Both the position numbers and the translations under genes were made by a program. This document shows, in pieces, positions 1 to 54,976 of a stretch of DNA of 54,976 bases. The DNA comes from Zygnema cylindricum. Its lineage: Eukaryota; Streptophyta; Zygnematophyceae; Zygnematales; Zygnemataceae. The notes beneath the pieces are model-generated. The model had not been told where the DNA came from and did not search any database. It worked only from the letters and a program-made list of their open reading frames with translations. The stretch spans positions 97,252-152,227 of the forward strand of contig JBBHKE010001237.1 of the NCBI GenBank assembly GCA_037447655.1, in the 5' to 3' direction. The stretch's first letter is position 1. Each line of letters begins with the position of its first letter.

Positions 1-551
1 TTTTATTCCCCTCACAACTATAAACCCATAAAAGATCCAGAAATAATCTATTCTCATCTCCGTCAGACGGGGACTGAGGGAAGAGGTTCGGGGGTGTGAA
101 CAGCATCAGTGACTTCCGACCTTTCCCTCGATCTCGGTACCGACGGATTCGAAAGGTCTCTCTGTCCTTATCTTGTATCCATACAAATGGTTTTTCCATA
201 AACTGCCTGGGTCCTAAACTAGGACCATGGATGGCAGGCAGTTTACAGATAGTCGGCAATCGAAACAGGTAAATCAGATTCTGATCACGATCACGTATAT
301 CCCAAACTATTTATAAATTTATCAATATCCATCCTAAAAGGTAAATTGACCCAATGCTATAAATCATGTATCTCTGTCAAATTAAATATGTTCTATTCCT
401 GTCTCTCTGGAAAGCTTAGGCAGCCATGGCTCTAGCTCCCTTTCCAGCCTTCAGTGACTACGACAAGTGTGGGGGCTTGGAGAAGGGAGTCAGGGGCAGA
501 CTGCCTCTACTCTTATCTAATAAAGACCTAGAAAATACCCAAATATCAACA
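1..551 (-). repeat. Old LTR remnant, U3 end at right
   Basis: The right part carries the block found at the U3 end of the other LTRs in this window: the GCAGCCATGGCTC word at about 421, CAGTGACTACGACAAG at about 452, CCTAGAAAATA near 530 and a terminal CAACA at 547-551. What follows (CTCAATACTG) is not a polypurine tract. This is therefore either the 5' LTR of a minus element lying to the left or a solo LTR. The left 300 bp are too diverged to align by eye, and no tRNA-like module is recognisable. The left edge lies outside the window or is lost. Confidence 0.55.
199..245. repeat. Imperfect inverted repeat (hairpin)
   Basis: TAAACTGCCTG (199-209) pairs with CAGGCAGTTTA (235-245). Just inside it GGTCCT (210-215) pairs with AGGACC (221-226). 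The two arms give about 17 bp of stem with a small loop and a one-sided bulge. No coding role is evident. It may be a foldback remnant or a cruciform-prone site in the old LTR. Confidence 0.6.
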
Positions 552-1081
552 CTCAATACTGAAGAAGATCCGTGGGCAGGGGTGAATGGCTGTAGGGCCC
601 GAACCGCTCGAGAAAGCTCACCAACACGGCCTAAGTAAATTGCTTGACGATAAGAGGCTGGGACATCCGATGGCCTAGGTGACCGACGTGGTATGAAAGA
701 GGTGCTCGATACCCGATCCTCATGCTCGGCGTGGAGGGCCTTCTTGTCACCACGAAGGAATCGGCGACAACGGGTCATAGTTTCTCTAGCCCCACTGCCC
801 CCTCCATGACCTGGAAGGACTAGCACCCAGAGAGAGAACATAAGAAGAAGGTGCCAATGAGCAATGTCCGCCGGGTTTGAAGAAATGTGGGACAAGGGGA
901 GGTGGAGGGCATCTTGTATTATTGTCCTGACAGCCATAGGAATACGGGTGTACAATCGCGGGCGAGGGGCTACCAAATCGTAAGCCCCCAAAACATCTAG
1001 CTCACGGATGTAATTCCAATCCTCCTTTGTAGGGCCTGACGGGAGTGTAGTCAACGACGATTGAGGAGAGGTGATAGACAA
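552..1081 (-). pseudogene. Fragment of retroelement polyprotein, region upstream of RT (putative)
   Basis: An open frame runs on the minus strand from a Met at 1081 to the LTR edge at 552, about 177 residues; beyond that the frame only continues into LTR sequence. The translation has the spacing of a region often found N-terminal to the reverse transcriptase of some algal and oomycete retroelements: an arginine-rich segment with conserved prolines, then AHWHLLLMFSLWVL, LPGHGGG, and later YRQAIYLGRVGELSRAVRAL followed by a short linker. No RT, nuclease or integrase motif is present because the frame is cut by the LTR at 551. The family call rests on recalled pattern only. It could also be a chance frame in GC-richer DNA. 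Confidence 0.35.
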
Positions 1082-1796
1082 AGGACCACCTAGGGTTATA
1101 CAATGTCGACAACTCCGTGTATGAAGGGAAATACCGGCCCCCGCGGCAAAAAGGTTGTGACCCTTAGCAAACTCGCGGAGACAGAAAAGCGAACAGAAAC
1201 ATAACAGACCCAGCAGTCGGCCGTTTAGTATGTTTTGGAATTTCTACTCGTTAGCATTTGACAGTTTTTTTGTTCAAGCATAACCGAAGACAGCTAAATT
1301 GAGTGAGGGCTGAGACTCATACGTCACACAAGACCAAGGCATCGTTTGTTTTGTGTGCCATTGTTGCTTTTCAATTTGCCCTTTTCGTTTTCTTTTGTTT
1401 CCATATATTCAGATGGCTATTTATGGCGCTCATTTAGTAAAGCTAATTATTTGTGGTGTTTGCCACAACTCGATGGACTTAACCAGTATCAATACCTTGA
1501 CGAGGAAAACTATTACCCAACCAAAATTAGACCAAAATCATACCTTAAAAAAAAAAAAATCTTCCCTTATATTTTCAAAGTCGTAATACTCAACCATTCA
1601 ACTATATCCGATCTAAACTGCTACATCCACACAGCACATTACAAACAAACTTTATTAAATGGACGCAAAGGTAAACCATAAATAAGGAAAAGCTTTAAGG
1701 AAACTAAAAAAACCCACACGAATAAACAAAACAATAATTAAAAACAATGCAAAAAAGATAAAATAATAAAAAATATAACGCCGTATGCAAACAACA
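1082..1796. other. AT-rich spacer without recognisable gene
   Basis: Low-complexity AT-rich sequence lies between the ORF fragment and the B1 3' LTR. It has a 13-nt A run at 1547-1559 and several short unconvincing frames on both strands. I see no LTR block, tRNA-like module or conserved protein motif in it. Confidence 0.5.
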
Positions 1797-2011
1797 CGAA
1801 ATTCTGTGTCCCCCATTTGGACCAAAAATTGAGGAAACCTCTAGGTAGTTTTCAACTAACCCACTTTCAACTAGAGCAACTGCCACCCAAGCATGCAAAT
1901 AGATAATCTGACTGCACCCCTATGCAGTCTGGACTCCCCTGAATCCACAGCAAGAAGAATCACTGAAAACGCATAACGAGGAGATTAGTTATTGAGTGGC
2001 CAAGATGCCAA

Positions 2012-2019
2012 TATTTATA
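2012..2019 (-). promoter_or_regulatory. TATA-like box in B1 LTR
   Basis: The minus strand reads GTATAAATATTGGCATC. The TATAAATA core lies about 215 bp before the U5 end and about 80 bp downstream, in element orientation, of the CCAAT/GTAC cluster. The same box occurs at 20273-20280, 13289-13295 and 18679-18685. Its position predicts a leader of under 200 nt before the start codon near the LTR end. Confidence 0.5.
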
Positions 2020-2096
2020 CAAGCTTATTGGGAGAGAGGCGGCTACCTCCTCAATCTACTAAGTCCTAAAACCTCTCACAACTCCTATCTAGTGAG

Positions 2097-2172
2097 GTAC
2101 CGAACCAATCAGAAGATTCTACAGTACAGAAAGGTACTACGGCCGATGTACTTTCTGTACGGCCTGTGTACG
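2097..2172 (-). promoter_or_regulatory. CCAAT + GTAC cluster in B1 3' LTR
   Basis: Six GTAC cores occur within about 76 bp, with a CCAATC at 2105-2110. The same cluster recurs at the same relative position in other LTRs here. GTAC is the known core of plant and algal SBP-domain factor sites, but it is also a self-complementary word that could form stems. Confidence 0.4.
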
Positions 2173-2517
2173 ACAAGGCCATGGAGTGGACGCCTGTCTC
2201 CATGTCCTCATGCTCTCCGAGATTTCCTCTTCTCAATGACATCGTGCCACGTGTCGCCGGGTCATGTCACGACCAAAAACCGCCAAGGCGGCCATTACGG
2301 GATCTCGGCGATGGTGTGGGCCGTCGGATCAAAACCGCTTTAAACGATAGCCGTTCAAAAACAAATGTCCAGTTCATTTGTTTCGTGCGAACTAAAAATC
2401 CAACTAGTTTCTATGTATTCTATTTGTAATTCCGTTAATCGGATTAGTCGCCTATCTATTGTTTAAATAGCTATCAAACCCCATGTATCCTAACGGACTA
2501 CTACAACAGACTAGTAA

Positions 2518-2576
2518 GGGTTGACGGCTACGCCTCGCTCTACCGGTCAGAGGTTGGTGTCCTGCCGGACTAAACT
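2518..2576 (+). other. tRNA-like module in B1 3' LTR (antisense to element)
   Basis: GGTTGACGGCTACGCC, then a T-arm-like segment, then CCGGACTAAAC followed by TTTTTT. The intact copy in the partner LTR (20785-20843) has GGTTGA/TCAACC closing ends and a GGTTCAAGTC B box. This copy has lost the B-box match (GGTTGGTGTC). It is on the strand opposite to the element. Confidence 0.4.
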
Positions 2577-2823
2577 TTTTTGGTTGAGAGTGACTTAGGT
2601 CACTCTTAATCCTTGCCTATGGAGCTAAGGCAGCCATGGCTCCACCGCCCTCTCTCTTCTTCAGTGACTATAACTGGTATGGGGGTTAGAGAGAGAAGGT
2701 GGAGGCAGGCTATTTGTGCTTTCCTTTTCCTTTTTATCTTTAATTAAGACCTAGAAAATACCTCCCCTAAATCAGTGATTTCAACACTCCCCTTATTTTC
2801 TAGTTTAATTTTAATTTCTCTTT

Positions 2824-5800
2824 TTATCCACATCTTTCTATACAGTACTTTAGCTTGGGAGATGGCACAGGCTTTATCATCTTATCAGCCACCATTTCCC
2901 CATCGCTCCTATACACCAAGTTCACAATTTTATTTTCCACCTTTTCCCTCACAAAGCTTAATCTTATGTCTATATGCTTAGCTTTGAAATGATATTTTGG
3001 ATTAGCTGCAATTGCAATTGCAGCCTGATTATCACAAAACACTTCATGCACTCCCTTCTTCATGTACCCTAATTCTTGCAACAATGACTTTACCCACATC
3101 AGCTCTTTCACAGCATAACAAGAGGCCATCTACTCAGCCTCCATAGGTGACTGAGCAACAACCTTTTGTTGCTTGCTGCTCCAACAGCAAGCACCTTCCC
3201 CCGCATACAATACATACCCAGAAGTGCATCTTCTCATAGGTGCATCACCATAACTGGCATCACTCCAAGTAGTGATGTCTGTGTGCTCCCCTCCCAAATG
3301 CAACCATAGATCCCTAGTTCCCACCAGGTATCTCATTACTCTCTTGGCTCCCTCCCAGTCTCTCTTTCTAGGATCATTAAGACTCCTACTGAGGACTCCA
3401 ACTGCTGCAGCTATGTCAGGTCTGGTACAATTCATAAAATAAATCAAACTTCCTACAACGTGTCTGTAAGGAATAGACTTCAAAAACTGCCTCTCTTCTG
3501 GACCCATCTGATCATCTAGCATTATCACTCCTCCTTCTACACTCCCATGACTTACTTTCTTCAAGTCCGTGGGAGTGGTACAACTCTTAGCATTCTCCAT
3601 CTGAAATTTCTCCAGCATATAACCTATAGCCTCTTTCTGAGTAAGTCTGATTATCCTCTTCCCCTTATCCCTTTCCATTTGAATTCCCAAAATATATTTA
3701 CCCTCCCCTAAATCCTTCATGTTAAATCTACTTCTAAGATCTTTCTTTAGCCTATTTATCTTTTCCATAGACTTACTCAATACCAGCAAATCATCTACAT
3801 AAATCGCAATAAAAATCACACAATGCTCATCCTCAAACATATAAATAGAATAGTCAAAACTGATCCGAATATACCCCAGACTAGTAAGAAACTCATCTAG
3901 TTTCTTATTGTATTCTCTTGGGGCCTGCTTCAGTCCATATAAGGACTTTATCAGTCTGCAGACTTTGCTTTCCTCTCCTTCCTCTACAAAACCTTCTAGT
4001 TGCCGCATGAAGATTTCCTCCTCCAGTTCACCGTTGAGGAAGGTGGTCTAAATATCCATCAGATGGATCTCCATGTCTTCCGCTGCTGTTAAACTAAGGA
4101 GGCACCTTACACATGGGAATCCAACTAACGGAGCAAAGGTCTCCTCATAATCTATCCCTTCTTTTTGGGTGAACCCCTTTGCCATCAACCAAGCCTTATA
4201 TCTCTCAATGGTATTATCTGGGTTCAGTTTCAATTTAAATACCCATTTACAGCCAATAGGTTTTCTATGTGGTGGACAGTCCACCAGCTCCCAAGTATTT
4301 GCCTCCATGATTGAGGCCATCTCATCATTTATGGCTCTGACCCATCTTTCTTTCTCCGCACTGTCCATTGCCTCCGAGTATGACTAAGGCTCATCTGGGT
4401 GAGAAAGCTTTGTTACCTTGTGAGCAGCCTGTTTTTCTTGAAGCCTTTTGGTGCTCCTCCGTCCTCCCTCAAAGTCTGAAGCTGGAATGGAGGGAAGTCT
4501 TGTATTCCTCCGCACTGTTTCATCAGCTCCCCTATCCATGGAAACCTGTTCTGACTCCTCTTCCTCTCTCTCCTCAAAGTGTGTAAGAATATGAAGGGAT
4601 TTCGGTATATCTCCCCCATCTTTTATCCCCCCTGGATCTGCAATCATGTTTTCACTAGTGTCCCTTTTGGGAAGATCTAAGTCCTCCTCATTCTCGGACT
4701 CAAACCTGATTCTGATTTTCTTAGTGTATTTGAAGGGATCAAAAGACTTCCCTTCATTCATGACAACTAGATGCTTTACCTGAATGATATCTTGTTTAGC
4801 TAACTCATAGACTCTATATCCCTTGACATCCTCGTCATATCCCACAAAATATCCCTGTTTCCCTTTAGCATCTAGTTTCCAGTTTTTCTTATCTGTGTCA
4901 AGACTGTAGACTTGACTACTAAATACTTTCAAGTGAGAATTATTCGGTTTCCTTCCAACCCATCTCTCATAAGGGGTCATCCCTTTAATAACTGTAGTGA
5001 GGACTCTATTCTTAATGTAGTTAGCACAGTTCATGGCTTCTGCCCAAAATCTTGTTGCTATTTTCTTATTTGCCAACATACTGCATACATTATCTCCTAA
5101 AGTCTGGTTTAACCTCTCAACTACCCCATTCTGTTGTAGATTATTTGGTACAGTTTTCTGATGCTGAACTCGCTCATCTCTCAAATAATCCTCGAACTGG
5201 TTAGAGGTGTACTCTCCCCCATTATCACTCGTTATTCTCTTAAAGGAAGTTCTGTGCAACTTCTCACTCCAGGCTTTGTATTCTTTAAAGTATTTTGGTG
5301 TTTCAGACTTTGTTTTTAAGAAGTAGACTTTGGAATATCTAGACAAATCATCAGTAATTGTCAAGATATACCTCTTCCCCCAACCGAAGGTACTCTTGTT
5401 GGTCCCCAAATATATGTGTGGACCAGATCTAGTACTTTCTCACCTCTATATGTGGCAGTTTTGGGAAAGGGAAGCGTGTGAGCCTTACCTTGGGCACAGC
5501 CACTACAGTTATCCATCATTTCATTCTCCCCAAACTGAATGCCTTCTACTATACCCAACTTCTTCATTTCCCTCAGTCTATCAAAATGCACATGTCCCAA
5601 ACGTTTATGCTAGATCATCAAGCTCGGGACACCACCATAATAAGCACTTTTCTTTACAATACTCAGGTTAAGCCTAAACATTCCTTGGCTACCCATATCT
5701 CCTGTGAAGTAAACTTCATCTCCATACTTAGCTGTGAAGACTCCCTTTCTAGTGAAGGTATCAAAATCCTTATCATCTAATAGAGAGGTAGACACAAGAT

Positions 5801-5897
5801 TCTTACTCAGCTGGAGGAATGTAGAGCACTTTTGAAAAGGTGAAAATATATGTCTTACCCTCCACTAAGACTTTTAGATCTACCGAGCCCACTAGAT
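2824..5897 (-). pseudogene. B1 pol, 3' part: integrase, RT, RNase H (broken)
   Basis: Read on the minus strand from 5897 leftwards. The pieces are the end of protease/pre-integrase (5610-5795), integrase HHCC and DDE core (4384-5600, with RITSDNGGEY and VERLNQTL), RT (4048-4368 and 3130-4008, with YVDDLLVLSKS) and RNase H (2824-3129, with CDNQAAIAIAANPKYHF). The breaks include a frameshift near 5361-5409, a stop between integrase and RT at about 4370, another between the two RT pieces at about 4010-4047, and a stop at 3129 that separates MEAE from MASC. The upstream part was displaced to 12371-13074 by insertion of A1. It matches B2 in every domain but cannot encode a whole polyprotein. Confidence 0.88.
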
Positions 5898-6951
5898 TGA
5901 AACTCTGAGACCTCTATAAGTCCTCAGAGTGGACAGCTTCCAAGAAGCCTCTAGGATAACCCTGACCCCTTTGTGTTTCTGCAAAAACAACTACCACCTT
6001 GGCAGACAATAACTCTGACCAACTTCACTCCTGTGAAGGCAAGACTCCCTTAAGTCGATAGCAAAAAGAATCTCTGAATTATCTCCCCTGAGCAGTAAGT
6101 TATGGAGGGTCAAAGTTGACCTTTTGTAAAGAAGCTCTCTGGGAGAGAGGGTCCTGTCTCCTAATTTTTATAAGTCCTATCTCTCTCACAAACTCTATCT
6201 ACTGATGTACGGAGCCAATCAGAATGCAATTCCGTACACAAAAGTACAGTTGCTGATGTACTTTCTGTACGAACACTTTACGACATGGCCTAAATATCGA
6301 CACGTGGTATGTCCGGATTCGCTCCCGTAATCCTCGGAGATGCCGCGATCGAATGTAATTTCCGCCACGTGACATCCGATGCGGCGATGACCACAAACCG
6401 CGAAAATCCTTTTTTGCGATCTCGGCGTTAATTTAGGCCGTCCGATTAAATTCATATTTAATCGTAGCCGAAATAAATACATGTACGATAGTCTTTTCTT
6501 TAATAAAACAAATGCGCAGTATTGGTTTCTTATTTGTACCGCAATCCGTACTTTTACAATTATGGATCTATGTCTCCCGTAAACAGTTATAGTTAAATGA
6601 ATTTTCCTACTAGATAATATTTAATTAAATATCAAACCATATATTACGTAACACTCGATAAAGACTTAAAGGCTAAGGCAACCTGCTACCGGCTGATGCC
6701 GGCCGGTAGGTACCAAGATCAAATCCTGTAGCCGACACTTTCCTTTTAGTAAATAATTCCCTAACTAATATATAATCCCCGTAAACTTCTGGATAGCCTA
6801 GGTAGCCATGGCTCAAGCTCCCTCTCCAATTTTCAGTGACTGCGACAAGTTTGAGAGTTGGAGAGAGAAGTTAGAGGTAGATTGCCTCGGCTTCTTTCTA
6901 TATTTCTATTTAGACCTAGAAAATACTTTAAATGGACCATTAATTTCTACA
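5898..6951 (-). repeat. A1 3' LTR
   Basis: Family A LTR of 1054 bp. The plus strand reads TGAAACTCTGAGACC at the left and TTAATTTCTACA at the right, next to the CTCCCCTTATTTTC tract. It differs at many sites from its partner, so this is not a recent insertion. Confidence 0.88.
6661..6738 (+). other. tRNA-like module in A1 3' LTR (antisense)
   Basis: A D-arm-like segment (ACTTAAAGGCTAAGGC) is followed about 45 nt later by AGATCAAATCCT, a T-arm-like B box. The element lies on the opposite strand. A copy of the module is found in each well-preserved A LTR. Confidence 0.45.
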
Positions 6952-6965
6952 CTCCCCTTATTTTC

Positions 6966-9900
6966 TAGTCAATCTTTAATTTCAAACCACACTTCTCCAT
7001 GCTGAAAATTAGCTTAGGGGAAAGCACAGGTTTGGTCATCATATCTGCTACCATCTCACTATCTGGTGGGTACTCTAAACTGATTATTTTGTTTTCTACT
7101 TTCTCTCTAACAAAGCTGAGTCAGATCTCCATGTGATTGGCTTTAAAATGATGTTTAGGATTTGCAAAAATAGCGATTGCTGCTTGATAATCACAAAAAA
7201 TTTTCTGCACACCACTCTAAAGGTGACCAAGCTCACCAAGCAAAGACTTGACCCACATCAATTCTTTTACAGCAAAGCAAAAGGCCATATACTCAGCCTC
7301 CATGGTGGACTAAGCAATAACCTTTTCCTGTTTGCTACTCCAACAACAAGCCCTATCACCCACATATAATACATATCCAGAAGTGCATCTCCTCATCGGA
7401 GCATCACCATAACTGGCATCACTCCAAGTAGTGATATCAGTATTCTCCCCACCCAAATGCAATCATAGATCCCTAGTTCCTATCAAATATCTAAGGACTC
7501 TCTTAGCTGCCTCCTAATCCCTCTTAGTTGGATCATTTAGACTTCTACTCATCACTCCTAAAACTGCAACTAAATCCGACCGGGTACAATTCATAAAATA
7601 GATCAGACTTCCCACTACTTGCTTGTAAGGAATAGTCTGCATGAACTTTTGTTCTTCAGGAGATAATTTCTCGTCTAAGACTATGACTCCTTCTTCCTCA
7701 CTCCCCTCACTTCCCTTCTTCAATTCCATTGGAGTTGTACAACTATTAGCTATATTTATTTGAAATTTTTCAAGCATGTTCCCTATTGCTTCCTTTTGAG
7801 TCAATCTTATAATTTTTCTTTTTTGGTCTCTCTCTACTTGAATTCCCAAAATATATTTTGCTTCCCCCATATCCTTCATTTCAAATATCCCTTTAAGATC
7901 CATTTTCAGTATATTAATTTTTTCCATTGATTTACTTAAAACAAGCAAATCATCAACATAAATTGCAATAAATATAAAACCTTCCTCATCTTCGAAAACA
8001 TAGATTGAGTGATCTCAGCTGATCCGGATATATCCCAGACCAGTAAGAAACTCATGATGCTTCTTATTCCATTGTCGAGGCTTCTGTTTCAGACCATAAA
8101 GAGATTTTATCAGTCGGCATACCTAAATCTCCTCTCCTTCCTCCACAAACCGATCGGGTTGTTGCATGAAGATCTCTTCTTCCAATTCTCCATGCAAAAA
8201 GGCTGTCTTGATGTCCATCGGGTGCACTTCCATGTCTTTCGCAACTGCTAGGCTGAGAAGTATGCGGACGGAGGGAAATCTGACCACCGGGGCAAAGGTT
8301 TCCTTGTAGTCAATTCCCTCTTTTTGTGTAAATCCCTTTGCCACTAATCGGGCCTTGAAGCGCTCGATTGTGTTATCTGGGTTCAGTTTTAATTTGAAAA
8401 CCCACTTACAACAGATTAGTTTTCTGTTAGGTGGACAATCCACTCGCTCCCAAATAACGGCTGCCATAATTGAGGCCATCTCCTCATTGATGAGCTGTCT
8501 TCCACCGGTTTCTTTCTGGACAAGTCATCGCCTCTCCATAAGTTTGAGGTTCATCTTGATGAGATAGTTTATTTTCCTTGTTATTAACCTGTTTTTCTTG
8601 TAGTCTTTTGCTACTTCTCCTTCCCCCCTCAAAATTTGAGGCCAGAATAGATGGTTCTTGTGAATTCTTTCAAAAAAACTCGACTTCTCCCCTATCCCTT
8701 GATTCCGAATCAATTTCCACCACGTCTTTCACTTCAGGTAGAGTTGTCACTGGAGTTTCCACATCCGAGTCCTTTTCGGTCTGATTTTGTACCTGCAAAA
8801 ATGTCATCTTCTCTAAAAACTGGATAGGTAGGAAGCTCAAAGTCATCGGAATTTTCTGACTGAAATCTGATTTTTACTAACTTTGTATATTTGAAGGGAT
8901 CCACAGACTTTCCTTTATCGATAACTACTAGATACTTTACTAAAATTATATCTTCCCTTTTTAGATCATAAACTCTATATCCTTTAACATCCTCATCATA
9001 TCCTAATAAGTATCCCGGTTTTCCTTTAGGATCTAGCTTCCAATTAGACCGATCTGTATCTAGACTGAATACTTGACTGCCGAAAACCTTTAAGTGAGAT
9101 ATGTCTGGTTTCCGGCCTGTCCATCTCTCATAAGGTGTTTGATCTTTTATAGCTGAAGTAAGAACTCTATTTTTGAGGTAATTAGCACAATTCATTGCTT
9201 CTGCCCAAAACCTTTTTCCTATCTTTTTATCAGCCAACATACTTCTAGCACAATCACTTAGTGTTCTATTTAACCTTTCACCTACCCTATTCTGTTCCAG
9301 GTTTTCTGGAACTGTCTTTTGGTGTTGGACCCCATCTTCCCTCAGAAAATCCTCAAACTGGTTAGAAGTATACTCTCCACCATTGTCACTCCTTATTCTC
9401 TTGATTGAAGTTTCATAGAGTTTTTCGCTCCATGCTTTATATTGCCTAAAACAATCCTGAGCTTTGGACTTGTTTTTCAAAAAATACACTCGAGAATACC
9501 GAGACCAATCATCAGCGATAGTCATTATAAATCTCTTCCCCCACGGTGAGGGCACTTTAGCCAGTCCCTAAATATCTGTGTGTAATAGATCTAGAATTTT
9601 TTCTCCCTTATAGGTGGGTGTTTTATGAAAGGGTAATCTGTGTGTTTTACCTTGAGCACATCCAATACAATCACTTATATTATCACTCTCAGTGAACTTA
9701 ATCCCTTTCACCACTCCCATCTTTTTCATCTCTCTTAACTTGTCTAGATTCACATGCCAAAGCCTCTTATGCCACATCATAATATCATGAACACCAGCAT
9801 AATAAAGTTTCTTCTTTTCATTACTTAAAACCATCGTAAACATCCCATGGCTACCTTTCTCAGCAATGAAATAGACATCCTCCTCAAAACTAGTAGTAAA

Positions 9901-11323
9901 GACTCCTTCCCTAGTGCTAGTAAAAAAACCCTTATCATCTAATACGGATGTAGAGATGAGGTTTTTGTTCAACTCCGGAATAAACAATACATCGGAGAAT
10001 GTTACTATAGATGTCTTTCCTTCTACTAACACTTTCAAATCTACCGATCCTAGAAGAGTAGTGGTGACTATCCTCCCATCCCCGTACTCTATCTTTACGG
10101 TGGGAATATTTCTTAACTTAGTGAATAGGTGCCTATCCTTACACATGTGCATGGAGGCACCTGAATGTACAATCCAGCCTGCTTCACCTTTCAATCCATC
10201 GTAAGCACATTTCTGCCTTCGTGGTATTTCGACCTCGTTTTTTGCCTCAAACTCCTCATCTAAAAGAAGCTCATCGTCCTCGTCCTTGGATTACGCCTAA
10301 TGTATCTGTTTCACAAGGGCCTTTTTCTTTCCTCTCGGGGTACCACCAGTGTGCCCCTCCTTTAACCGAAGCTCGGTTAGCTTAGTGCACTCTGCCATAT
10401 AGTGCCTCGGTTTCTTACAAAAATGACATAAACCTTTGGGAGCCCTTGGTCCGAACTCGTCGGTCTGATTTTTTTGCTCCCTCCCCCCATAGTTTCCGAC
10501 CGGTTTCTGAGAATCCTTGTTCTTCCAACCGGTCGCAAATGCCAAGGCTTGGCCACTCTTTCCTCCCCTTTGGATCTTAATCGTATTCTCCCGAACGAGA
10601 ATTATCCCTACCACTGAGTTCTTTATCCACCTTGAGTCCGGTAAGTCCTGCACACGGTTGACTATGTTCTCAAACTCATCGGGTAACTTCATCAGTAAAC
10701 AGTTAACCTTTTCTTTTTCACTAAAATCTTTTCCCGCACTCTCTAGCTCCATGAAGAGTGTAGCAATCTCATTGCAAAAATCCAACATCTTCCCCCCTTT
10801 GTATACATACTCCTTAACTTTATGATCAGCCAACTGTTGTTGCTGAATCGTACCACTCCGTACATCTCTATGAGAGCCATCCAAAGATCGAATGCCCTTT
10901 CTACCTGCAAATGAGGACATGCAAGTCCTTGAGTGAGATGGCGTAGGATAAAGTGCTTTGCGGCCATATTGTTGAAGTCCCAGGTATCAGTATCATTCTC
11001 GTCGTTCCTCGGAATAGGTGACATGAATGCCGAACCTGTTGTTATTAGTGTGGTCGCCTCCTTCTCCTTTCCTTTGTCCACCACCTCTCCTTCTTTTGTT
11101 TCCTCCGTTGAAGGTGTATCCTCTTTTCTGGTGAATCTGCTTCCTCCAAACACTGGAGGAATTACAAGAATTGATGGACGCCCCAACCGTCCACTCACTA
11201 TCCCCCAAAACCTTTTTCGCATAAAGCTCCAATCATCATACTTTCCCAGTATATGAAGTTAGTTCCATTAAAGATTGGTACCCTAGAGGGTGGGCCCATA
11301 ACCTGAAACTCTGAGACCTCCAT
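6966..11323 (-). pseudogene. A1 gag-pol polyprotein, multiply broken
   Basis: The start codon is at 11321-11323, inside the 5' LTR, reading M-E-V-S-E-F-Q and then V-M-G-P across the primer site. Pieces on the minus strand are gag (10297-11300, with zinc knuckle CHFCKKPRHYMAEC, where the usual Gly is Arg), protease/pre-integrase (9568-10194), integrase DDE (8734-9555), RT (8123-8479 and 7514-7948) and a decayed RNase H (about 6990-7350). The protease active site reads IVHSGAS, so the catalytic Asp is replaced by His. Gag is interrupted by frameshifts near 10920 and 11220, and further stops occur at 9566, around 8100 and at 7510. The protein cannot be made whole. Confidence 0.88.
11289..11303 (-). 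other. A1 primer-binding site (initiator tRNA-Met anticodon arm)
   Basis: The minus strand reads GGTTATGGGCCCACC directly after the 5' LTR. It is complementary to 15 nt of plant-type initiator tRNA-Met covering part of the anticodon arm and the CAU anticodon, not to the tRNA 3' end. Confidence 0.75.
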
Positions 11324-12365
11324 AAGTCCTCAAAGTGGACAGCTTCCAAGAAGCCTCTAGGATAACCCTGACCCCTTTGTGTTTCAGCAAAAAAAACTGC
11401 CACCGTGGCAAACAAAAACCCTGACAAACTTCACCCTTGTGAAGACAAGACTCCCCTGAGTCGATTAGCAAAAAGAATATCTAAATTTTCTCCCCTGAGT
11501 AGTAAGTTATGGAGGGTCAATGTTGACCTTTTGTATAGAAGTTCTCTGGGAGAGAGGGTCCTATCTCCTAGTTTTTCTAAGTTCTATATCTCTCACACAC
11601 TCTATCTACTGATGTACGGAGCCAATCAGAATGCAATTTCGTACACAAAAGTACAGTTGCCGATGTACTTTATGTACGGCCACTGTACGACATGGCCTAA
11701 ATGTTGACACGTGGTATGTCCGGATTCGCTCCCATAATCTTCAGATAAGCCGCGATCAAATGTAATTTTGCCACGTGTCATCCGATGTGGCGATGACCAC
11801 AAACCGCCGAAATCCTCTTCCGTGATCTCGGCGTTAATTCAGGCCGTCCAATTAAATTCATATTTAATCGTAGCCGTAATAAATACATGTGCGGTATGTT
11901 TTCTTTAAAGAAACAAATGCGCGGTATTGGTTACTTATCTGTACTGCAATCCGTACTTTTACAATTATGGATCTATGTCTCCCGTAAACAGTTACAATTA
12001 AATGAACTATCCTACTCGATAATATTTAATGAAATATCAAACCCTATATTACGTAACACTCAATAAAGACTTAACGGCTAAGGCTACCGGCTACTGGCTA
12101 CTCGTTGTCTGCCGGCCTGAAGGTACCAGGATCAAATCTTGTAGCCGGCACTTTCGTTTTAGTAAATAAACCCCTAACTACTATATAATCCGCGTAAACT
12201 TTTGGATAGCCTAGGTAGCCATGGCTCTAGCTCCCTCTCCAATTTCTCAGTGATTGCGATAAGTTTGAGAGTTGGAGAGAGAAGTTAGAGGTAGACTGCC
12301 TCGGCTTCTTTCTATATTTCAATTAAGACCTAGAAAATACTTTAAATGGACCATTAATTTCTACA
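11304..12365 (-). repeat. A1 5' LTR
   Basis: 1062 bp. The right end reads TTAATTTCTACA and then the target duplication TAGAT. It carries the gag-pol ATG 20 nt from its U5 end. Confidence 0.88.
12068..12152 (+). other. tRNA-like module in A1 5' LTR (antisense)
   Basis: GACTTAACGGCTAAGGC (A-box-like) and GGTACCAGGATCAAATCTTG (B-box/T-arm-like) occur with tRNA-like spacing, ending in GCCGGCAC. Confidence 0.5.
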
Positions 12366-13074
12366 TAGATCTGTGGTAACTACTCTCCCATCCCCATACT
12401 CTATTTCCACATTAGGGATCTTTCTTAGCTTAGTGAAGAGGTGCTTGTCACAACACATATGCATAGATGCACATGAGTCGATGATCCATCCCTCCTCTAG
12501 AGCTTCCCAAATGGCTCCAAGGGCACACTTCCGTTTCCGAGGGATCTCCTTCTCCTCTAGATTCTCGCCAAGAAGAAGCTCCCCATCTTCCTCCTCGAAC
12601 AATTCGTCCTCATCGGTCTCTCCTTTCACTCCTGTGACCACAAGTACTTTATTCTTCCCTCCGAGAGAACCCCCTCTACGATTTTCTTGAAGCCTCAGCT
12701 CCGATAGCTTGATGCAATCAGCTATGAACTGCCCCGATTTTTTGCAGAAATGGCAAAGGCCCTTTGGAGTCCTCAGTTCTCCAGATTGGTTCTTTTCCCC
12801 TTTGAAGCTGTTGTACAGCTTCTTCGGATCCTTCCTCCACTGGTTCGTTCCGACAGCTAGAGCTTGAACGCTCTTTCCTCCTCTCCAGATCTCAATGGTG
12901 TTCTCCTGCAGAAGTATCATTTGGACCACGGTGTTCCACTTCCAAGCACATCATCCATTTCTTGCACTCGTTACACTATATTTTCATACTCCTCCGACAA
13001 CTTCATGATGAGAGTGTTAACTTTCATCTTCATAGTGCCTGTCCATCCGACACTTTCCATCTCCATGTACAGAC
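12366..13074 (-). pseudogene. B1 protease and gag C-terminal part (fragment)
   Basis: Between A1 and B2. The minus strand encodes the gag C-terminal segment, a zinc knuckle CHFCKKSGQFIADC (the usual His is Gln) and the protease motif IIDSCASMHMC (DSGA changed to DSCA). The open piece is 12354-12929. Gag upstream of 12929 is frameshifted, and the next gag part continues at 19517 on the far side of B2. The product lacks two metal or catalytic-context residues and is not functional. Confidence 0.85.
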
Positions 13075-13383
13075 TGCAATTCTGTGTCCTCCATTGGACC
13101 ACAGAATACAGGAAGCCTCTAGATAGTATTTAACTAACCCACTTCAAGCCACAACCACTGCTGCCGAAGAAGGCAAACTGACAATTTGACTGCACCCCTG
13201 TGTAGCCTGGACTCCCCTGAGTCCGTAGAAAAAAGAATCACTGAAAACGGCCAACCAGGCGATAAGTTATAGGGTGGCAAAGATGCCAATTTATACAAAC
13301 TCTCTGAGAGAGAGGACTATCTACCTAAATTTTCCTAAGTCCTAGTTTTTCCTAATTCCCTCTCACAGCTCCTATCTACTGCC

Positions 13384-13458
13384 TGTACGAACCAATCACA
13401 AAACTGTATAGTACTAGAAAGTACTACCGCCGATATACTTTATGTACGGCATCTGTAC
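13384..13458 (-). promoter_or_regulatory. CCAAT + GTAC cluster in B2 3' LTR
   Basis: Five GTAC cores with CCAATC at about 13392. It lies about 90-165 bp upstream, in element orientation, of the TATA-like box at 13289-13295, the expected place for the U3 promoter. Confidence 0.4.
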
Positions 13459-13842
13459 GACAAGGCCATAAGTGGACGCGTGTATACTTTCCACTCATCC
13501 GTACGTTCCTCAGAATTCCCGCGACCGAATGATGTCTCCCCACGTGGCGCCAGGTGATGCCACGTCACTAAATGCCAAAGTGACCACTCCGGGATTTCGG
13601 CGATGATGTGCGCCGTTGGATTATATGCGAAACGTAATCTTGGCCGGAATAAATACTTGCGCGATATTTGTTCCGATGTAGAAATAAAATGTGTGGTATC
13701 CGTTTTGAATTAGCGTCATACGACGTACTTTATAAAACTGTATATATGTACGCCGTAAACAGTTTTAGTTAAATGAACTTTATCCTTTCGAACTAAATAT
13801 ATATCTATCACATACCATAGCAATTAGCATTGGTCCTAGTCT

Positions 13843-13917
13843 ATTAGGATAAAGCTGACCGCTACCGGTCGATTTGACGAACCGCAGGTACCGGGATCAA
13901 ATCTCTGGTCCGTCAAG
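13843..13917 (+). other. tRNA-like module in B2 3' LTR (antisense)
   Basis: GATAAAGCTGACCGCTACC and GGTACCGGGATCAAATCTC (B-box-like). TTTGACGAACC and GGTCCGTCAA form near-complementary flanks. A run of five T follows within about 10 nt, resembling a Pol III terminator. Confidence 0.45.
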
Positions 13918-14134
13918 TATATTTTTAGTAACCTACTAAAAATAGCTGTCTGTTGAACTAAGGCAGCCATGGATCAACCTCTCTCTCTTTCCTTCAGTGA
14001 CTACAGCAAGTATGGGGGCTAGAGAGCGGAGGTGGAGGCAGGCTGTCCGTCCTTTCCTTTTTCCTTTTATAAAAACATATTTAAACCTAGAAAATACTCT
14101 AGAAATCTATAAATTTCAACACTCCCCTTATTTT

Positions 14135-17100
14135 CTAGTCTAATTTTAATTTTTCTTTCAACTCGCATTTTTCCCGACAATATTTTAGTTTAGGAGAGGG
14201 CACAGGTTTGGTCATCATGTCAGCCACCATTTCTTCATCAGGTCTATACACAAGATTTAGAATTTTATTTTCAACTTTTTCTCTTACGAAGCTTAATCTT
14301 ATGTCCATATGTTTTGCTTTGAAATGGTGTTTTGGATTGGCTGCAATTGCAATTGCAGCTTGGTTATCGCAAAAGATTTCATGCACTCCCTCCTTCATAA
14401 ATCCCAGTTCTTGTAACAATGATTTCACCCACATTAGTTCTTTTACAGCAGAACACGATGCCATATACTCAGCCTCCATAGTAGACTGAGCAACCACCTT
14501 TTGTTGCTTACTGCTCCAACAGCAAGCACCTTCCCCCACATACAAAACATATCCAGAAGTGCATCTTCTCATAGGTGCATCCCCATAACTGGCGTCACTC
14601 CAAGTGGTGATATCAGTATGCTCCCCTCCCAAATGCAACCATAACTCTCTAGTTCCCACCAGATATCTCATGACTCTCTTGGCTGCCTCCCAATCTCTCT
14701 TCCTAGGATCATTAAGACTCCTACTGAGTACTCCAACTGCTGCCGCTATGTCCGGCCTGGTACAGTTCATAAAATAGATTAAGCTTCCTACGACCTGTCT
14801 ATAAGGAATAGACTTCATGAACTCTCTCTCCTCTAGACTCATCTGATCGTCTAAGATCATCACTCCTCCTTCTACACTCCCATCACTTACTTTTTTCAAG
14901 TCCATGGGAGTGGTACAACTGTTAGCATTTTCCATCTGGAATTTCTCAAGCATATTACCTATTGCTTCTTTCTGAGTAAGTCTGATAATCTTCTTCCCTC
15001 TATCTCTCTCCATTTGGATCCCCAAAATATATTTTGCCTCCCCTAAATCCTTCATATCAAATCTGCCCCTAAGATCTTTCTTTAGCCTATTGATATTATC
15101 TAAAGACTTACTTAACACAAGCAGATCATCCACATAAATTGCAATAAAAATGACACCATTCTCATCTTCAAACATATAGATAGAATGGTCAGAGCTGATC
15201 CGGATGTATCCCAGATCGGTGAGAAACTCATCTAGTTTCTTGTTCCACTGTCGGGGAGCCTGTTTCAGTCCATATAAGGACTTTATGAGCCTGCACACTT
15301 TGCTCTCTTCTCCTTCTTCCACAAACCCCTCGGGTTGCCTCATAAAAATTTCTTCCTCTAACTCACCATTAAGAAAAGCAGTCTTAATGTCCATCTGGTG
15401 TATTTCCATGTCTTCCGCTGCGGCCAGACTGAGGAGAATCCTTACCGATGGGAACCGAACAACTGGAGCAAAGGTCTCCTCATAGTCAATCCCCTCTTTT
15501 TGGGTGAACCCCTTCGCTACCAATCGAGCCTTATACCTCTCAATTGTATTATCTGGGTTCAGTTTTAGTTTAAATACCCATTTACATCCAATAGGTTTTC
15601 TGTTTGGAGGGCATTCCGCTAGTTCCCAAGTATTTGCTTCCATGATAGAAGCCATCTCATCATTTATGGCTCTAATCCATCTTTCTTTCTCTAGACTATT
15701 CACTGCCTCTAAGTAAGACTGAGGCTCATCTGGGTGAGATAGCTTAGTTACCTTATGGGCAGCTTGTTTTTCCTGTATCCTTTTGCTGCTCCTCCTTCCT
15801 CCCTCAAACTCCGAAGCTGGAATGGATGGAAGTCTTGGATTTCTTCTCACTGTCTCATCGGCTCCCCTGTCCATAAAAACCGTATCTTGTCCCGCTTCTT
15901 CCATCTCCTCGAAGTCCATAGGAGTATGTGAGGTTTCCGGTGAGTCTCCTGTATCTTCGATCTCCCCTGAATCTGTAATCACAGTTTCACTCATGTCTTT
16001 TTCGGGAACGACTGAGTTCTCCTCACTTTCGGACTCAAATCTGATCCTTATCTTCTTTGTATATTTGAAGGGGTCAAATGACTTCCCTTCATCCATGACA
16101 ACTAAGTGTTTGACCAGAATGATATCTTTCTTTGCTAAGTCATAGACTCTATATCCCTTAACATCCTCATCATATCCCACAAAGTATCCAGGTTTTCCCT
16201 TAGCATCTAGTTTCCAGTTTTTCCTATCCGTGTCAAGACTGTAAACTTGGCTACCAAATACTTTAAGGTGTGAGATATCTGGTTTCCTTCCAACCCATCT
16301 CTCATAAGGTGTCACTCCCTTTACAGCTGAGGTAAGGACTCTATTTTTAATATAGTTGGCACAGTTCATTGCCTCTGCCCAAAATCTCTTTCCTATTTTC
16401 TTGTCTGCCAACATACTACATGCACTATCTCCTAGTGTTCGATTCAACCTCTCAGCTACCCCATTTTGTTCCGGGTTATATGGTACAGTTTTCTGGTGTT
16501 GCACTCCCTCATCTCTCAGATATTCCTCAAACTGGTTAGAGGTATATTCCCCCCCATTATCACTCCTTATCCTCTTAATAGGGGTTTCATGCAACTTCTC
16601 ACTCCAAGCTTTATATTCTTTGAAGTAACTGGATGCTTCAGACTTATTTTTCAGAAAGTAGACTCTAGAGTATCTAGACTAGTCATCAGTTATTGTCATC
16701 ATAAACCTCTTTCCTCCAACCGAAGGTACTTTTGCAGGTCCCCAAATATCTGTGTGGACCAAATCTAACACTTTCTCACCTCTATATGTGGCGGCTTTGG
16801 GAAAGGGAAGTCTGTGAGCCTTACCTTGAGCACAACCACTACAATCATCCATTATTTCATTATCCCCAAACTGAATGCCATCTACTACCCCAAGCTTTTT
16901 CATTTCCTTTAACCTATCAAAATGCACATGCCCCAAACGCTTATGCCAAATCATCACCTTAGGAACACCAACATAGTAAGCATTCTTCTTTTCATTACTC
17001 AAGTTAAGCCTAAACATTCCTTGGCTACCCTTATCTGCTGTGAAGTAAACTTCATTCCCATACTTAGCTGTAAAGACTCCCTTCCTGGTGAAGGTATCAA

Positions 17101-18484
17101 ACTCTTTGTCATCTAACACAGACGTAGAGACAAGATTTTTACTCAACTGAGGAATGTAAAGTACATCTGAGAATGTAAGTATAGAGGTCTTACCCTCCAC
17201 TAAGACTTTCAGATCTACTGATCCCACTAGATCTGTAGTAACCACTCTCCCATCCCCATACTCTATCTCTACAGTAGGAATCTTTCGTAGCTTAGTGAAG
17301 AGTTCTTTATCACGGCACATATGCATGGATGCACCTGAGTCGATGATCCATCCTTCCTGTGGAGCTTCCCGAATTGCTCCAAGGGCACACTTCTGCCTCC
17401 GAGGAATCTCCTTCTCCTCCAAACTCTCGTCAAGAAGAAGCTCCCCATCCTCCTCAGAGGACTCATCCTCGGTTTCTCCTGACACCTTTGTAACCACAAG
17501 TGCCTTTTTCTTCCCTCCGGAAGAACCCCCTCCACAGTTCTCTTGGAGCCTCAGCTCTGATAGCTTGACACAATCTGCAATAAAGTGCCCCGGCTTTTTG
17601 CAAAAATGACAAAGACCCTTTGGGGGCCTTTGTCCCCCTGAATGATCTCTTTCCCCTCTATAAGGTTTCTTCGGGTCGTTTCCCCATCGGTCCCCTCCTA
17701 CTGCTAGAGCTTGAATGCTCTTTTCTCCTCTCCTAATCTCCATTGTGTTTTCCTGCACAAGTATCATCTTGACTACTGTGTTCCATTTCCATGAACTATC
17801 AGGCATTCCCTGTACTCGGTACACTAAGTTTTCGAACTCATTTGGTAATTTCATGATAAGGGTGTTAACTTTCATTTTCATTGTACCTATCCACCCGGCA
17901 CTTTCCATTTCTGTATACAAACAAGAAAGATCATTACAGTAATCTAACATCTTTCCTCCTTTGTAAGTGTAACTCAATAGCTTTTGCTCAGCCAACTGGA
18001 GCTCCTGAATAGTTCCAGCTCTATAAATTTCCACCAAACTCACCCACAACTCCTCGGCCTTGTAAATGTGAAGATGAGGAGTGGCCAAACCTTGAGTGAG
18101 GTGCCTCAGAATGAAGTTCTTGGCAGCCATGTTTACATCCTCCCACATTTGAGTATCGTTCTCCACGGTCTTCACGATTGCCGCTCCCGATACTGTGGCA
18201 ATAGGAGTAAGGGGTGTCTCCTTCCCTTTCCCCTTTTCGGACACACTGCTGTCCCCATCATCTGCCTCCTCCGCCGAGGCAACCGTTGTTGCAGGAAACC
18301 TTACTCCCCCAAATCCTGGTGGAGTTCCTGAAGGTGGACGTTTCACTTGTCCACTGACGATACCCCAGTATCGTTTTTCACACAAAGCTCCCATCATCAT
18401 GGCTTCCCAATAGATGAACAAAGATCCATTGAAGGTGGGCACCCTAGAGGGTGGGCCCATAACCTGCAATTTTGTGTCCTCCAT
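14135..18484 (-). CDS. B2 copia gag-pol polyprotein, one in-frame TAG
   Basis: A single frame of 1449 codons, broken only by a TAG at 16679-16681 where relatives have Trp (TDDWSRY). It starts at 18484 inside the 5' LTR (M-E-D-T-K-L-Q) and reads V-M-G-P-P through the primer site. Domains, numbered through the stop: gag 1-280; zinc knuckle C292-X2-C295-X4-H300-X4-C305; protease IIDSGAS with D382; pre-integrase HHCC (WHKRLGHVHF, CSGCAQGKAH); integrase catalytic D579, D642, E678 with D-X35-E spacing; RT with YVDD at 1117-1120; RNase H with SDASYGD, MEAEYMA, CDNQAAI and the HMDIRLSFVRE end. All catalytic residues I can check are present. The TAG is a TGG to TAG change (C to T on the plus strand). 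Without read-through or correction it stops the protein within integrase. Confidence 0.93.
18450..18464 (-). other. B2 primer-binding site (initiator tRNA-Met anticodon arm)
   Basis: The minus strand GGTTATGGGCCCACC directly abuts the LTR end TTGCA. It is the same 15 nt as in A1, A2, B1 and D1. In the protein it encodes V-M-G-P. Confidence 0.78.
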
Positions 18485-18678
18485 TGGACCACAGAATACA
18501 GGAAGCCTCTAGATAGTATTTAACTAACCCACTTCAAGCCACAACCACTGCTGCCCAAGAAGGCAAACTTACAATTTGACTGCACCCTTGTGTAGCCTGG
18601 ACTCCCCTGAGTCCGTAGAAAAAAAAATCACTGAAAACGGCCAACCAGGCGATAAGTTATAGGGTGGCAAAGATGCCA

Positions 18679-18685
18679 ATTTATA
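18679..18685 (-). promoter_or_regulatory. TATA-like box in B2 5' LTR
   Basis: The minus strand reads GTTTGTATAAATTGGC. The core lies about 215 bp from the U5 end. It is the likely core promoter of the element's genomic RNA, with transcription expected about 25-30 bp downstream. Confidence 0.5.
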
Positions 18686-18774
18686 CAAACTCTCTGAGAG
18701 AGAGGACTATCTACCTAAATTTTCCTAAGTCCTAGTTTTTCCTAATTCCCTCTCACAGCTCCTATCTACTGCCT

Positions 18775-18848
18775 GTACGAACCAATCACAAAACTGTATA
18801 GTACTAGAAAGTACTACCGCCGATATACTTTATGTACGGCATCTGTAC
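18775..18848 (-). promoter_or_regulatory. CCAAT + GTAC cluster in B2 5' LTR
   Basis: Five GTAC words and CCAATC at 18782-18787, upstream of the TATA-like box in element orientation. Identical to the 3' LTR copy. Confidence 0.4.
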
Positions 18849-19232
18849 GACAAGGCCATAAGTGGACGCGTGTATACTTTCCACTCATCCGTACGTTCCT
18901 CAGAATTCCCGCGACCGAATGATGTCTCCCCACGTGGCGCCAGGTGATGCCACGTCACTAAATGCCAAAGTGACCACTCCGGGATTTCGGCGATGATGTG
19001 CGCCGTTGGATTATATGCGAAACGTAATCTTGGCCGGAATAAATACTTGCGCGATATTTGTTCCGATGTAGAAATAAAATGTGTGGTATCCGTTTTGAAT
19101 TAGCGTCATACGACGTACTTTATAAAACTGTATATATGTACGCCGTAAACAGTTTTAGTTAAATGAACTTTATCCTTTCGAACTAAATATATATCTATCA
19201 CATACCATAGCAATTAGCATTGGTCCTAGTCT

Positions 19233-19307
19233 ATTAGGATAAAGCTGACCGCTACCGGTCGATTTGACGAACCGCAGGTACCGGGATCAAATCTCTGGTC
19301 CGTCAAG
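19233..19307 (+). other. tRNA-like module in B2 5' LTR (antisense)
   Basis: Identical to the module at 13843-13917: an A-box-like segment, GGGATCAAATCTC, flanking near-complementary arms and a T run downstream. Confidence 0.45.
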
Positions 19308-19511
19308 TATATTTTTAGTAACCTACTAAAAATAGCTGTCTGTTGAACTAAGGCAGCCATGGATCAACCTCTCTCTCTTTCCTTCAGTGACTACAGCAAG
19401 TATGGGGGCTAGAGAGCGGAGGTGGAGGCAGGCTGTCCGTCCTTTCCTTTTTCCTTTTATAAAAACATATTTAAACCTAGAAAATACTCTAGAAATCTAT
19501 AAATTTCAACA

Positions 19512-20077
19512 CAGACAAGTGAGATCACTGCAAAAGTCCAACATCATTCCTCCTTCGAAAGTGTAACTCGTCAGCCTTTGCTCAACCAGCTGGAGCTCCT
19601 GAATGGTGCTAGCTCTATAGATCTCCACTAAGGTCATCCACAACTCCTCGGCCTGGAAGATGTGAAGGTGAGAGGTCGCCAAAGCTCGATGAGGTGCCTC
19701 AGAATGAAGTGCGTGGCATTCATGTTGGTGTACTCCGACATCTGAATGTCGTTTTCCTCCGTCTTCATGGCCACCGCTCCGGGTTCCGTGGCAATAGGAG
19801 TGAGAGGTGTCTCCTTTCCTTTCCCCTTTTCGGACACACTACTGTCCCCATTATCTGTCTCCTCCGGTGGAGCATATTCTGCTACAGAAAACCTTATTCC
19901 TCCAAACCCTGGTGGAGTTCCTTGAGACGAATGTTTCACTTGTCCACTAACAATACCCTAGTATCGTTTCTCACACAATGCCCCTGTCATCATAGCTTCC
20001 CAGTAAATGAACCCAGATCCGTTGAATATGGGCACCCTAGAGGGTGGGCCCATAACCTGCAATTTTGTGTCCCCCAT
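19512..20077 (-). pseudogene. B1 gag N-terminal part (fragment)
   Basis: The start codon is at 20075-20077, inside the B1 5' LTR (M-G-D-T-K-L-Q, then V-M-G-P). The frame is interrupted by a TAG near 19959 and resumes as 19634-19939, which contains PPGFGGIRF, the acidic KGKGKETPLTPIATE segment and FILRHL as in B2 gag. A further frameshift lies near 19690 before the B2 insertion point. It is the first third of B1 gag. Confidence 0.85.
20043..20057 (-). other. B1 primer-binding site
   Basis: The minus strand GGTTATGGGCCCACC follows LTR end TTGCA. It is unchanged despite decay of the rest of B1. Confidence 0.75.
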
Positions 20078-21049
20078 AGGGACCAAAAATTGAGGAAGCC
20101 TCTAGTTAGTTTTCAACTAACCCACTTTCACCTAGAGCAATTTCCACCCAAGCATGCAAATAGATAATCTGACTGCACCTTTGTGCAGTCTGGACTCCCA
20201 TGGGTCCATAGCAAGAAGAATCACTGAAAACGCCCAACCATGCGATTAGTTATTGAGTGGCCAAGATGCCAATATTTATACAAGCTTATTGGGAGAGAGG
20301 CGGCTACCTCCTCAATCTAGTAAGTCCTAAACCCTCTCAGAACTACTATCTACTGAGGTACGGAACCAATCAAAAGACTGTACAGTACAGAAAGGTACTA
20401 CGGCCGATGTACTTTCTGTACGGCCTGTGTACGATAAGGCCATGGAGTGGACACCTGTCTCTTTCGAACATGTCATCATGCTCTCCGGGATTTCCTCTTC
20501 TCAATAACATCGTGCCACGTGTCGCCAGGTCATGTCACGACCGCAAACCGCCAAGGCGGCCATTACGGGATCTCAGCGATGGTGTGGGCCGTCAAATCAA
20601 AATCGCTTTAAACGATAGCCGTTCAAAACAATTGTCCTGTTCATTTGTTTTGTGCGAACTAAAACTCCAACTAGTTTCTATGTATTCTATTTGCAATTCC
20701 GTTAATCGGATTAGTCGCCTATCTATTGTTTAAATAACTATCAAACCCCATGTATCCTAACAAACTACTACGACAAATTGGTAAGGGTTGACGGCTACGC
20801 CTTGCTCTACCGGTCTAAGGTTCAAGTCATGCCGGACTCAACCTTTTTGCTTGAGAGTGACTTAGGTCACTCTTAAGCCCTACCTATGGAGCTAATGCAG
20901 CCATGGCTCCACCGCCCTCTCTCTCTTTCAGTGACTACAACAAGTATGGGGGCTAGAGAGAGAAGGTGAATGCAGGCTGCCTCTGCTTTCCTTTTCTTTT
21001 ATATTTCAATTAAGAAATAGAAAATACCTCCCCTAAATCTAGTGATTTT
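20058..21049 (-). repeat. B1 5' LTR, right end clipped
   Basis: It starts TGCAATTTTGTG. The right end reads AATCTAGTGATTTTT and runs directly into the A3 LTR (TGTAGAAATT at 21050). The CAACA seen at 2782-2786 in the partner is missing. It contains a TATA-like box at 20273-20280 and a GTAC cluster at about 20357-20433. Confidence 0.85.
20785..20843 (+). other. tRNA-like module in B1 5' LTR (antisense)
   Basis: GGTTGA (near 20786) pairs with TCAACC (near 20838) as an acceptor-like stem. GGTTCAAGTC is a good B box, and TTTTT follows immediately, as at Pol III genes. At about 59 nt it is shorter than a full tRNA, so an arm may be missing. Confidence 0.5.
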
Positions 21050-22105
21050 TGTAGAAATTAATGGTCTTTTAAAGTATTTTCTAGGTCTGAACAGAAATAA
21101 GAAAGAAGCCGAGGCAGTCTGCCTCTAACTTCTCTCTCCATTTCTCAAACTTGTCGCAGTCACTTGGAAATTGGAGAGGGAGCTAGAGCCATGGCTACCT
21201 AGGCTATCCAGAGGTTTACAGGAAAATATATTTTAGTTAGGGGTTTAATTTATTATAATATATGTGCCGGCCACAGGATTTGATCCTGGTACCTATCGGC
21301 CGGCAGACAGCCGGTAACCGTTAGCCTTAGCCGTTAAGTCTAGAAGTAGTGTTACGTAATATAGGGTTTGATAATTATTTAAACATTTATACGTAGAAAA
21401 GATCATTTAACTGTAACTCATTACGGGAGACATATATCCAGTAAATGTAAAAGTACAGATTCTGGTACAGATGAGAAACCAATACCGCGCATTTATTTCT
21501 TTAGTGAAACGAATACCGCGCATGTGTTTATTACAGCTATGATTAAATGTGAATTCAATCGGACGGGCAAAATTAACGCCGAGATCGCGGAAGAGGATTT
21601 CGGCGGTTTGTGGTCATGGCCACATCGGATGACATGTGGTGGAATGACATTAGATCGCGGCATCTCCGAGGATTAAAGGAGCGAATCTCGACATACCACG
21701 TGTGGACATTTAGGCCATGTCGTACAATGGCCGTACATAAAGTACACCGTCAGCTGTACTTTTGTGTACGAAACTGAAATCTGATTGGCTCCGTACATCA
21801 GTAGATAGAGTCTGTGAGAGAGATAGGACTTAGAAAAATTAGAAGATATAACCGTCTCTCCCAGAGAGCTTCTGTACAAAAGATCAACTTTGACCCTCCA
21901 TAACTTACTGCTCAGGGGAGCAAATACAGAGATTCTTTTTGTTATCGACTCAAGGGAGTCTTATCTTCACAAAGGTGAAGTTGGTCGGTGTTTTTATCTG
22001 CCATGGTGGCAGTTATTTTTGCTGAAACACAAAGGGGTCAGGGTTATCCTAGAGGCTTCTTGGAAGTTGTCCACTCTGAGGACTTATGGAGGTCTCAAAG
22101 TTTCA
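21050..22105 (+). repeat. A3 5' LTR
   Basis: 1056 bp from TGTAGAAATTAATGG to GTCTCAAAGTTTCA, family A in plus orientation. The gag ATG is at 22086, 20 nt before its end. Confidence 0.9.
21264..21340 (-). other. tRNA-like module in A3 5' LTR (antisense)
   Basis: The minus strand carries GACTTAACGGCTAAGGC and GGTACCAGGATCAAATCCTG, ending GCCGGCAC. Because A3 is on the plus strand, the module again lies opposite to the element. Its orientation therefore follows the LTR, not the chromosome. Confidence 0.52.
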
Positions 22106-23446
22106 GGTTATGGGCCCACCCTCCTGGGTACCAATCTTTAATGGAACTGGCTTCATATACTGTGAAAGTATGATGATAGGAGCTCTATGCGAAAAAAGGT
22201 TTTGGGGGATAGTGAGTGGACGGTTGGGGCATCCATCAAGTCTTAGAATTCCTCCAGGGTTTGGAGGAAGCAGATTCACCAGAAAAGAGGATCCACCTTC
22301 AACGGAGGAAACAAAAGAACGAGAGGTGGTGGACAAAGGAAAGGAGAAGGAGGTGACCACACCAATAACAACTAGTTTGGCATTCATGTCACATATTCCG
22401 AGGAACGAGGAGAATGATACTGAAACCTGGGACTTCAACAATATGGCGGCAAAGCACTTCATCCTACGCCATCTCACTCAATAACTCGCATGTCCTCATT
22501 TGGAGGTAGAAAGGGCATCCGATCTTTGGATGGCTCTCATAGAGATGTACCGAAGTGGTACGATTCAGCAACAACAGTTGGCTGATCAGAAAGTTAAGGA
22601 GTATGTATAAAAATGGGGGAAGATGTTGGATTTTTGCAATGAGCTTGCTACACTCTTCATGGAGCTAGAGAGTGCGGGAAAAGATTTTAGTGAAAAAGAA
22701 AAGGTTGGCTGTTTATTGATGAAGTTACCCGATGAGTTCGAGAACATAGTCAACCGTGTGCAAGACTTGCCGGACTCAAGGTGGATATGGAACTAAGTGG
22801 TAGGGATGATTCTCGTTCGGGAGAATACGATTGAGATCCGAAGAGGAGGAAAGAGTGGCCAAGCCTTGGCAACTGCGACTGATTGGAGAAACAAGGATTC
22901 CCAAACCGGTCGAAAACTATGGGGGGAGGGAGCAAAAAAATCAGACCGACGAGTTCGGACCAAGGGCTCCCAAAGGTTTATGTCATTTTTGTAAGAAACT
23001 TGGGCACTATATGGCAGAGTGCACTAAGCTAACCGAGCTTCGGTTAAAGGAGGGGCAGACCGATGGTACCCCGAGTGGAAAGAAAAAGGCCCTTGTGACA
23101 CAGGTACATGAGGCGAAATCCGAGGACGAGGACCAAAAGCTCCTTTTAGATGAGGAGTTAGAGGCGAAAAACGAGGTCGAAATACCACGAAGGCCGAAAT
23201 GTGCTTAAGGTGGATTGAAAGGTGAAGCACGCTGGATTGCAGATTCAAGTGCCTCCATGCACATGTGTAAGGATAGGCACCTGTTCACTAAGATAAGAAA
23301 GATTCCCATCGTAGAGATAGAGTACGAGGATGGGAGGATAGTCACCACTACTCTTGTAGGATCGGTAGATTTGAAAGTGTTAGTAGAAGGAACGACATCC
23401 ATAGTAACATTCTCCGATGTATTGTTTATTCCAGAGCTGAACAAAA
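22086..23446 (+). pseudogene. A3 gag and protease (broken)
   Basis: The frame starts M-E-V-S-K-F-Q in the LTR and V-M-G-P across the primer site. Gag to 22484 ends at a TAA after RHLTQ. Further stops occur at about 22608 and 22794, and a frameshift near 22900 is followed by the zinc knuckle CHFCKKLGHYMAEC in the 22831-23208 piece. A TAA near 23206 precedes the protease segment 23215-23446, whose active site reads IADSSAS, so the Gly of the DSG triad is changed to Ser. The frame is interrupted by solo LTR A5 just after PELNK. Confidence 0.88.
22106..22120 (+). other. A3 primer-binding site
   Basis: GGTTATGGGCCCACC directly follows the LTR end TTTCA. Same half-tRNA type site as in the minus elements. 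Confidence 0.75.
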
Positions 23447-24493
23447 TAAAACTCTGAGACCTCCATAAGTCCTCAGAGTGGACAGCTTCCAAGAAGCCTC
23501 TAGGATAATCCTGACCCCTTTGTGTTTTAGGAAGAATAATTGCCACCCTGGCAAACAAACACTCTATCTACCTGCACACCTGTGAAGGCAAGACTCCCTT
23601 GTATCGATAGCAAAAAGAATCTCTGAATTTGCTCCCCTGAGCAGTAAGTTATGGAGGGTCAAAGTTGACCTTTTGTATAGAAGCTCTCTGGGAGAGAGGG
23701 TCCTATCTTCTAATTTTACTAAGTCGTATCTCTCTCACAGACTCTATCTACTAATGTACGGAACCAATCACATTACAGTTCTGCACGCAAAAGTACAGCT
23801 GCCGGTGTACTTTATGTATGGACACTGTACGACATGGCCTAAATGTCCACACGTGGTATGTCCGGATTCGCTCCTTTAATCCTCGAAGATGTCGCGCTCC
23901 AATGTAACATCGCCATGTGTCATCCGATGTAGCAATGCCCACAAACCGCCGAATTCTTCTTCCGTGATCTTGGCGCAAATTCCGGTCGTCCAATTAAACT
24001 CGCATTTGATCGTAGCCGTAATAAATACATGCGCGGTATTTGTTTCGCTTACGAAATCAATGCGCAGTATTGATTTCTTATCCGTACCACAATTTGTACT
24101 TTTACATACCAGATTTATGTATCCCGTAAACAATTATAGCTAAATGATTTATCCTGCGAATTAATGTTTATTTAATTATCGTACTACATAGCACGTAAGA
24201 CTACTTCTAAACTTAACGGCTAGGGCTACCGACTATCTACTATCTGTCCGCCGGCAGGTACTAGGATCAAATCCTGTGGCTGGCATATACCTTTGAGTAA
24301 ATAATCCCCTAACTAATATAAATTTCCCGTAAACCTCAGGATAGCCTAGGTAGCCATGGCTCTAGCTTCCTCTCCAATTTCTCCCTGACTGCGACAAGTT
24401 TGAGAGTTGGAGAGAGAAGTTAGAGGTAGACTACCTCGGCTTCTTTATTTCTATTCAGACCTAGAAAATACTTTAAAACCATTAATTTCTACA
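23447..24493 (-). repeat. Solo LTR A5 inserted in A3 (TSD CAAAA)
   Basis: A family A LTR of 1047 bp in minus orientation, flanked by CAAAA at 23442-23446 and 24494-24498. No internal region remains, as expected after LTR-LTR recombination. The left terminus reads TAAAACTC instead of TGAAACTC. Excising it rejoins the A3 frame as PELNKNLISTSVLDD. Confidence 0.93.
24208..24286 (+). other. tRNA-like module in solo LTR A5 (antisense)
   Basis: AAACTTAACGGCTAGGGC and GGTACTAGGATCAAATCCTG occur with tRNA-like spacing. Confidence 0.48.
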
Positions 24494-27478
24494 CAAAAAT
24501 CTCATCTCTACATCCGTATTAGATGATAAGGGTTTTTTTTCTAGAACTATGGAAGGAGTCTTTACTGCTAGTTTTGAGGAGGATGTGTATATCATTGCTG
24601 AGAAAGGTAGCCATGGGATGTTTAGGCTGGTATTAAGTAATGAAGAGAAGAAACTTTATTATGTTGGTGTTCATGATATTATGATGTGGCATAAAAAGCT
24701 TAGGCATGTGAATCTAGACAAGTTAAGAGAGATGAAAAAGATGGGAGTGGTGGAAGGGATTAAGTTTAGTGAGAATGATAATATAAGTGATTGTAGTGGA
24801 TGTGCTCAAGGTAAAACACACATATTACCCTTTCCTAAAACAGCCACCTATAAGGGAGAAAAAAATTCTAGATCTAGTACACACAGATATTTGGGGACCA
24901 GCTAAAGTGCCTTCACCGGGGGGGAAGAGATTTATGATGACTATCACTAATGATTCGTCTCGGTATTCCCCAGTGTATTTTTTGAAAAACAAGTCACATG
25001 CTCAGGATTGTTTTAAACAATATAAAGCATGGAGCGAAAAACTTCATGAAACTCCAATCAAGAGAATAAGGAGTGACATTGGTGGAGAGTATACTTCTAA
25101 CCAGTTTGATGATTTTCTGAGGGAAGATGGGGTCCAACACCAAAAGACAGTTCCAAAAAACCCGGAACAGAATGGGGTAGCGGAAAGGTTAAATAGAACA
25201 CTAAGTGATTGTGCTAGAAGTATGTTGTCAGATAAAAAGAAAGGAAAAAGGTTTTGGGCAGAAGAAATGAACTGTGCTAATTACCTCAAAAATAGAGTTC
25301 TTACTTCAGCTATAAAAGATCAAACACCTTATGAGAGATGGACAGGCCGGAAACCAGACTTATCTCACTTAAAGGTTTTCGGCAGTCAAGTATTCAGTCT
25401 AGATACAGATCGGTCTAATTGGAAGCTAGATCCTAAAGAAAAACGGGGATACTTATTAGGATATGATGAGGATGTTAAAGGATATAGAGTTTATGATCTA
25501 AAAAGGGAAGATATAATCTTAGTAAAGTATCTAGTAGTTAAGGATGAAGGAAAGTTTGTGGATCCCTTCAAATATACAAAGTCAGTAAAAATCATATTTG
25601 AGTCAGAAAATTCCGATGTCTTTGAGTTCCCTAACTATCCAGGTTTTAGAGAAGACGACATTCTTGCAGATACAAATCATACCGAAAAGGACTCGGCTGT
25701 GGAAACTCTAGTGACAACTCTAACGGAAGCGGAAGACGTGGTGGAAATTGATTCGGAATCAAAGGATAGGGGAGAAGCCGAGTTTGTTCGAAAGAATCGA
25801 CGAGAACCATCTATTCCAGCCTCAGATTTTGAAAGGGGAAGGAGAAGTAGCAAAAGACTAAAAGAAAAACAGGTTAATAACAAGGTAAATAAACCATCTC
25901 ATCAAGATGAACCTCAAACTTATGGAGAGGCGATGACTTGTCCAGAAAGAAACCGGTGGAAGACAACCATCAATGAAGAGATGGCCTCAATTATGGCAGC
26001 CGATACTTGGGAGCTGGTGGATTGTCCACCTAACCGAAAACCAATAGGTTGTAAGTGGGTTTTCAAATTAAAATTGAACGCAGATAACACAATAAAGCGC
26101 TACAAGGCCCGATTAGTGGCAAAGGGATTTACACAAAAAGAAGGAATTGACTACGAGGAAACCTTTGCCCCGGTGGTCAGATTTCCCTCCGTCCGCATAC
26201 TTCTCAGCCTGGTAGCAGCGGAAGACATGGAAGTGCACCAGATGGACATCAAGACAGCCTTTTTGCATGGAGAATTGGAAGAGGAGATCTTCATGGGACA
26301 ACCCGAAGGGTTTGTGGAGGAAGGAGAGGAGAGTAAGGTATGCCGGCTGATTAAATCACTTTATGGTCTGAAACAGTCGCCTCGACAGTGGAATAAGAAG
26401 CTTGATGAGTTTCTTACCGGTCTGAAATATATCCGGATCAGCTCAAATCACTCAATCTATGTTTTTGAAGATGAGGAAGGTTTTATATTTATTGCAATTT
26501 ATGTTGATGATTTGCTTGTCTTAAGTAAATCAATGGAAAAAATTAATAAACTGAAAACCAATCTTAAGGGGAGATTTGAAATGAAGGATATGGGGGAAGC
26601 AAAATAAATTTTGGGAATTCAAGTAGAGAGAGACCGAAAAAGAAAAATTATAAGATTGACTCAAAAGGAAGCAATACGGAACATGCTGGAAAAATTTCAG
26701 ATAGATAAAGCTAATAGTTGTACAACTCCCATGGAGTTAAAGAAGGGAAGTGAGGGGAGTGAGGAAGGAGTCATAGTCTTAGATGAGGAATTAAGTCATG
26801 AAGAACAGAAATTCACGTAGACTATTCCTTACAGACAAGAAGTGGGAAGCCTAATCTATTTTATGAATTGTACCCGGCCTGATTTAGCAGCAGCTCTAGG
26901 AGTGTTGAGTAGAAGTCTTAATACTACCACTAAGAAGGATTGGGAGGCAGCCAAGAGAGTCCTTAGATATTTGATAGGAACTAGGGATCTATGCTTGCAT
27001 TTGGGTGGGGAGAATACTGAGTGATGCCATTTATGGTGATGCTCCGATGAGGAGATGTACATCTGGATATTTATTTTATGTGGGTGATGGGGCTTGATGT
27101 TGGAGTAGCAAATAGCAAAAGGTTATTGCTCAGTCCAACATGGAGGCTGAGTATATGGCCTTTTGCTCTGCTGTAAAAGAATTCATGTGGGTCAAGTCTT
27201 TGCTTGGTGAGCTTGGTCACCTTAAGAGTGGTGTACAAATTTTTTTTTGTGATAATCAGGCAGCCATCTCTATTTCTGCCAATCCTAAGCATCATTTTAA
27301 AGCTAAGTATATGGACATTAGACTCATCTTTGTAAGAGAGAAAGTAGAAAACAAAATAATCAGTTTAGAGTACCGACCAGAGAGTGAGATGGTAGCAGAT
27401 ATGATGATTAAACCTGTGCCTTCCCCTAAATTAATTTTCTGCAGGGAGAAGTGTGGTCTGAAATTAAAGATTGACTAG
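24494..27478 (+). pseudogene. A3 integrase, RT and RNase H (broken)
   Basis: Pieces are pre-integrase (24549-24905), integrase plus most of RT (24787-26607), RT continuation (26611-26820 and 26842-27024) and RNase H (27140-27478). A one-base change in an A run near 24860 shifts the frame before the integrase DDE core. Integrase reads HTDIWG, SDIGGEY (usual SDNGGEY) and AERLNRTL. RT has YVDDLLVLSKS at about 26500-26535. Stops lie at 26605-26607 (TAA after GEAK) and 26818-26820 (TAG), and a small deletion near 27020 removes the TDITTWSDAS part of RNase H. The C-terminus ends CGLKLKID as in A2. Confidence 0.9.
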
Positions 27479-27491
27479 AAAATAAAGGAAG

Positions 27492-28559
27492 TGTAGAAAT
27501 CGATGGTTATTTTTAATTATTTTCTAGGTCTAATTTGGAATATAGAAAAGAAGCCGAGGTTGTCTGCCTCTAACTTCTCTCTCCAAACTCCCATACTTGT
27601 TGCAGTCACTGAGAAGTTGGAGAGGAAGCTAGAGCTATGGCTACCTAGGCTATCCAGAGGTTTATGGGAAATATATTAGTTGTTTTACATATAGGTAGGT
27701 TTATTTACTAAAAGTTGTATGTCAGAACCAGGATTTGATCCTGGTACCTCCCAATCGTCAGAATGTCGGTAGGCTGAACCTTAACCGTTAAGTCAAAACG
27801 TTACGATACACACCATTGGGTTTGATATTTATTTATTTGTTAACACGTAGGAAAATTCATTTAACTGCGGATGATTATGGATACATAGATCTAGTTATAT
27901 AAACGTATGGATTTTGGTATGGATAAAAAACGAAGACCGCGCATTTTGTTTCTTTTACGAAACAAATATTGCACAAGCATTTATGACGCCTACGATTAAA
28001 ATTTGCATATAATCGGACGGCCGAAAAGAAAGCCGAGATCGCGGAAGAGATTCGCGATGGTTTATAGTCATCGCCACATCGGATGACACATGACACGATT
28101 ACGTTGGATCGAGGCATCTCCGGGGATTACGGGACCGAATCCGGATATGACATATGTCGACATTTAGGCCATGTCGTACAATATCCGTGCATAAAGTACA
28201 CCGGCAGTTGTACTTTTGTGTACGACAGTGTAATATGATTGGTGCAGTACAACAGTAGATAGAGTTTGAGAGAGAGATAGGACTTAGAAAAATTGGTATA
28301 TAGGATCATCTCTCCTAGAGAGTTGATGTACAAAAGGTCAACTTTGACCATCCATAACTTATTGCTCAAGGGAGCAAAATCAGAGATTCTTTTTGTTATC
28401 TATTCAAGGGAGTCTTGCCTTCACAAGGTTGAAGTTGGTGAGTGTTTTTGTCTGCCAGGGTGGTAGTTGTTCTTGCTGAAACACAAAGGGGTTAGGGTTA
28501 TCCTAGAGGCTTCGTGTGAGCTGCTTACTTTGAGGTTCTATGGAGGTCTCAGAGTTGCA
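27492..28559 (+). repeat. A3 3' LTR
   Basis: 1068 bp from TGTAGAAATCGATGG to CTCAGAGTTGCA, preceded by a degraded purine tract (AATAAAGGAAG, 27481-27491). It is clearly diverged from the 5' LTR, so this is an old insertion. Confidence 0.88.
27718..27796 (-). other. tRNA-like module in A3 3' LTR (antisense)
   Basis: The minus strand reads TGACTTAACGGTTAAGG and GGTACCAGGATCAAATCCTGG, a perfect T-arm-like hairpin in its B-box half. Confidence 0.5.
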
Positions 28560-28640
28560 GGCATGCCTTTGATCCCCACTCTCTCTCTTTAAAGTGGAAA
28601 TAAATTAGAGAAGTGAACCATTAATCACCTCTTTTCAACA
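28560..28640 (-). repeat. D1 3' LTR, only 81 bp left
   Basis: It matches the last part of the D1 5' LTR (TGCCTTTGATCC, CTCTCTCTTTAAAG, GTGGAAATAAATTAG, CTTTTCAACA; compare 41198-41279). The other roughly 770 bp are missing, with the A3 LTR abutting at 28559. Confidence 0.85.
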
Positions 28641-28665
28641 CTCCCCTTAATTCGTCATCACTTTT

Positions 28666-28987
28666 TTATTTCAGTCCACATTTTTTTCTGTAAAAAATCA
28701 ACTTAGGGGAACGCACCGGTTTTGTCATCATGTCTACAATCATTTCTTTATCAGTTTTATGAACCAATTTAATTATTTTATTTTCTACCTTCTCTCTTAC
28801 AAAGCTTAGTCTAATATCTATATGTTTAGCTTTGAAGTGATGTTTCGGATTAGCTGCAATAGAGATAGCAGCTTGATTATCACTAAAAACATTTTGAGTT
28901 CTAGACTTCATGAACCTAAGTTCTTCAAGGAGAGATTTAACCCACATTAATTCTTTGGTGGCAGCACAGGAAGCCATGTATTTAGCC
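28666..28987 (-). pseudogene. D1 RNase H C-terminal part
   Basis: About 107 residues on the minus strand, from YMASCAATKELMWVKSLL through the VFSDNQAAISIAANPKHHF and HIDIRLSFVREKV motifs to a CGLK end. The catalytic Asp of DNQAA is present. It is cut from the rest of RNase H (30034-30233) by solo LTR A4, whose target duplication lies in the YMA-upstream MEAE codons. Confidence 0.9.
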
Positions 28988-30028
28988 TGAAACTCTGAGA
29001 CCTCCATAAGTCCTCAGAGTAGACAGCTTCCAAGAAGCCTCTAGGATAATCCTGACCCCTTTGTGTTCCAGCAAAAATAGCTGCCACCCTGGTAGACAAA
29101 AACCCTGACCACTTGCACCCCTGTGAAGGCAAGACTCCCTTGAGTCAGTAGCAAAAAGAATCTCTGAATTTGCTCCCCTGAGCAGTAAGTTATGGAGGGT
29201 CAAAGTTGACCTTTTGTACAGAAGCTCTCTGGGAGAGAGGGTCCTATCTTCTAATTTTTCTAAGTCCTATCTCTCTCACAGACTCTATCTACTGATGTAC
29301 GGAACCAATCATAATTGAGCTCCGTACGCAAAAGTACAGCCGCCGGTGTACTTTCAGTACGGACATTGTACGACATGGCCTAAATGTCGACACATGTCAA
29401 ATCCGGATTCGGTGCCGTAATCTCCGGAGATTCCACAATCCAACGGAATTTTGCCACGCGTCATCCGATGTGGCGATGGCCACAAACCGCCGAAATCTTC
29501 CTCCGCGATCTCGGCGCAAATTCCGGCCGTCCGATTAAATTCAGATTTAATCGTAGCCGTAATAAATACATGCGCGGTATTTATTTCACTTCCGAAACAA
29601 ATGCGCGGTATTGATTCGTAATCCGTACCGTCATCCGTACCGGATCTATGTATCCCGTAATCCGTAACAGTTAAATGAATTTATCGTACGTATACATCTT
29701 TAAATTATTATCAAACTATATAGTACCTAACACTAATCCTAGACTTAACGGCTAAGGCTACCGGCTACTTCCTGTCTGCCGGCCGGTAGGTACAGTGATC
29801 AAATCCTGCCGCCGGCACATATCTTTTAGATAAATAAATAATCCCTAAAATAAAATTCCCGTAAACCTTAGGATAGCCAAGGTAGCCATGGCTCTAGCTT
29901 CCTCTCCAATGTCTCAGTGACTGCGACAAGTTTGAGAGTTGGAGAGAGAAGTTAGAGGTAGACTGCCTCGGCTTCTTTCTATTTCTATTTAGACCTAGAA
30001 AATACTAATAAATCCATTAGTTTCTACA
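28988..30028 (-). repeat. Solo LTR A4 inserted in D1 (TSD TAGCC/CAGCC)
   Basis: A family A LTR of 1041 bp. The left flank TAGCC (28983-28987) and right flank CAGCC (30029-30033) differ by one base. Relatives have CAGCC, so the left copy mutated after insertion. No internal region. Confidence 0.9.
29742..29819 (+). other. tRNA-like module in solo LTR A4 (antisense)
   Basis: GACTTAACGGCTAAGGC and GGTACAGTGATCAAATCCTG, ending GCCGGCAC. Confidence 0.48.
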
Positions 30029-30033
30029 CAGCC

Positions 30034-33000
30034 TCCATAGTGGACTGAGCAACAACTTTTTGTTGCTTGCTACTCGAACAACATGCACCGGATCCAATTT
30101 GCAACACATATCCAGTCGTACACCTCCTTAAAGGCACATCTCCATAACTGGCATCACTCCAAGTGGTGATGTCAGTGTGCTCCCCTCCCAAATGCAACCA
30201 TAATTCCCTTGTCCCCATCAGATACCTCATCACCCTTTTGGCAGCCTTTCAATCTCTCTTTGTTGGATCATTTAGACTTCTACTAAAGACACTTACAGCT
30301 GCCGCTATATCCGGACGGTTACAGTTCATAAAATAGATTAAACTGCCTAAATTCTGCAGATAACAAATATTTTCTATAAATTTTCTTTCTATCTCATCCA
30401 TCTCATCATTAAAAGTTAATATTCCTCTCTCTTATCTCCCCTCAAACACTTTTTTCAAATCCATGGGAGTAGTACATCCATTTGCTTTCTCCATTTGCAA
30501 TTTTTTGAGCATATTACCAATTGTTTCTTTCTGAGTGAGTCTTATAATCCTATTCCCTCTATCTCTCTCCATTTGAATTCCCAAAATGTACTTTGCTTTG
30601 CCTAGACCTTTCATGTCAAAGCGACTTGTAAGATCCCGTTTTAGTTTGTTAATTTTACCTAAGGACTTGCTTAAGACCAACAAATCATCCACATAAATAG
30701 CAATAAATATCACTCCATTCTCATCCTCAAATAAATATATAGAGTGATCTGAACTAATTCTGATATACCCCAAACCGGTCAGAAATTCATCGAGCTTTAT
30801 ATTCCACTGTCGCGGGGCTTGCTTAAGCCCATAGAGTGATTTTATCAGTTTGCAAACTTTGTTTTCTTCCCCACTTTCCACGAATCCTTCCGGTTGCCTC
30901 ATGTAAATTTCTTCTTCCAACTCTCCGTGCAAAAAGGCAGTTTTAATATCCATCTGGTGGATTTCCATATCCTCCGCTGCGGCTATACTTAAAAGGATTC
31001 TAACAGAGGGAAATCTGACTACAGGTGCAAAGGTTTCTTCGTAGTCTATCCACTTTTTCTGAGTATAACCTTTTGCAACTAACCTAGCTTTGTACCTCTC
31101 AATGGTATTATCCGAGTTTAATTTAAGTTTAAACACCCACTTACATCCGATCGGTTTTCGGTCCGGTGGACAATCTACCAACTCCCATGTATTGGCTTCC
31201 ATGATAGAGGCCATTTCTTCATTTATAGCTGTGATCCACCGGCTACTTTCTGGAGTGTTTATGGCCTCTAAGTATGTTTGAGGTTCATCTGGGTGAGACA
31301 TCTTTGTGAGTTGGTTATTTACTTGTCTTTCTTGAAGTCGTTTACTACTTCTTATTCCCCCTTCAAAATCGGACGCCGGTATGGAAGGCATCCTTGGGTT
31401 TCGTTTAGGGAGAATTTCAGCTCCGTTATCTTCCAATTCCGGTGTCTCATCAAGTTCCTCATCGGTTTCGACTTCGTATTGTGGTGTTGCCTCGGATGTT
31501 GTCCTTTCCTCTTTCTCTTTTGGTAGATCTGCAGATTTTTCTCTTTCTCCCTCTTTCTTCTCTTCATTTTCAATGTCAAAGTCAGAAAACTGATCCGTTT
31601 CAAATCTGATTTTTTCTTCCTTATTATATTGGAATAGATCAATGGACTTCTCTTCATTCATCACCACTATGTGTTTTACCAAAATTATATCTTTTTTTTT
31701 CAAGTCATACACTCGGTATCCTTTTGTGCTCTCATCATATCCTACAAGATATCCTGGCTTCCCTCTCCCCTCTAACTTCCATTTAGTCTTATTGGAATCC
31801 AAATTGTAGACTTGACTTCCGAACACTCTCAAACTAGACAAATCAGGATTTCTTCCTCTCCACCTCTCATACGGAGTTTCCTCCTTATTTGTTGAAGTTA
31901 GGACTCTATTTTTGATGGAATTAGCATAGTTCATAGACTCCACCCAAAATTGCAACCCTATTCTCTTATCAGTTAACATAATTTTGGACATATCTCCTAA
32001 AGTTCTATTCACTCTTTCTCCTACTCCATTTTGTTCCGGATTATAGGGAACATTTTTCTCATGGTAAATTCCTTCTTCATTAAGATATTCTTCAAATTTC
32101 CTTGAGGTGTACTCTTTCCCATTATCACTTCTTATCTCTTTTATTGAGGTTTCGTGTAGTTTTTCACTCCGTACTTTATACTCTTTGAAATATCTCAATA
32201 CCTCTGACTTATGTTTGAGAAAGTATACCTTCGTGTATCTACACCAATCATCTGTGATAGTTAACATCCACCTCTTCCCCCCATGTGAGTCATATCTAGG
32301 AGGTCCCCAAACATCGGTGTGAATTAGATCCAATACTTTCTCTCTCCTAAATGTGGTTTCCTTTGGAAAAAGAAGTTTATGAATCTTCCCTTGGGCACAT
32401 CTACTGCAATCATCAAAGATCTCATCATCCTCAAAAGTAATACCCTCCATTATTCCCATATTCTTCATTTTCTTTGATTTATCTAGATGCACATGCCCCA
32501 GCCTTTTGTGCCAAAACATCATCTCACTTGCACACGAGTAGAGAACACTATTTTCATTGCAAAGAACAATTCTGAACATTCCCTGACTTCCCTTCTCAGC
32601 TATGAAATAAACCTCATTATCAAAGCTTGTTGTGAAGATTCCTTTCCTAGTTCCTGTTTCAAACACCTTTTCATCTAGGACAACTGATAAGACCAAGTTT
32701 ATACTAATCTGTGGAATGTAAAGAACGTCTGAGAGTGTTACAATTGAGGCCTTTCCATCAACGAGAACCTTCAAGTCAACAGTTCCAACAAGACTTGTGG
32801 TTTCTACTCTACCATATTTGTACTCTATCTCAACTGTTGGGATCTTTCTCAGTTTAGTAAACCACCGCTTATCTTTGCACATATGCATTGAGGCCCCTGT
32901 GTCAATGATCCACCCATCTTCAGGTTGATCCCTCTTACCTCCGAAAGCACACTTTTGTCTCCGTGGAATGTCAACATGCTTTTCAGTGTTTTTCGGATTA

Positions 33001-33095
33001 AGAAGAAGCTCCTTAAGCTCCTCAAGCTCATCTCCCTGTTGTTCCACGACCACTGGAGCAGGTAGAGCAGCAGTAGTAGTAGTAGAAGTAGACAT
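30034..33095 (-). pseudogene. D1 protease-integrase-RT-RNase H with E-LTR-derived start
   Basis: An 887-codon open frame (30432-33095) continues in frame, past stops at 30432-30434 and about 30250, to the RNase H start at 30034. The first 20 codons (MSTSTTTTAALPAPVVVEQQ) come from the 3' LTR of element E. From GDELEEL onward it is D1. Domains: protease IIDTGAS at about residue 65; pre-integrase WHKRLGHVHL and CSRCAQGKIH; integrase HTDVWG, RSDNGKEY and GERVNRTL; RT IAIYVDDLLVLSKS; RNase H SDASYGD. The catalytic residues look intact in protease, integrase and RT. Gag and zinc knuckle are missing. The frame could be read from a transcript starting in the E LTR, but whether it is expressed is unknown. 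Confidence 0.88.
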
Positions 33096-34018
33096 AATTC
33101 AACACAAAAGCTTACCAAGAATCCTATCAAACAGTTGCTTTTTTCAGCTCAATTAAGTTGCCACAATGGTCCAAAAACTGATTTAAACTATACCACAGTA
33201 TAGTGTATCACAAAGTCTGACAACTCCCAAAGTTTCAGCACAATTGATACAACATACACGAAGATATGCAACTCATAAGTTTCCCAAAAACAGTTTGCAG
33301 ATTACACAGTCTGGAAGTCTGGATACAAATTACATTCTAAGTCCTAACACTTATACTCTTAGTGAGTATCTACTTTTAGTTTTCCTATTACATAGTGATG
33401 TACCCCCGATTTTGGTGTTCCTAAGAAATATGTCAAAACATAAAACTACCACTGAGATCAAATTACTCCTAATCACGCTAAAACTAATTTACGACTATAC
33501 AACTAATATTACTAAGAATCCGGACTCAGTGTTTGTACAAATCTCGCCGCCGGCTAGTTACGTTTGTCCGGATGTGTCCACTCAGTTGCTGTAAAGTTAT
33601 CTGTCAATAAGTCATCTGCGAATCTCGTTGGTTTACTCGATCCTGTTCAACTATAGCAGCGCAGTCCAGTTCCAGATTACATTCGACTATCCGCAGCTTC
33701 GCAGCAGCTGCGTTGTCTCATACCAAAAATAGCCGCAGATGCGTTTGTCTTGTTGTGTAGCAACTGCGTTGTCTGTTACCAATATATCCGTGGTTGCGTT
33801 GTCTCGTTGCGTCGCAGGCTGCGTTCGTCCGTACGAACCAAATCAAGAATGAACCGCAGCTACGCTTGTTTCATCTGCGTCGCAGCTGCGCTGTTCCAAT
33901 GCTGGTGTCGGTACCATTAAAACATTCACTATGCTTTAAGTGACGACGCGTGTCCCTCTAGATTTATTTTCCCGCCGTCCTATAAATTTGTTGAGACTTA
34001 AGATTTCAAAAACCAACA
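33037..34018 (-). repeat. E 3' LTR
   Basis: It starts TGTTGTTCCACG on the plus strand and ends AAAACCAACA before CTCCCTTAAAGC. It carries an ATG at 33095 (minus) 59 nt from its U5 end, the same place as the gag start in the 5' LTR. Confidence 0.88.
33686..33905. repeat. Degenerate GCAGCTGCG-type tandem repeats in E 3' LTR
   Basis: Repeated variants of CGCAGCTGCGTTTGTC, TTGCGTCGCAG and an ACCAAAAATA spacer occur with an irregular period of about 50 bp. The E 5' LTR has the equivalent block at about 38965-39175. Confidence 0.6.
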
Positions 34019-34180
34019 CTCCCTTAAAGCTTTAGACTCATTATGCCAACGCAGCTGCGATGTCGAACTAACGCAGCATTTCAGCATAGCAACGTAGCAA
34101 TTTTAGCAAGTCACCTAGTCAAACTACATCCCCGCTGTCGGACTAGCGCAGCATGGCAGTATAGCAGTGTAGCAACTCAG
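34019..34180. other. E 3' untranslated segment, GCAGC-rich
   Basis: Non-coding between the RNase H end and the LTR. It contains two diverged copies of a unit with CTAACGCAGCAT or CTAGCGCAGCAT and AGCAGTGTAGCAA or AGCAACGTAGCAA (about 34065-34110 and 34143-34170). Confidence 0.5.
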
Positions 34181-34506
34181 CTATTTACTTAATTCTACTG
34201 CATCTCTACAATACTTAAATTTAGGAGCAGGAAGAGCTTTAGTGAGCATGTCTGCAATCATTTTAGCAGCTGGTAAATAACATAATTTAATCACTCTAGA
34301 GAACACTTTTTCTCTTACAAAGTGTAATCTTACATCCATGTGCTTGCTTTTGAAGTGGTGACTCGGGTTAGAGGCAATGGCAATGGCAGCCTGGTTATCA
34401 CACCAGATCACTTGTGGACCAACCTGCATGTATCCTAGCTATAGCAACATGGATTTCACCCATTAGAGTTCTTTGAGGGACAAGCTTGCTGCCAAATATT
34501 CTGACT
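34181..34506 (-). pseudogene. E RNase H (broken)
   Basis: The minus-strand piece 34181-34429 has VIWCDNQAAIAIASNPSHHF and HMDVRLHFVREKVFSRVIK and ends at a stop at 34181. The upstream portion to about 34506 is in another frame with stops (AEYLAAS..LKELxWVKSML-like). The DNQAA Asp is present. Confidence 0.85.
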
Positions 34507-35751
34507 TCATTGTTGATTGTGCCGTGACCTTTTGGAGTTTGCTGCTCTAACACCAAGTCCCGTTCCCAATTTGCAAAACAAATCCCGTGGTGGATTTCGG
34601 CTTGGCATGTCGCCATAGCTAGCATCACTCGATGTTTGCAGCTTCACTTCTCCTCCTCCTAGTGTGAGTTTGAGGTCTTTGGTTCCAGCCAAGTATCTTA
34701 AAACTCTTTTTGCTGCATCATGGTCAGATTTCTTCGGATTCTCTAGACTTTTGCTCAGTACCCCAACTGCTGCAGCGATGTCCGGACGGGTACAGTTCAT
34801 GAAATATATTAGACTTTCCACTATCTTTCTGTAAGGTGTTAGAGCCATAGGATCATCCTCCCCTGACTCAAAATTTTCACTGACAATAACACCCGGTTCT
34901 GTTTCTTCCCCTTCTAACTTATGTCGAAACTCTATTGGTGATACACATCCTTTTGCCCCCCGCATTCCATATTCATCTAACATGTTCCCAATAGCTTCTT
35001 TTTGAGTCAATTTTATTAATCTTTTTTTTCTGTCCCTCTTTACCTGGATGCCCAAAATATATTTTGCCTCACCGAGGTCTTTCATCTCGAACCGTGAGTT
35101 TAAAGCAATTTTAATTTTGTTAATTTCTGCCATTGATTTGCTAACTAGTAGTAAATCATCTGCATACACCGCTATGTACACTATTCCATTCTCACCTTTT
35201 AAAACATAGACAGAGTTATCAGAGCTTATCCTTTTAAGTTCTAGACTAGTTAAGAATTCATCAAGCTTTAAATTCCATTGCCTTGGAGCATGTTTTAGGT
35301 CGTACAAAGATTTTAGCAGTTTGCATACTAAGTGATCTTTTCCTGGTTCTGCATACATTCCAGGTTGCTGCATGTAAATGGTCTCTTCTAGTTCTCCATG
35401 CAAAAAGGTCGTCTTTACATCCATCTGATGTATTTCCATATCATCTATAGCAGCTAGAGATAGCAAAATCCTAACTGTCGCAAATCTTACAACCGGAGAA
35501 AAAGTTTCTTCAAAATCAATTCTTTCCTTTTGATTATATCCCTTTGCCACAAGTCTAGCCTTATATCGTTCAATGGTATTATCTAAATTTAACTTCACCT
35601 TGAATATAAATTTTATGCCAATCGCCTTTCGATCCGGAGGAAGGTCCACAAGCTCCCATGTCTGAGCCTCCATGATCGACTTCATTTCATCGTTTGCCGC
35701 CTCGATCCAGTGATTTCGTTTTGGTGATGAGAAGGCTTCTCGGATGGACAA
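34507..35751 (-). CDS. E reverse transcriptase, open fragment
   Basis: A 414-codon open frame on the minus strand. RT landmarks are KFIFKVKLNLDNTIERYKAR, YNQKERIDFEETFSPVVRF, MDVKTTFLHGELEE, IAVYADDLLLVSKS (YADD where the A, B and D elements have YVDD), ILGIQVKRDR and YFMNCTRPDIAAAVGVLSKS. It runs into SSDASYGDMPSRN at the RNase H start, after which the frame is lost. The upstream junction with integrase is broken, so this is part of a polyprotein rather than a free gene. Confidence 0.88.
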   Translation of the reverse strand: MSIREAFSSPKRNHWIEAANDEMKSIMEAQTWELVDLPPDRKAIGIKFIFKVKLNLDNTIERYKARLVAKGYNQKERIDFEETFSPVVRFATVRILLSLAAIDDMEIHQMDVKTTFLHGELEETIYMQQPGMYAEPGKDHLVCKLLKSLYDLKHAPRQWNLKLDEFLTSLELKRISSDNSVYVLKGENGIVYIAVYADDLLLVSKSMAEINKIKIALNSRFEMKDLGEAKYILGIQVKRDRKKRLIKLTQKEAIGNMLDEYGMRGAKGCVSPIEFRHKLEGEETEPGVIVSENFESGEDDPMALTPYRKIVESLIYFMNCTRPDIAAAVGVLSKSLENPKKSDHDAAKRVLRYLAGTKDLKLTLGGGEVKLQTSSDASYGDMPSRNPPRDLFCKLGTGLGVRAANSKRSRHNQQ

Positions 35752-35753
35752 AG

Positions 35754-36081
35754 GCTCCCTTGAGGCTCCCGAGTAGGGAAAGTGAGAGCTTGCTTGGAAG
35801 CGGCTACTGGATCTTCTTCCCCCCGGAAATTTTGAGGCTTAAATTGTCGGATCCCTTCCGCTGCGCTTGTTGCGCTGGTTGCGATCTGTAGGCAGTGACT
35901 GTTGGGTAGTTTCTCGTTCGTTGCGCTGGTTGCGATCTTTAGGCAATGGCTGCTCTCGGTCCGCTTGTTGTAAAGCTCGATTATGTTCGGAATCCTGTGT
36001 TAATGTTTGTGAATGTTGCATCGGTGGAACAATATTTTGAATGCAATCTAAAATGGCATAATCTAGTACTTTCTGCTGCCT
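35754..36081 (-). pseudogene. E integrase-RT linker with internal duplication
   Basis: The frame 35839-36021 is Gln/Arg/Asn-rich and contains two copies of LP-x-DRNQRN (about 35870 and 35935 on the plus strand as GCGCTGGTTGCGATCT). Such linkers are poorly conserved in copia elements. The region is frameshifted relative to both neighbours. Confidence 0.55.
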
Positions 36082-36684
36082 CTACTGCTCTATCATTTTA
36101 AATAAGTCTATTGAGTCTAGTTCATCTTTGACAACTATGTTTCTAGCTACAATTATTTTCCGCCTCTCAAATACAAAGACTCTATAGCATTTAGAGTGAT
36201 CATCATACCCTAACAAAATGCTCGGCAACCCCTTAGGTTCCATTTTCCATTTATCTGTAGACGTATCCAAAATAAAGCATTTACTTCCAAAAACTTTAAA
36301 ATGACTGACATCCGGTTTTCTACCCGTCCATATTTTGTAAGGAGTGGTTGCTATTGATTTTGAACCTATCCTATTTTTGATATAAACTGCACAGTTTAAC
36401 GCTTCAGCCCAAATTTTCGGAGCCACATTCTTATCCGCAAGTATGCACCTAGAGCTTTCTGTGATTGTTTTATTTAGTTTTTTTGAGACCCCATTTTGTT
36501 CCGGAGAGTATAGAACAGTTAGTCTATGAGTTATACCTTCCTTGAGTAAGAAGTTTTCAAACTCTTTTGACGTATATTCCCCGCCATTGTCCGATCTGAG
36601 CTCCAAAATCGGCAAACCGTGTAGTTTCTCCTCCCACGCTTTGTAGTGTTGAAAATGAGTGAAGACTTCACTCTTAGCCTTCAT
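36082..36684 (-). pseudogene. E integrase catalytic core (fragment)
   Basis: A 200-codon frame with LRSDNGGEYTSKEF (second catalytic Asp), SPEQNGVSKKLNKTI (the usual E-R at the third catalytic position is K-K) and the downstream YKIWTGRKPDVSHFKVFGSK module. The first Asp lies upstream in another frame (NYDVFGP, 36737 piece; usual HTDVFGP). With Asp to Tyr context change and Glu to Lys, the enzyme would be dead. Confidence 0.85.
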
Positions 36685-36736
36685 GAAGTAGACTTAGTAA
36701 ACTTTGAAAAATCATCAGTAAATGTAACCATATATT

Positions 36737-37534
36737 TCATCCCCCGGCAGATGGTATTTTTGCAGGGCCGAAAACATCATAATTAATAAGCTGTAAAAGT
36801 TTAGTAGATTTATGCTCAGACTCTTGAGGAAATGGTAATCTGTGTATTTTTCCTATTACACAGCCATCGCACGTTATAGGTGTCAGATGTGACATAGTGA
36901 CTCTTTCTATTTTGCCAGCATTGACCATCTTTTTCAAACTGTCATAGTTCACATGGCCTAATCTTTTATGCCAAATCTCATCTGAGGATAATGCACCGGA
37001 ATACAAAACATCATTTTCTTTATTATCAAACATATCCATTCGATACATTTTGCTGGCATCTCTAGTTCCCTTAACTGCAATTTTTCCATTTTTGCTCACA
37101 ACCTGCCTGCCATGTTTCAGATTGACCTCAAACCCTTTACTTTCTACCAAAGAAGTTGAAAACAATTTTTTCTTAAATTTTGGTACATAGAGAACATTAT
37201 GAAGAGTTCTTTCAACTGCCTTGCCTTCTACATCAACTAGCAAGGAGACATCACCTACAGCCCATGTTTGCACACTCATTCCACATGCATAGTAGATATT
37301 TTACTCCGCTGTTGATTTCAGATTGTTGAAAACTGCCTTGTTCCAACACATGTGGGCCGACGCTCTCGTGTCCATTATCCATCCATTGTCTTTCGCGCCC
37401 TCCATTGCTCCTTCCATAGCAAATAGATCATCATCCTCCTTGTCAGGGAGTGAAAGAGACTCGTCCTGATGAGATGACGATGCCGAGAAGAGTGCATTTC
37501 CTCGTTGTGAAGATCCCGTGAAGCCTTGATGAAA
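36737..37534 (-). pseudogene. E protease and pre-integrase (broken)
   Basis: The open piece 36737-37279 holds the post-active-site protease part (VLYVPKFKKKLFSTSLVESKG) and the zinc region (WHKRLGHVNYDSLKKM, CDGCVIGKIHRLPF). Upstream, in a frame with a stop at about 37300, the protease active site reads IMDTRASAHMC (37361-37375), so DTGA is changed to DTRA. It separates the gag frame from integrase. Confidence 0.82.
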
Positions 37535-38368
37535 TTAGCTCTGCTGCCATCCACGCCTGTTCAGACCTGTTTCATTAGTTTTCTTAAGCTTATAACAAAA
37601 TTTATATCCATGACCTTTTTCATTACAATAAAAACACGCATTGAAAGACTGTCTATTTCCTCTTTGATTAAACTGTCTAAACTGATTTTGATTCTGATTA
37701 AACTGAGTTTTTTTGTCAAATTCTGTGCTAAATGCCTCAACTTGTTTTTCACCATTAAAAATTTTAGAGTCAGCTTCCTCTTCAAATATCAAATCAATAG
37801 CTAACTGTAGCCTCCAGCTAGCTTTATCTTTCTGTTTCAGCCTATCAGTCGTTGCTTCCATATTAGTTGGAAGACCTCTCATTAGTAAAGCAGCATGCTG
37901 AAACTGTGGAAAAGATCCACCTGCACAAGCATGAGAATCTATTAGAATTCGAAATTTGTTGCAATATTCTGCCATATTGTCACTTGTGTATTTGTAGTCA
38001 CAAATTTTTCCGGCCAAAAATAGTTCTTCCTGGACATTATCCTTTTCAAAATCACCTTTGAGAGATTTCCAGATACGGATCGCCTTTTTCATTTTAATCC
38101 GTGACATAGCCAATTCTTCTGAGATGCAAAATTTCAAAAGTGAGCGAGCCTGCGAATTTTTCTTTGACCAAGACGGATCCGTTTCCGCCAATGAACCATC
38201 CAGGATATCCAAAAGGTTAACATTTTCGAAGTGTGTCTCCACCATATCAGCCCAATAAGCATATTTTTCCCTCGAAAAGATAGGAATTCTTGATGACAGG
38301 CCCATAACCTGTTGTTCTACGACCACTGGAGCAGATGGAGCAGCAGCAGTAGTAGTAGAATTAGACAT
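37535..38368 (-). CDS. E gag (UBN2/copia type), open frame
   Basis: 277 codons. The start at 38368 lies 59 nt inside the 5' LTR and the frame reads VVVEQQ-VMGLSSRIP across the LTR end and primer site. It has a typical copia gag layout: the YAYWADMVETHF segment, WKSLKGDFEKDNVQEELFL, MAEYCNKF, LLMRGLPTNME, and a Gln/Asn-rich C-terminal part. The C-terminal zinc knuckle is C-F-Y-C-X4-H-X4-C (CNEKGHGYKFC). It ends at a stop at 37535, before the protease. Its sequence is only distantly related to the gag of A, B and D. Confidence 0.88.
   Translation of the reverse strand: MSNSTTTAAAPSAPVVVEQQVMGLSSRIPIFSREKYAYWADMVETHFENVNLLDILDGSLAETDPSWSKKNSQARSLLKFCISEELAMSRIKMKKAIRIWKSLKGDFEKDNVQEELFLAGKICDYKYTSDNMAEYCNKFRILIDSHACAGGSFPQFQHAALLMRGLPTNMEATTDRLKQKDKASWRLQLAIDLIFEEEADSKIFNGEKQVEAFSTEFDKKTQFNQNQNQFRQFNQRGNRQSFNACFYCNEKGHGYKFCYKLKKTNETGLNRRGWQQS
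38295..38309 (-). other. E primer-binding site (weaker initiator tRNA-Met match)
   Basis: The minus strand GGTTATGGGCCTGTC directly follows LTR end CAACA. The first 11 nt match the anticodon-loop complement used by A, B and D; the last four do not. Confidence 0.6.
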
Positions 38369-39287
38369 AATTCACCACCTAAGCTTAACAAGAATCATAC
38401 CAAACAGCTGCTTTCTACAGCCCAATAAGGTTGATAAAAAGGTCCAAGCTGCTTCAAACTATACCACAGTATAGATTATCACAAATTGTGACAACTTTAA
38501 AGTTTCAACACGATTGATCCAACATACACCAAGATATGCAACTCAGAAGTTTCCCAAAACAGTCTGCAGATTACACAGTCTGGAAGTTTGGATATATAAA
38601 ATGTTCTAAGTCCTAAGTCTTATACTCCTCACTCAGTTGTCCTACTACATAGTGTTGTACCGCAGATACAAGTGTTCCTAAACGATACATCCAAAAGAAC
38701 TAAACTACCACTAAGGTCTAAGTGCTCTTAATCACGCTAAAACTAATCTATCATTGTACAATCAATATTATTGACAATCCTATACAGGTGATTTGTTCAA
38801 ATACTTGTTGCCTGACTTAGTGACAAATGTGTGGGTATGTCCATCGGGCTGTTGCAGGACATCTGTCAACAAGTCACTTAATTATTCCCTTATGAACTTG
38901 TCCGTAGACTTGATTCGTATCAACCGTAGGAGCGCAGTCCAATTCCTGATCACATTCAAATATCCGTAGCTTCGTAGCAGCTGCGTTGTCCCATACCAAA
39001 AATAGCTGCAGCTGCGTTTGTCTTATTACGTAGCAACTACGTTGTCTAGAACCAAAATATCCTCAGTTCCGTTTGTCCCGTTATGTTGCAGGCTGCGTTT
39101 GTCGTACGGACCATATAAAAAATAACCGCAGCTACGCTTGTTCCATCTGCGTCGCAGCTGCGTTTTTCCAATGCTGGGTTGGGTACCATTAAAAAATTGT
39201 GCTTCAAGTGACGATGTGTGTCCCTATAGATCTATTTTCCCGCCGTCTTATAAATTTCGTGAGACTTAAAGCTTTCCAAAAACAACA
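38310..39287 (-). repeat. E 5' LTR
   Basis: 978 bp. The right end is AAAAACAACA, then D1 sequence TTTTCCTCC. Many scattered differences from the 3' LTR indicate an old insertion. It includes the GCAGC-rich repeat block at about 38965-39175. Confidence 0.86.
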
Positions 39288-39657
39288 TTTTCCTCCACAT
39301 GTATCATCCGGACCACTGTATTCCCCTTCCATGAACTATGAGTCATTTCCTGTACTCCGTACACTATGTTCTTGTATTCATCTCGTAATTTCACGATGAG
39401 AGTGTTAACTTTCATCTTTATTGTACTTCTCCACCTGGCACTCTCCATCTCCATATAGAAACAACAAAGATCATTCGAGTAATCTAACATCTTTCCTCCT
39501 TTGTAAGTGTAATGCACTAGCTTTTGCTCAGCCAAATGGAGCTCTTGAATAGTACCAGCTCTATAGATCTCCACCAAACTCACCCACAACTCCGCGGCCT
39601 TGTAAATGTGAAGGTGAGGGGTAGCAACAGCTTGAGTGAGGTGCTTAAGAATGAAGA
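39288..39657 (-). pseudogene. Extra B-type gag segment within D1
   Basis: The minus strand encodes IFILKHLTQAVATPHLHIYKAAELW through MEMESA, KMKVNTLIVKL and VVRMIHVEEN, closely matching B2 gag. It begins right after the D gag segment has already passed the equivalent of its own VGMILVKE motif, so gag is partly repeated. The downstream zinc knuckle is absent because element E and a deletion follow. Confidence 0.8.
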
Positions 39658-40444
39658 TATTGGTTTCTTTCACTAAAATCATTCCCACTGTGTCATCCCA
39701 ATTCTAACTGCTATATCCTATGCCATGCAATAGATTAATGATATTCTCACACTCTTCAGGTAGTTTCATGATTAATGTGTTCACTCTTTGTCTCTCAGGC
39801 CATGAGTTACATGCACTCTCTAGCTCTCCAAATAATGCTCCTAAATCATTGCAATAATTATTCATGCTTCCTCCTTTATAAGTATAAGCTGCAATCTTGT
39901 TTTCTACCAACTATTGCAGCTACTGCAATGATCCACTCTTATATTTGTTAACTAGTGATATCCAAATCTGAGATGAAGATTTGACATGCATAAGGGAAAT
40001 GGCAATGCCTTTTGCTACACTTTTAAGAATTAAGAGCTTAGCAACCATGTCTTTGTAGTTCCACTTTTCAAACTTCGATCTTTCGGTGTGAACCTTTGTC
40101 AATGTTGCTGGTGGTTCTGCTGCCAGTATGGCCTTCGGCAATGGTGTCACTTGAGTTGCAACTCCTCCCGTTTCTCGTTCCATGACAATCTCCTCTCCTT
40201 CCTCGTCTTCATCCTCAGTGATGGTGGCAGCTGTTCTACCTAGTGTAGAGGCGGAGGTGCCAAAAAAACGCGTTCCTCCAAACCCAGGTGGAGGTGGGCA
40301 TCGAACTTGTCCGGACACTATGACCCATAGGTGTTTCTCAAACAGTTTTCCCTCCATCATCATTTCCCAATAAATAAATTCTGATCCATCAAATTTGGGC
40401 ACCCTAGAGGGTGGGCCCATAACCTGCAATTCTGTGGTCTCCAT
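39658..40444 (-). pseudogene. D1 gag N-terminal part
   Basis: The start at 40444 lies inside the 5' LTR (M-E-T-T-E-L-Q, then V-M-G-P-P). 39920-40444 is open for 174 codons: YWEMMMEGKLFEKHLWVIVSG, PPGFGGTRF, an acidic linker, then VAKLLILKSVAKGIAI. A stop near 39917 precedes 39704-39910 (IAAYTYKGGSMNNYCNDLGALFGELESA), and another near 39703 precedes VGMILVKE. It diverges from A and B gag in the acidic linker, and defines family D. Confidence 0.85.
40410..40424 (-). other. D1 primer-binding site
   Basis: The minus strand GGTTATGGGCCCACC is adjacent to LTR end TTGCA. Confidence 0.75.
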
Positions 40445-40725
40445 TGACCTAGAGAATGAGCAGCCTATGTAAAGCCTCTAGGATAATACTTGCCCCTTCA
40501 ACTTTCCCGCTGAATAAGCACCGCCCAGGCACACAAATATTGTAACTACTCTCACCCCTGTGAGGACAAGACTCCCTTGAGTCACACGCAAAAAGAATCA
40601 TTGAAATTGCTCCCCTGAGCAGTAAGTTATGGCTGGTCAAAGATGACCTTTATAGTTACATGCTCTCTTAGAGAGAGGTCCCTAAATATCACTAATAAAC
40701 CCTATTCCCATAGGAACATTATATA

Positions 40726-40774
40726 GTACAAGAAGGTACAACGGGCGATGTACTTATTGTATGACCATTGTACG
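40726..40774 (-). promoter_or_regulatory. GTAC cluster in D1 5' LTR
   Basis: Four GTAC cores in about 50 bp, at the place where A and B LTRs have five or six. The CCAAT word is not conserved here. Confidence 0.35.
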
Positions 40775-41062
40775 ACAAGGTCTACAAGGTGACACTTGTC
40801 AAATCGGAAGCCATGGTTCCTCCTCCTATCTTCTCCGGTATCAAATAATGTGGCGGCACGTGGCACCGCGTGACACTATCTCCGTATGCCGCCAAAAGCT
40901 CACTTCGCGTGGTGGCTCTAATGTCGGCCGTCTGAACAAAATATATTTTACAGGGTTCAGATTCGCGTACATGCATGAATTAATCCTCTTCGTTAGTCTG
41001 GTGTTAATTAGATATCACGTTAATGTTTATATATCTTTGAAACCCGGCACGTGTATCGTTTC

Positions 41063-41138
41063 GATAGCGTCTTAGTGGTTAAGGCGTAAGACTATATAGA
41101 GGTCCGCAGACCCAGGTTCAAATCTGGACCTAGGCACC
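41063..41138 (+). other. Best-preserved tRNA-like module, in D1 5' LTR (antisense)
   Basis: TCTTAGTGGTTAAGGCG is a good A-box/D-arm match, and GGTTCAAATCT at 41115-41125 is a near-consensus B box about 35 nt later. It is followed by CTAGGCACCA and then a TTTT run at 41140. This is the layout of a tRNA gene with an encoded CCA-like end. The 5' acceptor strand does not pair with CCTAGGC, and the anticodon stem has only about three pairs. I therefore call it tRNA-derived, not a functional tRNA. Confidence 0.6.
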
Positions 41139-41347
41139 ATTTTGGTAAAATATCCTCTACTTCTAACTTTACCACTTTCTAAATATCGCGGCAGCCATGG
41201 CGTGCCTTTGATCCTCACTCTCTCTTTTTAAAGTGGAAATAAATTAGTGAAGTGAACGATTAATTACCTCTTATCAACACCTTAAGCCTCAATCTCTCCG
41301 ACCTCCCTATCTCCCCCAGCACCGGTTGTTCGACCTTCTAACGGGTT

Positions 41348-43381
41348 GTGGCGTTCGAGACCCACAGACCGCAAGTACCGGGTTTGGGGATTTCGGATCT
41401 CTCGAGCGTGTTGAGCAGCACCCAGAAATTGGTTGACATTCTGCGATCGCAGAGTGAGGCTACGGTGGGTGCCAGATTCGTCAACATAGACTGGGAGGCT
41501 AATGAAAGGGAAAGGAAGGAGGCACTTCAACGAGAATTGCTTCTCATTTGAAAGGCTGGACGGAGGGCAAGAGGATTTCTTAGTGGACAGGTAGCTCCTC
41601 CTCAGAGGACAAGTCCTTCTGCGGGAAGACCACCCCGAGGTCAGGCAACTCCGCCTGCGACTCAGGATCCAAAGCCTTCACCGGGATCTAGACCAGAATC
41701 TCCTCTTCAACGGGAAGAGGAGGAATTCAAAGGGCCTAACATGAAGGGTTTGGGTGCAGATTTTCCACCTGAGTCCGCTTCTCGGTTCGGGGGGAGCCTA
41801 CCTTTGTCTCGATGGAGGTTGCTTCCGCCGTGGTGGCTTTGGTGGAGTTATGACCGGACGAGAGGATTCACATTCCCTTGAGGTCGTCAACACCTCATTC
41901 ACCATCTCCCGGAATACCCTCAGATTTTCCAGCTTCTCCTCCTCATTCGTCTCACTCCCCGGGTGCCACCACGGAGCCCCGAGACTACCCTTCTACACTC
42001 GTTTCTCCAGCAGCCGCCGTCCGTGGGTCCCCGGATCCGCCAGTTTTACCGTACAAATACAACGTACCCGCCTACTCCTCGCCTCATCGATTTTCTCCTT
42101 CGTCCAGCCGAGGAATTCCACCTCTCGAGACATCTAAAAGGCGAACTAGGAGACAGACGGTTTTTCGTACAAGGCCCCTACAGTCTCCATCTCCATCTCT
42201 GCCACCGTCAATTTCACAAACTTCGGACAAACATCAGCTCCACATCCCATTACTATAGACACTTTTGAGGGAGGCACAAAACGCTCCTAGATCTAGAGGA
42301 GCCAGGAATCCAACTCCTCCTTTAACATAAAGACCATACTCAGTGGGGGGAAGGATAACACAAGTTACACACGCCCGTCCTAGCGGAGGAGAAGGCGGCT
42401 TAGATCTCGAAGACGCAGATCCAGGGTTCGTTTCACCAGTTCAATTTGTCAGTCCCACCCGGCCTTTTTCGCCCTAGTTCACCAACCTCGTGGAGGAGGA
42501 GAAAATGGGTGACGTAAGAATTTTTAGAGGAGACAGTTCGGGATCGCTTTCTCCTGTTTCGAATTGTTGTGGAAATCTTTCACATAATCCGAGATAAACA
42601 AGCAATTCGAGATGACTTCGAAACTACCCTCTTCCCAATGATGTTCAATTATCTCGTAGGAGGCGCTTTAGCAAATTACAAGAGCGACAACCTCTTCTCA
42701 TGGCTCCCAACATCAAAATTTCAGATCGTATCCTTGATGAGGCAGTCTATGAAGCAGAAGCAAACTTGGTTTCAGCTGCAGCCGCTCCTGTCACAGTCGC
42801 CTTTACAGATGACATGAAACTGCAGGCACAAGGTGAAGCCTATGTCAACCAGCTTCAGGCAATCTAGGCCGCCAGAGCAGCCACCCGGATGGTTGAAGAT
42901 CCTACACCCTGTACCACTCCTTTGACCACCTCGAGGCTCCTTTACACCAAAAGAAATGAATTGGCTATCAAGGAATTTACGAAATCCCATTGCCAGAAAA
43001 GTGAAACTCCCCAGACTCTTTCAACAAATTGTCGAGTTTCTGTCAAAAGAGAAAACTATCAACCATTGATCTCCTAGCTATCGCAACCAAATACTTTATC
43101 ACCCTCCGAAACTCGTTCGAACCCACGGGTCAGACTGCCGCCGATAATTGGATTGCCGAACAAGCCATCGAGGACATCAATCCATCCGCCAAAGAAATCT
43201 CGCTGGCCGCAATGTAGCTTTACGATAACTTCATTCATAGAGAGGCCCAAGAGAAGGCGGTAACCGACAAAACTTAAGGAAAATTTATAGGATTTGCCGG
43301 AGAATTGCCTCCTGACAATGAGGAGTCGGCAAAACTCCTAGCTTTACGGAAGCTTAAGGGAAAACAGGTGGTGGATACACT
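41348..43381 (+). pseudogene. G gag N-terminal and central part (degenerate)
   Basis: Short open pieces occur in several frames. 41348-41551 encodes a charged helical segment (LVDILRSQSEATVGARF, ANERERKEALQREL) and continues past a TGA into a Pro/Arg/Ser-rich stretch. 41878-42258 is Pro/Ser-rich. From about 42700 a helical region follows (ISDRILDEAVYEAEANL, VTVAFTDDMKLQAQGEAYV), then NELAIKEFTKS, 43029-43217 with IATKYFITLRNSFEPTGQ and DNWIAEQAIEDINPSAKEI, and a last piece ending KLKGKQVVD, cut by A2. It looks like a capsid precursor, but I recognise no named gag domain. At least six stops or frameshifts. Confidence 0.5.
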
Positions 43382-44427
43382 TGAAACTCTGAGACCTCCA
43401 TAAGTACTCAGAGTAGACAGCTTCCAAGAAGCCTCTAGGATAATCCTGACCCCTTTGTGTTTCAGCAAAAATAACTGCCACCCTGGCAAACAAAAACCCT
43501 GACCACCTGCACCCCTGTGAAGGAAAGACTCCCCTGAGTCGATAGCAAAAAGAATCTCTGAATTTGCTCCTTTGAGCAGTAAGTTATGGAGGGTCAAAGT
43601 TGACCTTTTGTACAGAAGCTCTCTGGGAGAGGGGGTCCTATCTTCTAATTTTTCTAAGTCCTATCTCTCTCACAGACTCTATCTACTGGTGTACGGAACC
43701 AATCAGAATTGAGTTCCGTACGCAAAAGTACAGCTGTCGGTGTACTTTAGGTACGGACATTGTACGACATGGCCAAAATGTCGACACATGTCAAATCCGG
43801 ATTCGGTGCCGTAATCTCCGGAGATTCCACAATCCAACGGAATTTCGCCACGCGTCATCCGATGTGGCGATGGCCACAAACCGCCGAAATCTTCCTCCGC
43901 GATCTCAGCGCTAATCCCGGCCGTCCGATTAAATTCGGATTTAATCGTAACCGTAATAAATACATGCGCGGTATTTGTTTCACTTACGAAACAAATGCGC
44001 GGTATTGATTTTTGTCCGTACCGTAAGTCGTACATTATATACTTCTGGATCTATGTATCCCGTAATCCATAACAGTTAAATGATTTACCGTACGTATACG
44101 TAATTAAGTAATTATCAAACTATATGGTATGTAACACTACTGCTAGACTTAACGGCTAAGGCTACCAGCTACTTCCTGTTTGCCGGCCGGTAGGTACAAG
44201 GATCAAATCCTGCCGCCGGCACATACCTTTTAAATAAATAAGCTCTAATATAAAATTCCCGTAAACCTCAGGATAGCCAAGGTAGCCATGGCTCTAGCTT
44301 CCTCTCCATCTTCTCAGTGACTACGACAAGTTTGAGAGTTGGAGAGAGAAGTTAGAGATAGACTGCCTCGGCTTCTATATTTCTTTTCAGACCTAGAAAA
44401 TACTAATAAAAACCATTAGTTTCTTCA
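43382..44427 (-). repeat. A2 3' LTR
   Basis: 1046 bp from TGAAACTCTGAGACC to TTAGTTTCTTCA, then CTCCCCTTATTTTC. The last base triplet (TCA) differs from the TACA end of the partner. GTAC cluster at 43691-43765. Confidence 0.9.
44145..44222 (+). other. tRNA-like module in A2 3' LTR (antisense)
   Basis: GACTTAACGGCTAAGGC and GGTACAAGGATCAAATCCTG, ending GCCGGCAC. Confidence 0.5.
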
Positions 44428-44440
44428 CTCCCCTTATTTT

Positions 44441-45622
44441 CTAGTCAATCTTTAATTTCAGACCACACTTCTCCCTGCAAAAAATTAGTTTAGGGGAAGG
44501 CACAGGTTTGGTCATCATATCTGCTACCATCTCACTATCTGGTCTGTACTCTAAACTGATTATTTTGTTTTCTACTTTCTCTCTAACAAAGCTGAATCTG
44601 ATGCCCATGTGTTTGGCTTTAAAATGATATTTAGGATTGGCAGAAATAGCGATTGCTGCCTGATTATCACAAAATATTTTCTGCACACCACTCTTAAGGT
44701 GACCAAGCTCACCAAGCAAAGACTTGACCCACATCAATTCTTTTACAGCAGAGCAAGAGGCCATATACTCAGCCTCTATGGTGGACTGAGCAATAACCTT
44801 TTGCTGTTTGCTACTCCAACAGCAAGCCCCATCACCGACATATAATACATATCAAGAAGTGCATCTCCTCATCGGAGCATCACCATAACTGGCATCACTC
44901 CAAGTAGTGATGTCAGTATTCTCCCCACCCAAATGCAACCATAGATCCCTAGTTCCTACCAAATATCTAAGGACTCTCTTAGCTGCCTCCCAATCTTTCT
45001 TAGTGGGAGCATTTAGACTTCTACTCAGCACTCCTACAGCTGCAGCTAAATCCGGCCGGGTACAATTCATAAAATAGATTAGACTTCCCACTACTTGCTT
45101 GTAAGGAATAGTCTGCATGAACTTCTGTTCATCAGGAGATAATTCCTCGTCTAAGACTATGACTCCTTCTTCCTCACTCCCCTCACTTCCCTTCTTCAAC
45201 TCCATTGGAGTTGTACAACTATTAGCTTTATCCATTTGAAATTTTTCAAGCATGTTCCCTATTGCTTCTTTTTGAGTCAGTTTTATAATTTTCCTTTTTC
45301 GTTCTCTCTCTACTTGAATTCCCAAAATATATCTTGCTTCTCCCATATCCTTCATTTCAAATCTCCCCTTAAGATCGGTTTTCAGTTTGTTAATTTTTTC
45401 CATTGATTTACTTAAAACAAGCAAATCATCAACATAACCTGCAATAAATATAAAACCTTCCTCATCTTCAAGAACATAGATTGAGTGATCTGAGCTGATC
45501 CAAATATATCCCAGACCGGTAAGAAACTCATCAAGCTTCTTATTCCATTGTCGAGGTTCCTGTTTCAAACCATAAAGAGATTTAATCAGCCGGCATACCT
45601 TACTCTCCTCTCCTTCCTCCAC
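44441..45622 (-). pseudogene. A2 RT C-terminal part and RNase H
   Basis: A continuation of the A2 polyprotein after a one-base deletion near 45640. 44852-45622 has the RT active-site stretch AGYVDDLLVLSKS (Ala-Gly where relatives have Ala-Ile) and ends in RNase H WSDASYGDAPMRRCTS at a TGA (44849-44851, relatives Gly). The same frame continues to 44441 through MEAEYMASCSAVKELMWV, IFCDNQAAIAISANPKYHF and FSFVREKVENKI. Only two lesions, this stop and the upstream frameshift, separate A2 from a full-length product. Confidence 0.9.
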
Positions 45623-48600
45623 AAAACCTTCAGTTGTCGCATGAAGATCTCCTCTTCCAATTCTCCATGCAAAAAGGCTGTCTTGATTTCCATCTGATGC
45701 ACTTCCATGTCTTCCGTCGCTGCTAAACTGAGAAGTATGCGGACAGAGGGAAATCTGACCACCGGGGCAAAGGTTTCCTCGTAGTCAATTCCTTCCTTTT
45801 GTGTAAATCCCTTTGCCACTAATCTGGCCTTGTAGCGCTCGATTGTGTTATCTGGGTTCAGTTTTAATTTGAAAACCCACTTACAACCGATTGGTTTTCG
45901 GTTAGGTGGACAGTCCACCAGCTCCCAAGTATCGGCTGCCATGATTGAAGCCATCTCCTCATTGATGGTTGTCTTCCACCGGTTTCTTTCTGGACAAGTC
46001 ATCGCCTCTCCATAAGTTTGAGGTTCATCTTGATGAGATAGTTTATTTACCTTGTTATTAACCTGTTTTTCTTGCAGTCTTTTGCTACTTCTCCTCCCCC
46101 CCTCAAAATCTGAGGCCGGAATAGATGGTTCTCGTGGATTCTTTCGAACAAACTCGGCTTCTCCCCTATCCCTTGATTCCGAATCAATTTCCACCACGTC
46201 TTCCGCTTCGAGTAGAGTTGTCACTGGAGTTTCCACAGCCGAGTCCTTTTCGGTCTGATTTGTTCCTGCAAGAATGTCATCTTCTCTAAAACCTGGATAG
46301 TTAGGAAGCTCAAAGTCATCGGAATTTTTTGACTCAAATCTGATTTTTACTGACTTCGTATATTTGAAGGGATCCACAGACTTTCCTTCATCCATAACTA
46401 CTAGATGCTTTACTAATATTATATCTTCCCTTTTTAGATCATAGACTCTATATCCTTTAACATCTTCATCATATCCTAATAAGTATCCCGGTTTTCCTTT
46501 AGGATCTAGCTTCCAATTGGACCGATCAGTATCTAGACTGAACACTTGACTGCCGGAAACCTTTAAGTGAGATATGTCTGGTTTCCGGCCTGTCCATCTC
46601 TCATAAGGTGTTTGATCTTTTATAGCTGAAGTAAGAACTCTATTCTTGAGGTAGTTAGCACAGTTCATTGCTTCTGCCCAAAACCTTTTTCCTATCTTTT
46701 TATCTGACAACATACTTCTAGCACTATCACTTAGTGTTCTATTTAACCTTTCAACTACCCCATTCTGTTCCGGATTTTCTGGGACTGTCTTTTGGTGTTG
46801 AACCCCATCTTCCCTCAGAAAATCCTCAAACTGGTTAGAAGTATACTCTCCACCATTGTCACTCCTTACTCTCTTGATTGGAGTTTCATGGAGTTTTTCG
46901 CTCCATGCTTTATATTGTCTAAAACAATCCTCAGCTTCGGACTTGTTTTTCAAAAAATATACCCGGGAATACCGAGACCAATCATCAGTTATAGTCATCA
47001 TAAATCTCTTCCCCCCCGGTGAGGGCACTCTAGCCGGTCCCCAAATATCTGTGTGTACTAGATCTAGAAGTTTTTCTCCCTTATAGGTGGCTGTTTTAGG
47101 AAAGGGTAATCTGTGTGCTTTACCTTGAGCACATCCACTACAATCACTTATATCATCACTCTCACTGAACTGAATCCCTTCCACCACTCCCATCTTTTTC
47201 ATCTCTCTTAACTTATCTAGATTCACATGCCCAAGCCTCTTATGCCACATCATAATATCATGAACACCAGCATAGTAAAGTTTCTTCTTTTCATTACTTA
47301 AGATCAGCCTAAACATCCCATGGCTACCTTTCTCAGCAATGAAATAGACATCATCCTCAAAACTAGCAGTAAAGACTCCTTCCCTAGTGCTAGTAAAAAA
47401 ACCCTTATCATCTAATACTGATGTAGAGATAAGATTTTTGTTCAGCTCCGGAATAAACAATACATCGGAGAATGTTAATATGGATGTCTTTCCTTCTACT
47501 AACACTTTTAGATCTACCGATCCTACAAGAGTAGTGGTGACTATCCTCCCATCCCCGTACTCTATCTCTACGGTGGGAATCTTTCTTATCTTAGTGAACA
47601 GGTGTCTATCCTTACACATGTGCATGGAAGCACCTGAATCTACAATCCAGCCTGCTTCACCTTTCAATCCACCGTAAGCACATTTCTGCCTCCGTGGAAT
47701 TTCGACCTCTTTTTTCGCCTCCAACTCCTCATCCAAAAGGAGCTCATCGTCCTCGTCCTCGGATTCAGCCTCAAGTACCTGTGTGACAAGGGCCTTTTTC
47801 TTTCCTCTCGGGCTTCCACCGGTCTGCCCCTCCTTTAACCGAAGCTCGGTTAGCTTAGTGCACTCTGCCATATAGTGCCCCGGTTTCTTACAAAAATGAC
47901 ATAGACCTTTGGGAGCCCTTGGTTCGAACTCATCTGCCTGTTTTTTCTGCTCCCTACCCCCATAGTTTCCGACCGGTTTTCGGGAATCCCTATTCCTCCA
48001 ATCAGTCGCTGTTGCCAAGGCTTGGCCACTCTTTCCTCCCCTTCGGATCTCAATTGTATTCTCTTGAACGAGAATCATCCCTACCACTGAGTTCCATATC
48101 CACCTTGAGTCAGGCAAGTCTTTCACACGGTAAACTATGTTCACGAACTCATCAGGTAACTTCATCAGTAAACAGTTAACTTTTTCTTTTTCATTAAAAT
48201 CTTTTCTTGCACTCTCTAGCTCCATGAAGAGTGTAGCAACCTCATTGCAAAAATCCAACATATTTCCCCCTTTGTATACATACTCCTTAACTTTCTGATC
48301 AGCCAACTGTTGTTGCTGAATCGTACCACTTCGATACATCTCTATGAGAGCCATCCAAAGATCGGATGCTCTTTCTACCTGCAAATGAAGACATGCAAGT
48401 CCTTGAGTGAGATGGCGTAGGATGAATTGCTTTGCCGCCATATTGTTGAAGTCCCAGGTTTCAGTATCATTCTCCTTATTCCTCGGAATAGGTGACATGA
48501 ATGTCGAACCAGTTGCTATTGGTGTGGTCGTCTCCTTCTCCTTTCTTTTGTCCACCACCTCTCTTTTTTTTGTTTCCTCCGTTGAAGGTGGGTCCTCTTT

Positions 48601-48798
48601 CCTGGTGAATCTGGTTCCTCCAAACCCTGGAGGAATTCCAAGACTTGATGGACGCCCCAACCGTCCACTCACTATCCCCCAAAACCTTTTTTCGCATAGA
48701 GCTCCTATCATCATACCTTCCCCGTATATGAAGCCGGTTCCATTAAAGATTGGTACCCTAGAGGGTGGGCCCATAACCTGAAACTCTGAGACCTCCAT
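45586..48798 (-). CDS. A2 gag-protease-integrase-RT(N) open frame
   Basis: 1070 codons. The start at 48798 is inside the 5' LTR (M-E-V-S-E-F-Q, then V-M-G-P through the primer site). In order: gag with PPGFGGTRF and an acidic/lysine-rich linker; zinc knuckle CHFCKKPGHYMAEC; protease IVDSGASMHMC; HHCC WHKRLGHVNL and CSGCAQGKAH; integrase HTDIWG, VRSDNGGEY and VERLNRTL; linker; RT start KWVFKLKLNPDNTIERYKAR, YEETFAPVVRF, MEIKTAFLHGELEE (relatives MDIKTAF). It goes out of frame at RQLKVLW (relatives RQPEGFV) through a one-base deletion. Family A consensus residues of protease and integrase are present. Confidence 0.93.
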   Translation of the reverse strand: MEVSEFQVMGPPSRVPIFNGTGFIYGEGMMIGALCEKRFWGIVSGRLGRPSSLGIPPGFGGTRFTRKEDPPSTEETKKREVVDKRKEKETTTPIATGSTFMSPIPRNKENDTETWDFNNMAAKQFILRHLTQGLACLHLQVERASDLWMALIEMYRSGTIQQQQLADQKVKEYVYKGGNMLDFCNEVATLFMELESARKDFNEKEKVNCLLMKLPDEFVNIVYRVKDLPDSRWIWNSVVGMILVQENTIEIRRGGKSGQALATATDWRNRDSRKPVGNYGGREQKKQADEFEPRAPKGLCHFCKKPGHYMAECTKLTELRLKEGQTGGSPRGKKKALVTQVLEAESEDEDDELLLDEELEAKKEVEIPRRQKCAYGGLKGEAGWIVDSGASMHMCKDRHLFTKIRKIPTVEIEYGDGRIVTTTLVGSVDLKVLVEGKTSILTFSDVLFIPELNKNLISTSVLDDKGFFTSTREGVFTASFEDDVYFIAEKGSHGMFRLILSNEKKKLYYAGVHDIMMWHKRLGHVNLDKLREMKKMGVVEGIQFSESDDISDCSGCAQGKAHRLPFPKTATYKGEKLLDLVHTDIWGPARVPSPGGKRFMMTITDDWSRYSRVYFLKNKSEAEDCFRQYKAWSEKLHETPIKRVRSDNGGEYTSNQFEDFLREDGVQHQKTVPENPEQNGVVERLNRTLSDSARSMLSDKKIGKRFWAEAMNCANYLKNRVLTSAIKDQTPYERWTGRKPDISHLKVSGSQVFSLDTDRSNWKLDPKGKPGYLLGYDEDVKGYRVYDLKREDIILVKHLVVMDEGKSVDPFKYTKSVKIRFESKNSDDFELPNYPGFREDDILAGTNQTEKDSAVETPVTTLLEAEDVVEIDSESRDRGEAEFVRKNPREPSIPASDFEGGRRSSKRLQEKQVNNKVNKLSHQDEPQTYGEAMTCPERNRWKTTINEEMASIMAADTWELVDCPPNRKPIGCKWVFKLKLNPDNTIERYKARLVAKGFTQKEGIDYEETFAPVVRFPSVRILLSLAATEDMEVHQMEIKTAFLHGELEEEIFMRQLKVLWRKERRVRYAG
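48764..48778 (-). other. A2 primer-binding site
   Basis: The minus strand GGTTATGGGCCCACC abuts LTR end GTTTCA. Perfect 15-nt match to the anticodon arm of plant-type initiator tRNA-Met as I recall it. Confidence 0.78.
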
Positions 48799-49086
48799 AA
48801 GTACTCAGAGTAGACAGCTTCCAAGAAGCCTCTAGGATAATCCTGACCCCTTTGTGTTTCAGCAAAAATAACTGCCACCCTGGCAGACAAAAACCCTGAC
48901 CACCTGCACCCCTGTGAAGGCAAGACTCCCCTGAGTTGATAGCAAAAAGAATCCCTGAATTTGCTCCCCTGAGCAGTAAGTTATGGAGGGTCAAAGTTGA
49001 CCTTTTGTACAGAAGCTCTCTGGGAGAGGGGGTCCTATCTTCTAATTTTTCTAAGTCCTATCTCTCTCACAGACTCTATCTACTGG

Positions 49087-49162
49087 TGTACGGAACCAAT
49101 CAGAATTGAGTTCCGTACGCAAAAGTACAGCTGCCGGTGTACTTTAGGTACGGACATTGTAC
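49087..49162 (-). promoter_or_regulatory. CCAAT + GTAC cluster in A2 5' LTR
   Basis: Six GTAC words and CCAATC at 49096-49101. Some sit in short palindromes (CCGTACGC, AAGTACAG, TGTACTTT). At the place of the B TATA box this family has CTTCTGTACAAAAGG, or CTTCTATACAAAAGG in the A1 and A5 LTRs, a weaker TATA-like word. Confidence 0.38.
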
Positions 49163-49541
49163 GACATGGCCAAAATGTCGACACATGTCAAATCCGGATT
49201 CGGTGCCGTAATCTCCGGAGATTCCACAATCCAACGGAATTTTGCCACGCGTCATCCGATGTGGCGATGGCCACAAACCGCCGAAATCTTCCTCCGCGAT
49301 CTCGGCGCTAATCCTGGCCGTCCGATTAAATTCGGATTTAATCGTAACCGTAATAAATACATGCGCGGTATTTGTTTCACTTACGAAACAAATGCGCAGT
49401 ATTGATTTTTGTCCGTACCGTAATTCGTACATTATATACTTCTGGATCTATGTATCCCGTAATCCATAACAGTTAAATGATTTATCGTACGTATACGTAA
49501 TTAAGTAATTATCAAACTATATGGTATGTAACACTACTGCT

Positions 49542-49619
49542 AGACTTAACGGCTAAGGCTACCGGCTACTTCTTGTCTGCCGGCTGGTAGGTACAAGGAT
49601 CAAATCCTGCCGCCGGCAC
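49542..49619 (+). other. tRNA-like module in A2 5' LTR (antisense)
   Basis: GACTTAACGGCTAAGGC and GGTACAAGGATCAAATCCTG, ending GCCGGCACAT. Confidence 0.5.
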
Positions 49620-49824
49620 ATACCTTTTAAATAAATAAGCTCTAATATAAAATTCCCGTAAACCTCAGGATAGCCAAGGTAGCCATGGCTCTAGCTTCCT
49701 CTCCATCTTCTCAGTGACTGCGACAAGTTTGAGAGTTGGAGAGAGAAGTTAGAGATAGACTGCCTCGGCTTCTATATTTCTTTTCAGACCTAGAAAATAC
49801 TAATAAAAACCATTAGTTTCTACA

Positions 49825-51300
49825 GATAGCGGATCCGAACCCGCCATGGGGGGAGATGACCGCGTCTTCCTGTACAACTCTTTCAACTGTCAACAAACAG
49901 GTCATGGATGGAAGCGCTGCCCCCGGAAGCTCAAACGAGAATTGGCTCTCGAGCAGAAGGAATCAAAAAAGTTGAGAGTTGAAAGGACCAAAAAGCAGCA
50001 AGAAAGAAACAAGGGGGAGGATCGAAAGACAAAACCCTTATGAACAAAAGCAATTAGCGTTCGACTCAGTCGTCTGAGACTGCAAAAATGTCACAAGCCC
50101 AGTTGCGACAAATCAAACTTCCAAAATTCGATGACGCGCAAATCTTCAATGAATTGAGGGGCAAATATACCACCGAGGGCTCCAAATGTGAGGCTTGCGG
50201 TTTCATAGGTCACAAAGAAAGGTAGTGTTTCCGAAAGAATGGGGTCCTGAAGGAGATGATGCAATATGCACTGTTTACCAACAAAGGTGAAACTGCTGTA
50301 AACCCTCTCCCTCTCCAGCTTCTTTACCCTTTAGGACACGGCACCACGGAAGATTCAAGACGACAGCCAACAGGTCAAACAAGACTCACCGCGGACATTA
50401 TAATCCAACAGCAGAGCCAGCGACTGGCGACAATGGCTGCAGAATTCGCAGCCCTACGATTGGGATCTCCCTCCGGACTCCTGCTCTGACAGCCGCTCAA
50501 AAACTCCAGCGGAGAAAACAAGAGGTACTACAAAAGCTTTCGGAGCTTAAACAAGAAACCGGGGCGGGCGAAGAAGATGACGATGTGATTAGGTGGGACA
50601 TCGAACCTCCTAAAGCGCATCACGCACAAACCTTCCTTTTTGGAGCCTAGAATGTCGGTGTGGGAGACAGTCCCAAGCAGCTTCGTAACATCGGCGCAGA
50701 GAAGAGACAAGCAAAGACTTGCACAAGGAGACCAAAATAGGAAGACCACTGGACCTTTGTCTTTCACCCCCAGGGCATTCAATCTATACGACAAAATAGG
50801 TCTCAAAATCAAACCCAGAAACTCGCCTCCCCTGGCCGCAAAGAAATTGCCTCCCAAATTCGAGAATTACAGGACAGCAAACACCAAAGAAATGGAAAAA
50901 CAAGCAAAGGAGGAAGAAAAACAGATCAATTAAGACTGGTTCAAAAAATATTTGGCGGAACGTCCGGAAGATACCACACCAGAAACAACACCAAAACAGG
51001 AATCCGACCAAGAAAGAGAGGAAACAAGAGGGGGGGAGCAAGAAAAACTGGAGGAACCCGCATATTCCCCCATTTCGTCGCCAAAAACTCAACCTCCTTC
51101 CTCCAAACCAGCAGTGATGTTAGTAAGGCATCTAATGCCCTACGCCGTCACTCACGTGAAAAAACTAGCCTCTTCCCATAACATGCCGAAAAAAACTCTC
51201 ATCAAGGCCCTCGAAGGAGATTCACTCAGGAGGGGAGAAAATTGACCGGGCAGATCAGGCCAGATTCGTCTTTTGGTCTGCCGACCCAAAGACCCCTATG
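49825..51300 (+). pseudogene. G gag C-terminal part with two zinc knuckles
   Basis: It continues the G frame after A2. Knuckle 1 (49879-49920) reads S-X2-C-X4-H-X4-C (NCQQTGHGWKRC): the first Cys codon is TCT instead of TGT. It is followed by a Lys/Glu-rich helix to 50040. Knuckle 2 (50187-50228) reads CEAC-GFIG-H-KER-stop-C, a correct C-X2-C-X4-H-X4-C spacing with a TAG at 50223-50225. After it come a helical region with IIIQQQSQRLATMAAEFAALRL, an acidic segment (GEEDDDVIRWDIEPP) and Gln/Lys/Glu-rich coil sequence to about 51240. Knuckles of this type bind genomic RNA in retroviral and retrotransposon Gag. Several stops and frameshifts. Confidence 0.7.
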
Positions 51301-51327
51301 ATAGAAACGGATTATAAGACGTAATCG

Positions 51328-51759
51328 GTGGCGCTAATCCTCAACCAGACGGGAAATTTCAAACTCAACGGATACGGCGGATGTCACGATGCAGTGGTCG
51401 ATACCGGAGCACTCCCAAATCTAATTACCACTCTGCAGCAAATGCTTGAGGAACTCCGACCGGAAATCTGCTCCATTAACATCTGCCAAAGCACAATTAG
51501 CAGTGGGAGCCAGCTGGTCCACCGAATTATCAAGGCCATGTTAATCTAGTTTTCCAATGAGGCGGGTCAGGAGGTCCGAATTCAGCTTCCCTTCTTGGTG
51601 TTGGAAGGTAAGCACTTTGAAATTCTGCTGGGGATGGCCACCTGGACAAGGTTGAATATGGGATTAAGTGTGTTGAAAGAGCAGTTCACTTTTCGGGATC
51701 CTAAGGATCCGGAATGGGTCAAGGTGGTGGCACCCAGGATTTATAAAATAGGGGGAAAA
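51328..51759 (+). pseudogene. G aspartic protease (retropepsin-like, broken)
   Basis: Two open pieces in one frame (51328-51549 and 51595-) separated by a TAG at 51547-51549. The active site AVVDTGALPNLI is at 51394-51429 with DTGA at 51400-51411. The second conserved motif, hydrophobic-hydrophobic-Gly, is FEILLGMATW at about 51619-51648. The spacing of about 75 residues between the two fits a single-lobe retropepsin. Position after the zinc knuckles fits Gag-PR order. The stop and the later frame change before the methyltransferase make it non-functional. A pararetrovirus-type protease is an alternative. Confidence 0.7.
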
Positions 51760-52218
51760 ACAATGTTTCGTAGCCAAATGTTATCCTGTTTATGCTACCC
51801 ATACTCCAACAAAGCTGCTTGCCAGCGCTACCGATATCGCATACGTGATATAGCAATTCCCTATTTCCAAGCGGTGGGAAAAGGCATACCAGAGCAGATT
51901 AACACAGATAGCAAAACTTCGGCGGGAAGTGGACCAGTCATTCGCAGCTATATTGGCCAAGGAGAAAATTCCTTGGGAAGAATCTTCGGAGGTTCCACCC
52001 GAGAATCAAAAATTCCATCGACAAGTGGTGTCATTATCAATTCTAGATTCCAAACTCTGGATATTATCCCTATTCTCTGGAATAAGCTTGGACCTAGAGG
52101 CTGTATTGAAAGCCGGATATAACGTGGAGTCTTATGTGACCGTGGAAATCTCCCCTGATCCTCGGGCAGTCATTGAACACCGACAACAACAGCTCCACCA
52201 CTTATGCCCCCAGCAACT
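51760..52218 (+). pseudogene. G DNA (cytosine-5) methyltransferase, N-terminal part (motifs I-II)
   Basis: The frame from about 51795 (KLLASATDIAYVI, TAG, then KRWEKAYQSRLTQIAKLRREV) leads into 51929-52218. Motif I, the AdoMet-binding loop, is WILSLFSGISLDLEAVLKAGYNV cut here to LSLFSGIS at 52064-52087 (family LFSGIGG-like). Motif II is YVTVEISPDPRAVIEHR, with the conserved Glu at 52145-52147. The frame is cut at Gln-Leu 52214-52219 by solo LTR F. The segment between protease and motif I is helical and charged and could be a spacer or targeting arm. The layout places the enzyme inside the polyprotein of a retroelement. Confidence 0.78.
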
Positions 52219-53371
52219 TGTTGGAATTCAAGTGTTTTTTATAGGTCTAGAGATTGCAAAATAAAAAGCAAATAGGAGATATTGACAACCTGCCTCTAAC
52301 TCCTCACTCAAGTCCCCACACTTATCGCAATCACTTAAGACTGGAGGAGGAGTTAGTAAGCTAAGTCGTTGTGAGAGACAAGTGCTTTTTCATGGGTTTT
52401 AAAAGGGAGCTTGACGGTGATTTGATCCTTACTCATCGACAAAACAAGATTTTGCTACCTTATCTTAATAGTCTATATCAAGCGATAGAGTATATGAGGC
52501 GATAAATATATAAATTCTACATTTCTAATTCATTTAACGTGAACTATACAAAATGCATAGAAACAAGAGGTAAAGTCAAATACGGTACGGTTATGAAATA
52601 AATGTCGTGCATTTTGTTTGACATCGGAAAGAATACCGGGTAAGTATTTATGACGGCTACGATTGAAATCCGGATTTGATCGCACGGCCGCGAAAGATGC
52701 CGAGATCGCGGAATAGGATGTTCGCGGTTTGCGATCACCGCCGCATCGAATGACACGTGGCAAAACCACATTGGATTGCGGCAACTCCGAGATTACGGAA
52801 ACAAATTCAAACAAGACATGTGTCGACATTTTGGCCATGTAGTACGATGGACGTACAGAAAGTACACCGGCACCTGTTCTTTTCTGTACGACACAGTATT
52901 GTAATTGGTGCCGTACTTCAGTAGATAGAGCTTTAGAGGGAGATAGGACTTAGGAAAATTTTGTAGATAGGACCCTCTCTTTGAGAGATCTTCTGTACAA
53001 AAGGTCATCTTTGACCATTCATAACAATCAATTTACTTAACCATTTTCAGTGATTATTTTTGTTGCGGACTCAAGGGAGTCCAGGCTACACAAAGATGTA
53101 GTTGGTCAGAGTTTTTGTCTGCCAGGGTAGCTTCATTTCTAAGGGAAAGTCAAAATGGGTGAATGTGTCTAAATCTCATATTCTAACTTGGCATTGTGTG
53201 GTGGAACTGAGCACACGAAAAGTGTTATATCACAGTGGTGAAGTTGTATTGGGGTTCTGATTGTCAAGGGGTCACTCATTTGGGTTTATATGAAGTGGGA
53301 GTTGGCACTATCTAGATTAACTTCTTTTGGATCTGCCTACTCTGAGGGCCGATGGAGGTCTCATCGTTTCA
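52219..53371 (+). repeat. Solo LTR F inside the methyltransferase (TSD CAACT)
   Basis: 1153 bp from TGTTGGAATTCAAG to GTCTCATCGTTTCA, with CAACT at 52214-52218 and 53372-53376. It is in the same superfamily as A: GGTCTAGAGA near the U3 start, CCTGCCTCTAACTCC, a GTAC cluster at about 52830-52920 and the GGAGGTCTCA end. No internal region. Diverged from the A consensus. It interrupts the methyltransferase between motifs II and IV. Confidence 0.88.
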
Positions 53372-53376
53372 CAACT

Positions 53377-54251
53377 TCCAATATCCGCCATCTCCAGATC
53401 TCACCGAAGCCTTCCCCAAAACTTAGACAATATCGTGAAACCCAATTTAGCATTGCTGGAGCGAGTAGATATGGTAATGGCATGATGGCCATGTCAATAA
53501 TACTATCTAGCAGAGAAAGGCGAGGGACATCAAGACATCCGAAGTCGACCTTCTTCCAGATGATCAAATTAATTTCTTGGCTCCAACAGTCCCAAAACAC
53601 ACTAGTGTGGTACGTTTTGGAAAATGTTCACCCGAAGATGATAAAAGTAAACAGGTCGCCAATAGCTGGAATCAAGTTAAGGAGATTTTAGGGGCTCCCC
53701 TCGTTTTTGATGCAGCACAATTGGGTTTAAATGCTCACACACTTTGGGCTTACTAGACCAATCTGATACCTCTATCAGTCCTAAACCAGCTCTTACAGAA
53801 CCACAACACATATCCTCAAATTATTCTGCAACAAATTCTACGGCCACGGCGGATGGCCACTCCAGTTACCAAGGCTCATCGTCCTCCGTATTTTCAATGC
53901 AAAAAACCACGGGCACAACTTCGAGCCCTGCCAACCTTGGTTTCCTTCCCAAACAGCCATGCGTATGAGAATGGAGCAGTGGCAATGACATTCAACAGCA
54001 AAATGGGAGTTTGGACAACACCAAAGGTGAAAGAACGAGAACAAGCAATGGGATCCCAACCTGCCACCACAACAGCATCAGCTATTTCACACCTGAATAG
54101 GTGCAGCCTACTTGGACATAGCATGGATCTCATTACAATCACTTTGGTGATAAAACATTCTCTTGCCTTTTCCAATTTACACTCTCCTCAGAAAAGGGCT
54201 AGCTGCCTTCAAGCTCCCAGACCAGCGCAACGTAGCAGCAGAGCAACTTAG
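53377..54251 (+). pseudogene. G DNA (cytosine-5) methyltransferase, catalytic and C-terminal part (motifs IV-X)
   Basis: Resumes as QLPISAIS in the same frame as the left half. Motif IV: the catalytic Cys lies in WPCQ (TGT at 53492-53494), bracketed by TGA at 53483-53485 and TAA at 53498-53500 where glycines are expected, then AEKGEGHQDIRS. Motif VI: WYVLENVHP with ENV at 53620-53628, one frame over. From 53631 a third frame gives EDDKSKQVANSW, PLVFDAAQLGLNAHTLWAY, a TAG at 53754-53756 where Trp is expected, then TNLIPLSVLNQLL (motif VIII region). The target-recognition region follows. Motif IX is TPKVKEREQAMG (ERE at 54033-54041) and motif X is RCSLLGHSMDL (about 54099-54131). Motif X spacing looks closer to the DNMT3/DRM side than to DNMT1, tentatively. 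Confidence 0.82.
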
Positions 54252-54292
54252 TAGCGCAGCAACATAGCAACGCAGCATAGCAACGTCGTAGA
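54225..54292. repeat. GCAGC/GCAACGTAGC-rich stretch
   Basis: Irregular repeats of AGCGCAGCAACATAGCAACG-like words directly after the methyltransferase and before the H LTR. The same words occur beside the E 3' LTR at 34065-34175. Confidence 0.5.
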
Positions 54293-54293
54293 A

Positions 54294-54604
54294 TGTAGAT
54301 CGAACGGTAAAGTTCTCGAAGGTGATTTTGGATAGATCTCGGTTAACCGTGAAGGTCCACGTGCACAGTTGTACAGTACTAGGTTGACTAGCAGCTAGCT
54401 AGTTTAAATAGTCAAGTAAGCCAAGTGAATAGGAGACTCTTCGAGTAGATCTTTTCAGTGAGCACAACCTTGTATTCTTTTCCAAGTAATAAAGTGCAAC
54501 TTTGTATGTTAGTGATGTGTGCTCCTACTGTTGCTACGGGAAGATCCTTAGTGTTTTTCGCTGTGCATTGTGGCGTGCTGTGGTGCGTTATTGTCCCTTT
54601 TACA
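54294..54604 (+). repeat. H 5' LTR (start uncertain)
   Basis: The right end CTTTTACA at 54597-54604 is followed by a canonical-type primer site. The left end is placed at TGTAGATCGAACGG (54294) because it begins with TG and follows the end of G. An AATAAA lies at 54487-54492. The resulting length of about 311 bp is short but normal for gypsy LTRs. The partner LTR lies outside the window. Confidence 0.55.
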
Positions 54605-54605
54605 C

Positions 54606-54618
54606 TGGTACCAAAGCG
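54606..54618 (+). other. H primer-binding site (3'-end type)
   Basis: TGGTACCAAAGCG follows the LTR by one base. TGG at its start pairs with the CCA end of a tRNA, so H uses the usual 3'-end priming, unlike the copia elements of this window. The tRNA identity cannot be assigned with confidence. Confidence 0.6.
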
Positions 54619-54638
54619 ATTTCCCGTGACTCGCCAGC

Positions 54639-54976
54639 ATGGATGAACACGGCGTATCCACTATTGAAATGATAGCGCAAGTTCTTAGGGAGTTAGAAAA
54701 TGTTAGAATACAAAATGCGCAGCTGAGCAACACCGTCGCAGCCTTGGAGTCTCGTCTTGGGGAGCGACCTCATGGAGGCATGGAGAGAGACTTCAAGAGA
54801 CCGAAATTAAGACTTCCTGACGATTTTGACCCTGCAAGACACAAGAACTTGGACACATGGCTATTCTCCATTGCGAACTATCTCGAGAATTTTCCTTGCC
54901 TATCGGACCGTGAGAAGGTTCACTACGCGGGTGGTCTTTTTAAAGGGGCAGCAGGGGCATGGTGGAGGACATTGGT
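54639..54976 (+). CDS. H Gag, Ty3/gypsy-like, N-terminal part (runs off window)
   Basis: The ATG at 54639-54641 is 34 nt after the LTR end, and 112 codons are open to the edge. Residues about 10-45 form a Gln/Asn/Leu-rich coiled-coil-like helix (AQVLRELENVRIQNAQL). From about residue 58 the retrotransposon Gag capsid-type domain begins: KLRLPDDFDPARHKNLDTWL, a WLFSIANYLENF segment, REKVHYAGGLF and AAGAWWRTL. These are the hallmarks of the Gag domain in gypsy-type elements. No frameshift is visible in the part shown. Confidence 0.85.
   Translation, partial: MDEHGVSTIEMIAQVLRELENVRIQNAQLSNTVAALESRLGERPHGGMERDFKRPKLRLPDDFDPARHKNLDTWLFSIANYLENFPCLSDREKVHYAGGLFKGAAGAWWRTL

What the first reader, a model, noticed from the sequence alone, without database searches (positions are those of the whole stretch)
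51760..54251. DNA methyltransferase carried inside a retroelement
After the gag zinc knuckles and the DTGA protease of element G, and in the same orientation, the sequence encodes C5-methyltransferase motifs in canonical order: LFSGIS (I), VTVEI (II), WPCQ (IV, catalytic Cys), ENV (VI), DAAQLG...TNL (VIII), KEREQAMG (IX) and LLGHSMDL (X). Retroelement-borne C5 methyltransferases have been reported in charophyte algae and dinoflagellates; they could methylate new cDNA copies. Here the enzyme lies right after the protease with no RT between, and is a fossil split by an LTR. The position within the polyprotein and the family of the host element may be new.
Basis: partly seen in the sequence, partly recalled or inferred. 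Interest (0 to 1): 0.92.

Follow-up and report, generated by a model that had tools for sequence, protein, structure and literature searches.

The report
Retrotransposon carrying a DNA methyltransferase
The window holds a broken copy of an abundant retrotransposon, in a plant-like genome, that carries its own DNA-methylating enzyme just behind a stop codon that has been kept in every copy read, so the enzyme is probably made only when ribosomes read through that stop.

Summary
Confirmed and extended. The window carries a decayed Ty3/Gypsy-type element (about 41325-54221) whose Dnmt3-class C5-methyltransferase (MTase) lies between protease and, in other copies, reverse transcriptase. Better-preserved copies read gag-PR-MTase-RT-RH-IN-PHD finger. 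Family A, which includes the window copy, has an in-frame stop at the PR/MTase border in 28 of 28 copies read in frame (25 TAG, 3 TAA), followed by CAA in 26 of 28, although copies differ by up to about 60% in protein there; readthrough is the best explanation. Family B is one open frame. Four of eight copies examined show split direct repeats A-coding-B-GC-A-B instead of plain LTRs, although they encode a DDE integrase; the two with the most alike repeats have perfect 4-bp target duplications. Repeats of this type, Gypsy domains and Dnmt3 in Pol were already reported for KnitGypsy-Dnmt3 of Klebsormidium (de Mendoza 2018), so the kind is known. Readthrough, PHD and target site are not mentioned in that paper's main text. 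No CpG footprint of self-methylation was seen.

The parts
41325..43376 (+). 5' part of the fossil's gag region (several broken frames)
   Evidence: tblastn of L012/L013 gag, e.g. 42046-43376 at E=2.8e-94
43403..49801 (-). copia element inserted in the fossil's gag; LTRs 43403-44424 and about 48778-49801, 98% identical
49825..50246 (+). 3' part of gag with a CCHC zinc-knuckle motif (50187-50228)
   Evidence: tblastn of L012 gag; translation; Pfam sub-threshold
51024..51850 (+). protease region, DTGA at 51400-51411, and linker up to the stop
   Evidence: tblastn E=7e-76
51851..51853 (+). in-frame TAG followed by CAATTC; conserved recoding-type stop at the PR/MTase border
   Evidence: 28 of 28 family-A copies read in frame have a stop here
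51854..52218 (+). MTase, N-terminal part: leader without Met, motifs I (LFSGIS) and II
   Evidence: tblastn E=3e-33
52219..53371 (.). solo-LTR-like insertion, partly related to the window's copia LTRs; CAACT at 52214-52218 and 53372-53376
53381..54221 (+). MTase, C-terminal part: motifs IV (PCQ), VI (ENV), VIII (degenerate), IX, X; broken frames
   Evidence: tblastn E=1.5e-87
54228..54976 (+). start of another Gypsy-like element (LTR-like stretch about 54228-54602, shared with L040; gag-like frame from 54630) that cuts the fossil off; the contig ends at the window end
   Evidence: Gypsy assignment by eye

Best explanation
The window copy is a dead member of family A of a high-copy Ty3/Gypsy-type retroelement whose Pol carries a Dnmt3-class C5-MTase between protease and reverse transcriptase and a PHD finger after the integrase. 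Shown: domain order, conserved catalytic motifs, constraint on the MTase, the conserved in-frame stop just before it, split direct repeats in four copies, 4-bp target duplications in two of them. Inferred: most ribosomes stop at the UAG and make Gag-PR; a minority read through and make Gag-PR-MTase-RT-RH-IN-PHD, so that the MTase enters the particle in the same low dose as RT and IN. Inferred further: the cDNA passes through a form in which its two ends abut (the GACA-GC-TGTC junction), is methylated de novo by the co-packaged MTase, and is inserted by the DDE integrase at chromatin read by the PHD finger, the mark making the new copy look like host DNA.
For: Domain order in open frames of relatives (PR of both families and PHD of family A score just below Pfam's cut-offs). 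Dnmt3 class: profile against PDB gives DNMT3A 4e-19, HaeIII 1e-8, DRM2 5e-7, DNMT2 1e-5, DNMT1 0.08. Motifs in family A: PCQ in 38 of 40 readings, ENV in 40 of 40 (41 rows, at least two of them the same copy twice). Constraint: median dN/dS 0.27 in 34 usable family-A pairs of 91, 33 of 34 below 0.5. Stop: 28 of 28 copies, 25 TAG and 3 TAA; next codon CAA in 26 of 28, while identity across the border falls to about 41%. The frame from stop to motif I is open in 21 of the 24 copies in which motif I was placed; in the two divergent subfamilies 10 of 11 copies, window included, have no Met between stop and motif I, so an internal start could not make an intact enzyme there. RT loci: 12 of 12 have the MTase upstream. 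Repeats and target duplications.
Against: Readthrough was not measured, and the six bases after the stop fit the recalled plant/viral consensus UAG-CARYYA at five of six. In 13 of 13 subfamily-1 copies a Met lies ahead of motif I. Methylation of cDNA has no sequence support: CpG observed/expected is 0.62-0.72 in four family-A stretches and 0.87-0.95 in four of B (window fossil 0.72 and 0.50) against 0.35-0.64 in four copia stretches of the window, and CpG transitions between the A1/A2 repeats are not clearly more frequent than between copia LTRs. In family B motif IV reads ECQ, not PCQ, in 8 of 8. A complete A-coding-B-A-B set was seen in only 4 of 8 copies examined, and perfect target duplications in only 2 of those 4.
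Confidence: 0.6

Rival explanations
1. The MTase is kept for something other than marking its own cDNA: for example nucleic-acid binding, RNA methylation, or remodelling host methylation near insertions; catalysis on the element's DNA is not the selected trait.
For: No CpG depletion or clear excess of CpG decay in these elements relative to copia; family B has ECQ in motif IV; the 2018 paper found no activity of the Klebsormidium enzyme in yeast and calls that inconclusive.
Against: Catalytic Cys and ENV are conserved in nearly all copies read, under purifying selection; SymbioDIRS enzymes methylate CG de novo.
Confidence: 0.3
2. The stop is not read through: PR-MTase are joined by splicing, or the MTase-RT frame is translated from a separate start.
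For: Not excluded by any transcript data; subfamily 1 has a Met 18 residues after the stop, ahead of motif I, in 13 of 13 copies.
Against: PR and MTase align through the stop in one frame; 10 of 11 copies of the other subfamilies lack a Met before motif I; the stop and the bases after it are among the most constant of the region.
Confidence: 0.12
3. The A-B-A-B arrangement is not a structural class but the result of adjacent insertions or assembly error around ordinary LTR elements.
For: 4 of 8 copies examined could not be shown to be complete: C1407 shows only the 3' end, C783, C544 and C2577 show no A2-B2; C1374 carries a further insertion of about 3.7 kb in this region.
Against: The same B1-GC-A2 junction occurs in five copies of two families, and in two copies a 4-bp duplication flanks the whole A-coding-B-A-B unit; the same repeat type was reported for KnitGypsy-Dnmt3.
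Confidence: 0.07

Closest known systems
KnitGypsy-Dnmt3 of Klebsormidium nitens (de Mendoza et al. 2018, PMC5890265; section 3 parts 1-4 of 7 read, plus term searches)
   Same: Gypsy-type domains, Dnmt3-class MTase inside Pol, repeats arranged as in DIRS elements, MTase under purifying selection; streptophyte host there, streptophyte-like host here
   Different: Its sequences and Fig. 4c were not available, so homology and domain order could not be compared. The main text holds no mention of readthrough, PHD or target site. It says K. nitens has fewer copies than Symbiodinium; no number was seen, so copy numbers cannot be compared.
SymbioDIRS-Dnmt3 (dinoflagellates, same paper)
   Same: Dnmt3-class MTase in Pol; A-coding-B-A-B repeats
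   Different: Carries a tyrosine recombinase; here a DDE integrase, with target duplications in two copies
Readthrough retroelements: Tca2 (UGA between gag and pol; PMC2194720, start of abstract seen in a listing); murine leukaemia virus and SIRE1 (recalled)
   Same: An in-frame stop separates the upstream from the downstream product
   Different: Here the stop lies after PR and directly before an MTase, not at a gag/pol or pol/env border
Chromoviruses (recalled)
   Same: Chromatin-reader domain at the C-terminus after integrase
   Different: A PHD finger instead of a chromodomain

Membership tests
Ty3/Gypsy retrotransposon | Pol order RT-RH-IN with rve integrase | tested here: met
   Pfam order in L009, L012, L013, L016; PR upstream seen in L012 and L014 below Pfam's cut-off; MTase between PR and RT
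Ty3/Gypsy retrotransposon | Two plain LTRs bounding the element | tested here: not met
   In C1344, C829, C449 and C1374 the unit ends at B2, not at A2
KnitGypsy-Dnmt3 kind | Dnmt3-class MTase inside a Gypsy Pol | tested here: met
KnitGypsy-Dnmt3 kind | DIRS-like A-coding-B-A-B repeats | tested here: met
   4 of 8 copies examined complete, a fifth (C1407) at its 3' end only
KnitGypsy-Dnmt3 kind | Ka/Ks of the MTase below 0.2 | tested here: inconclusive
   Median 0.27 for 34 family-A pairs and 0.19 for 3 family-B pairs; pairs with saturated or very low dS left out
KnitGypsy-Dnmt3 kind | Sequence descent from the Klebsormidium element | not testable with these tools
DIRS/Ngaro elements | Tyrosine recombinase instead of DDE integrase | tested here: not met
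   rve and H2C2 found; no tyrosine recombinase among Pfam hits of the frames scanned
DIRS/Ngaro elements | No target-site duplication (recalled) | tested here: inconclusive
   TTGG in C1344 and AAGG in C829; C449 differs at one of four bases, C1374 shows none
Type-I (UAG-CARYYA) readthrough signal | Six bases after UAG fit CARYYA (consensus recalled) | tested here: inconclusive
   CAATTC in 24 of 28: five of six positions fit, the last is C not A
Type-I readthrough signal | Measured readthrough | not testable with these tools
   needs a reporter or ribosome profiling

The most novel reading that the evidence does not exclude
These elements are a hybrid replication class: a DDE-integrase retrotransposon that uses split repeats to rebuild a cDNA with abutted ends (GACA-GC-TGTC, the palindromic sum of both outer termini), integrates from that junction in the manner of circle-forming insertion sequences, and, in family A, delivers a Dnmt3 enzyme only in the readthrough fraction of Pol so that the circular cDNA is methylated before a PHD-guided insertion.
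Probability: 0.25. Interest if true: 0.82.

Novelty: new variant of a known kind. Interest (0 to 1): 0.55.

Why it matters
Retroelement-borne Dnmt3 was reported from one charophyte and from dinoflagellates. Here another, streptophyte-like genome carries more than a hundred such MTase stretches in two families with different expression strategies, and one family holds a stop codon exactly in front of the MTase across deep divergence. That makes two questions testable: whether dose control of a retroelement methyltransferase is selected, and how an element with a DDE integrase replicates with split direct repeats.

Tried and rejected
Pfam on the window pieces: no MTase; the fossil is recognised only through relatives. 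CpG depletion as a sign of self-methylation: not seen. Modular exchange at the MTase/RT border, suggested by 53% versus 83% identity between subfamilies: not needed, because the MTase is also the more divergent part in the comparisons with subfamily 2 and within family B. A reassigned UAG in the host: unlikely, since whole gag-to-integrase frames run without any UAG (2322 codons in L009); the host's code was not tested otherwise. A 5743-aa open frame in C961: a run of N. A hairpin after the stop: only five pairs, one with changes on both sides; weak. Viral contigs: one distant relative, 29% identical. Plasmid search with the RT: three distant hits, 31-41% identical. SAM_LFY and RbcL searches for the host: no hits; for SAM_LFY no control rang either. 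The 18S search never got an answer. Host DNMT genes were not surveyed: the PF00145 search scored 123 of 782 candidates; one of the 123 (L007) is an intron-flanked exon closest to PDB entries including 4fsx (recalled as maize chromomethylase); most of the other rows were not inspected one by one. MTase-free relatives of these elements were not sought. No MTase tree was built; PDB scores were used instead.

Full report
What is in the window. The + strand from about 41325 to 54221 is one decayed retroelement, cut into pieces. Its gag starts at or before 41325 and runs to 43376, is split by a copia element (43403-49801, LTRs 98% alike), continues at 49825-50246 with a CCHC motif that now holds a stop, and is followed by a protease (DTGA at 51400-51411). 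A TAG stands at 51851-51853, and the methyltransferase (MTase) begins with the next codon. It is split by a solo-LTR-like insert (52219-53371, CAACT on both sides) and ends near 54221, where another Gypsy-like element starts. The window ends with its contig, so what lay beyond cannot be read. Pfam alone does not see the MTase in these pieces. Relatives with open MTase frames do: E=1.5e-87 and 3e-33 for MTase parts, 2.8e-94 for gag and 7e-76 for PR. In the window motifs I, IV, VI, IX and X are readable and motif VIII is degenerate.

How common it is. The genome (352.8 Mb, 2689 contigs, unnamed) gave 123 PF00145 stretches out of 782 candidates, of which 123 were scored. One of the 123 (L007) is a host-type exon, and most other rows were not inspected singly. 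The window's MTase end matched 150 places, the scoring limit, of 1178 candidates, itself included; the nearest other copy is 73% identical. The RT of family A matched 150 places, again the limit, of 3151 candidates. Of the best 12, 12 have the MTase directly upstream.

Anatomy of better-preserved copies. Two families were distinguished. Family A (the window, L012, L013 and others): gag-PR, stop, MTase-RT-RH-IN-PHD. Gag of the family-A copies seen at length (L012, L013) is itself partly broken. Family B (L009, L011, L014, L016 and others): gag-PR-MTase-RT-RH-IN-PHD without a stop at the border; L009 is one open frame of 2322 codons within the fetched piece, given as 2395 by the genome search. 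Sub-threshold Pfam scores should be noted: PR 22.3 bits in L012 and 19.9 in L014 (cut-off 24.3); PHD of family A 21.5 and 22.4 (cut-off 24); zf-CCHC 16.6 in L009 and 20.5 in L014 (cut-off 20.8), and no CCHC hit in the two gag frames of L012. PHD of family B is clear (40-46 bits in four copies), as are RT, RNase H, integrase and MTase. Between A and B identity is 42% in the MTase, 55% in RT, 64% in RNase H and 56% in integrase, consistent with one acquisition before the split, though no tree was built.

Class of the MTase. A profile of eight MTases from the genome ranks DNMT3A first in the PDB (4e-19), then HaeIII (1e-8), DRM2 (5e-7), DNMT2 (1e-5) and DNMT1 (0.08); single-sequence searches also put DNMT3A first. 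Motif IV is PCQ in 38 of 40 readings of family A but ECQ in 8 of 8 of family B; motif VI is ENV in 40 of 40 of A and EN[VI] in 8 of 8 of B (the 41 family-A rows include at least two copies counted twice, L028/L056 and L025/L060). Among 14 family-A copies with long open MTase frames, 34 of 91 pairs had dS between 0.1 and 1.5; median dN/dS was 0.27 and 33 of 34 were below 0.5. Among all family-A pairs with a computable ratio (45) the range was 0.14-1.39. Family B gave 3 such pairs of 21, median 0.19. Pairs outside that dS range were left out, and only copies with open frames were used, which favours constraint. The MTase is more divergent than RT in each of the four comparisons made, e.g. 53% against 83% identity between family-A subfamilies.

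The conserved stop. In one search, 26 distinct family-A places (window included) could be read through the border, and two more. All 28 have a stop at the same codon: 25 TAG and 3 TAA. The next codon is CAA in 26 of 28, and the six bases CAATTC occur in 24 of 28. A 29th, L065, is frame-shifted on both sides and is not counted; it too shows TAG, followed by CAG, at this place. L021 has lost the region, L068 is N there, and L052-L063 do not reach it. Motif I could be placed downstream in 24 of the 26 copies, and 21 of those 24 have no stop before it. In the two divergent subfamilies 10 of 11 copies (all but L038) have no Met between the stop and motif I; in subfamily 1 all 13 have one 18 residues after the stop. 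A stop kept over this divergence, between two constrained domains, is best read as programmed readthrough. The consensus UAG-CARYYA is recalled; a small hairpin downstream is weak.

Terminal repeats. C1344 (family B): A1 931 bases, coding, B1 242, GC, A2 (100% identical to A1), B2 (99.6%). The element starts TGTCATG, ends CACGACA, and is flanked by TTGG on both sides. C829 has the same build, with A repeats 99.7% alike and AAGG on both sides; C449 has it with older repeats (about 89-90% alike) and flanks TCAT/GCAT. C1374 (family A) has it with 97-98% repeats, an extra insertion of about 3.7 kb and no visible duplication. C1407 shows B-A-B at its 3' end only; C783, C544 and C2577 did not show A2-B2. 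So 4 of 8 copies examined are complete A-coding-B-A-B, and 2 of those 4 have perfect 4-bp duplications. The inner junction GACA-GC-TGTC was found in five copies of both families and is the palindromic sum of the two outer ends. Integrase is of the rve type with recognisable D, D and E (residue assignment by eye).

Test of self-methylation. CpG observed/expected: family A 0.62-0.72 (four stretches), family B 0.87-0.95 (four), the window's fossil 0.72 and 0.50, copia of the window 0.35-0.64 (four), whole window 0.63. CpG transitions between paired repeats: 2 of 12 and 0 of 13 differences (C1374, two pieces), 0 of 4 (C829), 16 of 80 (C449), against 7 of 18 and 14 of 94 in two copia LTR comparisons (for the second copia pair it was not shown that both LTRs belong to one insertion). 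There is no footprint, but samples are small and some copies very young.

Host. 88 chlorophyll a/b-binding matches. For two of the encoded proteins the best PDB match overall is a multi-domain LHCI protein (9vfj) that gains by matching twice; the best single-domain matches are entries that I recall as moss or seed plant, ahead of those recalled as Chlamydomonas, and for one protein they are Lhcb3-type chains (organism names are not in the answers). Together with the exon whose best PDB match I recall as maize chromomethylase this points to a streptophyte. The species was not determined.

Literature. De Mendoza et al. 2018 (PMC5890265; section 3 parts 1-4 of 7 read, plus term searches) reported Dnmt3 in the Pol of a Klebsormidium Gypsy element with DIRS-like repeats, so the kind is known. 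'Readthrough', 'PHD' and 'target site' do not occur in its main text; its figures and supplement were not available. A 2025 survey (PMC12344493, passages only) mentions DNMT3 in retrotransposons, citing that paper; a 2023 review (PMC9861306, passages only) was also looked into. Searches listed no other title on such elements, but the other listed papers were not opened, and one search matched 7,223 papers of which only 8 were listed, so it decides nothing. Searches on split repeats with Gypsy and on PHD fingers with integrase listed no title on such an element; those papers were not opened. Tca2 readthrough was seen as the start of an abstract. Most subscription journals and preprints are not in this library.

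Verdict. What is added here is the conserved stop in front of the MTase, the PHD finger, the target duplications with a DDE integrase and the palindromic inner junction. Whether the Klebsormidium elements share these could not be checked. The function of the MTase remains inference.

Noticed in passing
family-B loci L004, L009, L010, L011, L014, L015, L016, L017: Motif IV of the family-B MTase reads ECQ instead of PCQ in 8 of 8 copies; the Pro-to-Glu change next to the catalytic Cys looks unusual and its effect is unknown.
   Followed up: partly
L007 1498-1800: Intron-flanked exon of a host C5-methyltransferase (best PDB match recalled as maize chromomethylase); no retroelement MTase match in the 3.2-kb locus.
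   Followed up: partly
window 5900-49801: The rest of the window holds many copia elements with related LTRs (about 79-98% alike to the one at 48800-49822).
   Followed up: no
contigs C519 and C2590: Clusters of chlorophyll a/b-binding genes: nine matches at E<1e-32 on C519 and five on C2590.
   Followed up: no
L013 9453-9790 (C544) and L017 (C783): Copies with A-coding-B but no A2-B2 found and no matching flanks; could be recombination products or another integration form.
   Followed up: partly
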